From assembly GCF_022387135.1 (NCBI RefSeq), contig NZ_CP092462.1, forward strand, positions 4,092,001-4,156,000: 64,000 nt of DNA, written 5' to 3'. The position numbers and the translations under genes are program-made. Positions 1-64,000 of the stretch are shown piece by piece. Each line of letters starts with the position of its first letter. Position 1 is the stretch's first letter. The notes under the pieces were generated by a model. It searched no databases. It had not been told where the DNA came from and was given only the letters and a program-made list of their open reading frames with translations. This stretch comes from Comamonas sp. B21-038 (GTDB lineage: Bacteria; Pseudomonadota; Gammaproteobacteria; Burkholderiales; Burkholderiaceae_C).

Positions 1-1132
1 CCAGGGAGGCGATATCGAGCGACTGGGCACTGGCCTCGGTCTCGCTGGGCTGCTTGCCCTGCGCATAGACGTGGTTGATGCGGGCGCTGCCGCCGGGCCA
101 TTGCTCGCCGTTGGCCGATTCAACCGCCAGGTTCTCCGTCAGCAAGCGAAAGCCGCTGTCATCGGCAGCGCCGCCGATGCGGCCCTGCACCGAGCGCAGC
201 AGCAGCACCGAGCCCTGCGCCGCTTTGTCATCACCGGCAGCGGCGGCTGGGCGGCGCACGCCCACATCGCGCAAGGCGACATCGGCGGTGCCGTTCGCAA
301 GCTTGCCACGCGTCACATCCAGCCACAGCCTTGCCGAGCCCTGGCCCTGCTGCAGACCCACCGCAGGCGGCAGATAGGGCGCCATCGCCGCAGCATTGAG
401 CTGGAGCGCTTCGAGATAGACCTGACCGCTCCAGTGCTTCCAGTTGCCGTCGTGCAGCGCCCACAGCGGCTGGTGCATGCGGCCGCGCAGCTCCAGCGTA
501 TCCCCCCAGTCTTCGGGAGGGCGCACGCGCAATTGCCATTCGTGGCGCAGGCCCGGGTTGCGCAGCAGCAGATGCACATCGCTGAAAGTGACGGGGGGCA
601 GGCCGCGCAGCTGGTCATCCCAGACGATGCTGCCGCCTTGCAGCAGCACCTCGCGCTGGCGGAACAACCAGTCGCCAGCACTGCCGCTGTTGCTGTCCTG
701 TGAGGTATCGACCAGCACGCCGGCCACGCGCACACTGCCATCGGCAGCGCGTTGCACCGTCAGCTGCGGCGCGTCGATGACGATCTGCTCGGTCCGCAGC
801 CGCAGCAGCGACGGCACCGACAAGGCCACCTTGATCGTATCCAGGGTAAACCCTGTGGATCCATCGGGCTGCTCGATGCGCAGCCCTTTGACCGCGATCG
901 CCGGCACCAGGCTGTTATGGCCTTCGGCCTGCAGACGGTCAATGCGCACCGGCACGCCGAGCGCCTGCGACAGCCGAGATTCCACTTGCGGGCGAAAGTC
1001 ATTGATACGGGGCACAATCCACCAATGCAGCGCCGCCACGGCCAGAGCCAGCAGCAGCGCCAAGCCCAGCAATAAGCCCACAGACCATTGCACCAGCTTG
1101 GCAGCGAGCTTGAGCAATCGGGGCGCGCGCAC
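1..1132 (-). CDS. yhdP: YhdP family AsmA-like envelope protein, N-terminal part
   Basis: The gene runs off the left edge, so only about the first 377 residues are present. A hydrophobic segment at roughly residues 8-27 is followed by AsmA-like periplasmic sequence (motif RINDFRPQVESRLSQALG, then a long beta-rich stretch). YhdP-type proteins are inner-membrane-anchored bridges implicated in phospholipid transport to the outer membrane. It is divergent from glnE. No ATG fits: the GTG at 1132 and a TTG at 1138 lie just upstream of the membrane segment, with a stop in frame further upstream and no clear ribosome binding site. Family call from sequence character and the common yhdP/glnE neighbourhood in Burkholderiales; start uncertain. 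Confidence 0.75.
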   Translation of the reverse strand, partial: MRAPRLLKLAAKLVQWSVGLLLGLALLLALAVAALHWWIVPRINDFRPQVESRLSQALGVPVRIDRLQAEGHNSLVPAIAVKGLRIEQPDGSTGFTLDTIKVALSVPSLLRLRTEQIVIDAPQLTVQRAADGSVRVAGVLVDTSQDSNSGSAGDWLFRQREVLLQGGSIVWDDQLRGLPPVTFSDVHLLLRNPGLRHEWQLRVRPPEDWGDTLELRGRMHQPLWALHDGNWKHWSGQVYLEALQLNAAAMAPYLPPAVGLQQGQGSARLWLDVTRGKLANGTADVALRDVGVRRPAAAAGDDKAAQGSVLLLRSVQGRIGGAADDSGFRLLTENLAVESANGEQWPGGSARINHVYAQGKQPSETEASAQSLDIASL

Positions 1133-1253
1133 AGTCAATCGAGTCCAATCAGTTAGGGGAAAGCGAAATTATGACCCGCGGCAAGTCCCTCGCTCGCGTC
1201 GCATATGTGAGCATTTGAACAGTTCTGCCGCAGGACATTGTCGATAAAGCGCT

Positions 1254-3989
1254 ATGGCACACACGGATATCACGCCCCCGCAGGCCAGCCTGCCTCTGTC
1301 TGAGCATTCGCGCTTCATCCAGCGCCTGCACCGCCGCTACGAGGGTTTGCTGGATCTGCTGCCCAGTGGTGCCCCCAGCCATGCAACGATGGCCCCCACC
1401 TTGGCGGCGCTGCAGGCCCAGGGGTATGCGCTGGGCGCTGCGCTGCGCATTCTTCGGCAGCTGGTCATGGAGCGGCTGGTGCATCTTGACTGCGACGCGC
1501 AGGCTGATCTGCAGACCATCACGCAAGGGGTGACCGAGCTGGCCGAGCTGGCACTGGACGCCGCCTGCACCGCAGCACGCGCAGAGCTTGACGGCCGCCA
1601 TGGCGCACCGCGCGACGCCGAGGGCAACCCGGTGCAACTGTGGGTGATCGGCATGGGCAAACTGGGCGCGCGCGAGCTCAATGTGTCCAGCGACATCGAC
1701 CTGATCTATATCTATGAGCAAGAAGGCGAGACCCAGGGCCAGCCCGATGGCCGGGGCAAGATCAGCAACCATGAGTACTTCATCCGTGCGGTCAAGCTGA
1801 TCTACCAGCTGATTGGAGAGACCACCGAACACGGGTTCGTGTTCCGCGTCGATCTGATGCTGCGGCCCAATGGCAACTCGGGCCCGGCCGCCATCTCGGT
1901 GGCAGCGCTGGAGGACTACCTGCAGACCCATGGCCGCGAATGGGAGCGCTTTGCCTGGCTCAAGAGCCGCATCGTGGCACCGCTGGCCGATATCCGCACC
2001 CCCAATGTGCAGGCGCTGCGCGGCGCGGTGCTGCCCTTTGTGTTTCGTCGCTACCTGGATTACGCCGTGTTCGACTCGCTACGCAGCCTGCACCGCCAGA
2101 TCCGCGAGCATGCGGCCAAGCGCAGCGCGGGCCATCCCGAGCGCGCCAACGACGTCAAGCTCTCGCGTGGCGGCATCCGCGAGATCGAATTCATCGTGCA
2201 ACTGCTGCAGGTGGTGCGGGGCGGCCAGTTCCCCGAGCTGCGCTGCCGTGCCACCCTGGAGGCATTGCAGCGGCTCGAGCGCGCCAGCCTGATGGCACCC
2301 GAGACAGCGCAGGCGCTGGCCGATGCCTATGTTTTCCTGCGCAAGGTGGAGCACCGCATCCAGTACCTGGACGACCAGCAGACCCATGTGCTGCCGACCC
2401 GCGATGACGACCTGCGGTGGATGGCGCAGACCCTGGGCTATGACGACGAGTGCCGCTTTCTGCACCAGCTCGATGCCCACCGCGAGCTGGTCGCCCAGGA
2501 GTTTGACAAGCTGCTGGGCGGCAACGAGGCCTGCAAGAGCGGCCAGTGCGGCGGCGCCAAGGGCGCAGCGGCCAGCGCCCCGGAGCTGGAAACGGTGCTG
2601 CCCAGGCTGCCCGAGGCGGTGCGCGATCGCGTGCTGCAGTGGCAGCGCAACCCCCGCTACAGCTACTTGAGCGATGCCGGCCGAGGCCGCCTGGTCTTGC
2701 TGCTGCAGCGCACCGCCCAGTGGTTGGGCCAGGGCCAGGTGAGCGAGATCGCCGCAGTGCGGCTGGCCGACTGGATGGAATCACTGCTGCGCCGCGAAAG
2801 CTATCTGGCGATGCTGCAGGAACGCCCGGCCGTGCACGAGAAGCTGATGCACATGCTGGGCGCCGCCAAATGGCCTGCCCGCTACATGCTGCAGCATCCC
2901 GGCGTGATCGACGAGCTGGCCAGCGATGCGCTGATGCATGAGCGCTTCAATCCGCAGGAGTTCGAAGCGGATCTGGAGCGGCGCCGCGCCGCGCTGCAAT
3001 CGACTGCCGAAGATGACGACGAAAACCTGCTGAACCTGCTGCGCCGCGCCCACCATGCCGAGACCTTCCGCACCCTGGCGCGCGACATCGAGCAGCAGAT
3101 CACCGTCGAGCAGGTGGCCGATGACCTCTCGGCACTGGCTGACGCCGTGCTGCGCGTGACGACCCGCTGGTGCTGGGGCCGGCTCAAGAGCGCCCACCGC
3201 GAAGAGCCGCAGTTCGGCATCATCGGCTACGGCAAGCTTGGCGGCAAAGAGCTGGGCTACGGCAGCGATCTGGACATCGTGTTTGTGTTCGATGACGATG
3301 ACGAACGCGCACCCGAGGTCTACTCGGCTTTCGTGCGCAAGCTGATCAGCTGGCTCACCGTCAAGACCGGCGAGGGCGATCTGTTCGAGATCGACACCGC
3401 GCTGCGCCCCAACGGCAACTCCGGCTTGCTGGTCACCAGCTTTGAGTCCTACGCCAACTACCAGCAGCAGCGCGGCAGCAACACCGCCTGGACCTGGGAG
3501 CACCAGGCGATGACCCGCGCCCGCTTTGTGATGGGCAGTGCAGAGCTGGCAGCGCGCTTTGACGCGGTGCGCGAGGCAGTGATCACCGCGCCCCGGGATG
3601 CGGTGGCGCTGGGCAGTGAAATCGCGACGATGCGTGAGCGCGTGCGCAGCGCCCACAAGGTGCCGGCGGGCCTGTTCGATGTCAAGCACAGTGTCGGCGG
3701 CATGATGGATGTGGAATTTGTCGTGCAGTACCTGGTTTTGCTGCATTCCGCTTGCAATCCCCAATTGCGGCCCAACTTGGGGAACATCAGTCTGCTGCGC
3801 CGCGCCGAAAACGCAGGCCTGCTGCCTGCCGGTATGGGCGAGGCGGCGGCCAATGCCTACCGCGCACTGCGGCGTGTGCAGCATCTGGCCCGCTTGAACG
3901 AGGCGCCCACCCAGGTGCCGGAGACTGCCTTGCTGGAGGAACAACAGACGGTAAGAACGCTGTGGAAGGCGGTGTTGCAGAGCACATAA
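1254..3989 (+). CDS. glnE: Bifunctional glutamine synthetase adenylyltransferase/deadenylylase
   Basis: The 911-residue protein has the duplicated nucleotidyltransferase architecture of GlnE, close to the usual 930-950 residues. The N-terminal (deadenylylating) half carries GMGKLGARELN followed by SSDIDLIYIYE with metal-binding D147 and D149. The C-terminal (adenylylating) half carries GYGKLGGKELGYGSDLDIVF with D672 and D674. It adds or removes AMP on glutamine synthetase in response to PII protein, tuning nitrogen assimilation in the cytoplasm. It starts at an ATG 121 bp from the divergent yhdP start. Downstream lies a long untranslated stretch with strong inverted repeats. Confidence 0.97.
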   Translation: MAHTDITPPQASLPLSEHSRFIQRLHRRYEGLLDLLPSGAPSHATMAPTLAALQAQGYALGAALRILRQLVMERLVHLDCDAQADLQTITQGVTELAELALDAACTAARAELDGRHGAPRDAEGNPVQLWVIGMGKLGARELNVSSDIDLIYIYEQEGETQGQPDGRGKISNHEYFIRAVKLIYQLIGETTEHGFVFRVDLMLRPNGNSGPAAISVAALEDYLQTHGREWERFAWLKSRIVAPLADIRTPNVQALRGAVLPFVFRRYLDYAVFDSLRSLHRQIREHAAKRSAGHPERANDVKLSRGGIREIEFIVQLLQVVRGGQFPELRCRATLEALQRLERASLMAPETAQALADAYVFLRKVEHRIQYLDDQQTHVLPTRDDDLRWMAQTLGYDDECRFLHQLDAHRELVAQEFDKLLGGNEACKSGQCGGAKGAAASAPELETVLPRLPEAVRDRVLQWQRNPRYSYLSDAGRGRLVLLLQRTAQWLGQGQVSEIAAVRLADWMESLLRRESYLAMLQERPAVHEKLMHMLGAAKWPARYMLQHPGVIDELASDALMHERFNPQEFEADLERRRAALQSTAEDDDENLLNLLRRAHHAETFRTLARDIEQQITVEQVADDLSALADAVLRVTTRWCWGRLKSAHREEPQFGIIGYGKLGGKELGYGSDLDIVFVFDDDDERAPEVYSAFVRKLISWLTVKTGEGDLFEIDTALRPNGNSGLLVTSFESYANYQQQRGSNTAWTWEHQAMTRARFVMGSAELAARFDAVREAVITAPRDAVALGSEIATMRERVRSAHKVPAGLFDVKHSVGGMMDVEFVVQYLVLLHSACNPQLRPNLGNISLLRRAENAGLLPAGMGEAAANAYRALRRVQHLARLNEAPTQVPETALLEEQQTVRTLWKAVLQST

Positions 3990-4035
3990 ACCCTGTAGAA
4001 AGGCTGATGGAACTCGGGTTTTCATAAGGGTTTAT
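3986..4035 (+). other. Inverted repeat at the glnE stop codon
   Basis: ATAAACCCT (3986-3994) is exactly complementary to AGGGTTTAT (4027-4035), giving a 9-bp stem with a 32-nt loop that contains the glnE stop codon. No T-run follows, so it is not a standard intrinsic terminator. It may protect the 3' end of the glnE message; that role is inferred. Confidence 0.4.
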
Positions 4036-4191
4036 ACTGTGACGCTGCCATTCGCTAGCATTCACTTACGTGCAAGCGCCACCAAAACAATGCACTATCA
4101 GACCTCAGGCAGCGATTAATTCGACAAATGATAACAGAAAGAAACAAATTATTTATTTGTTTACAATACATTTAGCATCAGCGCTGGAAAC

Positions 4192-4360
4192 TTAAACCGG
4201 CGATCCATCTCTGTACTGAGGGAAAGCGATAGGCATAGTTTTTCATACCGGTTTTAATGTTGCGAAGTCTTTCAGGCCCTAACGGCATGACTGCAAACCT
4301 GAAGTGCTTCTCCTCCCTCCCTCTCTATCATTCACTTCGGGACGCTTCGCAACTTTTTTT
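4192..4360 (+). ncRNA. Candidate structured small RNA downstream of glnE
   Basis: Two nested inverted repeats follow each other with no credible coding frame. Hairpin 1 pairs TTAAACCGG (4192-4200) with CCGGTTTTAA (4248-4257). Hairpin 2 pairs GTTGCGAAG (4259-4267) with CTTCGCAAC (4345-4353) and is followed at once by seven Ts (4354-4360), like an intrinsic terminator. Inside it, TTCAGG/CCTGAA and GAAGTG/CACTTC can form further helices, leaving the pyrimidine run CTTCTCCTCCCTCCCTCTCT (4307-4326) unpaired. That run is complementary to Shine-Dalgarno sequence. A TACAAT at 4162-4167 could be a -10 element, but no good -35 is seen. I do not recognise a known family; it could also be a long glnE 3' UTR. 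Confidence 0.45.
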
Positions 4361-4367
4361 ATACCCA

Positions 4368-4398
4368 GGCCCAGTCCTCAACGGCTGGGCCTTTTTTT
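4368..4398 (+). terminator. Rho-independent terminator
   Basis: GGCCCAG (4368-4374) pairs with CTGGGCC (4385-4391) across a 10-nt loop, followed by seven Ts. It lies 8 nt after the T-run of the candidate RNA, so the two make a tandem terminator for rightward transcription. Confidence 0.85.
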
Positions 4399-4530
4399 GG
4401 CTGCGCGCTGCCAGCCACCATCTGCAGGCCCGGAGAATATTCAGCAATAGGTTGCCGGACCGCCGCCAAACGGGCGGGCGCGGTCCGGGCAAGCCGGCAT
4501 GCAGAGCATTGCGCAGAGAAGCGCTGTGGA

Positions 4531-5154
4531 TCAGCCCTGGGGCTGGGTCGCCGCAAAGCTGGGCCGGGCCTCCAGGCGATCGAGCAGCTGGGCCAACTGG
4601 GGGTAGCGGCCTGCCCAGTCCAGCTCCGGGAAGCGGAACCGCAACCATGCCAGGCAGCAACCGACGGCAATGTCGGCCAGGCTGATATGTATGCCGTTGC
4701 CGGCAAAATAGGTCTTCTCGCCCAAGCCCAGGCTCATCGCGTCCAGCCCGGCCCAGACTTTGCCCAGTTGGCGCTCCACCCAGGCGGGGCTGCGCTGCAG
4801 TTCGGTGCGGCCCGAAAAGGCATATTCCATACGGGCCAGCACGGCGGCATCGAGCACGCCATCGGCCATCGCCTCCCAGCTGCGCACTTCAGCGCGCTCG
4901 CGGCCCAGGCTGGGAATCAGACGGCCAACGGGGGACAGGGTATCGAGGTACTCGACGATCACGCGCGAATCCACCAGCGCCGAGCCATCGTCGAGCACCA
5001 GGCAAGGCACCTTGCCCAGTGGGTTGACCAGGGCAATCGTCGCCCTGTCGCCCCAGACATCCACCGTCTCCAGACGGTAATCGAGTTTTTTCTCGGCCAG
5101 TACCACGCGCACCTTGCGCACGAATGGGCTGGTCAGACTTCCTAGCAATTTCAT
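4531..5154 (-). CDS. Glutathione S-transferase family protein
   Basis: The 207-residue protein begins MKLLGSLTSPFVRKVR, the thioredoxin-like N-terminal fold of GSTs, with the cis-proline region GKVPCLVLDDG (about residues 51-61) and the conserved SRVIVEYLD stretch that binds the gamma-glutamyl part of glutathione. A helical C-terminal domain follows. Such proteins conjugate glutathione to electrophiles or reduce disulfides in the cytoplasm; the substrate cannot be read from sequence. The start at 5154 is chosen because GSTs of this type start directly at MKL; an ATG 15 bp upstream is possible. Divergent from purB. Confidence 0.88.
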   Translation of the reverse strand: MKLLGSLTSPFVRKVRVVLAEKKLDYRLETVDVWGDRATIALVNPLGKVPCLVLDDGSALVDSRVIVEYLDTLSPVGRLIPSLGRERAEVRSWEAMADGVLDAAVLARMEYAFSGRTELQRSPAWVERQLGKVWAGLDAMSLGLGEKTYFAGNGIHISLADIAVGCCLAWLRFRFPELDWAGRYPQLAQLLDRLEARPSFAATQPQG

Positions 5155-5299
5155 AGCAGTAAAACCCATGCTGGTGGTGTCCGTTCGGTCACCAGGTGAC
5201 CTCCAGCCGGCAGACGGCGAGGAGGGCCTTGCGGGTATCCGCACCCGCAGATTGTAAATAGGCAAATCCAGACTGTAGATGCGGCAAACGCCCCGCTTC

Positions 5300-6693
<1,394 letters not shown>

Positions 6694-6828
6694 GCCCGTG
6701 CGCCCCCAGAGGCCAGGTACACGCTGGCCTCTTGCCTTTTCTCTCACCGCCCGGCGGACTGCAATGCGACCGCCCGGGCGCGCCGGATTCACCCCCGAAG
6801 CCCAGGCTTCGTCACCAGACCCTGCCCC

Positions 6829-7389
6829 ATGGCTATCAAATCCACGATCTACAAGGCCAATCTGTCGATTGCCGATATCGACCACAACTACTACGCCGAC
6901 CACAACCTGACCCTGGCGCGCCACCCCAGCGAAACCGACGAGCGCATGATGGTGCGCCTGGTGGCGCTGGCCCTGAACGCGCACCAGCTGCAGGACCTGT
7001 GCAACGGCGACGGCACGCTGGGCTTTGGCGCCGGCCTGTCCGACCCGGACAACCCCGATGTGCACCTGACCGATTTCACCGGCGCCAAGCGCATCTGGAT
7101 CGAAGTGGGCCAGCCCGAAGAAAAGCCGATCACCAAGGCCTGCAACAAGTCGGACCATATGCTGGTCTACTGCTTCAACCATGCGGCCGAGATCTGGTGG
7201 AAGGGCCTGGAAGGCAAGCTCGCGCGCCAGGAAAAGCTCGAAGTGTTCCGCCTGCCGACGGAGGTGTCGCAATCGCTAGCCGACCTGGCCGAGCGCAGCA
7301 TGCAGCTGCAGGCCACCATCCAGGAAGGCCAGCTGACCTTGTCCAGCGACAAGGGCACCGTCTTTGTAGAACCTATTCGCTGGAAGTGA
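6829..7389 (+). CDS. yaeQ: YaeQ family protein
   Basis: The 186-residue protein matches YaeQ in length and in its hallmark stretches: IYKANLSIADIDHNYYADH near the N-terminus, RHPSETDERMMVRLVALA, and IWIEVGQPEEKPITKAC. YaeQ folds like a PD-(D/E)XK nuclease variant, and the conserved D/E and K residues of that core are present (WIEVG..). Its cellular role is unsettled. Its 3' end overlaps by 17 bp the convergent DUF1289 gene. Confidence 0.92.
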   Translation: MAIKSTIYKANLSIADIDHNYYADHNLTLARHPSETDERMMVRLVALALNAHQLQDLCNGDGTLGFGAGLSDPDNPDVHLTDFTGAKRIWIEVGQPEEKPITKACNKSDHMLVYCFNHAAEIWWKGLEGKLARQEKLEVFRLPTEVSQSLADLAERSMQLQATIQEGQLTLSSDKGTVFVEPIRWK

Positions 7390-7801
7390 TGCCGCCTGCG
7401 GAACGCGCACGTTCCGCATAGCGGTTGAAGCGCCAGGCCGTGCCCTGCGCGGTGATGCGCCGCCACACCGCCCGCTTTTGCACAGGCGTGTAGGCCAGCC
7501 AGTGCTGCACCTCGTCGAAGCTGCGGCCGCAGCCCGTGCAGACCTCATCGCCCTGGCTGGTGGAGCAGATGGCGATGCAGGGCGTGTCCGGGGTGGTCTC
7601 CCACCAATCCAGCCAGGCCCGCATCGCGGCATCCCCCAGCTCGCGGGCCTCCACCGCATCCTGGCGCTGGTAGACCATCCGCGCATACACCTCGGCCAGC
7701 GCAGCAACCTGGGGTGACAGCGACGCACCCGGGCCACTGGGCGCGCGCTGGCGCCAGTGGTTGATGGCCGCTTCCAGATCAGTCAGGTGGATGGATTCCA
7801 T
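7373..7801 (-). CDS. DUF3717-DUF1289 two-domain protein
   Basis: The 142-residue protein joins a DUF3717-like N-terminus (LTDLEAAINHWRQRAP at residues 6-21, then a helical region) to a DUF1289 domain. The latter has four cysteines at residues 75, 79, 88 and 91 in TPCIAICSTSQ...CTGCGRSFDEV, typical of a small metal-binding (iron-sulfur or zinc) module. The role is unknown; DUF1289 proteins are widespread in proteobacteria. The ATG overlaps an ATAGCT motif. The convergent overlap with yaeQ makes mutual interference possible. Confidence 0.8.
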   Translation of the reverse strand: MESIHLTDLEAAINHWRQRAPSGPGASLSPQVAALAEVYARMVYQRQDAVEARELGDAAMRAWLDWWETTPDTPCIAICSTSQGDEVCTGCGRSFDEVQHWLAYTPVQKRAVWRRITAQGTAWRFNRYAERARSAGGITSSE

Positions 7802-7980
7802 AGCTGCGGGGATGATAGCTCTGCAGCAACCAAATCACCAAACGCCAGCCCGCATCCACTTGTTCACAGCTTGTTATCCACAGGTGTGGGCAAACACAAA
7901 CATGCGGGAATACTCTGTGCGCTGGCCCGGTCTTTGTCACCCCAAAGCGCCGTGTTTGTGTTCCAATACGCGCTGACGAA

Positions 7981-8151
7981 GGGGAGTAGCTCCCGTCGAT
8001 GCCTTGCCTGCGGCAAGCGCAGCGACATGTAATGCGTCGTCAGTACGAAGCCTCACGGCTTCCGGCGCGTTAGGTTCATGGCCCACATGATCTGAGCAAG
8101 ACCTTTGAAAACCATGGTGCCGCACCACAGGTCTTTCGAAGCTACTGCCCC
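7981..8151 (+). promoter_or_regulatory. yybP-ykoY manganese riboswitch
   Basis: The element starts GGGGAGTAGC (7981-7990), which pairs with GCTACTGCCCC (8141-8151) to close the junction. Conserved parts follow in the expected order: GTCGTCAGTACG (8036-8047), GGTTCATGGCCC around 8073-8084, GAGCAAGACCTTTG (8094-8107) and ACAGGTCTTTCG (8127-8138). These match the yybP-ykoY class, which binds Mn2+ (and is also pH-responsive in E. coli alx) and often precedes TerC-family exporters, as here. No T-run hairpin is seen before the start codon, so control may be translational or Rho-dependent. Confidence 0.88.
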
Positions 8152-8271
8152 GGCTGTTGGCCATTTCTAGCGTCAACGCCGAACCACGTCGCCTCCCTGA
8201 CTTGTAACGACACCCTACTGGCTGGTCTGTGCATGGTGCATGGGCCGCTTTTTCAAAAATTAGGTGCTTAC

Positions 8272-9015
8272 ATGGACTTGGATTTTCTGACGCACGCGCC
8301 CTTCTGGATTGCACTGGGCCAAATCATCATCATCGACATCCTGCTCGGCGGGGACAACGCGGTGGTGATTGCACTGGCTTGCCGCAAGCTGCCCCCTGAC
8401 CTGCGCCGCAAAGGCATCATCTTCGGTACCGCTGGCGCGATCATCTTGCGCGTCATCCTGATCGCGTTCGCGATGTTCCTGCTGGCCCTGCCGTTCCTGA
8501 AGTTTGTCGGCGCCATCCTGCTGTTCTGGATCGGCATCAAGCTGCTGGTGCCTGAAGACGAAGACCACGGCAACATCCAGGGCAGCGACCGCCTGTTTGC
8601 CGCCATCAAGACCATCATCGTTGCCGACCTGGTGATGAGCGTGGACAACGTGATCGCCATTGCCGGCGCCGCACAGAACGCCGGTGACGAGCACCACATG
8701 CTGCTCATCATCCTGGGCCTGCTGATCTCGATCCCAATCATCGTCTGGGGCAGCCAGCTGGTCATCAAGCTGATGGAGCGCTTCCCGATGGTCATCACCG
8801 CCGGCGGCATGCTGCTGGGCTGGATTGCAGGTGGCATGCTGGTGTCCGACCCCGTGTTTGCCAACCCTGACAAGTGGACCTGGATGTTCAAGATCGACCA
8901 GAGCAAGACGCTGCACTATGCAGCCGCTGCCGCTGGCGCACTGATCGTGCTGGTGCTGGGCAAATGGCTGGCCGGCAAAAAAGCCAAGGAACTCCCGGCG
9001 GCCAACGTACACTAA
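8272..9015 (+). CDS. TerC family manganese exporter, riboswitch-controlled
   Basis: The 247-residue membrane protein has about seven transmembrane segments and the TerC hallmarks GGDNAVVIALACRKLP (segment 2) and MSVDNVIAIAG (about residue 125), whose aspartates sit in the membrane and are needed for metal transport. Homologues such as Alx and YkoY/MeeF export Mn2+ or supply it to secreted enzymes. The start at 8272 has AGGTG about 8 bp upstream; an in-frame earlier codon lies in the riboswitch tail and is unlikely. A paralogue lacking the riboswitch lies at 17078. Confidence 0.92.
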   Translation: MDLDFLTHAPFWIALGQIIIIDILLGGDNAVVIALACRKLPPDLRRKGIIFGTAGAIILRVILIAFAMFLLALPFLKFVGAILLFWIGIKLLVPEDEDHGNIQGSDRLFAAIKTIIVADLVMSVDNVIAIAGAAQNAGDEHHMLLIILGLLISIPIIVWGSQLVIKLMERFPMVITAGGMLLGWIAGGMLVSDPVFANPDKWTWMFKIDQSKTLHYAAAAAGALIVLVLGKWLAGKKAKELPAANVH

Positions 9016-9042
9016 GCCTATACCCGCCCTCTATCACCACCG

Positions 9043-9063
9043 CTGGCAGCCCCGCGCTGCCAG
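9043..9063. other. GC-rich hairpin after terC
   Basis: CTGGCAGC (9043-9050) pairs with GCTGCCAG (9056-9063) over a 5-nt loop. No T-run follows, so termination is not certain. Confidence 0.35.
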
Positions 9064-9082
9064 CCCCACTTAGGCCACTTGG

Positions 9083-9523
9083 ATGAACGTAAAAATAGTC
9101 TTTGTAGATGATGCCGCCTTTGCCCTGCAGCGCTTGAACGAGCGCGCAACCATCAACGACGAGCACTGGGTGCTGGTGGCTTGTGCCCCCAAGATCACCC
9201 GCAGGGCCAGCCGCTGGGGCAATCGCAGCACCCTCGAAAAGTGGCGCAACAAGTGGGCCAAGAACCTGTTTGAGGGCCTGATCCCGCAAAGCACCCAGCT
9301 GCAGCGCGCCCGCGTCTCGACCCATATCTCGGAAGTGAGCGTTCAGCAAATGACCGCCCAACTGCATGCCGAGTACCCCGAGGCCGAAGTGCTGGACTGG
9401 CGCCGCCCCAAGGCCATCTCCGAGCCGCCATCGGCCGACTTTGTGCCGCGCCCTGCCAAGCTGGCAGGTTCGCTGCTGGGCATTCTGGGTATCTGTTTCA
9501 GCCTGGTACTCGACGGCGCGTAA
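9083..9523 (+). CDS. Conserved hypothetical protein with C-terminal membrane segment
   Basis: The 146-residue protein is not recognised as any named family. It starts MNVKIVFVDDAAFALQRL, is basic in the middle (ITRRASRWGNRSTLEKWRNK), and ends with one hydrophobic segment at about residues 127-143 that looks like a tail anchor. It sits 67 bp after terC in the same direction and before a strong terminator, so it may be read from the riboswitch transcript. Coding is supported by codon pattern and the terminator position. Function unknown. Confidence 0.7.
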   Translation: MNVKIVFVDDAAFALQRLNERATINDEHWVLVACAPKITRRASRWGNRSTLEKWRNKWAKNLFEGLIPQSTQLQRARVSTHISEVSVQQMTAQLHAEYPEAEVLDWRRPKAISEPPSADFVPRPAKLAGSLLGILGICFSLVLDGA

Positions 9524-9547
9524 GCCATCAGCCGCACCACCCCACAT

Positions 9548-9570
9548 AAAGCGCCTTCGGGCGCTTTTTT
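9548..9570 (+). terminator. Rho-independent terminator
   Basis: AAAGCGCC, a TTCG tetraloop and GGCGCTTTTTT form a classic intrinsic terminator 25 bp after the preceding stop codon. Confidence 0.9.
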
Positions 9571-9649
9571 CATGGCGGGGTTTGCCAAGCCAGCTATCGT
9601 TGGATGCCGGCCTATACACAGCGCGCCTGCCATCCGCTATGCTGGAGCC

Positions 9650-10006
9650 ATGAAACTCATACTCAAATGGCTGCTCTCCGCAGTCGCCCTGCTCTGTGTC
9701 GCCTACCTTTACAGTGGCGTGGAAGTCCGCAGCTTTGGCGCGGCGCTGATTGCAGCGCTGCTGATAGGGCTGTGCAATGCGATAGTGCGGCCCGTGCTGA
9801 TCGTGCTGACCCTACCCGTCACCATCCTGACCTTGGGCCTGTTCATCTTTGTCATCAACGCGCTGATGTTCTGGGCCGCGTCCGGCATCGCAGGCAGCGG
9901 CTTTGTGGTGCATGGCTTTTGGGCAGCGCTGATCGGCTCTGTGCTCTACTCCATCATCAGCCTCGTCATAGAATCACTTACGGGCCGCCTGCTCCTTGGC
10001 AAGTGA
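9650..10006 (+). CDS. Phage holin family (DUF360-type) membrane protein
   Basis: This 118-residue protein has four hydrophobic segments and the family motif NAIVRPVLIVLTLPVTILTL at about residues 44-63, typical of the phage-holin-4-type chromosomal membrane proteins. Despite the name there are no phage genes nearby, so a lysis role is not implied. The start at 9650 follows GGAG at 9644-9647. Its 3' end overlaps by 33 bp the end of the convergent M48 protease gene. Confidence 0.85.
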   Translation: MKLILKWLLSAVALLCVAYLYSGVEVRSFGAALIAALLIGLCNAIVRPVLIVLTLPVTILTLGLFIFVINALMFWAASGIAGSGFVVHGFWAALIGSVLYSIISLVIESLTGRLLLGK

Positions 10007-11707
10007 TTGCATCTCGCGCAAGCGGGTGTCGATGATCGAGGCCTCGTAGTAGTCGTTGCGGTTGGGGCTGTTGCGCGCCATGTCCTGCCCGGCGCGCAGG
10101 CGGTCTACCGCTGCTGCGTAGTCATACTGTGCAGCCCGGCTCTCAGCCTCGGCACGGATGGAGCGCAGCGGCTGGTTCTGCTGGCGCAGCACCCATGACA
10201 GCGCAAGCCAGGCCCCCGCATCCTTGGGCCACTGCACCACCAGGGTCTGCAAGCGGCTGCTGGTCTGGCGCAAGACTCCTTCGTAGGCCGCCAAACCTGT
10301 GGCAGGCAGCTGCGCCAGTGCCTGTGCAGCCAGCACCAGCTCGGGCCGGTCACTGCTCTGGCCTGCATCGTCGCCCACCACCGCTTTGACCTCCGGCAGC
10401 AGCACATCGCGGCTGCTGTCCTGGATGCTCAGCGATTTGTCCGAGCCCTGCGTGATCACCGCCTCATTGACCAAGCCAGTCATCGCATTGCTGACGGTCA
10501 CCGAGGTGCTACCTGCCTTGCTGGGCAGGGTCTTGAGTGGCTGGATCTTGGCCAGCGTCGCCAACGCATCCTGCGGCTGGCGGTTGCGCAATGCCAGATC
10601 AGCGCGCAGCAGTTGCGCCTGGCGCATCGCATCGGGATGGGCCTGCACGGTGGCATCCAGTTGGTCCAATGCGGCCAACGCTTCAGCATGGCGCCCCAGC
10701 TGGTTTTGGGACATGGCGGCCAGATACCAGACACCTGCCCGCTGCTCCAATGAGCGGTTGGCAAAATCGGCCGCCGTGGTCAATTGCACCCATTGGTGCA
10801 ATACCTGGGGCTCAGGCTTTGACAGTATGCGGGCCCGGGCCGACATCATCTGCGCCACCATGCCCGTGTCCTGTGGTTTGCGTGCAGCACCGGCCGGCAA
10901 GCGTGACTGCATGTCGGCAATGCGCTCGGTCGTCAGCGGGTGGGTGCGCAGGTAGGGCCAGCTGCCGTTGTCGTTCATGCGGTTAGCTTGCTGCAGCTTT
11001 TCAAACATGCTGACAAAACCCGCTTGCGAGTAGCCGGCAGGCGGCATCAGGCTCATGCCGGTGCGATCCGCCTCGCGCTCCATATCGCGTGAAAAGTTCA
11101 GCTGCGACTGGATGGCGGCGGCCGAACTGCCCACCATCAGCGCCTGGGCGGCAGCCGGGTTCTTGCTAGCCGCCAAGGCGCCCAAAATCATGCCGGCAAT
11201 CATCACCGGCGTCATGCGCGACTGGCGGGCCAGCATGCGCGCAATATGGCGCTGGGTGATATGGCTCATCTCGTGGGCCAGCACCGAGGCCAGCTCGTCG
11301 CGGCTCCCGACCACGCCCACCAGACCAGTCTGCACCCCCATAAAACCGCCTGGCAGCGCAAAGGCGTTCACGGTCGCATCCTGGATCAGCATCACCTGCC
11401 AGGCAAAGCGTTCCTGCAGTTCAGACGTCAAGGTGCCGCGCTGGCGCGCCGCCAGCATCAGCTCCTGCCAGATGCCGTTGACGTACTCATACAGAATCGC
11501 ATCATCCAGAAACTGCGGATCGCGATAAATCTCGCGCGCAATGTCATCCCCCAGGCGCCGCTCCTCGCTGGTGGTCATCTCGGCGCCCTCGCCCATCGCC
11601 GGCAAGCTGGTATCCGCCCGCACCTGCAGGGGGGCCAGGGCGGTCACTGCCGCCATATGGGCCGCGAGCAAGGCACATGCTGTGCGTTTAAAAAACCATG
11701 TATTCAT
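9974..11707 (-). CDS. M48 family metalloprotease with TPR-like region (BepA-like)
   Basis: The 577-residue protein has a signal peptide (residues 1-31, ending near VRA/DTS), then the zinc-protease motif HEMSH at 145-149 and the downstream EREADRTG ligand region. The C-terminal half is helical and repeat-like. E. coli BepA has the same build and both degrades and helps assemble the outer-membrane protein LptD. A periplasmic quality-control role is therefore likely. The start at 11707 is chosen because it begins the signal peptide; an ATG 39 bp upstream also exists. Confidence 0.88.
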   Translation of the reverse strand: MNTWFFKRTACALLAAHMAAVTALAPLQVRADTSLPAMGEGAEMTTSEERRLGDDIAREIYRDPQFLDDAILYEYVNGIWQELMLAARQRGTLTSELQERFAWQVMLIQDATVNAFALPGGFMGVQTGLVGVVGSRDELASVLAHEMSHITQRHIARMLARQSRMTPVMIAGMILGALAASKNPAAAQALMVGSSAAAIQSQLNFSRDMEREADRTGMSLMPPAGYSQAGFVSMFEKLQQANRMNDNGSWPYLRTHPLTTERIADMQSRLPAGAARKPQDTGMVAQMMSARARILSKPEPQVLHQWVQLTTAADFANRSLEQRAGVWYLAAMSQNQLGRHAEALAALDQLDATVQAHPDAMRQAQLLRADLALRNRQPQDALATLAKIQPLKTLPSKAGSTSVTVSNAMTGLVNEAVITQGSDKSLSIQDSSRDVLLPEVKAVVGDDAGQSSDRPELVLAAQALAQLPATGLAAYEGVLRQTSSRLQTLVVQWPKDAGAWLALSWVLRQQNQPLRSIRAEAESRAAQYDYAAAVDRLRAGQDMARNSPNRNDYYEASIIDTRLREMQSLAKEQAARK

Positions 11708-11870
11708 CAATAATCCGTGCTGCAACAGAGGCTGAATCTGCATCAAGGCGAGAGCCAGCCCGGGGCGCGCTCCCCGCCATCATGCATGAACGCCAACACG
11801 TATGATGAAGCACCACTGCACAAGTTGCACCCTGTATTGCAGCTTGTGACGCATTGAACACGGAAGCACT

Positions 11871-12344
11871 ATGACTGAACTCACCCATTTCGACGCCCAG
11901 GGCCAGGCCCATATGGTCGACGTCGGCGCCAAGCCTAACACCCACCGCATTGCAATCGCGGAGGGCTTCATCACCATGCAGCCGGCCACCTTGGACATCA
12001 TTGCTGCGGGCACTGCCAAAAAAGGGGACGTGCTGGGCATTGCCCGCATCGCCGGAATCATGGCGGCGAAGAAGACCAGTGAGCTGATACCGCTGTGCCA
12101 CCCGATTGCGTTGACCAAGGTGGCGGTGGAGTTTGAGGTGCTGCCGGAGAAAAATGCTGTGCGATGCGAAGCGCGGACAGAGACGGTAGGGCAGACGGGG
12201 GTGGAGATGGAGGCGCTGGCTGCAGTGCAGATTGCGTTATTAACTATATATGATATGTGCAAGGCGGTGGAAAGGGAGATGGTAATAAATGGCACACGCT
12301 TACTTGAAAAGCACGGGGCAGAAATATCAATCTTAATCGATTAG
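11871..12344 (+). CDS. moaC: Cyclic pyranopterin monophosphate synthase
   Basis: The 157-residue protein has the MoaC core: [38 protein letters not shown], and the C-terminal [14 protein letters not shown]. MoaC converts the MoaA product to cyclic pyranopterin monophosphate, the first stable molybdopterin intermediate. Start ATG at 11871 gives the usual length. From about 12230 the codon use turns abruptly AT-rich (ATT-GCG-TTA-TTA-ACT-ATA-TAT), unlike the first 350 bp. This marks the edge of the low-GC pilin region, so the 3' end of moaC may have been exchanged by recombination. Confidence 0.96.
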
Positions 12345-12708
12345 GCAAATTTACTCCCAAGTAAAGCTGCTTGTATTTTATAAATCGCAAGGTGACAATT
12401 TAGGGGCGCAGTTGACTGAATATGCGGATAAGGTTTATTAGACTTATACAAACCCCAATTCCATTTTACTTAATTACCCCCAACTTACACCGCGACAGAC
12501 TGAGAAAACACCGACGCACATTGGCAGATGCCGCATCAGAACAGAATCATTTATTTATGACCGCACTAGCACAATTTTTAAAAATCTTAAAAATATATAT
12601 CAAATCCATATAGCATTTAGCAAAGTATTAATATTCGCAATACTCAGAATCCCTGCAATAAATTTGCGAACTTCATTGTTTCGAGCGTACACTCAAATCT
12701 AAATATCA
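12345..12708. other. AT-rich intergenic stretch
   Basis: This 364-bp region between the convergent moaC and tfpZ-like genes is visibly AT-rich compared with the rest of the window. A short frame at 12422 lacks a ribosome binding site and family features. I see no terminator hairpin, tRNA or repeat. It is best read as spacer belonging to the foreign-looking pilin cassette. Confidence 0.6.
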
Positions 12709-13488
12709 TTACTCCCACCCGCTTATCGGTGCATATCCTACAATATATGCCTGCCCATCCAATAGCACAATCCAGCCATCCAGTGATTTCTGACTGACCA
12801 GCGGCAAATAAGAGAGCTTATTGATCGTCAAATTTGTTTTCTGAACAGCATCGTCTATCATTGAGCGATGTAATGGGGACAAGCGTTGGTAAAGTTGGAT
12901 CAGCGGCTGCATATTCACTTGAGCAAACGCCCGGTTTGGCTCATAAGGCCACCACCAGTCTGGCCGAGTACTAGGTTCATGGCCTTGCAAGGAAAGTGAC
13001 AGGTTCTGACTCACCTCTTTATTACTACGAGGCGATCGAATACTGAGCAACCATGGCCCCCCCCACCATGGCATGCATTGATAAGCCTTGTCCGCTTGCA
13101 TCAAGGACTTCGATTCAATCTCCGCCGCAGTTACCATCACAAAACGATCCACCTCATATACAACTGCCACCGGACGCGCTAGACTAATACTATATAGACC
13201 ATAAAACAGTGCGCTTAACTGCACAGCGCCTACAAGGGATAGATCCCAGATCAGCTCACGTCTGGATTTAGTGGTCTTGAACAGGACCAGTGTTAGGAGA
13301 GGCCCACACACCAGATCTACCCCTATCACAACCAAAAAAAGAAAGGTTCCTCCGGCAAGTTCGCGAAAGGGAAATGGAAACCATGCCTTAAACACCAATA
13401 TTGCTGCCAGCGCTGCAATGCCCGCGCTTACTAACAAGTGAATGCCACAAGCCTTAATCACCTTAACATACTTGATCGTAAAACTCAT
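12709..13488 (-). CDS. tfpZ: TfpX/TfpZ-type pilin accessory protein
   Basis: The 259-residue protein has three N-terminal membrane segments (about residues 12-34, 44-68, 80-102), with the conserved GVDLVCGPLLTLVLFK loop, and a C-terminal periplasmic domain with several tryptophans. This matches the TfpX/TfpZ family, whose genes sit beside the major pilin in particular Pseudomonas and Acinetobacter pilin groups and which is needed for assembly or surface levels of its cognate pilin. It is the last gene of the pilin cassette, 18 bp after the methyltransferase-like gene. AT-rich codon use differs from the chromosome. Confidence 0.85.
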   Translation of the reverse strand: MSFTIKYVKVIKACGIHLLVSAGIAALAAILVFKAWFPFPFRELAGGTFLFLVVIGVDLVCGPLLTLVLFKTTKSRRELIWDLSLVGAVQLSALFYGLYSISLARPVAVVYEVDRFVMVTAAEIESKSLMQADKAYQCMPWWGGPWLLSIRSPRSNKEVSQNLSLSLQGHEPSTRPDWWWPYEPNRAFAQVNMQPLIQLYQRLSPLHRSMIDDAVQKTNLTINKLSYLPLVSQKSLDGWIVLLDGQAYIVGYAPISGWE

Positions 13489-13506
13489 AAAATTAATTGG
13501 TTTCTC

Positions 13507-14151
13507 TTAAAAGATCCCAGGCACCAACCGCCAGCGCACTTTTCTAGCGTAGATTATATAGCCAGGGTCTTTCCTTAAAATTTTCTCCTCTTCAAAAATG
13601 CGAATGAATTGGCACATCCAGTTGAAACACAACACTAGCAAATTGAAAAAACTGAAGAATGACAGAATGAATCCGATATGTGCCACCAAGTAACTAGCAT
13701 AAATAGGATGCCGCACAAAGCGGTAAGCTCCCCTTTGCTGAATACCTCGATTGGCTGGAGCCAGGCCAAAACTGAAGCCCAGCGAAGCCTTAGAAAAAAT
13801 CTGCATCACTATTCCCAGGCACTGGAGCGAGACGCCATAAGACAAAGGGATCAATGAGACATGTGGATATTGAAAAAAATCAAAAAAAATATAATAAAAG
13901 CTACCACCGATTGTAGAAAAAATTGCCAGAATTGACAAATTAACCTTCTTCGTATCTCTAGAAAAAATAACCAACCCTACCGTAAACAATTCAGCAATCA
14001 GGAGGAGAAAATAATTTATTTTTTTTGTTTGGCTGTACACCTCAAAAGCCTGCAAACAGAAATTGAATAACAAAGCCACAACAATAATCCGCACACCAAA
14101 CCGCAGGATTTTGTAACGAGCCCACAGATTATTAATAAATTCAGCAAGCAT
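13507..14151 (-). CDS. ICMT-like membrane methyltransferase in the pilin cassette
   Basis: The 214-residue protein has several membrane segments and the C-terminal signature of the isoprenylcysteine carboxyl methyltransferase/phospholipid methyltransferase superfamily: RGAYRFVRHPIYASYL at about residues 141-156, then an acidic FEEEKILRKDPGY. This motif binds S-adenosylmethionine at the membrane surface. The substrate is unknown; placement directly in a pilin cassette suggests the pilin or its lipid environment, which is inference. Its start overlaps the end of the upstream gene by 11 bp, so the two are probably translationally coupled. AT-rich. Confidence 0.75.
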   Translation of the reverse strand: MLAEFINNLWARYKILRFGVRIIVVALLFNFCLQAFEVYSQTKKINYFLLLIAELFTVGLVIFSRDTKKVNLSILAIFSTIGGSFYYIFFDFFQYPHVSLIPLSYGVSLQCLGIVMQIFSKASLGFSFGLAPANRGIQQRGAYRFVRHPIYASYLVAHIGFILSFFSFFNLLVLCFNWMCQFIRIFEEEKILRKDPGYIIYARKVRWRLVPGIF

Positions 14152-15202
14152 TTAAACTCTCCCAGATATATTTATTCTCCTTACGCCATATTACATTATC
14201 AATGAAGTAGTGATGGATATTTATGAACAACCAAAATGCGGCTGTAAAAAGCATCCCCACCTGCGACATTAAGTTAACCTTCCCCGAATTTATATAATCC
14301 AACACACCTGGAATTAACCAAAATAAAACAAATCCCCATCCAATCAAATACAACCAACGGCGAGTTTTTTCTTGTTTAGATTGTTTTTTTTCTTTATTGT
14401 CGTAAAATTTTTCTACCACATGCATGTATTGCATAGAGTGAAAAAATGGAATCACAAGCATTAACAACGGAAAAGAGACACCAATCGCGACCCAAACATA
14501 CAAAGACACCAGATATCCCATTAACCCTGCACTCGGCCAATCCTTTTGATGTTTGCCTATTTGACGCCAGTAACCAATATTCCTCCGAATACCAATTATT
14601 ACACCAACACTAGTAATACCAAAAAAAATTGCAGCGGGCAATAACCATTGCTGCAAGGAGCTTCTCTCCAATGGGAAATACCAGCCTAAAAAACCAACCC
14701 CGCCTTCAGCAGAAAACAACAAGCACATACTAAATATCCAGCACGCATAGGCATTCCATAGCATCCAGCGCCGTACTTTCGGCTGCCAATAGCATCTTTT
14801 CAGAGCCGCCTCCGACATTGCCATGCCAAAACCCTGTTTAACATAGTGCCACCCCACACTGATCCCGTAGAGAAAAATGACTAAGGTAAGCACGAAATCA
14901 TCGCCATGAAAATACTTTACAATACCAATAACTAATAATATCGACAACCCTAGTGGAACTATGATAGCAGCGACCCACCAACGGATTTGTAACGTTTTTT
15001 GAAACTCACTTGTTTTAATTTTTGGATACATTTCAAAAAAAAGTTTATAAGAGGCCATAAAATGAGGATGATTCATGAAATTCGAAAAAATCATCATCAA
15101 AACACCAAAAGGCGCGATCCAAGCCTCATTTAATCCTATAAAAACTGCGATCAATACCAAGAGTGAGTAGCCACCCATTGCCGCCTTGGAGTAACCTCTC
15201 AT
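14141..15202 (-). CDS. Histidine-rich polytopic membrane protein of unknown function
   Basis: The 353-residue protein has about eight to nine hydrophobic segments. Histidines cluster in short motifs at membrane edges: NHPHFMASY (about residues 44-52), GWHYVKQGFG (about 117-126), HSMQYMHVVEKFY (about 256-268) and NIHHYFIDNVIWR (about 329-341). Such spacing is reminiscent of membrane metalloenzymes, but I do not recognise a characterised family. A strong AAGGAGGGG ribosome site precedes the ATG. It lies between pilA and the ICMT-like gene, separated from pilA by a terminator-like hairpin. AT-rich codon use. Confidence 0.75.
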   Translation of the reverse strand: MRGYSKAAMGGYSLLVLIAVFIGLNEAWIAPFGVLMMIFSNFMNHPHFMASYKLFFEMYPKIKTSEFQKTLQIRWWVAAIIVPLGLSILLVIGIVKYFHGDDFVLTLVIFLYGISVGWHYVKQGFGMAMSEAALKRCYWQPKVRRWMLWNAYACWIFSMCLLFSAEGGVGFLGWYFPLERSSLQQWLLPAAIFFGITSVGVIIGIRRNIGYWRQIGKHQKDWPSAGLMGYLVSLYVWVAIGVSFPLLMLVIPFFHSMQYMHVVEKFYDNKEKKQSKQEKTRRWLYLIGWGFVLFWLIPGVLDYINSGKVNLMSQVGMLFTAAFWLFINIHHYFIDNVIWRKENKYIWESLNAC

Positions 15203-15220
15203 CTCCCCTCCTTATAATAA

Positions 15221-15250
15221 TTAAAAAAAAGAGGCCGAAGCCTCTTTTAA
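15221..15250 (-). terminator. UUCG-loop terminator between pilA and the accessory genes
   Basis: Read leftward, AAAAGAGGC, TTCG and GCCTC followed by eight Ts form an intrinsic terminator 18 bp after the pilA stop. It should keep most transcription to pilA and let only read-through reach the three accessory genes. Confidence 0.88.
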
Positions 15251-15268
15251 TAGATATATCTTTATTTA

Positions 15269-15748
15269 TTAAGGGTTAGGAGCCGCCGCTGCTGCACGGC
15301 AGGCTTGTGGACGGAATTTTTGATTTACAGTACCGCCTGTGCAGTCCCACAATTGACCACCATTCGTTGTTGCAAAAGTGATAGTTTGGCCCGATGCGCG
15401 GGAATTAGAGCCCATCGTCCCAGTTATAGTGCCATTCGGATAGGTGCCGGCAACAGTGCCGCCTAACGATGAATATTTACCGGTCAAATTCACTGCGATC
15501 GATCCAGCAGCAACTGATTGGTTATTTGTTCCATCAGATTGGACCAGGCCTGGCCATGCATTTTCATTAGCACCGTATTCAGACAACGGAGCCTTCAGCC
15601 CGCCCAGCAGTTCTGTTGGTTCCGCCACCTGGGCGCGGGTGACGTAATCGTTATAAGCAGGCAAAGCCACAGCAGCCAAAATACCGATAATCGCCACAAC
15701 GATCATCAGTTCGATCAGGGTGAAACCCTTTTGCATCTTACGCAACAT
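15269..15748 (-). CDS. pilA: Type IV major pilin
   Basis: The 159-residue protein has the class III signal [20 protein letters not shown] with cleavage after G8 and E at position 5 of the mature chain, as required for PilD processing and subunit assembly. The hydrophobic helix runs to about residue 30. Near the C-terminus, WDCTGG...FRPQAC gives the disulfide loop, followed by an unusual alanine-rich tail RAAAAAPNP. It is Gly/Thr/Asn-rich, like surface-exposed variable pilins. GAGAGGATT precedes the ATG. A perfect sigma-54 site lies upstream, so PilS/PilR-type control is expected. Confidence 0.95.
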
Positions 15749-15815
15749 GTTGAATCCTCTCTATGTAACCAGTGATTAGGTAGCCTTGTCGAACGACTTG
15801 GCGTGCTTCACTTAC

Positions 15816-15831
15816 TGCAAGTGCTGTGCCA
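15816..15831 (-). promoter_or_regulatory. Sigma-54 promoter of pilA
   Basis: Read on the minus strand the sequence is TGGCAC-AGCAC-TTGCA, a perfect match to the RpoN consensus TGGCAC-N5-TTGCW. The GC of the -12 box places the transcript start near 15805, giving a leader of about 57 nt before pilA. Pilin genes controlled by PilR use this promoter class. Confidence 0.9.
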
Positions 15832-15984
15832 ACTTCTAGCGCCCATACATCTCGCGGCGTTGACTGACAAAAATGCGGCGTTTTGTTAACTTATTGTGCA
15901 AGACGTTCATAAATGTCAGCAAGCCAAGATGTCTGCCATTTTTGTCACCTTCTGAACGCCTGTGCAAGCTATGCGCATGGGCGG

Positions 15985-16014
15985 CAGAAACAGAAACGGC
16001 ACCCGAAAGTGCCG
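15985..16014 (-). terminator. Terminator of the FHA gene
   Basis: Read leftward, CGGCAC-TTTCGG-GTGCCG is followed by TTTCTGTTTCTG. It lies about 47 bp after the FHA stop codon. Confidence 0.7.
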
Positions 16015-16060
16015 CTGCGTCTCTTGAGGACTTGACTATATAAGCCCAAGGTTCAGAGTC

Positions 16061-16741
16061 CTAACCCCAAAACTCATAAGCCATCCCCGCCAGCTCAATC
16101 CTGTCCCCCTTGTGCATCGACAAAGCCACGCCATTGAGCGCCTGGCCGTTGAGCACCACATCAGCCGAACCATCGACCTTGGTAGCAACGTATCCCTTGC
16201 CGCGCTTGGTCAGTGCAGCGACGGCGATGCCGGGGCGGCCGACCGTGGTGACGACCTTGGACAAAATGATGTCTTCGCTCGCGCCGCTGACGGCGCGCAG
16301 GTAGGGGCTGGGGGTGTAGGGCTGCCCTTCGGCGGGGGGGAAGTCTGCGGGGACGGTGGGGCTGTCTTCGCCGTCATCGGCATGCGCGGGCTTGGCGGTC
16401 AGGCTGCCGGCTTCGCTGGCATGCAGGTAATGGCTCTCGGGCACCAAAGAGTTCATCAAAAAGCGGATGCGGCATTTGCCGACGTCCAGCAGGTCGCCGC
16501 TTTGCAGTACCTGGCGGCGCACTTTCAAGCCGTTGACCTTGGTACCGTTGGTGCTGCCCAGATCTTCGACGACGACGATGCCGATCTTCTTCTCATAGGT
16601 GAACGCCACATGCTCGCCGCTGACCGCCATGTCGGTCAGCACGATGTCATTGGTGGAACGGCGCCCCAAGGTGACCCTGGACTCGGTCAGTACGTAGTCC
16701 TGTATCACCACACCATCTATCGAAACTATGAGTCTTGGCAT
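16061..16741 (-). CDS. FHA domain-containing protein
   Basis: The 226-residue protein has an N-terminal forkhead-associated domain: VTLGRRSTNDIVL, the SGEHV motif and LGSTNGTKVNG (about residues 22-80), the residues that bind phosphothreonine. The C-terminal half (about 130-226) contains a second weaker FHA-like fold (VTTVGRPGIAVAAL...VVLNGQALNG). No kinase or phosphatase lies next to it. Such proteins read Ser/Thr phosphorylation; the partner is unknown. The start at 16741 is chosen because the FHA strand begins right there. Confidence 0.88.
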   Translation of the reverse strand: MPRLIVSIDGVVIQDYVLTESRVTLGRRSTNDIVLTDMAVSGEHVAFTYEKKIGIVVVEDLGSTNGTKVNGLKVRRQVLQSGDLLDVGKCRIRFLMNSLVPESHYLHASEAGSLTAKPAHADDGEDSPTVPADFPPAEGQPYTPSPYLRAVSGASEDIILSKVVTTVGRPGIAVAALTKRGKGYVATKVDGSADVVLNGQALNGVALSMHKGDRIELAGMAYEFWG

Positions 16742-17029
16742 ATTGATAAACCTCAGCGCGATTATATGCAAATAAGCTATACAAATGACGTTGGCGATAC
16801 GCTGTTGACAAAGGATCACGATGTGTTGCGGACTCCCGTGATTTAGCTAATGGTTAACCCTATAAATACCCTTGATCGATGCGCCCCCTGAAGCACATCG
16901 CCAAGCGCAGCAGCGGTTTATCTTGATGCCTGCAATGGGTTCGCGGGCGTTGCGCTGCTCACGCCGTAGCTGCCGCAGGGGCGCACCGGGGCAGTACACG
17001 TGGCCCGTGCAAAACCGAAGCCCTGAAAA

Positions 17030-17054
17030 GCAAAAAGCGCCCTAAGGCGCTTTA
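17030..17054 (-). terminator. Terminator of the second terC gene
   Basis: Read leftward, AAAGCGCC-TTAG-GGCGCTTTTTG forms a hairpin with a T-run, 24 bp after the stop codon. Confidence 0.85.
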
Positions 17055-17077
17055 GCGAGAGAGAAATGCAGACCCGG

Positions 17078-17761
17078 TCAGTGTGCAGGCGCTGTATTGC
17101 GCTTTTGCAGCCACAGGCCCAAGCCCACCACCAGCGCTGCGCCAGCAGCGGCAGCCAGGTAGTGCAGTGCAGGATTGGCTTCGACAAAGCCGTGCAGCAG
17201 CTTGTCGTTCATGATGGTCTCGCCACCCACCCAGCCGATGAGGCCGGCACCCAGAATCACGATGACCGGGAAGCGCTCCATCAGCTTGATCATCAACGTG
17301 GAGCCAAAGATCACCAGCGGGATCGAGATCGCCAGGCCCAGGATCAGCAGCAGCATATTGCCGCCCGCAGCAGCCGCCACGGCTATCACATTGTCCAGGC
17401 TCATCACCAGGTCGGCGATCAGGATGGTGCGAATGGCGGCCATCATCGTGCCGGTGCCCTTGCCCGCGCCCTCTTCTTCGTCGTGGCTGGTCAGCAGCTG
17501 CAGGCCAATCCACAGCAGCAGGCAGCCGCCAACGATCTGCAGGAAGGACAGCTCCAGCAGCTTGGCCGCCACCACGGTCAGCACGATGCGCAGCACCACG
17601 GCGGCCCCGGAGCCGAACATGATGGCTTTTCTTTGTTGTTCAGGGGGCAGGGAGCGCGCTGCAAGCGCGATGACGACGGCGTTGTCGCCCGAGAGAATGA
17701 TGTTGATCCAGATGATCTTGACCAGCCCGATCCAGAAGTCGGGATGATTGACGTAATCCAT
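17078..17761 (-). CDS. TerC family membrane protein, second copy
   Basis: This 227-residue paralogue of the protein at 8272 keeps both TerC aspartate motifs, SGDNAVVIALAARSLP and MSLDNVIAVAA, within seven membrane segments. Metal (Mn2+) export is the expected function. Unlike the first copy there is no riboswitch upstream, only about 110 bp to sucD that hold a terminator, and GGAG before the ATG. The two copies probably differ in regulation rather than chemistry; that is inference. Confidence 0.9.
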   Translation of the reverse strand: MDYVNHPDFWIGLVKIIWINIILSGDNAVVIALAARSLPPEQQRKAIMFGSGAAVVLRIVLTVVAAKLLELSFLQIVGGCLLLWIGLQLLTSHDEEEGAGKGTGTMMAAIRTILIADLVMSLDNVIAVAAAAGGNMLLLILGLAISIPLVIFGSTLMIKLMERFPVIVILGAGLIGWVGGETIMNDKLLHGFVEANPALHYLAAAAGAALVVGLGLWLQKRNTAPAH

Positions 17762-17782
17762 GTTGCGCTCCGTAGTTATGAA

Positions 17783-17820
17783 TAAAGACGCCAGACCTGA
17801 ACGATCTGGCGTCTTCTTTT
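17783..17820. terminator. Hairpin terminator between sucD and terC
   Basis: AGACGCCAGA and TCTGGCGTCT form a 10-bp stem over CCTGAACGA. T-rich sequence follows on both strands (TCTTTTT rightward, TTTATT leftward). Leftward it ends the sucCD transcript. Confidence 0.8.
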
Positions 17821-17873
17821 TATGGAGTACGCAGTTTAGCGGGGCGCGCAGCCCCTGGCATGCGTAATTTTGC

Positions 17874-18770
17874 TTATTTCAGCAGGCCTTGCAGCAGGCG
17901 GCCCATTTCGGATGGGTTGCGGGTGATGGTGAAACCGCACTCTTCCATGATGGCCAGCTTGGCATCTGCCGTGTCGGCGCCGCCGGAGATCAGTGCGCCA
18001 GCGTGGCCCATGCGCTTGCCGGGAGGGGCAGTCACACCAGCGATGAAGCCCACCACAGGCTTCTTCATGTTGGCCTTGCACCAGAGCGCGGCTTCCGCTT
18101 CGTCTGGACCGCCGATTTCGCCGATCATGATCACAGCATCGGTGTTCGGGTCGTCGTTGAACGCCTTCATCACGTCGATGTGCTTCAGGCCGTTGATAGG
18201 GTCACCACCGATACCGACTGCCGACGACTGGCCAATGCCCAGCTCGGTCAGCTGCGCCACGGCTTCATAGGTCAAGGTGCCCGAACGGCTCACCACGCCG
18301 ATGCGGCCTGGCTTGTGGATGTGACCGGGCATGATGCCGATCTTGATTTCACCGGGGGTGATCAGACCAGGGCAGTTAGGGCCCAGCAGCAAGGTCTTCT
18401 TGCCGCCAGCCGCTTCCTTGGCCTTCATCTTGTTGCGCACTTCCAGCATGTCGCGCACTGGGATGCCTTCGGTGATGCAGATGGCCAGGTCCAGATCGGC
18501 TTCCACCGCTTCCCAGATCGCAGCAGCAGCGCCTGCAGGTGGCACATAGATCACGGACACGGTGGCACCGGTGTCCTTGGCAGCATCCTTGACCGAACCG
18601 TAGATGGGGATGTCGAAAATCTTTTCGCCAGCCTTCTTGGGGTTCACGCCAGCGACGAAGCAGTTCTTGCCGTTCGCGTATTCCTGGCACTTTTCAGTGT
18701 GGAACTGGCCGGTCTTGCCGGTGATGCCTTGGGTAATGACTTTGGTGTCTTTATTGATATAGATAGACAT
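17874..18770 (-). CDS. sucD: Succinyl-CoA synthetase, alpha subunit
   Basis: The 298-residue protein starts [20 protein letters not shown], the CoA-binding Rossmann domain, and ends in the ligase domain with the phosphohistidine loop around [20 protein letters not shown]; the active histidine is in the GHAGA motif (about residue 252). With SucC it interconverts succinyl-CoA and succinate while making ATP or GTP in the TCA cycle. It is 16 bp downstream of sucC, forming an operon. Confidence 0.98.
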
Positions 18771-18786
18771 GTGTGTTCTCCAGGGC

Positions 18787-19947
<1,161 letters not shown>

Positions 19948-20509
19948 GATGTCTCTCAGTAAAACAAAATGGGAAAAAAACCCGGCGGCCGAGCGCGCAG
20001 AACAAAGAACTCGCAAACAAGGCAGAAGGCCTGGCAGTCCGCGAATTTACCATGCTGCACTGCGCCATGGGCGGCAGCGCCTGCAGGAGCCCTAACGCGC
20101 TTCCGGGGTTTGGCAGCCGTTGGAATGCATATAGCTATTATTTGTATAGCTAGCCAGCCAGATTCAGCAGCCATCTCCGTCCAATGCGTCTGTCAGCCAC
20201 TGCAGTCAACGCATGTCGGAGGCGGGCGCAAAACTTGTCTGTAAAAACCTCGGCAGTGCAGGATTTTTGGCACAACCGCCCAGCGCTGACCCCTTTTTGC
20301 GCTAGTGCGCACTGCGCTGGAGCCCGGCATCTGGCCATCGCAGACGCCACAACGGCATACCCAGCGCAACTCGCGCCCCGGCCTTGCGCACAGGCAAATT
20401 TGCCATCGTCCTGCACGTCTTGCGCAGCTTTGTATGACAATAAGCACTTTCCCGAACCCAAGTGCCCGCTGCCCGTGCAGGGGGCCAACGCACAGCAGGA
20501 GTGATGGCA
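19948..20509. other. Intergenic region between sucC and argC
   Basis: This 562-bp region separates divergent sucC and argC. It contains a palindrome TAGCTAT-N7-ATAGCTA at 20132-20152, similar in form to one at 37189-37205. Open frames here show no family features or ribosome sites. Promoters for both genes must lie here, but I cannot pick clear -35/-10 pairs. Confidence 0.5.
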
Positions 20510-21442
20510 ATGGCAAAAGTGTTTATCGACGGCGAAGCTGGCACCACCGGTCTGCAGATTCGCGAACGCCTGGTGGATATGCCCGGCGTGGAGTTGGTAA
20601 GCATTGCCCCCGAGCTGCGCAAGGACCCTGCCGCCAAGCGCGCGCTGATGGCCGGCGTCGACCTGGTCATCTTGTGCCTGCACGACGATGCAGCCAAGGA
20701 CACCACAGCCATGGTCGATGCCATCGAGCAGGAAACCGGCCGCACTATTCGTATCATCGATGCCTCCACCGCCCACCGCGTCAACGACCAGTGGGTCTAT
20801 GGCTTCCCCGAGCTGAGCGCAGGCCAGAAAGCCGCCGTGCAAGCGGCCAAGCGCGTCTCCAACCCCGGCTGCTATGCCACTGGTGCCATCGCCATTCTGC
20901 GCCCGCTGATCGATGCCGGCCTTATTCCTGCCGATGCTGCGCTGGCACTGCCTTCGGTATCCGGCTACTCCGGTGGCGGCCGCACAATGATGGAAGCCTA
21001 CGAGGCCGGTGGTGCCGCGCCTTATGAGGCCTATGCGCTGGGCCTGACGCACAAGCACATCCCCGAAATCCTGAAATACACCGGACTGACCCGCCGCCCG
21101 GTGTTCATCCCTGCGGTCGGCAACTTCGCCCAGGGCATGCTGGTGCAACTGCCGCTGCACCTCGATGAATTGCCCGGCAAGCCTCTGCTGAGCGACCTGC
21201 ACAACGCCCTGGCCGCCCACTACGCCCAAACCAACCAGGACGAACAATGGGTGCAGGTGCTGCCGCCTACCGACGACAACAAGCTGGCCGCCGATACCCT
21301 GGCGGGGACCAACAAGCTCGAAATCCGCGTGTTCGGCAATGAACAGCTGCGCCAGGCCGTGGTCATCGCCCGCCTGGACAACCTGGGCAAGGGCGCCAGC
21401 GGCGCAGCGGTGCAAAACCTCAAGTTGATGCTGGGCCTCTGA
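20510..21442 (+). CDS. argC: N-acetyl-gamma-glutamyl-phosphate reductase, type 2
   Basis: The 310-residue protein starts [20 protein letters not shown], the NADP-binding loop of short type-2 ArgC, and has the catalytic cysteine C121 in SNPGCYATG. It reduces N-acetylglutamyl phosphate to the semialdehyde in arginine synthesis. The start at 20510 is preferred because AGGAG lies 8 bp upstream; an ATG 6 bp earlier would be too close. It stands alone, without other arg genes. Confidence 0.95.
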
Positions 21443-21466
21443 GTTCCCAGACCGCCTCCCCCCACC

Positions 21467-21490
21467 AAGCCGCTTGCCAGCGGCTTTTTT
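21467..21490 (+). terminator. argC terminator
   Basis: AAGCCGC-TTGCCA-GCGGCTTTTTT forms an intrinsic terminator about 25 bp after the stop codon. Confidence 0.88.
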
Positions 21491-21583
21491 CATGTGCGCA
21501 GCGCGTGCAGCACCATCGGCATTGGCCGACACTGCCCCAGGCCATCCCTGCCTACCATGTGTCCAAACTACAGCCATAACACG

Positions 21584-22252
21584 ATGAGACACACCCCCAC
21601 ACGCCTTATGCGCCGGCTTGGCGCAGTCTGGCCCTGGGCGCTGCTGCTGTGCGCCGCAGCCCAGGCCCAAACCGCCAACCCCCAGCAAGGCGAGCAGATC
21701 GCCAACAACGGCTTGCCGCCCAGCGTGGCCTCCTGCGCCAGCTGCCATGGCGCCAAAGGCCAGGGCATGGCCGCCTTCCCGCCGCTGGCCGGCCAGGGCA
21801 GCAGCTATCTGCGCAGCCAGTTGGAAGCCTTTGCCGATGGCTCGCGCGGCAACCCCATCATGGCGCCCATTGCCAAGGGTTTGACCTCGCAGCAGCGCGC
21901 CGATGTCGCCGCTTACTTTGCCAGCCTGCCTTCGGGCATCGCCGCCACAGCCGGCCAGGCCGGTGCCAAAGACAAGGGCGCCTGGCTGGTGGAGCGTGGC
22001 CGCATGCAAGAGGGCATCCCCGCCTGCAACAGCTGCCACGGGCCCGGTGGGGCTGGCGTGGGTGCACATTTCCCCGCCATTGCCAAGCTCAGCGCCGGTT
22101 ATATGCAAGCGCAGATCGATGCCTGGAAAAAAGGCAGCCGCCCTCCCGGGCCGCTGGGCCTGATGGAAGGCATTGCCCAAAAGCTCAGCAGCGATGATGT
22201 CAACGCCATCGCCCAGTACTACGCCGGCGCCTCGGGCGCCGCCAAGCCTTGA
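21584..22252 (+). CDS. tsdB: Diheme cytochrome c, partner of the TsdA-like enzyme
   Basis: The 222-residue protein has a signal peptide (about residues 1-28) and two class I cytochrome c domains with CASCH at 51-55 and CNSCH at 148-152. Distal methionines are available in PIMAP and PPGPLGLMEG-type stretches. It ends 12 bp before the TsdA-like gene, so the two are an operon. In Pseudomonas stutzeri and Thiomonas a diheme TsdB precedes TsdA and takes its electrons; this gene fits that role. Other soluble c4-type cytochromes look alike, so the name rests on context. Confidence 0.75.
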   Translation: MRHTPTRLMRRLGAVWPWALLLCAAAQAQTANPQQGEQIANNGLPPSVASCASCHGAKGQGMAAFPPLAGQGSSYLRSQLEAFADGSRGNPIMAPIAKGLTSQQRADVAAYFASLPSGIAATAGQAGAKDKGAWLVERGRMQEGIPACNSCHGPGGAGVGAHFPAIAKLSAGYMQAQIDAWKKGSRPPGPLGLMEGIAQKLSSDDVNAIAQYYAGASGAAKP

Positions 22253-22264
22253 GCGGAGAACAGC

Positions 22265-23395
22265 ATGGATTACCAGCGCCCCAACCATCTGGAAACCCCC
22301 GAGGAGCAGGCCCGCGTCCAGCACAGCGAGTGGCAGTACCTCAAGATCTTTGTGGTGGTCGTCGTCGCCATCGTGCTCGTGGCCGCCATCAGCTTTGGGG
22401 TGCAGGTGAACAAAAGCATGGGCGAGCTGGCCGATGAGCGGCCCGCCGCAGCACCCGCCCAGACCGCGCAAAAACCAGCAGCAACTCCCGGCAGCCCCAA
22501 CCCGGCACCCGCTACTGCCGCAGCGGATGCACCCAAGCCAGCCCCAGCAGCTGCCACGCCCGCCGCCAGCGCAGCCAAAGCGCCAACTGCAGCCAGCACT
22601 GCCGCCTTCGCCCTACCCGCTGCCGATGCGATTCCCGAAGGCCCGATGGGCGATGTGATCCGCCGGGGCGAGCAGATCTTTCTGCACACCAGCACCCAGG
22701 CCAAGGCTTTTGTCGGCAATACGCTCAACTGCGTCAACTGCCACCTGGATGCAGGGCGCGCTGCCGACTCCGCGCCGCTGTGGGGCGCCTACACGCAATA
22801 CCCTGCCTACCGCAGCAAGACTAAGAGCGTCGATACCTTCTCCGAGCGGCTGCGCGGCTGCTTCATGTACAGCATGAACGGCAAGGCCCCGCCCCCTGGT
22901 GATGAGGTGCTGGTGGCACTGGAGGCCTATGCCTATTGGATGTCCAAGGGCGCGCCGGTGGGCGAGAAGCTGCCCGGCGCCAGCTACCCCAAGCTGGCCA
23001 AACCCGCCCAGGCGCCTGACTATGCACGCGGCCAGAAGGTGTTCAACGCCCAGTGCGCGCTGTGCCATGGCGATGACGGCCAGGGCCAGCGCAGCGGCGA
23101 TGTGCAGGTCTTCCCGCCGCTGTGGGGCAAGCAGTCGTACAACTGGGGCGCCGGCATGCATGAGGTGGACAAGGCGGCCGGCTTCATCCAGGCCAATATG
23201 CCGCTGGGCAAGGGCCATACGCTCAGCGACCAGGATGCCTGGGATGTGGCCACCTACATCAACAGCCACGAGCGCCCGCAGGATCCGCGCTTCACCGGCA
23301 ATATTGCAGAGACGCGCAAGCGTTTCCACGACAGCGCGTTCTCGCTCTACGGCCAGACCGTCAACGGCCAGCCACTGGGCCAGGGCACGCGATAA
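22265..23395 (+). CDS. tsdA: TsdA-like diheme cytochrome c (thiosulfate dehydrogenase/tetrathionate reductase)
   Basis: The 376-residue protein has one N-terminal membrane anchor (about 26-46), an Ala/Pro-rich linker (58-118), then two heme domains with CVNCH at 156-160 and CALCH at 264-268. The stretch ERLRGCFMYSMNGK places C199 exactly where TsdA uses a cysteine as the axial ligand of its catalytic heme. TsdA couples two thiosulfates to tetrathionate. It differs from the soluble TsdA in being membrane-anchored, perhaps docking to the respiratory chain. The first residues MDYxRPNHxxT..EQ recur in a 49-residue protein at 33522. Confidence 0.8.
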   Translation: MDYQRPNHLETPEEQARVQHSEWQYLKIFVVVVVAIVLVAAISFGVQVNKSMGELADERPAAAPAQTAQKPAATPGSPNPAPATAAADAPKPAPAAATPAASAAKAPTAASTAAFALPAADAIPEGPMGDVIRRGEQIFLHTSTQAKAFVGNTLNCVNCHLDAGRAADSAPLWGAYTQYPAYRSKTKSVDTFSERLRGCFMYSMNGKAPPPGDEVLVALEAYAYWMSKGAPVGEKLPGASYPKLAKPAQAPDYARGQKVFNAQCALCHGDDGQGQRSGDVQVFPPLWGKQSYNWGAGMHEVDKAAGFIQANMPLGKGHTLSDQDAWDVATYINSHERPQDPRFTGNIAETRKRFHDSAFSLYGQTVNGQPLGQGTR

Positions 23396-23442
23396 AAAAC
23401 GGCCAACGCCGCCCAGACCCGGGCATGCGTTGGCCGCTTTTG
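23392..23442. terminator. Bidirectional terminator between convergent genes
   Basis: CGGCCAACGC (23400-23409) and GCGTTGGCCG (23427-23436) form a 10-bp stem, flanked by an A-run on the left and CTTTT on the right, so it can end both tsdA and the convergent binding-protein gene. Confidence 0.8.
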
Positions 23443-23494
23443 CTATCGGTCCCGCCAGATGCCGGGTGCTATCGCGCCAGGCACCTGCCGGCTG

Positions 23495-24556
23495 TCAGCG
23501 CTCCACCGTGCGGTTCCAGCGTTTGTTCCATTCAGGGCGGTCGGCGTTGACCACATCCCAGTCCACAGCCACGGCGTTCTTCAAGATGGCGTTCATCTTG
23601 TTCTGCTCTTCGGCCGGCTTGCCCTGCAGCTTGGTCTTGGGGTTCACCGGGTTGTAGCTGCCATTTTCCATCGCCAGCGCCTGGGCTTCAGGGCTCACCA
23701 GGTACTCCACCAGCTTTTGCGCCAGATCGGACTCGGGGTTGTTGTTGAGCACGCACATGGCGGTCATCAGCACCACCGCGCCTTCCTTGGGCGCCACATA
23801 TTCCATCGGGATGCCCTTGGACTTCATCAGCTCGGCCTGCGTCAGCGTGTAGGGGAAGATGGCCGCATCGCCGGCCTGCATCATCTCCACCACCTTGGAC
23901 GAATTGGGGATGTACTCCACCACGTTCGGGCCGATCGTCGTCGGCCAGGCCTTGAAGGCCGGGTCCACATTCTTCTCGGTGCCGCCCTTCAGGCGGTTGA
24001 ACATCAGGAAGGCATGCAGGCCAAACGACGATGCCGGCATCGATTGCACGACCACCTTGCCCTTGAGCTTGGGGTCCGCCAGGTCGTTCCAGGAAGTGGG
24101 CGCCGCCCAGCCCTTGTCGGCAAACATCTTGGTGTTGTAGGCCAGGCCGGTCAGGCCCATCGACAGGCCAATCGCGCTGTCCTTGATCTTGGCGATGGCC
24201 GGAATGTCGCCGTAGCTGACAGCGGGCTTGAGCTTTTCGCACAGACCCATGCTGATGGCGCGGTACATCACGCCGTCATCCAGGGTCATGACCTGCATCT
24301 GGGCCTTGTCCTTGGAGGCCTGGGCCTTGGCCAGGATGTCGGTCGAGGTGCCCGGCACCACCACCACCTTGACGTTGTTGGCCTTCTCGAATGCGGGGAA
24401 CACGAACTGCGAGTAGGTGCGCTCCATGTTGCCGCCATTCATGCCGATGTAAATGGTTTTGGTCTGCGCCTGCACCGCGCTGGCCGCAGCCACCACAGAG
24501 GCCAACAGGGCGATGGCGCGCACAGGGGTTTTGAGGGTCGTCGTCCAAGAAGACAT
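23495..24556 (-). CDS. ABC transporter substrate-binding protein, PotD-like
   Basis: The 353-residue protein has a signal peptide (residues 1-30, ending AVQA) and the fold of the spermidine/putrescine-type binding proteins: IYIGMNGGNMERTYSQFVFP, LDDGVMYRAISMGLC, GLAYNTKMF and SWNDLADPKLKGKV. It captures a small cationic or amino-acid-like solute in the periplasm. It is the last gene of a seven-gene operon with two permeases, an ATPase and a three-subunit oxidoreductase, so the ligand is probably the oxidoreductase substrate. AAGGA lies 8 bp before the ATG. Confidence 0.9.
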   Translation of the reverse strand: MSSWTTTLKTPVRAIALLASVVAAASAVQAQTKTIYIGMNGGNMERTYSQFVFPAFEKANNVKVVVVPGTSTDILAKAQASKDKAQMQVMTLDDGVMYRAISMGLCEKLKPAVSYGDIPAIAKIKDSAIGLSMGLTGLAYNTKMFADKGWAAPTSWNDLADPKLKGKVVVQSMPASSFGLHAFLMFNRLKGGTEKNVDPAFKAWPTTIGPNVVEYIPNSSKVVEMMQAGDAAIFPYTLTQAELMKSKGIPMEYVAPKEGAVVLMTAMCVLNNNPESDLAQKLVEYLVSPEAQALAMENGSYNPVNPKTKLQGKPAEEQNKMNAILKNAVAVDWDVVNADRPEWNKRWNRTVER

Positions 24557-24567
24557 GTGGATTCCTT

Positions 24568-25692
24568 TCAGGTAGAACATGCGGGGTCGGTAAATCGGTC
24601 TATGCGGAAAGCGTCAATCGGCGTGCTGCTGCGGCCCTCGGCGATCAGCTCGGCCATCACATCGCCCACGCCCGGCCCCAGCTGGAAGCCACCGCCGGCA
24701 AAACCAAAGGCATGGTAGAGGCCGGCCTGGCGGCTGCTGGCACTGATGATGGGTTCGTGGTCGGGCAAGGCGCCCTCATTGCCGCTCCAGGTGCGGATCA
24801 GCTGGGCGTTCTTCAACTGGGGCAGCAGCTCCACCAGCTGCGGCAGCTGTGCCCAGACGGTGGTGTGGCGGTTGCGGGCGCGGGTGTCGTCCAGCACCAG
24901 GCCGGGCCCGCCGCCAAACACCACATTGCCCCGGCGCACCTGGCGGCAGTAGATGCTGCCGCCTTCCACGCCCAGGCTCCAGTGCAAGAAGAACGGCAAG
25001 GGCTCGGTCACTCCCATCGCCGGTGGCCGGATGCGCATGGGCACCGGCTCGCCGCACTGCTCGGCAAACTGGCCGGCCCAGGCCCCTGCAGCGTTGACCA
25101 CCACATTCGCGCGGATCTCCATCTCCGGCGTGCGCACCACAAAGCGCTGGCCATTGTGCGCCACTTCCAGCACCGGCGTGTGCTCGAACACCTGGGCACC
25201 GGCCCGCGCGGCCGCCGTGGCAAAGGCCGGGGACAGCAGGCGCGGATTGGCCTGGCCGTCATCCGGGCAGAAGGAGCCGCCCACCACCTTGGCGCCACCG
25301 ACCGGAAAGCGCTTGTGCAGCGCCGCACCGTCGAGCAGTTGCAGATCCAGCCCGCAGTCGCGTGTCTTCTCGGCATAGCGCACGAGGGACTCCATGTCCG
25401 CCTGCGAGCGGGCAATCTTGAAGTGGCCCGAGCGCTCGTACTCGGCCTCGGTGCCGATCAGCTCGGTCAGCTGCCCCCAGTGCTGGTGGGCGCGCTGGGA
25501 CAGCGGCAGCATCGCCAACGAGCGGCCCTGGCGGCGCACACCGCCAAAGTTGACGCCGCTGGAGCGGGAGCCGCAAAGATCGCGCTCGAGCATCACCACC
25601 TGGATGCCGCGCTGGCGCAGAAAGAGCGCCGTGCTCGCACCCATGATGCCGCCGCCGATCACCACCACCTCGGTGGCCAGTTGCTTAACCAT
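24568..25692 (-). CDS. FAD-dependent amine dehydrogenase subunit, HcnC/OoxB-like
   Basis: The 374-residue protein is a DAO-type flavoprotein with the dinucleotide motif VVVIGGGIMGAS at about residues 9-20, RSSGVNFGGVRRQ and the C-terminal FGFAGGGFQLGPGVG loop. It resembles the catalytic subunits of opine oxidases, HCN synthase and D-amino-acid or proline dehydrogenases that oxidise a C-N bond. The start overlaps the end of the HcnB-like gene by 8 bp. The exact substrate cannot be deduced; transporter context favours a secondary amine such as an opine. Confidence 0.85.
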   Translation of the reverse strand: MVKQLATEVVVIGGGIMGASTALFLRQRGIQVVMLERDLCGSRSSGVNFGGVRRQGRSLAMLPLSQRAHQHWGQLTELIGTEAEYERSGHFKIARSQADMESLVRYAEKTRDCGLDLQLLDGAALHKRFPVGGAKVVGGSFCPDDGQANPRLLSPAFATAAARAGAQVFEHTPVLEVAHNGQRFVVRTPEMEIRANVVVNAAGAWAGQFAEQCGEPVPMRIRPPAMGVTEPLPFFLHWSLGVEGGSIYCRQVRRGNVVFGGGPGLVLDDTRARNRHTTVWAQLPQLVELLPQLKNAQLIRTWSGNEGALPDHEPIISASSRQAGLYHAFGFAGGGFQLGPGVGDVMAELIAEGRSSTPIDAFRIDRFTDPACST

Positions 25693-27118
25693 GGGAGGCC
25701 TCCTGGTCCTGCGGCAGCACCGTCATGTCCAGCGGCAGCGGCTTGATCGGCGCCTGGCCCCGGATGCGGCCGATCTGCGCCACCGGCACCTTCAAGGTGT
25801 CGGCCAGGATCTCGGTTGCCGCCACGCCGCACATGCGGCCCTGGCAGCGGCCCATGCCCACCCGGCACAGCGCCTTGATGCGGTTGATATCGCCCTGCGG
25901 CTGGGTCGCCGCAGTGGCGCGCAGCTCGCCAGCGGTGATGTTTTCGCAGCGGCAGACCACCAGCTCGTCAGGTGCACGCGCGGCCCAGTCGTCGGGAAAG
26001 GGAAACGCCACCTCCAGCGCCTGGCGGAACTGCTGCGTCTTGTCCAGCTGCTCGCGCAGCCTGGCCTGGCGCGCTGTATCGGTCGCAATGCCCCGGTCCT
26101 GCAGCAAAGCCAGCGCAGCCAGCTCGCCCGACAGCTCGGCCGCATCGGCGCCCATGATGCCGGCGCCATCGCCGGCCAAATAGACACCGGGCACACTGCT
26201 GCGCCGGTCGGCATCGATCTGCGGCACATAGCAGCGGTGCAGCGGTGCAAAGGCGAATTCGCAGCCCAGCAGGTCGGCCAACTGCGTCTCGGGCCGCAGC
26301 GCATAGCCCAGGCCGATGGCGCTGCAGGCAGTGCGCTGCTCGGCGCCCTGTGCATCCTTCCACACCAGCGCCTGCACCCGGTCGGCGCCTTCGGCGCGCA
26401 GCAGCTGCACGCCATGGTGCACCGGCACATCGTGGAACATCAGCCAGCTCACCAAGTACAGGCCCTTGGCGGCCACTGCCGGCTGGGCCAGCATCGCGGG
26501 CGCAGCCTTGTAGCGCTGCACGGCCGGGGCGGTGTCCAGCACCGCCAGCACCCGGCCGCCCGCCTTGGCATATTGGTAGGCCACCAGGTAGAGCAAGGGG
26601 CCGGTGCCGGCAAACACCACCGCATCGCCAATCGCACAGCCCTGGTACTTGAGGGCCACCTGGGCGCCGCCCAAGGTGTAGACACCGGGCAGGGTCCAGC
26701 CTGGCAACGGCAATACACGGTCAGTGGCACCGGTGGCCACGATCAGATCGCGCCAGCGCAGGCTGTCTGCCGTGCGCTGCGCCGTTTGCAACAGGTCCAG
26801 GCTGTGGCCCTGGGCGTTCCAGACCAGGGTGTCGGGCCGGTAGTCCAGCTGCGGGCGCAGGCGGTCAAAGGTCTGGTGCAGGTCGCTGGCGCGGCCGTGC
26901 TCAAAGCCATACAGGTCCTTGGGCTTGCGGCTGAAGCCATCGGGCTGGCGGCGGTAGATCTGGCCACCGGCCTTGGGCGCCTCGTCAATGACAACCGGGC
27001 GCAGGCCGTGGGCCAGCAGGGTTTGCGCGGCACGGATGCCGGCAGGCCCGGCGCCCACGATGACGGGCGGGCCGTCTGCGGGCCGGGGGTCGTCCAGGTA
27101 GAAATCGCTGGCAATCAT
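25685..27118 (-). CDS. NAD(P)/FAD-binding subunit with BFD iron-sulfur domain, HcnB/OoxA-like
   Basis: The 477-residue protein starts with VIVGAGPAGIRAA (about 19-31), has a second dinucleotide fold around DAVVFAGTGPLLYL, and ends with a BFD-type [2Fe-2S] domain: VCRCENI followed by CRVGMGRCQGRMCG. This is the OoxA/HcnB/SoxA-alpha build. It likely transfers electrons from the catalytic flavin subunit. The ATG overlaps the stop of the ferredoxin-like gene (ATGA), so translation is coupled. Confidence 0.87.
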   Translation of the reverse strand: MIASDFYLDDPRPADGPPVIVGAGPAGIRAAQTLLAHGLRPVVIDEAPKAGGQIYRRQPDGFSRKPKDLYGFEHGRASDLHQTFDRLRPQLDYRPDTLVWNAQGHSLDLLQTAQRTADSLRWRDLIVATGATDRVLPLPGWTLPGVYTLGGAQVALKYQGCAIGDAVVFAGTGPLLYLVAYQYAKAGGRVLAVLDTAPAVQRYKAAPAMLAQPAVAAKGLYLVSWLMFHDVPVHHGVQLLRAEGADRVQALVWKDAQGAEQRTACSAIGLGYALRPETQLADLLGCEFAFAPLHRCYVPQIDADRRSSVPGVYLAGDGAGIMGADAAELSGELAALALLQDRGIATDTARQARLREQLDKTQQFRQALEVAFPFPDDWAARAPDELVVCRCENITAGELRATAATQPQGDINRIKALCRVGMGRCQGRMCGVAATEILADTLKVPVAQIGRIRGQAPIKPLPLDMTVLPQDQEASHG

Positions 27119-27468
27119 GGTTGCACCTGGGTGGCGGTAGCTTGGGCCACGGCCTCTGCCGTGGTGCAGATCTGCATGCCCGGCTGCAGCAAGGTGGAGC
27201 AGGCGCGCAGCTTGCGGCCGGCCTGCTCGCCGCCGAGGGTGACCCAGCAGTCCTGGCAGGCGCCCATCATGCAAAAGCCGGCGCGCGGGCTATGGGCAAA
27301 CTCATGGCTGCGCAGCTGGGCCGACTGGGTCAGCACCGCCGTCAGCACCGTGTCGCCCTGCAGCGCCTGGGCAGGCTGGCCGTTGAGCACAAACTGCAGC
27401 GGTTGGCGGCCCTGCTCCTTGAGGCGCTGCAGCTGGCCGGCCGGCAAAAGAGGGATTGCGTGTGCCAT
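27115..27468 (-). CDS. [2Fe-2S]-binding subunit, HcnA-like
   Basis: The 117-residue protein has the plant-type ferredoxin pattern HSPRAGFCMMGACQDCWVTL with cysteines spaced C-x4-C-x2-C, and a fourth in LRACST. It matches the small iron-sulfur subunit of HCN-synthase/opine-oxidase complexes. Its ATG overlaps the stop codon of the permease gene (TGATG), so the transporter and enzyme are translated as one unit. Confidence 0.85.
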   Translation of the reverse strand: MAHAIPLLPAGQLQRLKEQGRQPLQFVLNGQPAQALQGDTVLTAVLTQSAQLRSHEFAHSPRAGFCMMGACQDCWVTLGGEQAGRKLRACSTLLQPGMQICTTAEAVAQATATQVQP

Positions 27469-28271
27469 CAGTGCTTGCCAATCAGGATGCGGTCCAGACC
27501 ATAGACCTTGTCGAGCAGGAGCATCAACCCCAGGGTGATGAACACGATCAGCGCCGATACCGCTGCCATCATCGGGTCCAGCGACTCGGTGGCATACATG
27601 TACATGCGCACCGGCAAGGTCACCGTGCTGGGCGAGACCACAAAGATCGACATGGTCAGCTCATCAAAGCTGTTGATGAAGGCCAGCAGCCAGCCGCCGG
27701 TGATACCGGGCAGGATCATCGGCAAGGTGATGCGCTTGAACACCGTGGCATTGCTGGCGCCCAGCGAGTAGGCGGCCTGCTCGGCGCTGCGGTCAAAGCC
27801 GATCAGCGCGGCCATCACCAAGCGCATGGTGTAGGGCATCACCACCAGCGCATGCGCAAAGATCAGCCAGCCAAAGCTGCCCTGGCCGCCCACGAGCGAG
27901 AACATGCGCAGCATGGCAACACCCAGCACCAGGTGGGGAATGATCAGCGGCGACAGGAACAGCGCCTGCAGCGCGCCACGGCCGGGGATCTCATAGCGCA
28001 CCAGCGCAATGGCGGCGGGCACAGCCAGCGCGGTGGAGATGGACGCGGCGGCGACGGCCAGGCCCAGGCTGTTCCAGAACGACTGGACAAAGTCGGCATG
28101 GTGCAGCACCTGCTCGAACCAGCGCAGCGAGAAGCTGGTGGTCGGCAGGGTCAAGGTTTCAGCCGGGGTGAAGGCCACCAGGCAGACGACGACCAGCGGC
28201 GCCAGCATGAAAATGATGACCAGCGCGTTGAAGATGAGGGCAATGGGTCCGTTTTTTTGCATGTCAGTCAC
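27468..28271 (-). CDS. ABC transporter permease, PotC-like
   Basis: The 267-residue protein has six membrane segments and the EAA-type loop of binding-protein-dependent permeases, EQAAYSLGASNATVFKRITLP, at about residues 163-183. It closely follows the second permease gene (8 bp) and together they form the membrane channel for the PotD-like binding protein. Confidence 0.92.
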   Translation of the reverse strand: MTDMQKNGPIALIFNALVIIFMLAPLVVVCLVAFTPAETLTLPTTSFSLRWFEQVLHHADFVQSFWNSLGLAVAAASISTALAVPAAIALVRYEIPGRGALQALFLSPLIIPHLVLGVAMLRMFSLVGGQGSFGWLIFAHALVVMPYTMRLVMAALIGFDRSAEQAAYSLGASNATVFKRITLPMILPGITGGWLLAFINSFDELTMSIFVVSPSTVTLPVRMYMYATESLDPMMAAVSALIVFITLGLMLLLDKVYGLDRILIGKH

Positions 28272-28279
28272 CTCGCCTC

Positions 28280-29137
28280 TCAGCCCAGGGTCTTCTTATA
28301 GCGGCCTTCAACCATGCGGTTCCAGCCCAGCATGATCACCAGATTGGCAGCCAGCAGCACAAAGGCGATGGCCGCGCCCAGCGGCCAGTTCAGCTCGTGC
28401 AGGTACTCGTCATAGATCAGGGTGGCAACCATCTTGACCCGGCGCCCGCCCAGCAGGCCGGGAATCGCAAACGAGCTGGCCGCCAGGCCGAACACGATCA
28501 GGCTGCCCGACAGAATGCCGGGCAGTACCTGCGGAAACACCACGCGGCGCAGGGTGGTGAAGTGCGAGGCCCCCAGCGACAGCGAGGCGCTCTCGACCGA
28601 CGGATCGAGCTTTTGCAGCGAGGTCCAGACGGGGATCACCATGAAGGGCAGCATCACATGCACCAGTGCAATGACGATGGCCGTCTCGTTGTAGAGCAGC
28701 TTGACCGGGCCGATGCCCACGAGGCGGAAGATGTCGTTGATCAGCCCCTCGGGGCCGAGCAGCATGCTCCAGCCAAAGGCCCGCACCACCACCGAAATCA
28801 GCAGCGGCGCCAGGATGATCAGCAAGAAGATGGAGCGCCACGGCGCGCGCATCTTGCTCAGGATGTAGGCCTCGGGCGCGCCGATGGCGATGCAGATCAA
28901 GGTGACCAGGCCCGAGATCCACAGGGTGCGCCAGAAGATCTCGTAGTAGTAGCTGTCGGTGACGATATGCACATAGTGCTCGACCGTGAAGCTGCCCGCT
29001 ACCGGACCGGTGTCCACGTTGTAGGCATTGAAGGACAGGATGGTCGTCAGCAGCAGCGGCACCGCCAGCATCACCGCAAACAGCAGCAGCGCCGGCGCGC
29101 TCATGGCCCAGGGGGCCCAGGTGCGGCGCTCGCTCAT
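28280..29137 (-). CDS. ABC transporter permease, PotB-like
   Basis: The 285-residue protein has six membrane segments and the cytoplasmic EAA loop ESASLSLGASHFTTLRRVVF, which contacts the ATPase. Its start overlaps the ATPase stop by 4 bp. Polyamine/opine/iron-type permease family; the ligand follows that of the binding protein. Confidence 0.92.
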   Translation of the reverse strand: MSERRTWAPWAMSAPALLLFAVMLAVPLLLTTILSFNAYNVDTGPVAGSFTVEHYVHIVTDSYYYEIFWRTLWISGLVTLICIAIGAPEAYILSKMRAPWRSIFLLIILAPLLISVVVRAFGWSMLLGPEGLINDIFRLVGIGPVKLLYNETAIVIALVHVMLPFMVIPVWTSLQKLDPSVESASLSLGASHFTTLRRVVFPQVLPGILSGSLIVFGLAASSFAIPGLLGGRRVKMVATLIYDEYLHELNWPLGAAIAFVLLAANLVIMLGWNRMVEGRYKKTLG

Positions 29138-30207
29138 GCGGCCACCCCGTCACCGGCGATCAGGCGCACATTGCGGTCGGACCAGTCGATGCCCACCTGG
29201 CTGCCCACCTGGTGGGGCGCCTCGCCATCGTTGGCTGCCGTCACGGTAATGCTGCCCAGCGGGCATTCCACCGTGTAGAGCCAGAGGTTGCCCAGGAAGA
29301 AGCGCTCGCGCACGGTGCCCTGGGTGCGGCCGGCCGAGGTGGCCGAGAGCTGGATTTTCTCGGGGCGCAGGCCCAGCAGCAAACGCGTGCCATGGCTGGC
29401 GGCTGCGGCCGGCACATCCTGCACCGCCATCTGCACATCGCCCACATGCGCCAGCCACTGGTTGCCCTGGGCATGCACGGTGGCCTGCAGCAGGTTGGCC
29501 TTGCCGACAAAGGTGGAGATAAAGGCGTTGTGCGGATGCTCGTACACCGTGTGCGGCGTGTCCACCTGGGTGATGCGGCCAGCCTCCATCACCACCACGC
29601 GGTCGCTGATCGACATGGCTTCGCTCTGGTCATGGGTCACCATGATGGTGGTCGTGCCCACCTTGCGCTGGATCTCGCGCAGCTCGAACTGCATCTCCTC
29701 GCGCAGCTTGGCATCCAGGTTGGACAGCGGTTCGTCGAGCAGCAGCACCGGGGGCTTGATGACCAGCGCCCGGGCCAGCGCCACGCGCTGGCGCTGGCCG
29801 CCCGACAGTTCACGCGGGTAACGGTCGGCATAGGGGCCCAGGTGCACCAGGGCCAGTGCCTCGGTGGCGCGCTCGCTGCGCTCGGGCTGCGCCACCTTGC
29901 GCATCTCCAGACCGAACTCGACGTTCTCGCGCACGGTCATGTGCGGAAACAGCGCATAGGTCTGGAACACGATGCCCAGGCCGCGCTCATTGGCCTTGGC
30001 GCGGGTGATGTCCTTGCCGTCCAGCTCGATGCGGCCTTCGGTCACATCCACAAAGCCGGCAATCATCTGCAGGCTCGTGGTCTTGCCGCAGCCCGAGGGG
30101 CCGAGCAAGGAGACGAACTCGCCCTTTTGCACATCCAGGTTGAACTGGCTGACCACCCGGTTGGGGCCGTACTGTTTGGAGACGTTGTGGAGACGCAGAA
30201 AACTCAT
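29134..30207 (-). CDS. ABC transporter ATP-binding protein, PotA-like
   Basis: The 357-residue protein has Walker A GPSGCGKTT at residues 36-44, signature LSGGQRQRVALARAL, Walker B VLLLDEPLSNLDA, and a C-terminal TOBE-like regulatory domain. It powers import of the operon's solute. The start at 30207 is set by GAGGTG 7 bp upstream; a GTG 9 bp earlier is within that site. First gene of the operon and divergent from the IclR regulator. Confidence 0.94.
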   Translation of the reverse strand: MSFLRLHNVSKQYGPNRVVSQFNLDVQKGEFVSLLGPSGCGKTTSLQMIAGFVDVTEGRIELDGKDITRAKANERGLGIVFQTYALFPHMTVRENVEFGLEMRKVAQPERSERATEALALVHLGPYADRYPRELSGGQRQRVALARALVIKPPVLLLDEPLSNLDAKLREEMQFELREIQRKVGTTTIMVTHDQSEAMSISDRVVVMEAGRITQVDTPHTVYEHPHNAFISTFVGKANLLQATVHAQGNQWLAHVGDVQMAVQDVPAAAASHGTRLLLGLRPEKIQLSATSAGRTQGTVRERFFLGNLWLYTVECPLGSITVTAANDGEAPHQVGSQVGIDWSDRNVRLIAGDGVAA

Positions 30208-30351
30208 GGAAATCACCTCGGTGGCACAGGGTTGCAGGGCCCGTCGGCCATGTCGCTGGGATGAACGACATTTGCAACTATTTATCTATTTTCGGAATGT
30301 GGTTTGAATCCATACACGGTGTAAACACTGATAATGGAAGATAAATTTGAT

Positions 30352-30372
30352 TTATTCCGATAAATGGAATAA
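30352..30372. promoter_or_regulatory. Palindromic operator in front of iclR
   Basis: TTATTCC-GATAAAT-GGAATAA is a perfect 7-bp inverted repeat with a 7-bp spacer, 2 bp before the first possible iclR start and inside the 167-bp region shared with the divergent transporter operon. A further TTTTTATTCCGGAAAA lies at about 30394-30409. IclR regulators bind short AT-rich palindromes of this kind; control of both directions is likely. Confidence 0.6.
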
Positions 30373-30374
30373 AA

Positions 30375-31253
30375 ATGAGTGTCGCAGAATTTTTATTCCG
30401 GAAAACCATGAGCACAGACACCTCTGAGGACAACAGCCACCAGCGCGGCACCCTGCATCGCAGCTTCCTGGTGATGCGCGCGCTGGCCGCGCACCAGAAC
30501 GAAGGTGTGCGGGTCACCCACCTGGCCAAGGAAATCGGCCTGACCCAGGCCACCACCCACCGGCTGCTGCAGGGCCTGATCCAGGAAGGCATGGTCGAGC
30601 AGGACCAGGTGCACAAGCTCTACCGGCTGAGCCTGGATCTGTTCTCGCTGGCCGCCCAGGCCGGTGCGGTGAGCGACCTGCGCAGCCTGGCGCGCCCGGT
30701 GCTGCTGCGGCTGTGCGCCAGCCTCAATGACACGGTGATCCTGATGGTGCGCTCGGGCTTTGACGCGGTCTGCCTGGACCGCATCGAAGGCCAGTTCCCC
30801 ATCCGCACCTTTACCGGCGATATCGGTGGGCGTGTGGCGCTGGGCGTGGGCCAGGGCTCGCTGGTCATCCTGGCCAACCTGCCCGAGGCCGAGCGCGAGG
30901 AGGTGCTGCGCTTCAACCTGCCGCGCATGCAGCACTACAACGTCTATGACGAGGTCTACATGCGCACCGAGATCGACAAGGCGCACCGCCAGGGCTATAC
31001 CGCGAAGAACTCCGGCCTGCTCGAAGGCATGGCCGGCCTGGCGGTGCCGGTGTTTGACCGCAATGGCCAGGTGGTGGCCGCGCTGTCGATCGGCACGCAC
31101 ACCGCGCGCCTGAGCGACGAGCGCCTGCCCATCGTGCGCGACATGCTGCTGCGCGAAGCCAAGACCTTGAGCGCGCAGATCAACCCCTTTGACCCGACCC
31201 TGCGCCACCCGATGCATGCGATCTCCACCGGGGACCGCACCCGCTCGATGTGA
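30375..31253 (+). CDS. IclR family transcriptional regulator
   Basis: The protein (292 residues from 30375, or 281 from ATG 30408) has an N-terminal winged helix (VTHLAKEIGLTQATTHRLLQGL) and the IclR effector domain (VCLDRIEGQFPIRT, GRVALGVGQGSL, LEGMAGLAVPVFD). Such regulators sense small carboxylates and usually control a neighbouring catabolic operon. It is divergent from the transporter/oxidoreductase operon. If the later start is used, the palindrome at 30352 would lie in the untranslated leader, allowing autoregulation. Confidence 0.93.
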   Translation: MSVAEFLFRKTMSTDTSEDNSHQRGTLHRSFLVMRALAAHQNEGVRVTHLAKEIGLTQATTHRLLQGLIQEGMVEQDQVHKLYRLSLDLFSLAAQAGAVSDLRSLARPVLLRLCASLNDTVILMVRSGFDAVCLDRIEGQFPIRTFTGDIGGRVALGVGQGSLVILANLPEAEREEVLRFNLPRMQHYNVYDEVYMRTEIDKAHRQGYTAKNSGLLEGMAGLAVPVFDRNGQVVAALSIGTHTARLSDERLPIVRDMLLREAKTLSAQINPFDPTLRHPMHAISTGDRTRSM

Positions 31254-31303
31254 GCCCGGCCCTGCCACCTTCCGTCTTTCTGCACTTCAACGCATCCCAC
31301 GCC

Positions 31304-32260
31304 ATGGACCCCAGCACCCCCTTGCACCTCATCATCAAAAGCGGCGGCAGCGCCGCCATTCCGGAATGGACGGCGCTGTTTGCCGAGTTCGCGCCCCATG
31401 TGGTCGTGCATGACTGGAACACGCCGCCCGCCGACCGCAGCCTGGTGGATTTTGCGATGGTCTGGGAGCCCGATACCGGCGTGCTGGCCAGCTTTCCGCA
31501 GCTCAAGGCCATCTTCAGCTCGGCGGCCGGCGTGGACCATATCCTGGCCGACGGCGACCTGCCAGCCCACCTGCCCATCGTGCGCATGGTGACGGGCGAA
31601 TCACAGCAGCGCATGGCCGAGTTCTGCCTGATGGCCACCCTGATGCTGCAAAAGAACATGCCCCGCGCACTGGCCCAGCACCGCCAGCAGCAGTGGATCG
31701 AGTTCAACCCGCCCTATGTGGCCAGCGAGCTGCGCGTGGGCATTCTGGGCCTGGGCACCCTGGGCGCTGCAGCCGCGCAGATGCTGCGCGCCGTCGGCTA
31801 CCCGGTGCAAGGCTGGTCGCAAACACGCAAGCAAATCGAGGGCGTGACCAGCTACTGCGGCCAGGACGAGCTGCCAGAATTTCTGCGCAGCAGCCAGGTG
31901 CTCATCTGCCTGCTGCCCGATACGCCCTCGACCCGGGGCATTCTGAATGCCGCGCTGTTTGCCCAGCTGCCGGCCGGCGCCCAGCTGGTCAATGCGGGCC
32001 GGGGCACCCAGCTCAACAGTACTGATCTGGTGGCCGCGCTCGACAGCGGCCAATTGGCCGGCGCACTGCTGGACGTGACCGAGCCGGAGCCGCTGCCAGC
32101 CGATTCGCCGCTGTGGACGCATCCCCGCGTCATCCTCACGCCGCACATCGCCGCCAGCGCCAGCCGCCGCGCCAAGGCACGCCAGGTGGCCCTGTCGATG
32201 GCGCAGTGGCAGGCCGGGCAGGCGCTGGACAACTGCTTTGACCGGGCGCGCGGTTACTGA
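31304..32260 (+). CDS. Glyoxylate/hydroxypyruvate reductase-like 2-hydroxyacid dehydrogenase
   Basis: The 318-residue protein has the NAD-binding motif VGILGLGTLGAAAAQML at about residues 145-161, NAGRGTQLN, and the catalytic set of the GhrA group, with histidine in LTPHIAASAS (about 283). GhrA-like enzymes reduce glyoxylate or hydroxypyruvate. It follows iclR by 50 bp in the same direction. If the neighbouring oxidase releases a 2-oxo acid such as glyoxylate, this enzyme could remove it; that link is inference. Confidence 0.88.
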   Translation: MDPSTPLHLIIKSGGSAAIPEWTALFAEFAPHVVVHDWNTPPADRSLVDFAMVWEPDTGVLASFPQLKAIFSSAAGVDHILADGDLPAHLPIVRMVTGESQQRMAEFCLMATLMLQKNMPRALAQHRQQQWIEFNPPYVASELRVGILGLGTLGAAAAQMLRAVGYPVQGWSQTRKQIEGVTSYCGQDELPEFLRSSQVLICLLPDTPSTRGILNAALFAQLPAGAQLVNAGRGTQLNSTDLVAALDSGQLAGALLDVTEPEPLPADSPLWTHPRVILTPHIAASASRRAKARQVALSMAQWQAGQALDNCFDRARGY

Positions 32261-32426
32261 TCCAGGCCGATAAAGGAAGCCGGCCAGGGCGCCTCTAGCC
32301 GGGCCGGTGCAGCGCAGCCGCTGGCCGCATATCCGAGCGTTTTGCAGTGCCAAGCCCTCAGCAAAACCAGGGCTGCGCAATAGCCGCTAGGATGCGAGCC
32401 GCCCTCGTCTGCATCCCCCTCCTCCC

Positions 32427-33365
32427 ATGTCCACCCCTCCTCTTGTGCCCAGCCAGCGCGCGACGCTGATTGGGCTTTCTGCCGTGCTCTGCTGGTCTGC
32501 ATTGGTAAGCCTGTTCCGCAGTGTTGCGGAGCACCTGGGGGCGATAGGCGGGGCCGCCTGCGTGTTCTCGCTCAGCGCCTTTCTCGTCACCTGGCGCTTT
32601 GGCCTGCCGCGCGCCGCGCAGCTCAAGGCCATGCACCCGGCCTACCTGCTGGGCTGCGGCCTGCTGTTTGTGCTTAACGAAATCGCTTTTTCGCTGTCGC
32701 TGGGCTGGGCCAGCCACCGGGGCCAGACCCTGGAGCTGGGCATGATCAACTACCTCTGGCCCAGCCTGACCCTGGTGATGGCCACCGTGATGGGCCTGCA
32801 ACGTTTTCGCGCCGGCCTGGTGCCGGGGGTGCTGCTGTCGATGGCGGGCATTGTGCTGGTGGTCAAGGGCGACAATGCGCTGTCGCTGGCCAGCCTCTGG
32901 GCCAATGTGCAAAGCAACCCGCTGGCCTATGCGCTGGCCTTGTGTGCAGCCTGCCTCTGGCCCTGCTATTCGGTGGTGTCCAAGCGCTACACCCAGGGCG
33001 CCAATGCGCTGCCGGCCTTCCTCTGGGCCGTGGCCGCCGTGCTCTGGATTAAATACGCGCTCAGCCCTGAACCACCGCTGCGCTTTACGCTGCCGGCACT
33101 GCTGCAACTGGGCTTGCTCAGCGGCCTGACAGCCCTGGGCTACAGCTGCTGGGACCACGGCCTGCGCGCCGGCAACCTCACGGTGATGGCCGTGGGCTCC
33201 TACTTCACGCCGGTGCTGTCTGCGTTGGTGGGAACCCTCTGGCTGCAGGTGCAGCCATCGTGGAGCTTTTGGCAAGGCGTGCTGCTGGTCACACTGGGCT
33301 CGCTGGTCTGCTGGTGGACCACCCGCAGCCCGGCGCCGGCCGACATCAAAAAGCTGGCGGGCTGA
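32427..33365 (+). CDS. DMT-family exporter, YddG-like (copy 1)
   Basis: The 312-residue protein has ten predicted membrane segments in two EamA-like halves. It carries the YddG group features LIGLSAVLCWSALVSLFRSV, LGMINYLWPSLTLV and YSCWDHGLRAGNLTVM. YddG exports aromatic amino acids and paraquat-like compounds. A near-copy lies 437 bp downstream in the same direction (33802), so this locus arose by tandem duplication. Confidence 0.9.
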   Translation: MSTPPLVPSQRATLIGLSAVLCWSALVSLFRSVAEHLGAIGGAACVFSLSAFLVTWRFGLPRAAQLKAMHPAYLLGCGLLFVLNEIAFSLSLGWASHRGQTLELGMINYLWPSLTLVMATVMGLQRFRAGLVPGVLLSMAGIVLVVKGDNALSLASLWANVQSNPLAYALALCAACLWPCYSVVSKRYTQGANALPAFLWAVAAVLWIKYALSPEPPLRFTLPALLQLGLLSGLTALGYSCWDHGLRAGNLTVMAVGSYFTPVLSALVGTLWLQVQPSWSFWQGVLLVTLGSLVCWWTTRSPAPADIKKLAG

Positions 33366-33490
33366 GGGCCCCGCGCCGTCCAGCACTGCGCGCACATCAC
33401 CCGGGCCGGGCAGCATCGCCAGCCCTTGTATACACATGCAAACACCTAGGCGGCGCCCCATCGCCAACGGCGGGCACCGCACTATAGTGG

Positions 33491-33510
33491 GCGGGTTGCC
33501 CGCGTTTTTT
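33491..33510 (+). terminator. Short terminator upstream of the 49-residue gene
   Basis: GCGGG-TTG-CCCGC followed by G and six Ts. It may end the first YddG-like transcript. A TATAGT at 33483-33488 just before it could be a -10 element for the small gene, in which case the hairpin would act as an attenuator. Confidence 0.6.
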
Positions 33511-33521
33511 CCGGACTGCCC

Positions 33522-33671
33522 ATGGACTACACCCGCCCCAACCATATCCCCACCACCGCCGAGCAAGAGGCCGAAAAGCGCCTGGAGCTGCGCGGCCTGA
33601 TCGCATTTGCGGCGCTGACCGTCGTAGCCACCATCGCCGCCGCCCTGGTCTTTGGCAGCCACATCGTTTAA
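33522..33671 (+). CDS. Small single-pass membrane protein (49 residues)
   Basis: Translation from the ATG at 33522 gives 49 residues: a polar head MDYTRPNHIPTTAEQEAEKR followed by one hydrophobic segment (about residues 25-45). The head matches the first residues of the TsdA-like cytochrome at 22265 (MDY-RPNH, T and EQ at the same positions), and both are followed by a membrane segment at the same distance. The function is unknown; it may be a small subunit or anchor for a respiratory protein. No typical ribosome binding site is visible. It lies between the two YddG-like genes. Confidence 0.65.
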   Translation: MDYTRPNHIPTTAEQEAEKRLELRGLIAFAALTVVATIAAALVFGSHIV

Positions 33672-33801
33672 AGACACCGCAGCCCAACGCCCCACTGCGC
33701 CCGCCCGCCTGGCACCGCGGTGCGGTAGCATGGCTGCAGCGCTGCGCTTTTCCGGCTAGGATGCAGGGCGCCTTCCGCTCCCTCTGCACCTGCCCGCATC
33801 C

Positions 33802-34722
33802 ATGTCTTCCTCTCCGATTCCCGCTCCCCAGGCCCCTTCGCAGCGCGCCACCCTGATTGGCCTGTCGGCCGTGCTGTGCTGGTCCACGTCGGTGGGCCTG
33901 TTCCGCAGCGTGGCCGAGCACCTGGGCCCCATTGGCGGGGCCGCGGCGGTGTTTAGCTTGGGGGCCTTGCTGGTCACCCTGCGTTTTGGCCGGCCGCGCC
34001 TGGCCCAGCTGCGCGCCATGCACCCGGCCTACCTCTGGGGCTGCGGCCTGCTGTTTGTGCTCTATGAGATCGCGCTGTCGCTGTCGCTGGGTTTTGCCAG
34101 CAACCGCAGCCAGACCCTGGAGCTGGGGATGATCAACTACCTCTGGCCGAGCCTGACGATCGTGCTGGCGACCGCCTTTGGGCTGCAGCGCTTTCGCGCC
34201 GGCCTGGTGCCGGGGGTCTTGCTGGCCATGGCCGGCATTGTGCTGGTGCTCAAGGGGGACAGCGCGCTGTCCATCGCCAGCCTGTGGGCCAATGTGCAAA
34301 GCAACCCGCTCGCCTATGGCCTGGCGTTTTCGGCCGCCTGGCTCTGGCCCTGCTACTCGGTCATGGCCAAGCGCTATGCCCATGGCGCCAATGCGCTGCC
34401 TGCATTTCTCTGGGCCGTCGGGGCGGTACTGTGGGTCAAGTACGCACTCAGCGCAGAGCCGGCGCTGCAGTTCTCGCTGCCCGCCGCCGCTCAGCTGTGC
34501 ATGCTCAGCGGCCTCACCGCCCTGGGCTACAGCTGCTGGGACCACGGCCTGCGCGCCGGCAACCTCACGGTGATGGCCGTGGGTTCCTACTTCACCCCCG
34601 TGCTGTCGGCGCTGGTCGGCACCGTCTGGCTGCAGGTGCAGCCCTCCTGGAGCTTTTGGCAAGGGGTGGTGCTGGTGACCGCCGGCTCGCTGATCTGCTG
34701 GTGGTGTACCCGCAGCAAGTAA
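33802..34722 (+). CDS. DMT-family exporter, YddG-like (copy 2)
   Basis: The 306-residue protein is very similar along its whole length to the product at 32427 (shared LIGLSAVLCWS, FRSVAEHLG, LGMINYLWPSLT, SLWANVQSNPLAY, YSCWDHGLRAGNLTVM). Ten membrane segments. Export of aromatic amino acids or related amphipathic compounds is expected. Differences are concentrated at the N-terminus and in single positions, as in an older tandem duplicate kept under selection. Confidence 0.9.
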   Translation: MSSSPIPAPQAPSQRATLIGLSAVLCWSTSVGLFRSVAEHLGPIGGAAAVFSLGALLVTLRFGRPRLAQLRAMHPAYLWGCGLLFVLYEIALSLSLGFASNRSQTLELGMINYLWPSLTIVLATAFGLQRFRAGLVPGVLLAMAGIVLVLKGDSALSIASLWANVQSNPLAYGLAFSAAWLWPCYSVMAKRYAHGANALPAFLWAVGAVLWVKYALSAEPALQFSLPAAAQLCMLSGLTALGYSCWDHGLRAGNLTVMAVGSYFTPVLSALVGTVWLQVQPSWSFWQGVVLVTAGSLICWWCTRSK

Positions 34723-34743
34723 AACGGCTGCGCGCTTGCGCGT

Positions 34744-35226
34744 TCAGCCTGTGCGCGCTGCCTCCAGCGCGGCGATATCGATCTTGGTCATGCCCATCAT
34801 CGCCTCAAAGACGCGCTTGGCGGCTGCGCGGTCGGGGTCGGACAGTGCAGCGGTCAGCATGCGCGGGGTGATTTGCCAGGAGATGCCCCAGCGGTCCTTG
34901 CACCAGCCGCAGGCACTTTCCTGCCCGCCATGGCCGACGATGGCGTTCCACAGGCGGTCGGTCTCGGCCTGGTCGTCGGTGGCGATCTGGAAGGAAAAGG
35001 ACTCGTTGTGCTGAAAATGCGGGCCGCCGTTGAGCCCTATGCACGGCACACCGGCCACATGGAACGCCACGACCAGCACATCGCCCTGCTTGCCATCGGG
35101 GTAATCGCCCGGCGCGCGGTGCACGGCGCCTACCGAGCTGTCGGGAAAAGTCTGGGCGTAGAACTGCGCGGCCTCCAGCGCATCACCCCGGTACCAGAGG
35201 CATACGGTATTTTTCGCGGTCATCAT
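34744..35226 (-). CDS. VOC superfamily protein, PhnB-like
   Basis: The 160-residue protein has the PhnB/3-demethylubiquinone-methyltransferase-like VOC fold: LWYRGDALEAAQFYAQTFPDS, GLNGGPHFQHNESFSF, and CGWCKDRWGISWQITP. These proteins are often misnamed methyltransferases; no AdoMet motif is present. Biochemical role unknown. Either of two consecutive ATGs may start it. Confidence 0.85.
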   Translation of the reverse strand: MMTAKNTVCLWYRGDALEAAQFYAQTFPDSSVGAVHRAPGDYPDGKQGDVLVVAFHVAGVPCIGLNGGPHFQHNESFSFQIATDDQAETDRLWNAIVGHGGQESACGWCKDRWGISWQITPRMLTAALSDPDRAAAKRVFEAMMGMTKIDIAALEAARTG

Positions 35227-35329
35227 CGGTCTCCTGTTTGCACAGACGACCAGCCTAGCGGCTCACGGCCCGCCTGCAAGTAGGACAGCGCTGCACGGCG
35301 ACGGGCAGCCCGCTGCCGGCGGTCAGGCC

Positions 35330-35572
35330 TTAGCCGCCGCTGCGCCTTTTCTCGCGCAGCATGAACAGGTACAGGCTCTCGACCTTCTCACGCGCCCAGG
35401 GCGTTTTGCGCAAAAACCGCAGGCTGGAGCTGATGCTCGGGTCCAGGCAAAAGCAACGGATCGGTATGCGCTCGCCCAGCTCTTCCCAGCCAAAGTACGC
35501 GACCAGCTCGTTCAGGAGGTTCTCCAACGTAAGGCCATGGAGAGGATTGTTGGGCTGTTCGGCATTGCTCAT
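35330..35572 (-). CDS. VF530 family (DUF2132) DNA-binding-like protein
   Basis: The 80-residue protein matches the VF530/DUF2132 family almost throughout: [33 protein letters not shown], and [20 protein letters not shown]. The family is small, helical and proposed to bind DNA; its physiological role is unknown. The start at 35572 gives the family length. An ATG 9 bp upstream is an alternative. Confidence 0.92.
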
Positions 35573-35652
35573 GGCCGCCATTGTCGCCGAGCACGCACCG
35601 GCAGCAGGCCTAGCGGGCCTTTTGCGGCGATCCCGGCAGGGCCGTTGGGCGC

Positions 35653-36633
35653 TCAGGGCCTGGCAATACCGGCACGCGCGATCACGCCCGCCCAGCGCTG
35701 TATGTCGCGCTGCAGCAGCGTTGCCAGCTCCGCCGGGGTGCTGCCTTCTGGCACCACGCCCAGACGCTGCAGCCGCTGAGCGACATCGGCCGAGGCCAGC
35801 GCTGCATTGGCAGCCGCGCTGAGCCTGGCAATGGTCGCAGGGGCGGTATTGGCGGGTGCCGCCAGTCCATTCCACGAGGTCACATCAAAGCCGCTGGCCG
35901 CTGGATCGCTTTCGCTCACCGTCGGAACGCCAGGCAAGGCCGCTGCACGCCTGCCGCCCATGACCACCAGCGCCCGGAGCAACCGGCCTTCGACATGCGC
36001 CAGCACCGGCGCGAGCATGTCTACCGCGGCATCCACCTGCTGGCCCCGCAGCGCATGGAACAGCGCGGCGGAGCTGTTGTAGGGCACTAGTTGCACATCC
36101 AGACCCAGCGTGCTCTTGAGCAGTTCTGCCGCCAGATGGGGTGTGCTGCCGCTGTACAACGTACCGATGTTGAGCTGCCCTGGCCGGGCCCGGGCCTGTG
36201 CCAGCAGCCCCTGGAACGATAGCAGCGGGCTGGTGTGTGCGACCACCATGGCCAGGTCAAAGCGCCCCAGCAGCGAGATCGGCGCAAAATCGCGGACGGT
36301 GCTGTAGGTCAGCGATGCGAACAAGGATTCGGCCACCGCATTGGCGTTGGACATCAGCAGCAGTACCTGGCCATCCGGCGCGGCGCGGGCCACCTGCTCG
36401 GCCGCCAGCACCCCACCGGCACCAGGCCGGTTGTCCACCACGATGGGCGGGCCGCCGAGCATCTCGCTCAGGGTCCGCGACACGATACGCACCATCAGAT
36501 CGGCAACACCGCCGGGGCCAAACGGCACCACCAGGCGGATCGGACGTGAAGGCAGCCGCGGCTGCGCCGCGCTTGTATACGGTAGCGCGCCCAGCGCCAG
36601 CAGCGCGGCGCTGCACTGTCGTCTTTGCATCAT
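35653..36633 (-). CDS. Bug/TctC-type tripartite tricarboxylate transporter binding protein
   Basis: The 326-residue protein has a signal sequence (about 1-23) and the Bug family features [38 protein letters not shown] and a C-terminal [11 protein letters not shown]. It binds carboxylates or similar small ligands in the periplasm. No TctA/TctB membrane genes are adjacent, which is usual for this hugely expanded family in Burkholderiales. AGGAG lies 4 bp before the first of two ATGs. A TctDE-like two-component system lies 4 kb away but with no proven link. Confidence 0.9.
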
Positions 36634-36727
36634 GGGTCTCCTGAGGAGACCGACTATGGGCCAACGCCGCGCTGTGAGGCAGTGCCACACGCCACTAACA
36701 GCTATAACAAACCGGCATAGCGCCGGG

Positions 36728-37177
36728 CTAGTCCCCGTCCCCGCCGCGCAGCACCTTACGCACCACATCGCCGCCAAAGCCCCGGCTGGCCAGAAAGCGC
36801 ATCTGCCGGGCGCGCTCCTGCGGGCTGTCGGGCGGTGTGCCAAAACGGCGTTGCCAGACCTCGCGGGCCCGCTGCAACTCGGTGCTGCGCAAGCGCTCCC
36901 GGGCATCTGCTATCAGCTCGGCATCCACGCCCTTGTGGCGCAGCTCCTGCAGCACCCGGCTGGCGCCATAGCGGGCGGCCTTGGTGTGGATCACGCTGTC
37001 GACGAAACGCTCAGCGCTGATGAAACCCTTGGCTTCGAGCTCGTCGAGGATGGCCGCCAGGTCCTCGCCCTCTTCCACATGGGGGGCAAGCTTGCCCTGC
37101 AGTTCAGCGCGCGAATGCTCGCGCTGCGCCAGATAGCGCAGCGCACGGCCTTTGAGGGAGAGTTTGCTAAAAGACAT
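36728..37177 (-). CDS. recX: Regulatory protein RecX
   Basis: The 149-residue protein has the RecX repeat helices: ALRYLAQREHSRAELQGKL, LDELEAKGFISAERFVDS, and ELRHKGVDAELI. RecX binds inside RecA filaments and limits their growth. It follows recA by 87 bp with a strong hairpin between them, which should reduce its expression relative to RecA. Confidence 0.95.
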   Translation of the reverse strand: MSFSKLSLKGRALRYLAQREHSRAELQGKLAPHVEEGEDLAAILDELEAKGFISAERFVDSVIHTKAARYGASRVLQELRHKGVDAELIADARERLRSTELQRAREVWQRRFGTPPDSPQERARQMRFLASRGFGGDVVRKVLRGGDGD

Positions 37178-37188
37178 TCATCCTCATT

Positions 37189-37245
37189 GCTATAAAACAA
37201 ATAGCTGCTTGCGCACAGCATCTGTGCACAAGCAGCTATCTCAGC
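37189..37245 (-). repeat. Hairpin/palindromic element between recA and recX
   Basis: AGCTGCTTG and CAAGCAGCT flank GCACAG/CTGTGC, forming a 16-bp stem with one mismatch and a short loop; next to it GCTAT-AAAACAA-ATAGC (37189-37205) makes a second small palindrome. Read leftward it ends in TATTTGTTTTAT. It can act as a partial terminator between recA and recX. The GCTAT-N7-ATAGC form recurs at 20132-20152, suggesting a dispersed repeat. Confidence 0.7.
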
Positions 37246-37264
37246 GTTCTCGCTTCAGAAGCGG

Positions 37265-38341
<1,077 letters not shown>

Positions 38342-38388
38342 GGATTTCTCCTTGCGTTTGATAGTCATGTCTTGGGTCTGGGATCCTG

Positions 38389-38404
38389 CTGTTTGCATAT
38401 ACAG
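38389..38404. promoter_or_regulatory. LexA box of recA
   Basis: CTGT-TTGCATAT-ACAG is a perfect match to the proteobacterial SOS box CTGT-N8-ACAG, 48 bp upstream of the recA start. It predicts SOS induction of recA-recX. Confidence 0.92.
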
Positions 38405-38458
38405 CCTGGATGCTTGAACAGTAGTTTAGGGGATGGGTATATTTTATAAAAGCATTTT

Positions 38459-38481
38459 TTTAGTCAGTTTGCTTGACTAAA
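38459..38481. promoter_or_regulatory. Operator palindrome in front of the marR gene
   Basis: TTTAGTCA-GTTTGCT-TGACTAAA is a perfect 8-bp inverted repeat with a 7-bp spacer, 47 bp before the MarR-family gene and about 55 bp from the recA LexA box. MarR dimers typically bind such palindromes near their own promoter, so autorepression is likely. Confidence 0.7.
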
Positions 38482-38527
38482 TGCAGCATACTGAAAAAGC
38501 TGCACAACACCCTCGGGAGCGCCCATC

Positions 38528-39016
38528 ATGCCGACACTTCTGCCCCATTTGCCCGATGACAGCTGGCGCCTGACCCACATGGGCCGGCTGCTGGGCCATG
38601 CGATGCGCCGCTTCGACGCCCGCGTGCTGCACCTGATGGTGCGGGATGACGCCGTGCCGCTGGCGCTGTCGCATCTGGCCGAGCGCGACCAGGTCAGCGC
38701 CGCCCATATCCATATCACCCGGCACCTGTCCTTGGCAGGCGACCGCCTGGTGGACCTGGCCGAGCGTGCGGGCATGAGCAAGCAGGCGATGGCCCAGCTG
38801 GTGGACCAGTGCGAAGCCTGGAACCTGGTGACCCGCGAGCGCGACCCCCGCGATGCACGCGCCCGCATCGTGCGCTTTACCGAGACGGGCCTGCTGTGGC
38901 TGCAGGCATTCGAGCGGGCGGTCACCCAGGCCGAGGCGGAGTTCCGCGCTGAAGTGGGCGAGCAGGTCGCTACCGTGGTCAAACTCGGGCTGGAAGTGTA
39001 TGGGGCCGACAGCTGA
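38528..39016 (+). CDS. MarR family transcriptional regulator
   Basis: The 162-residue protein has the winged-helix core of MarR proteins: HLSLAGDRLVDLAERAGMSKQAMAQLVDQCE as the helix-turn-helix region, the wing TRERDPRDARARIVRFT, and a C-terminal dimer helix. The ligand and targets beyond its own gene are unknown. It is divergent from recA and convergent with the SdiA-regulated-type gene. Confidence 0.9.
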   Translation: MPTLLPHLPDDSWRLTHMGRLLGHAMRRFDARVLHLMVRDDAVPLALSHLAERDQVSAAHIHITRHLSLAGDRLVDLAERAGMSKQAMAQLVDQCEAWNLVTRERDPRDARARIVRFTETGLLWLQAFERAVTQAEAEFRAEVGEQVATVVKLGLEVYGADS

Positions 39017-39035
39017 GCGGCTGCATGTGCAGCAT

Positions 39036-39977
39036 TCAGCCGCGCTTGCGCTCGAACTTGTAGAACAGGTTGGGCTCGGAGACGATGTAGATATTGCCGC
39101 CGTTGTCCATGGCCAGCCCCTCGGGCTGCGGGATGCGGTTGGCCAGCCCGGCCATATCGGCCCACAGCGGCATCACGCTGAGCAGGTCACCGGCACGGCT
39201 GTATTCGTAGAGCACCGAAGACTCTTCCCCGAGCAGCAACAGGTTGCCGCTGCGCGGGTCGACCTCGACGGCAGCCAGGTCGGTGCTGGGCATGTCCTCC
39301 ACGGCCGGCACGTCCCAGACGCTGACCTTCAGATCGACCGGGCCCGGCTTGAGCCTGGACAGCGGCGCCTCCATCATCAGCACCTGCATCGGCCATTTCT
39401 CGGTCACCGCCACCAGTTGCTGGCGCTTAGCATCCCAGCCCAGGCCTTCCAGTGCAAAATTCTTGATGGCGATATCGCCCAGCTGCACATAGGGGCTGTT
39501 GTCCAGCGAGACCTCCGTCACGCCCTTGCCAAACTGCACCCAGTGGATGCGGTTGTTGCGCTCATCGGCAATCGCGAACCAGTCTCCCTGGATATGGGCG
39601 ATGCCTTCGGTATCCCTGGCGCCGTGCAGCGAGGCCAGGCGCAGCAGCGCGCCATCGGTCGTCAGCTCGGCAATCTGGGGCGGCCGGTTGGTCACCGCAA
39701 ACAAGGTCTTGGTTTCCGGGTTGTAGGTCAGGCCCGAGAGGTTGTCGGCAATGCCGCTGACCGCCTTGGCATCGATGCTGGCCAGGTAGTGCGGCAAGTG
39801 GGCCGCCGGCGCCGACGGGGGTGGCGATTGCCAGGCATGGGCATGGCCGGGCATCGCGACGATGTGGTGCCATTGCAGGTACAGCGCCGTCAGCACGACC
39901 AGGGCCGCCACCACCACCCAGCGGCGTTGCCGTACCGAAGACTGCGATCCTTTGCGCACTGTTGAACCTGCTTTCAT
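39036..39977 (-). CDS. SdiA-regulated-domain (YjiK-type) membrane-anchored protein
   Basis: The 313-residue protein has an N-terminal membrane anchor (about residues 18-38) and a beta-propeller-like domain: GIADNLSGLTYNPETKTLFA, DTEGIAHIQGDWFAIADER, ALEGLGWDAKRQ and QPEGLAMDNGGNIYIVSEP. This matches the SdiA-regulated/YjiK family. Function is unknown; phytase-like beta-propellers are structurally related. The start at 39977 is chosen just before the anchor. Confidence 0.88.
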   Translation of the reverse strand: MKAGSTVRKGSQSSVRQRRWVVVAALVVLTALYLQWHHIVAMPGHAHAWQSPPPSAPAAHLPHYLASIDAKAVSGIADNLSGLTYNPETKTLFAVTNRPPQIAELTTDGALLRLASLHGARDTEGIAHIQGDWFAIADERNNRIHWVQFGKGVTEVSLDNSPYVQLGDIAIKNFALEGLGWDAKRQQLVAVTEKWPMQVLMMEAPLSRLKPGPVDLKVSVWDVPAVEDMPSTDLAAVEVDPRSGNLLLLGEESSVLYEYSRAGDLLSVMPLWADMAGLANRIPQPEGLAMDNGGNIYIVSEPNLFYKFERKRG

Positions 39978-40254
39978 CACGATGGGTTGCCAAACGCCGC
40001 CCCCAGCCACGGGCCTGCTGCCCTTGCGACGCCGTCAAGACGAGGCGTTATCCTACGTGAGCGATGCGGCACTTTGGTGACGTCTGCGGGTGTTTTACGT
40101 CTCTGCAACAAAAATGACGGCGCTCACCAGCGGCATGCCCCCGCGCTGGCGCCTTCTGGCAGTGATCTATCCCAGTGCCGCCATCAGGGTCATGGCCTGT
40201 CCTAGAATCATTGGCACAGCACGTATCACCACTACAACAGCGATAGGAGACCGC

Positions 40255-40941
40255 ATGCGAATACTGATTGCCGAAGACGACCAGGTGCTGGCCGATGGCC
40301 TGCTGCGCAGTCTCCGCAACTCCGGCGCCGTGGTCGACCATGTCGCCAGCGGCACCGAAGCCGATGCGGCGCTGATGGCCAACAATGCGTTTGACCTGCT
40401 GATCCTCGACCTGGGCCTGCCCCGCATGCATGGTCTGGAGGTGCTGAAAAAGCTGCGCGCCCGGGGTTCGGCCATTCCCGTGCTGATCCTCACCGCCGCC
40501 GAAAGTGTGGACGACCGGGTCCAAGGCCTGGATCTGGGCGCCGACGACTACATGGCCAAGCCGTTTGCGCTGTCCGAGCTGGAAGCGCGGGTGCGTGCCC
40601 TCACGCGCCGGGGCGTGGGCATGAGCACCAGCCTGATCCAGCACGGCCCGCTGGCCTACGACCAGGCCGGGCGGGTGGCCACCTTCGACGGCCGCATGCT
40701 GGAGTTGTCGGCGCGCGAGCTGGGCCTGCTGGAAGTGCTGCTGCAGCGCTCGGGCCGCCTGGTCAGCAAGGACCAGCTGGTCGAGCGCCTCTGCGAATGG
40801 GGCGAAGAGGTCAGCACCAATGCGATCGAGGTCTATATCCACCGCCTGCGCAAGAAGATAGAGAAGGGCCCCATCCGCATAGCCACGGTGCGCGGCCTGG
40901 GTTACTGCCTGGAAAAAATCCACCCGCCCGCAGCACACTGA
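40255..40941 (+). CDS. OmpR-family response regulator, TctD/QseB-like
   Basis: The 228-residue protein has a receiver domain with acidic pocket EDD at residues 7-9, phospho-acceptor D52 and K in ADDYMAKPF, followed by an OmpR-type winged helix (ELSARELGLLEVLLQ, IEVYIHRLRKKIE). TAGGAGA precedes the ATG. It is followed 28 bp later by its sensor kinase. The pair resembles TctDE, which responds to tricarboxylates. Confidence 0.94.
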   Translation: MRILIAEDDQVLADGLLRSLRNSGAVVDHVASGTEADAALMANNAFDLLILDLGLPRMHGLEVLKKLRARGSAIPVLILTAAESVDDRVQGLDLGADDYMAKPFALSELEARVRALTRRGVGMSTSLIQHGPLAYDQAGRVATFDGRMLELSARELGLLEVLLQRSGRLVSKDQLVERLCEWGEEVSTNAIEVYIHRLRKKIEKGPIRIATVRGLGYCLEKIHPPAAH

Positions 40942-40969
40942 GCATCCACCACCGGGCGACTGCGGGGCG

Positions 40970-42460
40970 ATGGCCGCCCCCGGCCCCCATCACGCAAGGA
41001 CAGCCTTGGCCCTGTTTCGCAGCGAGCAGCGATCTTTATTCGGTGAGATCCTTGACTGGATGCTCACGCCGCTGCTGCTTTTGTGGCCGGTATCGCTGGC
41101 ATTGACCTGGCTGGTGGCCCAGGACCTGGCCAACAAGCCTTTCGACCGCGCGCTGGAATACAACGCCCATGCACTGGCGCAGCTCGTCGGCGTGCAGGGC
41201 GGCAAGACCTATTTCAACCTGCCCCAGCCAGCCAGCGAGATCCTGCGGGCCGACGATGCCGACACGGTTTACTACCAGGTCACGACGCCGGCGGGCATGT
41301 TTCTCGCCGGTGAATCGGCGCTGCCGATGCCTGCCAAGGACCTCGAGCGCAGCATCGGCGTCGTGCAGTTACGCGATGGCGAGTTGCGCGGCATGGATGT
41401 GCGCATCGCCTGGATCTGGGTGCAGCTGTCGCTGCCCGAGCCGAATCTGGCGCTGATCCAGGTCGCAGAGACGCGCGAGAAACGCAGCGTGCTGGCCACC
41501 GAAATCATCAAGGGCGTGATGCTGCCGCAGTTCGTCATCCTGCCGCTGGCGGTGCTGCTCGTATGGCTGGCGCTGGCACGCGGCATCAAGCCGCTGCACC
41601 TGTTGGAAGAGCGCATCCGCGCGCGCAAGTCCGAAGACCTCTCGCCCATCCACCACAAGGATGTGCCACTGGAAGTGGTGCCGCTGGTCGACTCGGTCAA
41701 TGGCCTGCTGGAGCGCCTCAACCACTCGCTGGCGACGCAAAAGCGCTTTCTCGCCGATGCCGCGCACCAGCTCAAGACACCGCTGGCCGGCCTGCGCATG
41801 CAGGCCGAGATGGCCCAGCGCGCCGATGCCAAGGAGGACGACCTCAAGCTGTCTTTGCAGCAGATCGGGCGCTCGAGCATGCGCGCCACCCACACCGTCA
41901 ACCAGCTGCTGTCACTGGCGCGCGCCGAAGGCCCCAGCGCGCTGCTGCAGCGCACGCCCTGCAACCTGGCCGAGATCGTGCTCGATGCCATGCATGACGG
42001 CATCGACCGGGCGCTGGCCAAGCACATCGACATGGGCTACGACGGCATGCAGGTGGATGACCGCGAGGTATGGGTCAACGGCAATGCCACCTTGCTGGGC
42101 GAGCTGGTGCGCAACCTGCTGGACAATGCCATCAACTACACGCCCTCCAGCGCCGGCGCGCCGGGCATCATCAATGTGCGGCTGATGGCCGACCCCTTTG
42201 GCCATGTGATCGTGCTGCAGGTGGAAAACTCCGGCCCCGGCATTCCCGAAGAAGAGCGCGAACGTATTTTTCAGCCCTTCTACCGCGTGCTGGGCAGCGA
42301 GGTCGATGGCTCGGGGCTGGGCCTGCCCATCGTGCAGGAAATTGCGCGCCAGCATGGCGCCACCGTGGGGCTGGAAGATGCCCACCCGCGCCAGGCCCAG
42401 CGCGGCGTGGTGTTCAGCGTCTGCTTTCCGACCACACGGGCCCCGCAGCCCCAGGTCTAG
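40970..42460 (+). CDS. Sensor histidine kinase, TctE-like
   Basis: The 496-residue protein has two membrane segments (about 29-50 and 182-205) around a periplasmic sensor region, a HAMP-like linker, the phospho-acceptor H266 in ADAAHQLKTPLAGLRMQ, and ATPase boxes NLLDNAINYTP, VENSGPGIPEEER and GSGLGLPIV. It phosphorylates the upstream response regulator. The N-terminal TctE-type domain suggests a carboxylate signal. Its stop overlaps by 4 bp the end of the convergent SPOR gene. Confidence 0.93.
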   Translation: MAAPGPHHARTALALFRSEQRSLFGEILDWMLTPLLLLWPVSLALTWLVAQDLANKPFDRALEYNAHALAQLVGVQGGKTYFNLPQPASEILRADDADTVYYQVTTPAGMFLAGESALPMPAKDLERSIGVVQLRDGELRGMDVRIAWIWVQLSLPEPNLALIQVAETREKRSVLATEIIKGVMLPQFVILPLAVLLVWLALARGIKPLHLLEERIRARKSEDLSPIHHKDVPLEVVPLVDSVNGLLERLNHSLATQKRFLADAAHQLKTPLAGLRMQAEMAQRADAKEDDLKLSLQQIGRSSMRATHTVNQLLSLARAEGPSALLQRTPCNLAEIVLDAMHDGIDRALAKHIDMGYDGMQVDDREVWVNGNATLLGELVRNLLDNAINYTPSSAGAPGIINVRLMADPFGHVIVLQVENSGPGIPEEERERIFQPFYRVLGSEVDGSGLGLPIVQEIARQHGATVGLEDAHPRQAQRGVVFSVCFPTTRAPQPQV

Positions 42461-43302
42461 GAGCAGCTGCGCAGGTCCTTGCCGTCCATCACATGCCAGC
42501 TTTGCACACGCTTCTTGGTCGCCGCATCGAGCTTGGGCAGGCGCACGGTGTAGCTGACGGTCTCGGGGCGCTCGACCACCACCTTGGCGCCGCTCACGCC
42601 TTTTTTGCCGATAGTGGCCAAATGGCGCTCGGCCGCCTCCTCGCTGGAAAAGCGCCCCAGCGAGATGCCTGGCTCCAGGCTGGCAATGCGGGCGCGGTCC
42701 GTGCTGATATCGAGCGCGCGCAGCTCGTCGCGCCGCGTATCCAGCGCCTCCTGGCTGCTGAACTTGCCCACATAGACCATCCAGCGGCCCGCGCTGGTGC
42801 TGCTGTCCAGGCGCCAGCTGCCTTCGGGCAGCTTGGCCAGTTGCAGGCGCAGCGCCTCGACCTGCTTGGCATCAAAGCTGCCGGCGACCAGGCATTCCTT
42901 TTTCTCCGGTTTTTCCGCCTTCTCCAGTTTTTCCGGCTTTTCAGTCGGCTTTTCGGCTGGCTTGTCCTGGGGCTTGTCCGCTGGTTTGGCAGCCAGCTTG
43001 TCCGCATCGGCGGAGGTTTTGTCGGCAGGGTCTGCGGGCTGCTCGGCAGCGGCCGGGGCAGCCGGCTCCGCCACCGGTGCCGGGGCGGGCTCGGCAGGCA
43101 CGGTACGCGCCGGCTGCTGCTGGGCCTGCTGGGCCTCTTGCGGGGTCAGAATGCGCAGCGCATCGGGCTTGACCTGCTGCTGCACCCGCTCCGGCTCGGA
43201 CGGGTCCTCCGGGCCCCAGCCCAGGCTGCGCAGCATGCCTTGCGAGAACGCGTAGTAGCCGGCGTTGGCCAGCAGCAGCAGCACGATGGCAAAACGAATC
43301 AT
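42457..43302 (-). CDS. SPOR domain-containing protein
   Basis: The 281-residue protein has an N-terminal membrane segment (residues 2-20), a long Pro/Ala/Glu/Lys-rich linker with EKPEK-type repeats (about 60-135), and a C-terminal SPOR domain (WRLDSSTSAGRWMVYVGKFS onward). SPOR domains bind denuded peptidoglycan at the septum, so a cell-division or envelope role is likely. It is followed leftward by the convergent kinase and preceded by birA in the same direction. Confidence 0.88.
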   Translation of the reverse strand: MIRFAIVLLLLANAGYYAFSQGMLRSLGWGPEDPSEPERVQQQVKPDALRILTPQEAQQAQQQPARTVPAEPAPAPVAEPAAPAAAEQPADPADKTSADADKLAAKPADKPQDKPAEKPTEKPEKLEKAEKPEKKECLVAGSFDAKQVEALRLQLAKLPEGSWRLDSSTSAGRWMVYVGKFSSQEALDTRRDELRALDISTDRARIASLEPGISLGRFSSEEAAERHLATIGKKGVSGAKVVVERPETVSYTVRLPKLDAATKKRVQSWHVMDGKDLRSCS

Positions 43303-43342
43303 CTCCGCTCCTGTCTCTTCATTCTCTGGTCCTGCAGCGCAC

Positions 43343-44194
43343 TCAGGCCGCGCCGGCCTTGGGCCGCACGCTGACTTCCGAGCTGGTCACATCCACCACA
43401 CCCGCAGCGGTCTGCACGCGCAACGCGCCATCGGCGCCTACACCCATGGCCAGGCCGGCCGTACCGTCACTCAGGCCGACCTCGCGGCAAGCCAGCGCAT
43501 CGCGCTCCGCATAGGCCGCCTGCAGCGGCGCAAAGCCCTGCTGCGCAAAAGCCAGGATCGCAGCGACCAGCGGCGGCACCACGGCCTGCAGCGCCTGCGG
43601 CGCGTCCCAGCGGCTGTCGAGCATCTGCAGGCTGCCCGGGATGGTCGACAGGCCTTCGGCCTGCGGCGCCCGCACATTGATGCCGATGCCAATCACTACA
43701 TAGCGCTCGGCCTGCTGCTGGCCATCGCCCGCATGCGTGCGGGCCGAAACAAAGCTCGCGGTCTCGACCAGGATGCCGGCCAGCTTGTGGTCGCCGGTCA
43801 GCCACAGGTCGTTGGGCCACTTGAGGCCGATGGTAGGCGTGCTGGAGCCGGGCTCGGGCAGCTGCGGCTGCAGGCTTTGCGCCACCGACACGCCAACAGC
43901 CAGCGACAGGCCCGACCAGTCGGCCGGCGCCAGCGGCAGGCCCAGCGACATCAGCAGCGAATCACCGGCCTCGCTGCGCCAGGGCTTGCCCATGCGGCCA
44001 CGGCCTGCGGTCTGCTGCTCGGCCACCAGCAAGATGGGCTCCTGGCGGCCCGCACGGGCGCGGCGCATCAGCTCGGTGTTGGTCGAGTCGATACTGGGCA
44101 GCACCTCGATCGTGAAGCCCGGCAACTGCGGCTCGACCGCTTCCCAGATGGCTTCGGCCGGCCAGCGGATGGGCATGTTCGGTGTGTCGCTCAT
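43343..44194 (-). CDS. birA: Biotin-[acetyl-CoA-carboxylase] ligase
   Basis: The 283-residue protein has the biotin/ATP loop AEQQTAGRGRMGKPW (about 59-73), LKWPNDLWL, KLAGILVE and GIGINV. It attaches biotin to the carboxyl carrier protein of acetyl-CoA carboxylase. There is no N-terminal helix-turn-helix, so it is the monofunctional type without repressor activity. Its start overlaps the SET-domain gene stop by 4 bp (ATGA), suggesting co-translation. Confidence 0.93.
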   Translation of the reverse strand: MSDTPNMPIRWPAEAIWEAVEPQLPGFTIEVLPSIDSTNTELMRRARAGRQEPILLVAEQQTAGRGRMGKPWRSEAGDSLLMSLGLPLAPADWSGLSLAVGVSVAQSLQPQLPEPGSSTPTIGLKWPNDLWLTGDHKLAGILVETASFVSARTHAGDGQQQAERYVVIGIGINVRAPQAEGLSTIPGSLQMLDSRWDAPQALQAVVPPLVAAILAFAQQGFAPLQAAYAERDALACREVGLSDGTAGLAMGVGADGALRVQTAAGVVDVTSSEVSVRPKAGAA

Positions 44195-44898
44195 GCGCCC
44201 GCCTTGGCCGTCTTCTGGCCCTTGGTCTTGTTGCCGGTCTTGGCTTTCTGGCCGCTCTTTTTCTTGTCCTTGGCTTTGCTCAGTGCCTTGTCTGCTGCCT
44301 TGGCCTTGGGCTTTTCCGCTTTGGCAGGCTTGGCGGGCTTTGCGCCATCGGCGGCCGCCTTGGCCTTGCGCTTTTTGGGCAGCACCGGCTCGGGCAAATC
44401 CGATGCAGGCACCTTGGGCTTCCAGCCGCGCTTGGGCGCCAGCATTGTGCCCCGGCATTCGGCCGCGCCGCAGTGACAGGCGTAGTCGGCCTTGAGCTGG
44501 GCGGTGTAGCGCTCTTCGATGATCAGGCCATAGTCATAACCCAGTTCCTCGCCGGCGTTGATATTGCGCAGCGCGCTGATGAAGATGCGGTCATCCACTT
44601 CTTCGGCAAAGCAGTTGGGGGCGCAGCTGTGGTTGATCCAGCGGGCCGAGTTGCCGCCATCACCGCCGTCGATGACGCGGTCGCCATCGATCTGGAAAAA
44701 GAAGGTGTGGTTGGGGTGGTCCGGGTCGTGCGGGTGGCGGCGCTGGCTTTCTTCGTAGCTGATGACCTTGCCCGCATATTCGACAATGACTTCGCCTTCT
44801 GCGATATCCTGCAACGCAAAAACGCCCCTGCCGTGCACGCCCGAACGCCGTACCTGGATACGACGACCTGTTGAAAAATGGGGAACATGGTTCGGCAT
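44191..44898 (-). CDS. SET-domain protein-lysine methyltransferase with histone-H1-like tail
   Basis: The 235-residue protein has a complete SET domain: SGVHGRGVFA (about 19-28), the AdoMet/knot motif RWINHSCAPNC at 86-96, GEELGYDYG at 116-124, and a post-SET CHCG...C cluster at 141-148. Residues 174-235 form a tail almost entirely of lysine, alanine, proline and glycine, like histone H1. SET proteins methylate lysines, mainly of chromatin proteins in eukaryotes; chlamydial and archaeal members act on DNA-binding proteins. It is divergent from topB, whose product carries a similar tail, a possible substrate by inference. Confidence 0.9.
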   Translation of the reverse strand: MPNHVPHFSTGRRIQVRRSGVHGRGVFALQDIAEGEVIVEYAGKVISYEESQRRHPHDPDHPNHTFFFQIDGDRVIDGGDGGNSARWINHSCAPNCFAEEVDDRIFISALRNINAGEELGYDYGLIIEERYTAQLKADYACHCGAAECRGTMLAPKRGWKPKVPASDLPEPVLPKKRKAKAAADGAKPAKPAKAEKPKAKAADKALSKAKDKKKSGQKAKTGNKTKGQKTAKAGA

Positions 44899-44926
44899 GG
44901 GATTTTTTCTGCTACTTTAAAAATAA

Positions 44927-44959
44927 GCACATGCGCATGTGCGCACACGTACACATGCA
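44927..44959. promoter_or_regulatory. Alternating purine-pyrimidine tract, Z-DNA-prone
   Basis: All 33 bases from 44927 to 44959 strictly alternate purine and pyrimidine, made of CA/TG and CG steps, and include the 16-bp perfect palindrome GCACATGCGCATGTGC (44927-44942). A second alternating stretch follows at 44966-44980. Such sequence flips to Z-DNA under negative supercoiling. It occupies the 162-bp region between the divergent SET and topB genes. Confidence 0.65.
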
Positions 44960-45060
44960 GGCGCCCGCGCACATGCGCGTAAAGCGTGCATTGTAAGAGC
45001 GTGCTCAGAGAGCCAGCAACCCACAGTGCTGGCAGACCCCAGTTTGATGAGAGTGAACCC

Positions 45061-47997
45061 ATGTCCAAGACCCTGGTCATTGCAGAAAAGCCGTCCGTTG
45101 CACAGGACATCGTCCGTGCACTGACGCCGGTGGCAGGCCAATTTGCCAAACACGACGACTACTTTGAAGCCGAGAACTTCATCGTGACGAGCGCGGTGGG
45201 TCACCTTGTGGAGATCCAGGCCCCCGAAGAATTCGATGTCAAACGCGGCAAATGGAGCTTTGCCCATCTGCCGGTCATCCCGCCCTACTTTGAACTCAAG
45301 CCGGTCGACAAGACCAAGACGCGCCTGAATGCCGTCGTCAAGCTGGCCAAGCGCAAGGATGTCACGGCGCTGATCAACGCCTGTGACGCGGGCCGCGAAG
45401 GTGAACTGATCTTCCGCCTGATCGAGCAATATGCCGGCGGTGCCAAGGGTGGCCTGGGCAAGCCGATCCAGCGCCTGTGGTTGCAGTCGATGACGCCGCA
45501 AGCCATCCGCGACGGCTTCAACAAGCTGCGTTCGGACAACCAGATGCTGGGCCTGGCCGATGCCGCCCGCAGCCGCTCCGAAGCAGACTGGCTCGTCGGC
45601 ATCAACGGCACGCGGGCGATGACCGCGTTCAACTCGCGCGATGGTGGTTTCTTCCTGACTACCGTGGGCCGCGTGCAGACGCCCACGTTGTCGCTGGTGG
45701 TCGAGCGCGAGGAAAAGATCCGCAAGTTCGTCAGCCGCAACTACTGGGAAATCCACGCCGAGTTCAACGCCCAGGCGGGCGCCTACCCGGCCAAGTGGTT
45801 CAACCCGGGCTGGAAGAAGAGCGACGACGCCGAGGCCAAGGCCGACCGCGTCTGGACCCAGCAAGAGGCCCAAGCCATTGCAGATGCCGTGCGCCGCAAG
45901 CCCGCCACGGTGACCGAAGAGTCCAAGCCCACCACCCAGGCATCGCCGCTGCTGTTTGACCTGACCAGCTTGCAGCGTGAGGCCAACAGCAAGTTCGGCT
46001 TCTCGGCCAAGACCACGTTGGCACTGGCCCAGGCGCTGTACGAACGCCACAAGGCGCTGACCTACCCGCGTACCGATTCGCGCGCGCTGCCCGAAGACTA
46101 CCTGCCGGTCGCCCGCCAGACCTTCGAGATGCTGGCCCACAGCAGCATGCAGCAGCTCGCGCCGTTTGCGCAGCAGGCCATTGGCGCCAACTACATCCGC
46201 GCGAACAAGCGCATCTTCGACAACAGCAAGGTGTCGGACCACTTTGCCATCATCCCGACCACGCAGGCGCCCGGCGCGCTGAGCGAGGCCGAGCACAAGC
46301 TCTACACCTTGGTGGTGCGCCGCTTCATGGCGGTGTTCTTCCCCAGCGCCGAGTACCAGGTCACCACCCGTATTAGTCAAGTCGATGAGCACCACTTCAA
46401 GACCGAAGGCAAGGTGCTGGTCAAGCCCGGCTGGCTGGCCATCTACGGCAAGGAAGCGGCCCACGAAGTGGAAGACGCCAAGGAAGGCGACAAGGGCCAG
46501 AACCTGGTGCCGGTGCAGCCTGGCGAGAAGCCGGTGGCCGACCCGGTCGACCCCAAGGGCCTCAAGACCAAGCCGCCCGCCCGCTACTCGGAAGCGACCC
46601 TGCTGGGCGCGATGGAGAGCGCCGGCAAGCAGATCGACGACGACGAACTGCGCGAAGCCATGCAGGAAAAAGGCCTGGGCACGCCTGCGACGCGCGCAGC
46701 CATCATTGAAGGCCTGCTGACCGAGAAATACATGCTGCGCGAAGGCCGCGAGTTGATCCCCACGGCCAAGGCCTTCCAGCTGATGACCTTGCTGCGCGGT
46801 CTGCAGGTGGAAGAGCTCTCGCGCGCCGACCTGACTGGCGAGTGGGAGTACAAGCTCGCACAGATGGAAAAGGGCCAGCTCTCGCGCGAAGCCTTCATGG
46901 CCGAGATCCAGTCGATGACCGAACGCCTGGTGAAGAAGGCCAAGGAATACGACCGCGACACCATTCCGGGCGACTACGCCACCTTGTCCGCGCCCTGCCC
47001 GAACTGCGGCGGCGTCGTCAAGGAAAACTACCGCCGCTATGCCTGCACCGGCGTGGGCGGCAATGGCGAGGGCTGCGGCTTCTCGTTCACCAAATCGCCT
47101 GCGGGCCGCACCTTCGAGACCGCCGAGGCCGACCAGCTGCTGCGCGACCGCAAGCTGGGCCCGCTCGACGGCTTCCGCTCCAAGGCCGGCTGGCCGTTTG
47201 CTGCCGAAGTGGCCATCGTGCGCGACGAGGACAACAACAACTTCAAGTTCGAGTTCCTGTTCGAAGACAACAAGTCCGATGAGGAATCGGGCGAGCTGGT
47301 GGACTTTGGCAGCCAGAACACTCTGGGCGCCTGCCCCAAATGCGGCGCTCCGGTGTTCGAGCACGGCGCCAACTATGTCTGCAGCAAAGCCGTGCCCACG
47401 GCCCAGCAGCCCACACCCAGTTGCGACTTCAAGAGCGGCCAGATCATCCTGCAGCAGCCCATCGAGCGCGACCAGATGGCCAAGCTGCTGGCGACCGGCA
47501 AGACCGACCTGCTCGACAAGTTCGTCTCCAACCGCACGCGCCGCAGCTTCAAGGCCTTCCTGGCCTGGGACAAGGAGGCCGGCAAGGTGAACTTCGAGTT
47601 CGAGCCGCGCGACAGCAAGTTCCCGCCGCGCAAGGGCGCGGCCGCCAAGACGGCGGCCAAGACTGCCACGAAGACCGCAAGCAAGACCGCTGCCAAGGCC
47701 ACGAAGACGGCGGCCAAAACCGCTACCAAGTCGGCCACCAAGACCGCCGCCAAAACGCCCCGCAAGGTCGCCGCGACGCTGACCCCCAGCCCCGCACTGG
47801 CAGCGGTGATCGGCAGCGAGGCCACCTCGCGCCCCGAGGTCATCAAAAAGCTGTGGGACTACATCAAGGCCCACGGTCTGCAGGATGCCAAGGACAAGCG
47901 CGCGATCAACGCCGACGCCAAGCTGCAGCCGCTGTTTGGCAAGGACCAGATCAGCATGTTCGAGATCGCCGGCATTGTTGGCAAGCATGTGAGCTGA
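45061..47997 (+). CDS. topB: DNA topoisomerase III with H1-like linker and C-terminal SWIB domain
   Basis: The 978-residue protein starts with the TOPRIM domain (LVIAEKPSVAQDI; CDAGREGELIFR) and has active-site Y335 in LTYPRTDSRALP. Two C-terminal zinc-type cysteine clusters follow (CPNCGG...GCGF; CPKCGAP...CDF). Residues about 857-902 are a lysine/alanine/threonine repeat like histone H1 (KTAAKTATKTASKTAAKATK). The last about 70 residues (907-978; LWDYIKAHGLQDAKDKRAIN, PLFGKDQISMFEI) are a SWIB/MDM2 domain, otherwise known from eukaryotic chromatin remodelers and chlamydial topoisomerase I. It relaxes or decatenates single-stranded DNA joints. E. coli TopB is about 650 residues and lacks tail and SWIB. 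Confidence 0.95.
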   Translation: MSKTLVIAEKPSVAQDIVRALTPVAGQFAKHDDYFEAENFIVTSAVGHLVEIQAPEEFDVKRGKWSFAHLPVIPPYFELKPVDKTKTRLNAVVKLAKRKDVTALINACDAGREGELIFRLIEQYAGGAKGGLGKPIQRLWLQSMTPQAIRDGFNKLRSDNQMLGLADAARSRSEADWLVGINGTRAMTAFNSRDGGFFLTTVGRVQTPTLSLVVEREEKIRKFVSRNYWEIHAEFNAQAGAYPAKWFNPGWKKSDDAEAKADRVWTQQEAQAIADAVRRKPATVTEESKPTTQASPLLFDLTSLQREANSKFGFSAKTTLALAQALYERHKALTYPRTDSRALPEDYLPVARQTFEMLAHSSMQQLAPFAQQAIGANYIRANKRIFDNSKVSDHFAIIPTTQAPGALSEAEHKLYTLVVRRFMAVFFPSAEYQVTTRISQVDEHHFKTEGKVLVKPGWLAIYGKEAAHEVEDAKEGDKGQNLVPVQPGEKPVADPVDPKGLKTKPPARYSEATLLGAMESAGKQIDDDELREAMQEKGLGTPATRAAIIEGLLTEKYMLREGRELIPTAKAFQLMTLLRGLQVEELSRADLTGEWEYKLAQMEKGQLSREAFMAEIQSMTERLVKKAKEYDRDTIPGDYATLSAPCPNCGGVVKENYRRYACTGVGGNGEGCGFSFTKSPAGRTFETAEADQLLRDRKLGPLDGFRSKAGWPFAAEVAIVRDEDNNNFKFEFLFEDNKSDEESGELVDFGSQNTLGACPKCGAPVFEHGANYVCSKAVPTAQQPTPSCDFKSGQIILQQPIERDQMAKLLATGKTDLLDKFVSNRTRRSFKAFLAWDKEAGKVNFEFEPRDSKFPPRKGAAAKTAAKTATKTASKTAAKATKTAAKTATKSATKTAAKTPRKVAATLTPSPALAAVIGSEATSRPEVIKKLWDYIKAHGLQDAKDKRAINADAKLQPLFGKDQISMFEIAGIVGKHVS

Positions 47998-48052
47998 GCG
48001 CCGGGATGCAGCACCACCGCACCGCCCGCCGGACCTGCCAGACGTGCTGAGC

Positions 48053-48586
48053 ATGGCCAAGGGCGAGCCGCTGCAGTTGCTCGCGCTGGCCTTGGGCATC
48101 TACCTGCTGCTGGAGGCCAGCTTTCATGGCATGGCCTGGCTGCTCGCCCGCATCATTGACCGCGAGGCGCGCCGCCAAGGCCAACCGGCCGAGCCCAGCC
48201 CTGCGCATTGGCGGGCCATCTTCTACCGCTTGTTTGCAGTGCTTGCGGTGCTGATGCTGAGCCACTGGTTCAGCCTCGGCTTGAATGGCCCGCATGCGCA
48301 GCCCTGGCAGCAGTGGTTGCTCGGCGCGGTCCTCATCGCTACCGTGCTGTCGGTGGTGATGCTCTGCGATGCCTCCATCATCCAGAAGCTCAAGAAGGAC
48401 AGCCATCCGCATTTCAGCAATATGCAGGAGATGGAGCTGCTCTACATCCTGCGCCACCTGCCCGCGCACCGGCAGTGGTATTTCAGCGCGGCCTACCTGC
48501 CGCTGGCCCGGCGCCTGAACAGGGGCATCAGCCTGCTGGCTTTCCTGCTGCTGTACCTGGATGTGCGCTTCTACCAAGGAGGCTGA
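48053..48586 (+). CDS. Polytopic membrane protein of unknown function
   Basis: The 177-residue protein has four hydrophobic segments (about residues 8-26, 60-78, 90-108 and 156-172) with a basic cytoplasmic loop (IIDREARRQGQPAEP). I do not recognise a family. A GTG 9 bp upstream is an alternative start. It lies 55 bp after topB in the same direction, perhaps in the same transcript. Confidence 0.65.
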   Translation: MAKGEPLQLLALALGIYLLLEASFHGMAWLLARIIDREARRQGQPAEPSPAHWRAIFYRLFAVLAVLMLSHWFSLGLNGPHAQPWQQWLLGAVLIATVLSVVMLCDASIIQKLKKDSHPHFSNMQEMELLYILRHLPAHRQWYFSAAYLPLARRLNRGISLLAFLLLYLDVRFYQGG

Positions 48587-48625
48587 TACAGTGCCTGGAA
48601 TGCCCCAACGCCCTTTACCACCGCC

Positions 48626-48970
48626 ATGTACCTGCGCCCTGCCTACCGCCGGCTGATCTGGCTGGCCCTGGTGGCTGCCTGCGCTGCTGCGCTATACGCT
48701 TGGCGTGGCCCGGCGATCATTGGCGACGCCGAGCAGGCCGCCAGCGCCCTGTGGCGCAAGGCCTCGGCCCCTCCACCCCCCAGCGACGAAGCGCTGCAAC
48801 GCGGCCAGGCACGGCGTGCGGCACCCGACGGCGGCACCGGCCACACACACCCCGCTGCCGTGCCGCGCAAATGCCAGCTGAACGGCCAGACCATCTACAC
48901 CGACGGCCCCTGCCCGGCAGGCAGCCAGGAGCAGCTCGTGCCGGAGAACCTGTCCGTCATCCCGCGCTGA
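48626..48970 (+). CDS. DUF4124-like small exported protein
   Basis: The 114-residue protein has an N-terminal hydrophobic segment (residues 9-25) and a C-terminal CQLNGQTIYTDGPCPAGSQE pattern (about 83-102) with two cysteines around a Y-T/S-D motif, the DUF4124 style seen in many betaproteobacterial periplasmic proteins. Function unknown. Read in the same direction as its neighbour, 39 bp later. Confidence 0.7.
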   Translation: MYLRPAYRRLIWLALVAACAAALYAWRGPAIIGDAEQAASALWRKASAPPPPSDEALQRGQARRAAPDGGTGHTHPAAVPRKCQLNGQTIYTDGPCPAGSQEQLVPENLSVIPR

Positions 48971-49074
48971 AACGGCCCGCCGCAATACCGCAGCGCCTCA
49001 CCGGTGCGCAGCATCTGCGCGATACTGCCTGCGCAATGCAGCGTGGTGCTGCATGGCATCGATAAAGGACATGC

Positions 49075-49686
49075 GTGCAATCAGCGGACAGGCAATGGTT
49101 TGACGAGGCGTACTACCAGCGCTTTTATTTCGACAAGAAAACCAGCGTGGTCGACCCTGCCCATGCCGCGCGCCTGGGCGCCTTTGTCTGCAGCTATCTG
49201 CAGTATGTGCGCGTGCCGGTGCAGCGTGTGCTGGATGTCGGCTGCGGCATCGGCCTGTGGCGCGATGCGATTGCGCAGCATTTTCCGCAGGCCAGCTACC
49301 ACGGCGTGGAGTACAGCGACTACCTGTGCCAGCGCTACGGCTGGGAGCGGGGCTCGGTCGTGGACTATGCGCCGGCCGATGGCCAGCCCTTTGACCTGGT
49401 GATCTGCCAAGGCGTGCTGCCGTATCTGAGCCCCGCCGACCTGAAGCTGGCGCTGGCGAATCTGGCGCGGCTGAGCCGGGGCGCGCTCTATGTGGAAGCC
49501 GTTGCCCGCGAAGACTATGAGCGCGACATCATCGACGACGAGCTGACCGACCCGCGCCTGTACCGCCACCGCGCCGAGCTCTACCGCCGCGGTCTGGCCC
49601 AGGGCTTTACCGAGCTGGGCGGCGGCGTCTGGCTGAGCCAACGCGCCGATGTGCCGCTGTTCGCGCTCGAAGCACTGCAGCACTGA
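49075..49686 (+). CDS. Class I SAM-dependent methyltransferase
   Basis: The 203-residue protein has the AdoMet motif VLDVGCGIGLWRDAIAQ (about residues 46-62), motif II GVEYSDYLCQRYG, and motif IV DLVICQGVLPYL. The acceptor is not predictable. It starts at a GTG preceded by AAGGA 6 bp upstream; a nearby ATG is out of frame. Confidence 0.87.
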   Translation: MQSADRQWFDEAYYQRFYFDKKTSVVDPAHAARLGAFVCSYLQYVRVPVQRVLDVGCGIGLWRDAIAQHFPQASYHGVEYSDYLCQRYGWERGSVVDYAPADGQPFDLVICQGVLPYLSPADLKLALANLARLSRGALYVEAVAREDYERDIIDDELTDPRLYRHRAELYRRGLAQGFTELGGGVWLSQRADVPLFALEALQH

Positions 49687-49740
49687 GCCGCGCCAAGGGC
49701 AGCGCTAAACCCGCTGCGCTGCTGGGTTGGGCAGGGCGAC

Positions 49741-49753
49741 GACAATAGCGCCC
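49741..49753 (+). promoter_or_regulatory. Putative -10 element abutting the tapT start
   Basis: GACAAT (49741-49746) plus AGCGCCC leads straight into the GTG at 49754, the same layout as before purB (TACAAT-AGCGGCCC-ATG). It suggests a leaderless or near-leaderless message. Confidence 0.3.
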
Positions 49754-50572
49754 GTGTCTTCTTCCCCATCTTCTGCCGCTGCCAGCACCGCTGGCGCCGT
49801 TGTCCCCCATGCCGTCTCACGCCTGCGCGCCGAACGGCTGCAGCGCAGCACCCGCCCTTTTCTGGCGCGGGGCGGCCCCAAGGGCGAGCGCTGCGAAGGC
49901 TGCCGCCTGCGCCCGAGCCACTGCCTTTGCGCGCTGCGGCCCACGCAGGCCACAACGGCAGGCATGTGCCTGCTGATGCACGATGCCGAGCCGCTCAAGC
50001 CCAGCAACACCGGCTGGCTGATCGCCGACGTGGTGGCGCAGACCTGGGCCTTTGGCTGGTCGCGCACGGAGATGGATGCCGGGCTGGAGGCCGTGCTGGC
50101 CGATCCGCAATGGCAGCCCTATGTCGTCTTTCCGCAGGAGTTTGTGCATGAGCCCGGCCGCGCCGTGCAGCAACTGGCGCCCTCCGCGCAGCAGGGCACG
50201 GATCGCAGGCCGCTGTTCATCCTGCTGGACGCCACCTGGCCCGAGGCGCGCAAGATGTTCCGCAAGAGCCCCTACCTGGACCGCCTTCCGGTGCTCAGCC
50301 TGCACCCCGAGCAGATCTCGCGCTACCAGCTGCGGCGCTCGCGCCGCGACGACCATTTCTGCACCGCCGAGGTCGCTGCTCTGTGCCTGGATCTCGCCGG
50401 CGACCAGCGGGCAGCGCAGACCCTGGAAACCTACCTGGACATCTACACCCACCACTACCTGCAGGCCAAGCACCAGCTGCCGCCCGACTGGCACAGCGCG
50501 GCCCACCAGCAGCTCCAGCGCCTGCAAAAACGGGCTGTGACAGCGCTGTCACTGTCGTATAAAACAAGCTAA
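49754..50572 (+). CDS. tapT: tRNA-uridine aminocarboxypropyltransferase, DTW domain
   Basis: The 272-residue protein has an N-terminal zinc-type cluster RCEGCRLRPSHCLCA (about residues 46-60), HDAEPLKPSNTG, and the TapT/DTW active segment LLDATWPEARKM. Here the DTW motif reads DATW. TapT makes acp3U at position 47 of some tRNAs. The GTG at 49754 is chosen because a -10-like sequence lies just upstream; a TTG at 49727 is also in frame. Confidence 0.85.
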   Translation: MSSSPSSAAASTAGAVVPHAVSRLRAERLQRSTRPFLARGGPKGERCEGCRLRPSHCLCALRPTQATTAGMCLLMHDAEPLKPSNTGWLIADVVAQTWAFGWSRTEMDAGLEAVLADPQWQPYVVFPQEFVHEPGRAVQQLAPSAQQGTDRRPLFILLDATWPEARKMFRKSPYLDRLPVLSLHPEQISRYQLRRSRRDDHFCTAEVAALCLDLAGDQRAAQTLETYLDIYTHHYLQAKHQLPPDWHSAAHQQLQRLQKRAVTALSLSYKTS

Positions 50573-50911
50573 TCTGGTTGCTATGGCAGCCAGCATCTCG
50601 GGTCAACCCTGACAGGGTTTGCCGTTGGGTTCTCCCGCCCCGCAAAATCCCATATCTGCCGGAATCCTCCTACGTGAGCGGCTCTCCGGCATGGAGACGG
50701 CACACTCCAGCCGCTAGGGGCGATTACACAGCGCCAAAAAAATTAGATCGTATTTCAGAACAATCTATTCCGATTTAGGCTATTTATCGGCGGCGGCCCA
50801 CTGCATACACTGACTACATCGATCAACGAGAACCACACAAGGTGCACCGCACCACCCGTTGAGCGAACCAGCCCCTCATGGTGAGTCGCTGGAGTTCTCC
50901 AGGAGTTAAAA
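50573..50911. other. Intergenic region upstream of the DUF4148 genes
   Basis: This 339-bp region holds no gene. TACACT at about 50804-50809 could be a -10 element for the DUF4148 gene, with a leader of about 95 nt ending in CAGGAG. A short imperfect palindrome of the GTAT-AAAACAA-GCTA type lies near 50562. No terminator with T-run is seen. Confidence 0.4.
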
Positions 50912-51229
50912 ATGAACGCACGTATTTTCTCGATCGCCGGTGTAGCTGCTCTGATGTTGGGTGCCGGTGTTGCCCAGGCCAACCCCTTTGAAGGTGACCG
51001 CTCGATTGCGCCCCCCGTGGCTGCCACCAGCGCCGTGAGCCGCGCCGATGTGCAAGCACAGTTCGTCGAAGCCCAAAAGAACGGCACCTTGCTGTTCAAG
51101 GGTGACCAGCTGCAGGCCAATGCCTTTGAAAAGGGCAGCAGCAACCTGTCCCGCGCCGAAGTGGTGAAAGCCGCCCACGACGCCCGCGTTGCCGGCACCT
51201 TGCCTGAAGGCGAAAGCTTCGGCGAATAA
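50912..51229 (+). CDS. DUF4148 domain-containing exported protein (copy 1)
   Basis: The 105-residue protein has a signal peptide (residues 1-23, VAQA/NP) and the DUF4148 pattern VSRADVQAQFVEAQKNG followed by LSRAEVVKAA. It ends ARVAGTLPEGESFGE. DUF4148 proteins are abundant small periplasmic proteins of Burkholderiales with unknown function. CAGGAG lies 8-13 bp before the ATG. It ends with the same residues as the next gene. Confidence 0.9.
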   Translation: MNARIFSIAGVAALMLGAGVAQANPFEGDRSIAPPVAATSAVSRADVQAQFVEAQKNGTLLFKGDQLQANAFEKGSSNLSRAEVVKAAHDARVAGTLPEGESFGE

Positions 51230-51376
51230 GCCCAGGCAACCGCGCTGAGAGTGGGCCGCAGGCCGCTCTCGCATCCAACCCCCGAATTCCGAATCAACAA
51301 CCTATTTTTTGGACGCCGCCGCTCCCACAGCGCAAATCAGCGATTTGCCAGCAGCGCGGGTCCGTGGAGAGAAACC

Positions 51377-51703
51377 ATGTTTGCACACAATATGTCCGCT
51401 TTGATGATGGCCGCTGGCCTGGTGTTTGCCGGTGCTGCCAGCGCCGCCACAACTGCCCCTGTGGGCAATGGCTCGGACTACCCCGCCTACCCTGCCGCCC
51501 AAAGCACCCTGACCCGCGCCGAAGTGCAGGCCAAGGTAACCGAAGCCCAGCGCAATGGCTCGATGGCCGTGATCGGTGACCGCATGAACACCTTCCGTGC
51601 GGAAAGCGCCCCCTCCACCCTGAGCCGCGCCCAGGTGCAACAGCAAGCCCATGACGCCCTGGTTGCTGGCACCTTGCCTGAAGGCGAGTCCTTCGGCGAA
51701 TAA
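51377..51703 (+). CDS. DUF4148 domain-containing exported protein (copy 2)
   Basis: The 108-residue protein has a signal peptide (about residues 1-23) and the same two DUF4148 repeats (LTRAEVQAKVTEAQRNG; LSRAQVQQQAHDAL). The last residues, LPEGESFGE, are identical to copy 1, while the middle differs. GGAGAG precedes the ATG. The pair probably arose by tandem duplication and is separated by 147 bp. Confidence 0.9.
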   Translation: MFAHNMSALMMAAGLVFAGAASAATTAPVGNGSDYPAYPAAQSTLTRAEVQAKVTEAQRNGSMAVIGDRMNTFRAESAPSTLSRAQVQQQAHDALVAGTLPEGESFGE

Positions 51704-51713
51704 GTGAAAAAAT

Positions 51714-51912
51714 CGCTCTGCCAGGCAGATGCTGGCAGAGCGGTCAGATTCCAGGCTCTCTGTAGAAGCTGAGGCCTGGAGAAGGATGACAGCGGGCATC
51801 GCCCGCCACACAACAGAAACGCATTTAGTGCGTAGCCCGGCCAGACCTTGTCCCATTGTGTCTGGGCCGTGCTCTTGGTAGCCACTGCCGGTTCGCCGGC
51901 AGTGGTCTTTTT
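51714..51912. other. Cluster of five hairpins between convergent genes
   Basis: Five inverted repeats in a row: CGCTCTGCCAG/CTGGCAGAGCG (51714-51742, 11 bp, with AAAAAA just left of it, a leftward terminator); TCCAGGC/GCCTGGA (51750-51780); GCGGGC/GCCCGC (51792-51806); ACGCA/TGCGT (51819-51833); GGCCAGAC/GTCTGGGCC (51839-51868). They end at CCACTGCCGG-TTCG-CCGGCAGTGG plus TCTTTTT (51882-51912), a rightward terminator. The outer two are terminators for the convergent genes; the inner ones suggest a structured RNA or overlapping 3' UTRs. Confidence 0.5.
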
Positions 51913-52009
51913 ACGTCTCGCGCCGCGACCACCAGCCTCGGCACGTGGTTGCCTGGCCGGCCGCACCTCACCTTGTCGTACGCCCGTACGGTCTGCGGCT
52001 CGGTGCCTG

Positions 52010-52065
52010 GTCGGGGACGCCTAGTCGGGGACGCCTAGTAGGGGCGCCTCATTGGGGACGCCCAG
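52010..52065. repeat. 14-bp tandem repeat, four units
   Basis: GTCGGGGACGCCTA occurs twice exactly (52010-52023, 52024-52037), followed by two diverged units (GTAGGGGCGCCTCA, TTGGGGACGCCCAG). No coding frame covers it. It is a short GC-rich minisatellite; no function is apparent. Confidence 0.75.
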
Positions 52066-52109
52066 CTTCAACCGCAAACCTGCGGTTTGCTGGGCTGCGC
52101 TCACGGCTT

Positions 52110-52352
52110 TCAATCCAATGCAAAACCGGTTTCGGTGATCTGCAGCTGGCCGTCCTCGCCTTTCTGCAACCAGCCTTGCTCACAGGCATAGTCCAGTGCA
52201 GGTTGCTGCTCGGCGGCGCCGACGCCATGGCGTTCCAGCACGTTGCCCAATGACTCCGCGTCCAGACCATCGCCTGCGCGCAGCAGTTCCTCATTGACCA
52301 TCAGGTAGAGCAGGTGCTTGGCATTCTTGCGTGTTGCTTCGGTATCGGTCAT
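52110..52352 (-). CDS. Hypothetical protein, 80 residues
   Basis: The protein starts MTDTEATRKNAKHLLYLMVN and ends in DGQLQITETGFALD, a small helical plus beta-hairpin layout resembling a winged helix. No family is recognised. A strong terminator separates it from the ferritin-like gene upstream (52374-52397). The start at 52352 has ACAGGG just upstream. Confidence 0.65.
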   Translation of the reverse strand: MTDTEATRKNAKHLLYLMVNEELLRAGDGLDAESLGNVLERHGVGAAEQQPALDYACEQGWLQKGEDGQLQITETGFALD

Positions 52353-52373
52353 CCCTGTCGTTTTCCATCGCAT

Positions 52374-52397
52374 AAAAAAACCGCAACTCGGTTGCGG
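52374..52397 (-). terminator. Terminator after the ferritin-like gene
   Basis: Read leftward, CCGCAAC-CGA-GTTGCGG followed by seven Ts is a strong intrinsic terminator 15 bp after the stop codon. Confidence 0.92.
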
Positions 52398-52412
52398 CTC
52401 GGGTGGTGGTCC

Positions 52413-52955
52413 TTATTGGGCCTTTTTCATCCAGTCGGACAGCTCATCGGCATGTTCCTGTTCCTGCTCAAGGATCTGCTCGATCAGGCGGCGCGTGGTG
52501 TGGTCCTTGTCGCCGATCAGATCGACCATCTGGGTGTAGGCCTCAATGGCGACGCGCTCGGCCACCAGGTTGGAGCGGATCATCGAATGCAGGTCCATGT
52601 CGTCGTTGTAGTCGGCATGGCTGCGGCCGCTCAGGCTGTCAGGATTGAAGTCCGGCTCGCCGCCCAGTTGCACGATACGCGTGGCAATGCGGTCGGCATG
52701 GGCCTGCTCTTCTTGCGCATGCACCAGAAACTCCTCTGCAATCGCAGGCGATTCCAGACCGGTGGCGGTGAAGTGGTGGCGCTTGTAGCGCAGCACGCAG
52801 ACCAGCTCGGTGGCGAGAGAATCGTTGAGCAGGCGAATGATGTCCTCGCGGAAAGGCGTGTCATCCGGCAGCACGGCGCCTTCTTCCAGGCTGTTCTTGG
52901 CGGCGTCGAGACGCTTGGTATCAAGCGCCAGCGGGGTGCGGGTTTTGTCTAGCAT
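52413..52955 (-). CDS. Ferritin-like/bacterioferritin-type protein
   Basis: The 180-residue protein is a four-helix ferritin-like domain. Carboxylate and histidine ligands of a diiron centre appear as ATELVCVLRYKRHHF, FLVHAQEEQAHADRIATRI (ExxH), IEAYTQM and EQILEQEQEHADEL (ExxH). It is close to the Bfr-like proteins found widely in Burkholderiales; iron storage or oxidative-stress protection is likely. The N-terminal 30 residues precede the first helix. Confidence 0.87.
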   Translation of the reverse strand: MLDKTRTPLALDTKRLDAAKNSLEEGAVLPDDTPFREDIIRLLNDSLATELVCVLRYKRHHFTATGLESPAIAEEFLVHAQEEQAHADRIATRIVQLGGEPDFNPDSLSGRSHADYNDDMDLHSMIRSNLVAERVAIEAYTQMVDLIGDKDHTTRRLIEQILEQEQEHADELSDWMKKAQ

Positions 52956-53061
52956 CGCGGCTTCCTTTGGGGGTGGCTGTTATTGAACACTACCCTGACA
53001 AGGTACGCGCCCACACCGTCCGCGTCTGTGAGACAAGGTCTACAGTGCTTGCGCAAAAAGT

Positions 53062-53694
53062 TCAGAAGCCGGCGCCGGGCTGGGCCAGATAGGCCTGCTC
53101 CTGGGCGGTGCTGCTGCGGCCCAGGACCGCATTGCGGTGTGGAAAACGCCCAAACCGGGCGATGACGTCCTGGTGGCGCAGCGCATAGTCCCAGGTGCCC
53201 TGCAGGTAGGTCTGCAGCTCGGCAGGTTCGGGGTGGCTGTCCCGCAATCGGGTGAACAGATCCACGCTGCGCTGCTGCAATACCGCATCCTCGGCATGCT
53301 CGAGTGGCAGATAAACAAATACCCGCACCACTGCCGGCAGTTGCTGGTCCAGGCCGCTGTCGCACAAGCCCAGGGCCAGCTGCAGCGCCTGCGGATCCCC
53401 GGCAAAGGATTGCGGCGTGCCCCGGTAGATATTGCGCGTGAACTGGTCGAGCAAGAGGATGCGGGCCAGCGTGTCCCAGACGCCATCGGTCCAGCCAGGC
53501 AGCTCGCCGCTCAACGCCGCCTGCACGGTCGTGCCAAAGCGTTCGCGAATGCGCGCATCGAATGCATCGGACTTGCTGAACCATTGCTGCTTGTGCTGCA
53601 AGGCCTCGCCGTTGCTGGGGCGGGTGCTGCCCAACCAGAATTGCAGTACCTCGTCGGATGAGGCGATGGGTGCTGAGGGGGACGCTGAGGTCAT
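53062..53694 (-). CDS. DUF924 family protein
   Basis: The 210-residue protein matches DUF924: VLQFWLG near the N-terminus, RILLLDQFTRNIYRGTPQSF, YLPLEHAEDAVLQQRSV, and RFGRFPHRNAVLGRSST. The family is helical and related in fold to TPR proteins; its function is unknown. The start at 53694 gives the family length. Confidence 0.92.
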   Translation of the reverse strand: MTSASPSAPIASSDEVLQFWLGSTRPSNGEALQHKQQWFSKSDAFDARIRERFGTTVQAALSGELPGWTDGVWDTLARILLLDQFTRNIYRGTPQSFAGDPQALQLALGLCDSGLDQQLPAVVRVFVYLPLEHAEDAVLQQRSVDLFTRLRDSHPEPAELQTYLQGTWDYALRHQDVIARFGRFPHRNAVLGRSSTAQEQAYLAQPGAGF

Positions 53695-53753
53695 GGCAAG
53701 GCCTGTGTAAATCAAACCCCGCTTTTTTACCATGCAGGAGTGCCTTGCAAGAA

Positions 53754-53784
53754 CCACAAAGCCGGGCAAGGCCCGGCTTTGTGG
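53754..53784 (-). terminator. 14-bp perfect hairpin after the acyltransferase gene
   Basis: CCACAAAGCCGGGC-AAG-GCCCGGCTTTGTGG forms a perfect 14-bp stem with a 3-nt loop, 15 bp after the acyltransferase stop (read leftward). No long T-run follows, so it may act as a terminator or a 3'-end stabiliser. Confidence 0.65.
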
Positions 53785-53798
53785 GGAGAGACGGCCGC

Positions 53799-54857
53799 TT
53801 ATGCGGTGCGCGAGCCCGCTGGCTGCGCCACCGGTTTGCTGCTGCCGGAGCGGTCACGCAGGCCCAGTGCCCAGCGCTCGATCGTGTAGAAGGACAGCGC
53901 AGCAAAGGCAGCCGAGATCGGCAGGCCCAAAATCACCACCCACTGCCAGTCGGTATGGGCGCGCAGCAGGCGCACCACAGGGTAGTGCCACAGGTAGATA
54001 CCGTAGGACATCTTGCCGACCCAGACCAGCGCCGGCAGGCTCAGCATGTCAAACAACACACCCTTTTGCTTGCTCACCGCAACAATGATGGCGGCGGCGA
54101 CCAGTTCGACTAGCGCAAAACCCCAGAGCAGCGCACCGGCGTCGTCCCAGCCGTAGCCAATCACCGCAAAGGGCAGCACCGGCAGCAGCCACAGCAGGTA
54201 TTTCTGGCGGGCATGCAGGGCATCCATCCACTCGGGGCGGTGCACGGCGACAGCGGCCAGCGCGCTGCCCAGCAGCATGCCGGTGGCGCGGGTGTCGAAG
54301 CGGAAGAAGATTTCATAGAAGTGCTGGCCCTGGGCCACCCAGTAGGCGCGCCAGACAAACATCAGCACCACCAGCAGCAGCACCGGGCGCCACAGCTGCT
54401 TGCGCGCGGTATGCGCCAGCAGCAGCACCAGGAGCGGTGGCCAGATCAGGTAGAAGTGCTCTTCCACCGACAGCGACCACATGTGCAGCAGGGTGTCCGG
54501 GCTGTCAAAGAAGGCGATGCCGTAGTCGGCCAGGTACAGCGCCGAGACCACCACATCCTGGTTTACATCATCGAGGCCCGGCCAGATCAGCGGCGCAAAC
54601 AGCCAGTAGGCAGCCAGGAACAGCAGCAGCGCCGGGCCCAGGCGCAGGAAGCGGCGCTTGTAAAAGCGCCAGAAGTCGAGGCGGCCCGATTGCTGGTGCT
54701 CCTTGAGCAGCAGCGAGGTGATCAGGAAACCGCTGAGCACAAAGAACAGATCCACGCCAAAGAAAGCGCCATCAAACATCGGCGCATGGGCGTGCGACAG
54801 AAACACCAGGACGATTGCCACTGCGCGCATACCGTCCAGCGCAGGGTTGTATTTCAT
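53799..54857 (-). CDS. Acyltransferase family 3 (OafA/YrhL-like) membrane protein
   Basis: The 352-residue protein has ten hydrophobic segments and the family signature YNPALDGMRAVAIVLVFLSH (histidine 21 and the DG-R pattern), GVDLFFVLSGFLIT and RFLRLGPALLL. These enzymes O-acetylate or acylate surface sugars such as LPS O-antigen or exopolysaccharide. The target is unknown, as no polysaccharide genes are nearby. The start at 54857 places the signature at the N-terminus. Confidence 0.9.
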   Translation of the reverse strand: MKYNPALDGMRAVAIVLVFLSHAHAPMFDGAFFGVDLFFVLSGFLITSLLLKEHQQSGRLDFWRFYKRRFLRLGPALLLFLAAYWLFAPLIWPGLDDVNQDVVVSALYLADYGIAFFDSPDTLLHMWSLSVEEHFYLIWPPLLVLLLAHTARKQLWRPVLLLVVLMFVWRAYWVAQGQHFYEIFFRFDTRATGMLLGSALAAVAVHRPEWMDALHARQKYLLWLLPVLPFAVIGYGWDDAGALLWGFALVELVAAAIIVAVSKQKGVLFDMLSLPALVWVGKMSYGIYLWHYPVVRLLRAHTDWQWVVILGLPISAAFAALSFYTIERWALGLRDRSGSSKPVAQPAGSRTA

Positions 54858-55604
54858 ACGGAATCCAGACAAAACCAATGATCTCCATCTAACCGCAGCA
54901 GGCCCCATGGCCGTTGCTGCGCTCCCAGACTGGGTGTCGTTTCTTTGCGCTGCCGGGGCCAGGCCCGAAGGCCGCCCCCAGCAGTGCTTGCTGGGAATTA
55001 AACATCTGTGCTTAACGCGCCAAGCGGCACGAAAGCTGACCCATCGGGCTTTGCGGTTCCCGCGTTGCCGCTGGTTTCCAGGGCATGCAGGGAAGACCAA
55101 CCATGCGCCAAAGCGCGACGATTGAGAACCCGAGCCTATCGAGTAAGTTCCAGCGTGGATGCTTTATTTTGTGACCAATGCAGTGCAATTGCATGCATCT
55201 TGCAGTCACCGTGCAGCGCTTGCGTCCTCGGACGCAGCACGCGGGCTCCTCGCCTTCCATCCCCTCTGCCTTGCCTGGCTCCCGGGGTCTGCGCCCGGGG
55301 CCTCTGCCTGCGCTGCACGACATGCAGCGCCTGCGTGGTGATGATCGCTTGCAGGCAGGTCAGCACTGTGTAGGAAAAAACGAAAGGCGCCCGTCAGCAC
55401 CCGGGCGCGAATTGTGCCAGCAAGCCAATTGCTGCGCCGGCAAAGGGCTTGAGCAGGCTGACAAAAAATAACATTGCAAAGCAGCAGCGGCGGGTCCATC
55501 CCTGTGAAAAACAGTCCCTGCTGCCAGGGTGACAGCTTGCGTGCTTCCCCTCGTGCAAGCGGGCCCCGCTTTGCGTACGCTCGGCAAAAGCTTTCTCATC
55601 TGCC
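54858..55604. other. Gene-free region of 747 bp
   Basis: I see no credible gene between the divergent acyltransferase and acetoacetyl-CoA synthetase genes; open frames here have no family features or ribosome sites. A TGCAATTGCA palindrome lies near 55186, GCGTCC-TC-GGACGC near 55224, and a leftward terminator at 55375-55408 (separate entry). Confidence 0.6.
55375..55408 (-). terminator. Orphan leftward terminator
   Basis: Read leftward, GCGCCCG and CGGGCGC form a 7-bp stem followed by CTTTCGTTTTTTCC. No leftward gene lies immediately upstream of it on that strand, so the transcript it would end is unknown, possibly an RNA antisense to the aacS leader. Confidence 0.5.
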
Positions 55605-57632
55605 ATGACCACCTCTGCTTCCTCCCCCCTGCCCCAGATCCAGCACTACGAACAATGGCTCAGCCAGCAGCATGGCCTGCAGTTTGAGGACTACGAGGCC
55701 CTGCACGCCTGGTCCGTGGCGCATCTGGCCGATTTCTGGCGCAGCATCTGGGACTACTACCAACTCGAATCGCCTACGCCGATCACCGAGGTACTGAGCG
55801 CCGATCCGATGCCCGATGCGCGCTGGTTCAGCGGTGCCCAGGTCAGCCTGCCGCGCCAGCTGCTGCGCCATGCGGCAGCAGCCCATCAAGCCGGGGTGCC
55901 GGCGATCGTCAGCGACAACGAGCTGGGCCAGGTGCGCGAGATGGCCTGGCCCGAGCTGCAGCGCCAGGTGGCCTCGGTGGCAGTGGCGCTGCGCAGCCTG
56001 GGCATTGGCCGGGGCGACCGCGTGGCCGCCTACATGCCCAATATCCCCGAGACAGTGGTCGCGATGCTGGCCTGCGTCAGCCTCGGCGCGGTCTGGAGCG
56101 TCTGCGCCCCCGACATGGGCGTGGCTGCCGTGGTGGACCGCTTCAAGCAGATCGAGCCCAAGGCCTTGATCGCCGTCGACGGTGTGTACTACGGCGGCAA
56201 GCCGCTGGACCGCAGTGCCGTGGTGCAGTCCTTGCTGGCCGAGCTGCCCACGGTGCAGCACTGCCTGACCGTGCAGACCCCTTATGCGGCCGCCCCCGTG
56301 GGCAGCCACCACTGGGACTGGGCCACCACCGGCCAGGATGCGCAGGCTGTGGCCGGCTTCGAGCCCGAATGGCTGCCCTTTGACCACCCGATCTGGATCG
56401 TCTACTCCAGCGGCACCACCGGCCTGCCCAAACCCATCGTGCACGGCACTGGCGGCATCCTGCTCGCCTTGCATGTGGCGGGCCTGCACAACGACCTGGG
56501 CGCCAGTTACAGCGACAGCCATGCCGGCGAGCGCTTTCTCTGGTACAGCTCCACCGGCTGGGTGATGTGGAACATCCAGGTCAGCGGCCTGCTGTTTGGC
56601 ACCACGATCACCATCTTCGACGGGCATCCGGCAGGCAGCAGCAGCCAGCCCGACTGGGGGGTGCTGTGGCGTTTTGCGGCCCGGCATCGCACCACCATCT
56701 TTGGCGCAGGGGCCGCCTATTACAGCAACTGCATGAAAGCCGGTCTGGACGTCAGCGCCATCGCCGGCCTGCAACAGGTGCGCACGTTGGGCAGCACCGG
56801 CTCGCCGCTCGCCCCCGAAGTGCAGCGCTGGGGCAGCGCCCAGCTGGCGGCTGCGGGGGCTGCCGAGGTGTTCTGGTGCAATATCTCGGGCGGCACCGAT
56901 TTCTGCGGCGCCTTCATCGGCGGCAACCGCAGCCTGCCCCAGGCACCCGGGCGCATGCAATGCCGCTGGCTGGGCCATGCGGTCGAGGCCTGGAACGAGC
57001 AGGGCCAGCCCGTGCGCGACGAGGTGGGCGAGCTGGTCTGCACCCGGCCCATTCCGTCGATGCCGCTGTACTTCTGGAACGACCCGGGCAAGCAGCGCTA
57101 CCTGGACAGCTATTTCGACCACTGGCCCGGCATCTGGCGCCACGGCGACTGGATTCAGATCAACAGCGACGGCAGCTGCGTGATCTATGGCCGCAGCGAT
57201 GCCACCATCAACCGCCAGGGCCTGCGCATGGGCACCAGCGAAATCTACAACGCGATCGAGGCGCTGCCCGAGGTGCAGGATTCGATGGTCATCGACCTGG
57301 AGTACCTGGGCCGCGACAGCTATATGCCGCTGTTTGTCGTGCTGCGCGAGGGCCTGGTGCTCGATGCCGCCCTCCAGGACCGCATCGCGCAGGCGATACG
57401 CACCGCGCTGTCGCCCCGCTTTATCCCCGACACCATCGTGCAGGTGGCCGAAGTGCCGCGCACCCTCACCGGCAAAAAGCTGGAGCTGCCGATCAAGAAG
57501 TTGCTCCTGGGCCAGCCTGCGGGCAAGGTGCTGAACCCCCAGACCATGGCCAACCCTGGCTGCCTGCCCTGGTACGAGGCCTATGCCGCCCGGCATCTGG
57601 CACAGCACAGCGCGCAGACCGCCACCCCCTAG
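55605..57632 (+). CDS. aacS: Acetoacetate-CoA ligase
   Basis: The 675-residue ANL-superfamily enzyme has the ATP motif IVYSSGTTGLPKPIVHG at about 266-282, FLWYSSTGWVMWN, the ISGGTDFCGAF segment, HGDWIQI and the catalytic lysine in LTGKKLELPIKK. GTDFCGAF and overall length (about 650-680) are typical for acetoacetyl-CoA synthetase rather than acetyl-CoA synthetase. It activates acetoacetate, for example from polyhydroxybutyrate or ketone-body use. Confidence 0.93.
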   Translation: MTTSASSPLPQIQHYEQWLSQQHGLQFEDYEALHAWSVAHLADFWRSIWDYYQLESPTPITEVLSADPMPDARWFSGAQVSLPRQLLRHAAAAHQAGVPAIVSDNELGQVREMAWPELQRQVASVAVALRSLGIGRGDRVAAYMPNIPETVVAMLACVSLGAVWSVCAPDMGVAAVVDRFKQIEPKALIAVDGVYYGGKPLDRSAVVQSLLAELPTVQHCLTVQTPYAAAPVGSHHWDWATTGQDAQAVAGFEPEWLPFDHPIWIVYSSGTTGLPKPIVHGTGGILLALHVAGLHNDLGASYSDSHAGERFLWYSSTGWVMWNIQVSGLLFGTTITIFDGHPAGSSSQPDWGVLWRFAARHRTTIFGAGAAYYSNCMKAGLDVSAIAGLQQVRTLGSTGSPLAPEVQRWGSAQLAAAGAAEVFWCNISGGTDFCGAFIGGNRSLPQAPGRMQCRWLGHAVEAWNEQGQPVRDEVGELVCTRPIPSMPLYFWNDPGKQRYLDSYFDHWPGIWRHGDWIQINSDGSCVIYGRSDATINRQGLRMGTSEIYNAIEALPEVQDSMVIDLEYLGRDSYMPLFVVLREGLVLDAALQDRIAQAIRTALSPRFIPDTIVQVAEVPRTLTGKKLELPIKKLLLGQPAGKVLNPQTMANPGCLPWYEAYAARHLAQHSAQTATP

Positions 57633-57796
57633 CCGGCATGGGGGCAGAGGCAGGTGCTGCCAAGCAGCCTTGCAACGGACGATGGCGGCGGCCTGGTGCA
57701 ATAATGCAGATCCTTCTCGATGCACACGCTGCATCCGGCCTGGGTGCCTGAACCCTCGCGTTCCGCACCCACAGGCCTTTTCCGACACCGAACCCT

Positions 57797-59035
57797 ATGA
57801 ACGACCGCAGGCCCACGGCCTGCGTGTCTGTAACGCGTATGTCTTCAGCCATCTCCCTGCGCCTGGTTTTCATCCTGGGCCTGCTATCGGCCATTGGCCC
57901 TTTTGCCATCGACATGTACCTGCCGGCGCTGCCGCAGATTGGCGCCAGCCTGCAAGCGCCCGTCGGTGCCGTGCAAGCCAGCCTGACGGCCTTCTTCCTG
58001 GCGCTGGGCGTGGGCCAGCCGCTGTTTGGCACCCTGGCCGACATGTGGGGCCGCAAGAAGCCGCTCTACCTGGGCCTGGCCATTTTCGTGCTGGCCAGTG
58101 TCGGCTGCGCGCTGGCGCAGGATATTCACACCCTGGTGGTGCTGCGCTTTATCCAGGGGCTGGGCGCGGCAGCGGGCATGGCCATTCCGCGTGCAGTGGT
58201 GCGTGACCTGCACACCGGCCATGAAGCCGCCCGCATGATGTCGCTGCTGATGCTGGTCTTCAGCGTCTCGCCAATCCTCGCGCCGCTGGCCGGCAGCGGG
58301 GTGATTGCGGTCGGCGGCTGGCGCATGGTTTTCTGGGTGGTGGCCGCTGCCGCCCTCATCGGCATGGTCGCGATGGCACGTGGCCTGCCCGAGACCCGCG
58401 CGGCCAGCCATGGGGTGGACAGCAGCCTCGGCGGCGTGCTCAAAGCCTATGGCCTGCTGCTGCGTGACTGGCACTACCTGGGGCTGGTGTTCATCGGCGC
58501 CTGCGCGATGGCCGGCTTCTTCGTCTACCTGGCGGGCTCGCCCTTTGTGCTGATCAACCACTATGGCCTCAGCACCACGCAGTACAGCATGGCCTTTGCG
58601 TTCAATGCGATTGCGTTCATTGGTGCGGCGCAGTTCACCGGCATGCTGGGCAAACGCTTTGGGCTGGTGCCCGTTGTCAAACTGGCCGCCACCGCCAGCG
58701 GCGTGGTGATGTGCTGCCTGCTGGCCTATTACCTGATGGGCGGCGACCAGCTCGCCGTGTTGATTGGCCTGTACTTTGTTGCCAGCGGCTTGATGGGCCT
58801 GGTGATCCCGACGACCTCGGTGCTGGCACTGGAGGCGCATGGCCAGATCGCCGGCACCGCGTCGGCCTTGCTGGGTACCTTGCAGATGCTGACCGGTGCG
58901 GTGGCGATGCAGATTGTGGGCGTGTTCTCCAGCGGCAAACCGCTGCCCATGGTGGTGGGCATGGCCACCGGCGCGCTGTGTGGCGTGCTGCTGACCTGGA
59001 TCACCTTGGGCGGGCGGCGCGGCGCAAAGGTCTGA
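57797..59035 (+). CDS. MFS drug-resistance transporter, Bcr/CflA family
   Basis: The 412-residue protein has twelve membrane segments. The Bcr/CflA signature is GPFAIDMYLPALPQIG in segment 1, then GQPLFGTLADMWGRKKPLYLG (MFS loop motif) and FIQGLGAAAGMAIPRAVVRD in segment 4. It is a proton-driven multidrug or metabolite exporter. The true start may be the ATG at 57839, which puts the first membrane segment nearer the N-terminus. Confidence 0.9.
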   Translation: MNDRRPTACVSVTRMSSAISLRLVFILGLLSAIGPFAIDMYLPALPQIGASLQAPVGAVQASLTAFFLALGVGQPLFGTLADMWGRKKPLYLGLAIFVLASVGCALAQDIHTLVVLRFIQGLGAAAGMAIPRAVVRDLHTGHEAARMMSLLMLVFSVSPILAPLAGSGVIAVGGWRMVFWVVAAAALIGMVAMARGLPETRAASHGVDSSLGGVLKAYGLLLRDWHYLGLVFIGACAMAGFFVYLAGSPFVLINHYGLSTTQYSMAFAFNAIAFIGAAQFTGMLGKRFGLVPVVKLAATASGVVMCCLLAYYLMGGDQLAVLIGLYFVASGLMGLVIPTTSVLALEAHGQIAGTASALLGTLQMLTGAVAMQIVGVFSSGKPLPMVVGMATGALCGVLLTWITLGGRRGAKV

Positions 59036-59047
59036 CACCCGCCAACG

Positions 59048-59077
59048 AAAAACGCCCCGCAGCTGCGGGGCGTTTTT
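59048..59077. terminator. Bidirectional terminator
   Basis: AAAAACGCCCCGC-AGCT-GCGGGGCGTTTTT is a 30-bp perfect palindrome with A- and T-runs at its ends, ending both the MFS gene and the convergent VOC gene. Confidence 0.95.
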
Positions 59078-59089
59078 ACGGGGGGCGGA

Positions 59090-59473
59090 TTAAACCTTGG
59101 GCTGGCGGTAGGCCAGGCAGAGCTTGTTGCCATCCGGGTCGCGCAGGTAGGCCAGGTACAGGGCTGCAGGGCCCTCGCCGCGCCAGCCCGGTGGGTCTTC
59201 ACAGGCCACGCCGCCATGGGCCACGCCCACCGCATGGGCCTTGTCGACCTGCTCGGTGCTGCTGGCGGCAAAGCCGGTGGTGCTGCCATTGCCGATGCTG
59301 GCTGCCTCGCCATTGATGGGGGTGCTGACGCTGAAGGTGCCGCCATTGCCGCGCCAGAAATAGCGGTTCTTGTTGGCAGCACCCGGGGACACGCCCAGCT
59401 CGGCGAGGAAGGCATCGTAGAACTGGCGTGATTTCTCCAGATCGCTGGTGCCGAGCATGATGTGGCTGAACAT
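59090..59473 (-). CDS. VOC family (glyoxalase-like) protein
   Basis: The 127-residue protein starts MFSHIMLGTSDLEKSRQFYD, has RYFWRGNGGTFSVS and ends YLRDPDGNKLCLAY, the paired beta-alpha-beta-beta-beta modules of VOC proteins with a metal-site histidine and glutamate partly recognisable. It resembles bleomycin-resistance/glyoxalase relatives; activity unknown. AAGGAGA precedes the ATG, and a TATAGT on the minus strand near 59525 could be its -10. Confidence 0.88.
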   Translation of the reverse strand: MFSHIMLGTSDLEKSRQFYDAFLAELGVSPGAANKNRYFWRGNGGTFSVSTPINGEAASIGNGSTTGFAASSTEQVDKAHAVGVAHGGVACEDPPGWRGEGPAALYLAYLRDPDGNKLCLAYRQPKV

Positions 59474-59765
59474 GAAAGTCTCCTTGCAGGGGTGGGAAAA
59501 GAAGGGGGTCGGTCGGGCAGCCGCCACTATAGCGGCGCTGCCAGGCGGCAGAAAACGCACGCTTGTCGCGCAGTATCCACCATCATCGCTGCCGGTTTGC
59601 AGCCAACACACAACAGTGCCGGGCTGTGCCAGCGCCACTGCTTAGCCCCTCGCTCTGGTCACCTGTCGCCGGCCTGCCACCCCCCCAGCCCGCACAGTCG
59701 CTATAGTCGCCCCCGGGCCTGCTGGGGTGCGTTGTGCGTGCCGGGTTCGGCCGGGCAATCCACAC

Positions 59766-60722
59766 ATGAATTTACAAAATACCTTCGGCCCGCAGGCCGC
59801 CTCGCACCTGCGTTTGATCGGCATGGCCTTGCTCTGGGGCGCCTCCTGGCCCAGCGGCCGCATCGTCGCCCAGCACATGCCGCCGCTGGCGGCGTCAGGC
59901 CTGCGTTTTGTGCTGGCCGCCGTGGTGCTGCTGGTCTGGCTCTATGCCGCAGGCGGCATGCGCGGGCTCAGGCAATGGTCGCCCAAGCGCTGGCTCGGCA
60001 TGGTGGCCGCTGCAGCCACCGGCGTGTTTGGCTATGCCGCCTGCTTTTTGAGCGGTCTGCAGTACCTGCCCGCCAGCAAGGCGGCGCTCGTCATCACGCT
60101 CAACCCGGTGCTCACCTTGCTGCTGGCCGCCTGGATCTTTCGTGAGCGCATCAACCGCACCATCGCGCTGGGCATGGCGCTGGCAGCGCTGGGGGCCGTG
60201 CTGGTCATCTCGCACGGCGATCCGGCCCAGCTGCTGGCCGGCGGCCTGGGCCAGGGCGAGCTGCTGATCCTGGGCTGCGTGGCCTGCTGGGTCAGCTACA
60301 CCCTGCTGGGCCGGGCGATACTGGCCGGGGTTGATGCGCTGTCCACCACTGCGGTCACCGCCACCATCGGCGCGGTCATGCTGCTGGCCGCAAGCCTGGT
60401 CGCCGAAGGGCCGCAGGGCATGGCCCGGGCCTTCGATGCCGGCCTGCCCGCCTGGGGCGCGCTGCTGTTCCTGGCCTGGGGCTCCACGGCGCTGGCTTAC
60501 GCCTGGTACTTTGATGGCGTCAAGGCGCTGGGCGCCGGTGCCGCATCCGGCTACATCACGCTGGTGCCGGTGATTGGCGTGGCCTGCTCGGCCCTGTGGC
60601 TGGGCGAGCAGATCGATGCCTCGATGCTGCTGGGTGGCGCGATGGCCATCGCCGGCACCGTGGTGATGAACTGGGGCCGGCGCACACCGCGTGCGGTGGC
60701 GGTTGCAGCGGCAGCGCGCTAA
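59766..60722 (+). CDS. EamA/DMT family transporter
   Basis: The 318-residue protein has ten membrane segments in two EamA repeats (GMALLWGASWPSGRIVAQ; ACWVSYTLLGRAIL) with the family patterns LPASKAALVITLNPVLTLL and SGYITLVPVIGV. It is an amino-acid or metabolite exporter of unknown substrate. The start at 59766 is chosen just before the first segment. It differs from the YddG-like pair and is not part of that duplication. Confidence 0.9.
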   Translation: MNLQNTFGPQAASHLRLIGMALLWGASWPSGRIVAQHMPPLAASGLRFVLAAVVLLVWLYAAGGMRGLRQWSPKRWLGMVAAAATGVFGYAACFLSGLQYLPASKAALVITLNPVLTLLLAAWIFRERINRTIALGMALAALGAVLVISHGDPAQLLAGGLGQGELLILGCVACWVSYTLLGRAILAGVDALSTTAVTATIGAVMLLAASLVAEGPQGMARAFDAGLPAWGALLFLAWGSTALAYAWYFDGVKALGAGAASGYITLVPVIGVACSALWLGEQIDASMLLGGAMAIAGTVVMNWGRRTPRAVAVAAAAR

Positions 60723-60737
60723 AGGTCCAAGCCGGCG

Positions 60738-61685
60738 TCACACGGCCAGCGGATCCTCGTTGAGCTGCGGCGGCAGCTCCGCCCAGGGCTCGTTGATGAA
60801 CTGCTGGGCCGCATAGTCCATGAAGGCCTGCACGCGCGCGGGCCGGCTGCGGCCCGGCGGGGTGACGATGTTGAGCGACAGCACATCCGCCTCCCAGCCC
60901 GGCATGGCCGTCTGCAGGCTGCCATCGCGCAGCTCCTGCCACACCAGAAACGAGGGCTGCAAGGCCAGGCCCATGCCGGCCAGCAGCGCCGGTTGCAGCG
61001 CCTCGGCATTGTTCACCTGCATCTGTATCGGCATCACCTGCGTGTACTCGCCATGCCTTGCATGGCGAAAGCGCCAGCTGGTGCCATAGCGCGCCAGGCT
61101 GTACTGCAGGCCCTTGTGCCTGGCGAGATCACGCGGGTGCACCGGGCGGCCATAGCGCTCGAAGTAGGCCGGCGACCCCACCAGCAAGATGCGCACCTTG
61201 CACAAGGTGCGCGCAATCAGGCTCGAATCGCTCAGGTTGGCAATGCGCAGCGCCAGGTCGAAACGGTCGCGGATCAGGTCCACCTGCTCGTCGGCAAAGT
61301 GCAGGTTCAGCTCCACATCCGGGTGCATCGCCATGAACCGGGGCAGGATCGGCGACAGCCGCGCAATGCCGAACGACATCGGCGCGGCAATGCGGATCTG
61401 GCCGCGCAGGCTGGTGGATCGGTCGGTGATATCGGCCTCCACCGCCTCGCCTTCCTGCAGGATGCGCGTGGCCCGCTCCAGCGCGCTACTGCCGGCGTCC
61501 GTCAGTGCCATGCGGCGCGAGGTGCGGTGGAACAGGCTGGTCTTCATGCGGCCCTCCAGCCGCGTGATGGCCTTGGACACCGTTGCCTGCGACAGCGCCA
61601 GCTCGGCAGCGGTGCGCGCGAACGATCCGGTCTCGGCCACCTTCGCAAAAATGGCCCAGGCCTCCAGGTCAGGCAGCTTGCTCAT
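60738..61685 (-). CDS. LysR family transcriptional regulator
   Basis: The 315-residue protein has the LysR helix-turn-helix (FAKVAETGSFARTAAELALSQATVSKAITRLEG, residues about 13-45) and a substrate-binding-like effector domain beginning IRIAAPMSFG. It is divergent from the pirin gene, with a near-perfect palindrome between them, so it very probably controls the pirin-isochorismatase-amidohydrolase genes. Confidence 0.95.
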   Translation of the reverse strand: MSKLPDLEAWAIFAKVAETGSFARTAAELALSQATVSKAITRLEGRMKTSLFHRTSRRMALTDAGSSALERATRILQEGEAVEADITDRSTSLRGQIRIAAPMSFGIARLSPILPRFMAMHPDVELNLHFADEQVDLIRDRFDLALRIANLSDSSLIARTLCKVRILLVGSPAYFERYGRPVHPRDLARHKGLQYSLARYGTSWRFRHARHGEYTQVMPIQMQVNNAEALQPALLAGMGLALQPSFLVWQELRDGSLQTAMPGWEADVLSLNIVTPPGRSRPARVQAFMDYAAQQFINEPWAELPPQLNEDPLAV

Positions 61686-61711
61686 TGCTTCATCGCTTTC
61701 TCGATCACATC

Positions 61712-61740
61712 AAATATGGAATGAATGCTTTTCTATATTT
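61712..61740. promoter_or_regulatory. LysR-type operator palindrome
   Basis: AAATATGGAA (61712-61721) and TTCTATATTT (61731-61740) are 10-bp inverted arms with one mismatch and a 9-bp spacer, midway between the divergent lysR and pirin genes. This fits a LysR recognition site. Confidence 0.65.
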
Positions 61741-61806
61741 TCTATTTTAATCATATTCAACGCGGCCTACACTTTCTTCATCGACGACAAACACCTGGAG
61801 AAAGAC

Positions 61807-62517
61807 ATGATTGAACGACGCAGCTTTGACAGCCTGGGCGGTGCCAACCACGGTTGGCTCGATGCCAAGCACCACTTCTCTTTTGCCGACTACCGTGACG
61901 CCCAGCGCGTGAACTGGGGCGCTCTGCGGGTCTGGAACGATGACACCATCGCGCCGCAAACCGGCTTCCCACCGCACGGCCATGCCGACATGGAAATCAT
62001 CACCTATGTCCGTGAAGGTGCCATCACCCACGAAGACAGCCTGGGCAACCGGGGCCGCACCGAAGCCGGTGATGTGCAGGTGATGAGCGCCGGCAGCGGC
62101 GTGCGCCACTCGGAATACAACCTGGAGTCCACGACGACCCGCATCTTCCAGATCTGGATCCTGCCCGACCGCCAGGGCGACAAGCCCAGCTGGGGCGCCA
62201 AGCCCTTCCCCAAGGGCGACCGCAGCGGCAAGTTTGTGACCCTGGCCAGCGGCATGGACGGTGATGGCGATGCGCTGCCCATCCGTGCCAATGCCCGGGT
62301 GCTGGGTGCCACGATCAAGGCCGGCGAAAGCCTGGACTACGGTTTTGCGCATGCCGACCGCTATGGCTACCTGGTCCTTGCCAAGGGCAGTGCCTCGGTC
62401 AATGGTGTGGCGCTGTCCAGCCGCGATGGTGCCGCGATCCATGGCGAAACCACGATCCGCATCACTGCCACCGAAGAGACCGAAATCGTGCTGGTGGATG
62501 CACCGGCTCTGAACTAA
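61807..62517 (+). CDS. Pirin family protein
   Basis: The 236-residue protein is a bicupin with the pirin metal motif FPPHGHADMEIITYV (about residues 57-71), GDVQVMSAGSGVRHSEYN and QIWILP. The histidines and glutamate bind iron or another metal. Bacterial pirins include quercetinase-like dioxygenases and stress-linked proteins. GGAG precedes the ATG. It leads the LysR-controlled cluster. Confidence 0.94.
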   Translation: MIERRSFDSLGGANHGWLDAKHHFSFADYRDAQRVNWGALRVWNDDTIAPQTGFPPHGHADMEIITYVREGAITHEDSLGNRGRTEAGDVQVMSAGSGVRHSEYNLESTTTRIFQIWILPDRQGDKPSWGAKPFPKGDRSGKFVTLASGMDGDGDALPIRANARVLGATIKAGESLDYGFAHADRYGYLVLAKGSASVNGVALSSRDGAAIHGETTIRITATEETEIVLVDAPALN

Positions 62518-62582
62518 GTCAGCCCAGATTCCTTTTTTAAACACACGCCTTTCCCGTTTTCACTTTTCCAGGAGCACGCACC

Positions 62583-63278
62583 ATGACCAACAAACGATTC
62601 CTCGAAGTCCTGACCCCCGCCAACAGCCAGATGATCTTCATCGACCAGCAGCCACAGATGGCGTTCGGTGTGCAGTCCATCGACCGCCAGACTCTGAAGA
62701 ACAATGTGGTGGGCCTGGCCAAGGCGGCCAAGGTGTTCGGCGTGCCGACCACCATCACCACGGTCGAGACCCACAGCTTCTCCGGCCACACCTACCCCGA
62801 GCTGCTGAATGTGTTCCCCGGCAACCCCATCCTGGAGCGCACCTCGATGAACTCCTGGGACGACCAGAATGTGCGTGATGCGCTGGCCGCCAACGTCGCC
62901 AAGGGCCACAAGAAGATCATCGTCTCCGGCCTGTGGACCGAGGTCTGCAACACCACCTTTGCACTGAGCGCCATGCACGACGCCGGCTACGAGATCTACA
63001 TGGTGGCCGACGCCTCGGGCGGCACCTCGCTCGAAGCGCACAACCAGGCCATGCAGCGCATGGTGCAGGCCGGTGTGGTGCCCGTCACCTGGCAGCAGGT
63101 GCTGCTGGAATGGCAGCGCGACTGGGCCAAGCGCGAGACCTATGACGCGGTGATGGACATCGTGCGCGAACACTCCGGTGCCTACGGCATGGGCGTGGAC
63201 TATGCCTACACGATGGTGCACAAGGCGCCCGAGCGTGCACAGCACGGCAACACCATCGGCCCCAAGCCTGCTGTTTAA
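62583..63278 (+). CDS. Isochorismatase-like hydrolase (YcaC-type)
   Basis: The 231-residue cysteine hydrolase has D21 in MIFIDQQPQM and C122 in GLWTEVCNTTFALSAM, the catalytic pair of the family. MNSWDDQNVRDAL matches the YcaC subgroup. The natural substrate of YcaC proteins is not established. CAGGAG precedes the ATG. It is 65 bp after pirin, a frequent pairing with LysR regulators. Confidence 0.9.
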   Translation: MTNKRFLEVLTPANSQMIFIDQQPQMAFGVQSIDRQTLKNNVVGLAKAAKVFGVPTTITTVETHSFSGHTYPELLNVFPGNPILERTSMNSWDDQNVRDALAANVAKGHKKIIVSGLWTEVCNTTFALSAMHDAGYEIYMVADASGGTSLEAHNQAMQRMVQAGVVPVTWQQVLLEWQRDWAKRETYDAVMDIVREHSGAYGMGVDYAYTMVHKAPERAQHGNTIGPKPAV

Positions 63279-63367
63279 TTGCTTCCAGGTGGGGGCTGGC
63301 GTCTTCGCACGCAGGCCCAGACTCCCACCGCCGCCACCCCTCACCACCCACCCAGCACGCCACTGCC

Positions 63368-64000
63368 ATGACCACCTCCAGCCCCGACACCATTTTTCAC
63401 AACGGCCGCTTCACTACGTTGAACAAGGCCCAGCCCACGGCCAGCGCCGTGGCCATCCGCGATGGCAAGTTTGTCGCGGTGGGCAGTGATGCCGAGGTGC
63501 TGGCGCTGGCCAGCAGCGGCACCCGCAAGGTCGACCTGCAAGGCCGCAGTGCGCTGCCCGGCCTGTTTGACAACCACACCCATGTGATTCGCGGCGGTCT
63601 GAACTTCAACATGGAGCTGCGCTGGGACGGCGTGCGCTCGCTCGCCGATGCGCTGGAGATGCTGCGCCAGCAGGTGGCGATCACACCCGCACCGCAGTGG
63701 GTGCGCGTGGTGGGCGGTTTTACCGAGCACCAGTTTGTCGAAAAGCGCCTGCCGACCCTGGCCGAGATCAATGCGATTGCGCCGGACACCCCCGTGTTCC
63801 TGCTGCACCTGTATGACCGCGCCCTGCTCAACGCCGCGGCGCTGCGTGCCGTGGGCTACCACCGCGACACGCCCCAGCCACCAGGTGGCGAAATCGTGCG
63901 CGACAGCCAGGGCAACCCGCAGGGCCTGCTGCTGGCCAAGCCCAATGCCACCATCCTCTATTCCACCTTGGCCAAGGGCCCCAAGCTGCCCTTCGAGTAC
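63368..64000 (+). CDS. Amidohydrolase family protein (YtcJ-like), N-terminal part
   Basis: The gene runs off the right edge with 211 codons present. It has the N-terminal beta domain (DTIFHNGRFTTLNKAQPTAS, VAIRDGKFVAVGS) and the metal motif GLFDNHTHV at about residues 65-73, then the YtcJ-type WVRVVGGFTEHQF and PDTPVFLLHLYDRALLN. YtcJ-like enzymes are metal-dependent hydrolases of amide or imide bonds with largely unknown substrates. Same direction as pirin and isochorismatase. Confidence 0.88.
   Translation, partial: MTTSSPDTIFHNGRFTTLNKAQPTASAVAIRDGKFVAVGSDAEVLALASSGTRKVDLQGRSALPGLFDNHTHVIRGGLNFNMELRWDGVRSLADALEMLRQQVAITPAPQWVRVVGGFTEHQFVEKRLPTLAEINAIAPDTPVFLLHLYDRALLNAAALRAVGYHRDTPQPPGGEIVRDSQGNPQGLLLAKPNATILYSTLAKGPKLPFEY

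Follow-up and report, generated by a model that had tools for sequence, protein, structure and literature searches.

What does a SET-domain protein of the KMT2 type do in Comamonas sp. B21-038, why does its gene diverge from that of a topoisomerase III carrying a SWIB domain, and what is the long purine-pyrimidine alternation between the two genes for? We addressed these questions by computation in a 64-kb window (the whole stretch of DNA that was analysed) and in related genomes. The reading that we prefer, with a probability of roughly 45%, is that birA, SET and the divergent topB form an inherited block, that SET would methylate nucleoid and topology proteins of its own cell and that the tract would be a supercoiling-responsive promoter element of topB.

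The SET protein and its divergent neighbor TopB

An earlier note, made from the letters of this DNA, had described a SET protein with a Lys-rich tail, encoded divergently from a TopB protein with a Lys/Ala linker and a SWIB domain. The open reading frames and Pfam confirm this arrangement, which comprises the following features.

43343..44194, minus strand: birA-like biotin ligase gene (Pfam BPL_LplA_LipB, 45.4 bits)
44191..44898, minus strand: SET-domain protein, 235 aa, a KMT2/MLL1-like SET with post-SET cysteines (PF00856 and a KMT2A match)
44194..44439, minus strand: Lys/Ala/Pro-rich C-terminal extension of SET, 82 aa (25 K, 19 A, 9 P)
45061..47997, plus strand: DNA topoisomerase III (TopB) with a C-terminal SWIB domain, 978 aa (Pfam, NCBIfam)
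47419..47604, plus strand: the better-scoring of two Toprim_Crpt repeats of TopB, residues 787-848 (Pfam)
47617..47778, plus strand: Lys/Ala/Thr linker of TopB, residues 853-906 (composition; linker in relatives)
47779..47991, plus strand: SWIB domain of TopB, residues 907-977 (PF02201, 92.3 bits)

The SET domain is matched by PF00856 over residues 23-124, scoring 89.3 bits where the cut-off is 22.4. Among the best 60 of 130 matches to solved structures, KMT2, NSD and other histone-lysine methylases stand at the top, and the closest chain is KMT2A 7u5v_A (E=4e-27). The alignment with this chain retains HGxG, NHSC..PNC, YDY and the post-SET cysteines C.CG...CR, and we take HGxG, NHSCxPNC, YDY and these cysteines to be the marks of a KMT2-like SET protein-lysine methyltransferase. 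The Lys-rich extension begins after the post-SET cysteines, its final ~60 residues being the tail of the earlier note. In the Comamonas genome SET is matched once and SWIB twice, and its matches to Hc1 and Hc2 (PF07382, PF07432) all fall below the Pfam cut-off. This sets it apart from Chlamydia, in which cpnSET, according to passages of a review, is reported to target a chromosomal protein of the bacterium itself (PMC3980110). K-rich proteins other than Hc1/Hc2 may exist in the Comamonas genome.

As for TopB, Pfam recovers Topoisom_bac, two Toprim_Crpt stretches and SWIB, and the NCBIfam equivalog NF011313/PRK14724 “DNA topoisomerase III” spans residues 1-978 with 1996.5 bits against a cut-off of 1088. 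The protein is thus a full-length member of an already curated TopB-SWIB family, from which it shows no difference. The fusion occurs in 71/141 family loci and is therefore not confined to Comamonas sp. B21-038, while a SWIB match was found in 148 of the 150 family genomes. A linker precedes SWIB in all 71 of these fusions, and in 68 of them it has at least 15 aa and at least 15% lysine. Excerpts from a 2025 paper, in which SWIB is called rare in prokaryotes outside Chlamydia, describe a C-terminal SWIB past an apparently unstructured stretch in the TopA of Chlamydia trachomatis (PMC12445093). The fused enzyme is topoisomerase I there and topoisomerase III in Comamonas, which gives two groups in which SWIB is fused to a type IA topoisomerase and runs against the rarity stated in those excerpts. 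The lysine-rich linker also resembles a feature of actinobacterial TopA, another type IA topoisomerase, whose H1-like lysine repeats are linked to processivity in the available passages of a review that speculates on tuning by modification and that, in those passages, mentions no SET neighbor (PMC7398561). By this likeness, the K/A linker of TopB most likely clamps DNA and so serves processivity, and SWIB is most likely an added protein-interaction domain.

The birA-SET-topB block and its Lys-rich tails

The 150 family genomes, which span 141 genera, contain SET in 141 cases, the distribution expected of a housekeeping gene. In 134 of 141 loci, SET and topB diverge. A lack of conserved linkage, which the earlier note named as a refutation, is thus not what is seen, but birA is equally conserved in the block. 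It is present in 136/140 loci, lies on the SET strand in all 133 loci measured and, in 85 of these, is within 30 bp of SET by estimated starts (start codons, and hence intergenic gaps, are estimates throughout). In the window, the birA start overlaps the SET stop by 4 bp (ATGA, 44191-44194), so that SET heads a SET-birA pair. Moreover, birA adjoins topB in all four SET-less loci that show birA. Since birA is as conserved as SET, block synteny is enough to explain the linkage of SET and topB, and after this control we dropped that linkage as proof of function in its own right. On the side of topB away from SET, the next gene of the window recurs in 0/140 loci, so the block does not sit within a long fixed region on that side. 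The SET-topB pair is absent from the literature matches listed, a coverage with most subscription papers outside it.

The proposal of a chromatin pair with H1-like tails on both proteins is partly supported, and it fared unevenly where the tails are concerned. A K-rich tail (at least 15 aa, at least 20% K) is carried by 17/134 family SETs and by one of two same-genus relatives (locus L242, 13 K in 60 aa, but not L098), and over a 90-SET tree its state changes 15 times. The H1-like tail is therefore not conserved among relatives, and we rejected it as a defining feature of SET, K-rich tails coming and going at either end of the protein. The K/A linker or tail of TopB, on the other hand, is near-universal. 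The survey covered 141 TopBs minus three fragments (L137, L160, L184). The tail does not depend on SET, being retained in the SET-less loci L116, L154, L173 and L181 and in L254 and L255, which come from genomes with no SET match; its lysines are lost in L212 only.

SET genes beside gyrB and HU

In some other lineages related SET genes stand next to other genes of the nucleoid and of DNA topology, a class that we widened to gyrB and HU after the data had been seen. Among 80 named loci, SET follows gyrB in 48 (L355-L401 and L403, from Polynucleobacter or betaproteobacterial MAGs), with dnaN also visible in 43 of them, and is divergent from HU in 27 (Ralstonia, Cupriavidus and other Burkholderiaceae). 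The f32 loci show both contexts, with gyrB-SET in 4/30 (two being genomes also present as L250 and L251) and SET beside HU in 7/30, six of these divergent. Examples of both neighbors were confirmed by Pfam. In genus g146, SET lies between gyrB and topB in three loci, a fourth contig showing topB only. No topB was found near the SETs of Polynucleobacter, Ralstonia and Cupriavidus within flanks of up to 6 kb. Counted on the starred branches of the 90-SET tree (a quick tree of 146 columns, leaving out the SET-less L212, with 29/86 inner branches open), the topB context changed at least twice, HU twice and gyrB once. Chance would give 0.08 such neighbors for 20 lineages and nine target genes in 4,500, an expectation resting on assumed lineage number, gene number and independence, against about 4-6 observed. 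The gyrB and topB contexts could both descend from one ancestral gyrB-SET-topB arrangement, which would lower the minimum to two or three events.

The pattern has its bounds. At 15 other SET loci from 13 families, the 30 proteins encoded next to SET (two neighbors each) include no topoisomerase, HU or IHF. These neighbors, like the HU and GyrB examples, were chosen from stop-to-stop ORFs with a GC3 rule, a procedure that can overlook genes. One that was initially missed, a Lrp/AsnC regulator directly adjoining SET in L243, is a nucleoid protein on a loose definition only. A class-level survey, with inspection of 27 short loci and nine longer stretches, found SET in 77/274 genomes, mostly as weak matches, seven places scoring above 80 bits and the others below 70. 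Biotin genes also recur by SET, with birA in the family loci and a BATS/radical-SAM protein in L302.

One of these contexts is on record, since excerpts from a 2017 paper describe the divergent pair of SET (RS_RS16825) and the HU protein DbhB (RS_RS16830) in Ralstonia solanacearum, and its authors already propose that this SET could act on the histone-like protein (PMC5390034). Comamonas SET is likewise divergent from a nucleoid/topology gene, with topB in place of HU as partner. The promoter regions differ. A conserved GTWWAC occurs at two or more sites in 33/34 HU-linked loci, while any site at all is found in 10/133 SET-topB regions, and we consequently rejected GTWWAC as a promoter feature common to both. 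Conversely, the alternating runs of at least 18 bp described below for SET-topB regions are absent upstream of 35 HU-linked SETs.

SET genes behind gyrB or divergent from HU are better accounted for by a methylase of nucleoid and topology proteins than by a host effector or an enzyme for the TopB tail only. The earlier note had SET methylating lysines in its own tail and in the K/A tail of TopB, thereby tuning DNA topology. SET and topB being conserved divergent neighbors with a near-universal K/A tail on TopB speaks for this, as do known precedents: passages of the review cited above have NUE methylating itself and cpnSET methylating Hc1 (PMC3980110), and excerpts from two other papers report heavy lysine methylation of the Lys-rich tails of mycobacterial HBHA and HU/MDP1 (PMC8467707, PMC11033290). 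Most SETs of relatives are tailless, however, several SETs have no topB nearby, and we rate the TopB tail lower as the only substrate because it persists where SET is missing, so that we consider this proposal unlikely. Doubtful, though less so, is the view that SET and topB are unrelated neighbors held together by synteny, with SET expressed along with birA and methylating some unrelated substrate. The tight coupling to birA favors this view, whereas the repeated appearance of topB, gyrB or HU next to SET in distinct clades, and the lack of a long fixed region beyond topB, count against it.

Two further activities are far less probable. SET could act on a small molecule, as does BurB, in excerpts a bacterial SET-domain enzyme using free methionine (S-methylation; PMC12542666), but histone-lysine methylases head the best 60 of 130 solved matches, a comparison in which BurB is not included, and we regard such an activity as very improbable. 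Still more improbable is that SET is exported as a nucleomodulin and targets the histones of a eukaryote, the role claimed for NUE, RomA/LegAS4 and BtSET. Other bacterial SETs do methylate histones according to the same review passages (PMC3980110), and NCBIfam gives a weak LegAS4 match; its 43.3 bits are nevertheless far below the equivalog cut-off of 550, and SET is both widely present in the family and coupled to birA. The effector reading was accordingly judged unlikely.

We favor the reading that SET is most likely active inside the cell, where it would methylate lysines of the cell's own nucleoid and DNA-topology proteins, with HU as the first candidate and topoisomerases as possible ones; a host-directed role, or one dedicated to the TopB tail, is less likely. 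The idea of a bacterial methylase for such proteins gains support from the gyrB- and HU-linked genes, whose positions hint that bacteria may methylate proteins of their own chromosome. If the SET family does mark HU or topoisomerases, free-living bacteria would have their own equivalent of histone methylation, raising the question whether some SET “host effectors” were originally housekeeping enzymes.

The alternating tract upstream of topB

The 162-bp region between SET and topB contains three elements.

44927..44959, no strand: 33-bp uninterrupted alternating purine-pyrimidine tract, Z-DNA-prone, in the divergent intergenic region (run scan)
44966..44981, no strand: another alternating run of 16 bp, beside the 33-bp tract (run scan)
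44990..44995, plus strand: ATTGTA box on the topB side, a motif kept in relatives and a putative promoter element

Long alternation in this region exceeds chance. Across 141 loci, 110 alternating runs of at least 18 bp lie in 33.0 kb of SET-topB intergenic DNA, against a single one in 925 kb elsewhere. Such a run is present in 100/133 SET-topB regions, against 0.6% of dinucleotide shuffles and 2.5% of equally long segments drawn at random from these loci, possibly overlapping the tract. In calculations assuming a 5-kb domain, a 22-bp part of the window tract is the best B-Z site of the 64 kb, with a critical sigma of -0.0415, although short CG/GC runs elsewhere in this GC-rich DNA nearly match it (-0.043 to -0.045). 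The median critical sigma of the tracts is -0.0388 against -0.0485 for shuffles, 62% of which reach -0.05. A sigma-70 scan gave no match, and the tract does not figure among the literature matches listed for Z-DNA with promoters or topoisomerase, most subscription papers being outside their coverage.

Could the tract instead be bound by a protein that regulates topB? In 120/133 loci an ATT[GC]TA box lies no more than 60 bp from the tract, at a median offset of 10 bp, and long tracts compared in pairs reach a median of 0.75 in best ungapped identity, which makes such a binding site quite possible. Yet among tracts of at least 24 bp, 67/69 are distinct in sequence while keeping the alternation, with GC/CG/GT/TG steps abundant and TA/AT steps few, and we lean toward a Z-DNA element.

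The tract also lies upstream of topB in five loci with no linked intact SET (L154, L155, L173, L209, L212), three others of this kind lacking it (L116, L181, L237). It need not, therefore, concern SET; it tracks topB. Under the block model that we prefer, the two divergent transcription units would have a common promoter region around the Z-DNA-prone tract, which probably couples topB expression to negative supercoiling, and SET expression too where the tract is common to both. High supercoiling would drive the tract from B to Z, absorbing twist and altering promoter activity, a putative topological feedback. The full scheme is rather unlikely to hold in all its parts: across this order a KMT2-like SET would methylate HU, gyrase and topoisomerase III, the proteins beside whose genes its own is repeatedly placed, and in this family the Z-DNA-prone tract would act as a switch that responds to negative supercoiling and sets the dose of TopB and SET alike, which would close the loop. 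Independently of SET, the tract in the topB promoter region offers a concrete test case for Z-DNA as a natural bacterial supercoiling sensor.

Transitions make up 61% in the tract comparison against 34%, an excess partly built in by the choice of tracts; because both sequences compared were chosen as alternating, this result was left out of the main argument. In relatives compared by eye, the T run is mostly absent from the terminator-like matches that lie inside the tract, two of which are on the minus strand.

The birA-SET-topB block in the window and its family

The SET-domain protein and the SWIB-carrying topoisomerase III (TopB) are present as the earlier note described, in the following arrangement:

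43343-44194 (-), birA
44191-44898 (-), SET
44927-44959, uninterrupted alternating purine-pyrimidine run of 33 bp, SET-topB region
44966-44981, second alternating run of 16 bp, SET-topB region
45061-47997 (+), topB, with SWIB

SET (235 aa) exhibits a KMT2/MLL1-like SET domain, its closest solved chain being KMT2A (E=4e-27), then post-SET cysteines and an 82-residue C terminus containing 25 lysines. TopB matches, over its full length, an existing NCBI family of SWIB-carrying topoisomerase III. The start of birA and the stop of SET share 4 bp (ATGA), so these two genes are probably transcribed as one unit; topB, across a 162-bp gap, runs the opposite way. The same genome encodes a stand-alone SWIB protein of 102 aa (locus L003, 1495-1803) with a short K/A/P-containing start, which by eye resembles the linker-plus-SWIB end of TopB, as if that end derived from a protein of the L003 type. 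Elsewhere in the window, 12001-16000 has a G+C content of 0.43-0.45 vs roughly 0.60-0.68 in the remainder, as in an acquired island.

Among 150 genomes (141 genera) of the window's GTDB family, SET was matched in 141, SWIB in 148, and the TopB N terminus in 146. A passage of PMC12445093 (2025) describes SWIB as rare among prokaryotes other than Chlamydia, a statement that fails for this family. We measured 141 loci, that is, the window plus 140 fetched topB neighborhoods; of the 145 other topB-positive genomes, G045, G083, G089, G093, and G131 were left out, and the G045 locus (L249), fetched separately, has topB adjoined by SET and birA. A divergent SET lies beside topB in 134/141 loci, with no other orientation among the 134, and the gap is 70-250 bp in 107 of them and 7.9 kb in one (L143). 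SWIB is fused to TopB in 71/141 loci. The seven SET-less loci are L116, L154, L173, L181, and L212, from genomes without any SET match, L155, which is at a contig end, and L237, whose genome carries SET elsewhere.

The earlier note had suggested that SET and TopB might be a chromatin-modification pair. Their linkage is widely conserved, but birA belongs to the same block. It was found in 136/140 family loci, on the SET strand in 133/133 and, with start codons estimated, within 30 bp of SET in 85, and it directly adjoins topB in the four SET-less loci having a birA match; the gene that follows topB in the window recurs in 0/140. Since birA is equally kept, also beside topB without SET, the block is inherited as a unit, and SET-topB adjacency alone therefore proves little.

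Lysine-rich tails of SET and TopB

The same note had suggested that SET may methylate its own tail or that of TopB. A lysine-rich SET tail (at least 15 aa, K≥20%) occurs in only 17/134 family SETs, 16 of these in SWIB-TopB loci, while 80/134 finish no more than 10 residues past the post-SET motif, 36 of the 80 with four residues (e.g., APKR). Of two same-genus relatives, L242 has such a tail (13 K in 60 aa) but L098 does not. When lysine-rich extensions of at least 20 aa at either end were counted across groups (SETs scoring 80 bits or more, some genomes counted twice), they were present in 23/137 SETs of the family, 10/39 of order/class loci, 5/30 of family f32, 0/48 of Polynucleobacter-like loci, and 15/32 of the other named loci (the named loci being the best 80 matches of a scan with a Polynucleobacter-type SET). 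On a tree built from 90 SETs, this character switches 15 times.

The TopB tail is near-universal in the family. The linker is present in 71/71 SWIB-TopBs, 68 of which have at least 15 aa with K≥15%; with three fragmentary TopBs dropped, 46/67 TopBs without SWIB also pass this test, and many that fail have shorter KAPAKKAAAKK-type ends. The lysines are retained in SET-less L116, L154, L173, and L181 (the L212 tail has arginines only), and the TopB tail therefore does not require SET. By analogy, the linker would most likely be a DNA-holding element, as the part of PMC7398561 consulted describes for actinobacterial TopA.

The alternating tract upstream of topB

Outside the SET-topB region, the only other window run of at least 16 bp is at 27592-27611 (20 bp). 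Over 133 family regions (the 134 minus L143), the longest alternating run has a median of 24 bp and reaches at least 18 bp in 100. Dinucleotide shuffles contain a run this long in 0.6% of cases, and random segments of equal length drawn from these loci, some of which may include tract sequence, do so in 2.5%. Across the 141 loci, 110 runs of at least 18 bp fall within 33.0 kb of intergenic DNA (for SET-less loci, the 750 bp preceding topB), vs one in 925 kb elsewhere. The tract is about equally frequent with SWIB (49/68) and without (51/65). In loci whose measurement showed no intact SET linked to topB, runs upstream of topB are 19 (L154), 23 (L155), 17 (L173), 29 (L209), and 21 bp (L212); the tract is absent upstream of topB in L116, L181, and L237, and the longest run in 12 order-level topB upstream regions is no more than 11 bp. 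Upstream of 152 further SETs, runs of at least 18 bp occur only in topB-linked L242, L249, L415, L431, and L433, and in L340. Because it is present without SET and rare upstream of non-topB SETs, the Z-DNA-prone tract appears to be a feature of the topB promoter region in this group rather than of SET.

Although 67/69 long tracts are distinct in letters, alternation and Z-favoring steps persist. With B-Z energies from Table 1 of PMC3024258 (the part drawn on here), Z-Z junctions disallowed, and a domain size of 5 kb, the most easily flipped site calculated in the 64 kb lies within the window tract (sigma -0.0415), although short CG runs at other window positions reach -0.043. For the family regions, the median is -0.0388 vs -0.0485 for shuffles, 62% of which reach -0.05. 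An ATT[GC]TA box follows the tract on the topB side in 120/133 regions (median 10 bp). Judged from these sequence features, the tract would most likely be a supercoiling-responsive element for topB.

SET neighbors in other lineages

Genus g146 has SET behind gyrB and in tail-to-tail orientation with topB (L239-L241); only topB is in view in L238, whose contig starts next to SET. Among the named loci, SET follows gyrB in 48/80 (L355-L401 and L403, Polynucleobacter or MAGs; dnaN in view in 43), lies 0.2-1.3 kb from a divergently oriented HU gene in 27 (Ralstonia, Cupriavidus, Burkholderiaceae), and is topB-birA-linked in three (L415, L431 from a Roseateles MAG, and L433 from Aquabacterium terrae), with neither HU nor topB-birA beside SET in two Paraburkholderia loci; since a Polynucleobacter-type query was used and the best 80 matches kept, these proportions do not amount to a survey. 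Family f32 has SET behind gyrB in 4/30 loci (L325, L330, L343, and L352; L330 and L352 are from the same genomes as L250 and L251), and HU occurs at 7/30, six divergent. For the examples that were scanned, the HU (PF00216) and GyrB assignments are confirmed by Pfam. By contrast, among 30 neighbor proteins at 15 other SET loci from 13 families (two loci each from f8 and f32), there is no topoisomerase, HU, or IHF.

On the SET tree, the starred branches require a minimum of two changes for the topB context, two for HU, and one for gyrB. The expected number of chance neighbors is 0.08 for nine target genes of 4,500 in 20 lineages (assumed numbers), or 0.22 with 25 target genes; these figures are optimistic, since the target class was extended to gyrB and HU after the data were seen and the gyrB and topB contexts may have descended from one arrangement. 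We propose that SET would most likely act inside the cell, methylating lysines of nucleoid/topology proteins. For Ralstonia, the SET-HU idea is already in print (a section of PMC5390034). In mycobacteria, the lysine-rich tails of HBHA and HU/MDP1 are densely methylated (portions of PMC8467707 and PMC11033290), and the MDP1 paper states that the methyltransferase acting on MDP1 has yet to be identified.

Other SET neighbors are varied. An Lrp/AsnC regulator directly adjoins SET in L243 (3688-4167; family f4, one of the 15 loci), and a K-rich-tailed SET is flanked by genes for thymidylate synthase and dihydrofolate reductase in L315 (3757-5726). Biotin-type neighbors occur in two contexts, birA in the window's family and a BATS/radical-SAM (biotin-synthase-like) gene in L302 (3070-4206). 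In family f63, an HU-domain protein, with a K/A-rich start in L316, lies 1.4-2.5 kb from SET (L316 and L317). Of 34 HU-linked loci (L404 and L410 among others), 33 have at least two GTWWAC sites within 700 bp upstream of SET, which extends to Cupriavidus the GTWWAC-type DNA-methylation-site pattern that the same section of PMC5390034 describes in Ralstonia solanacearum.
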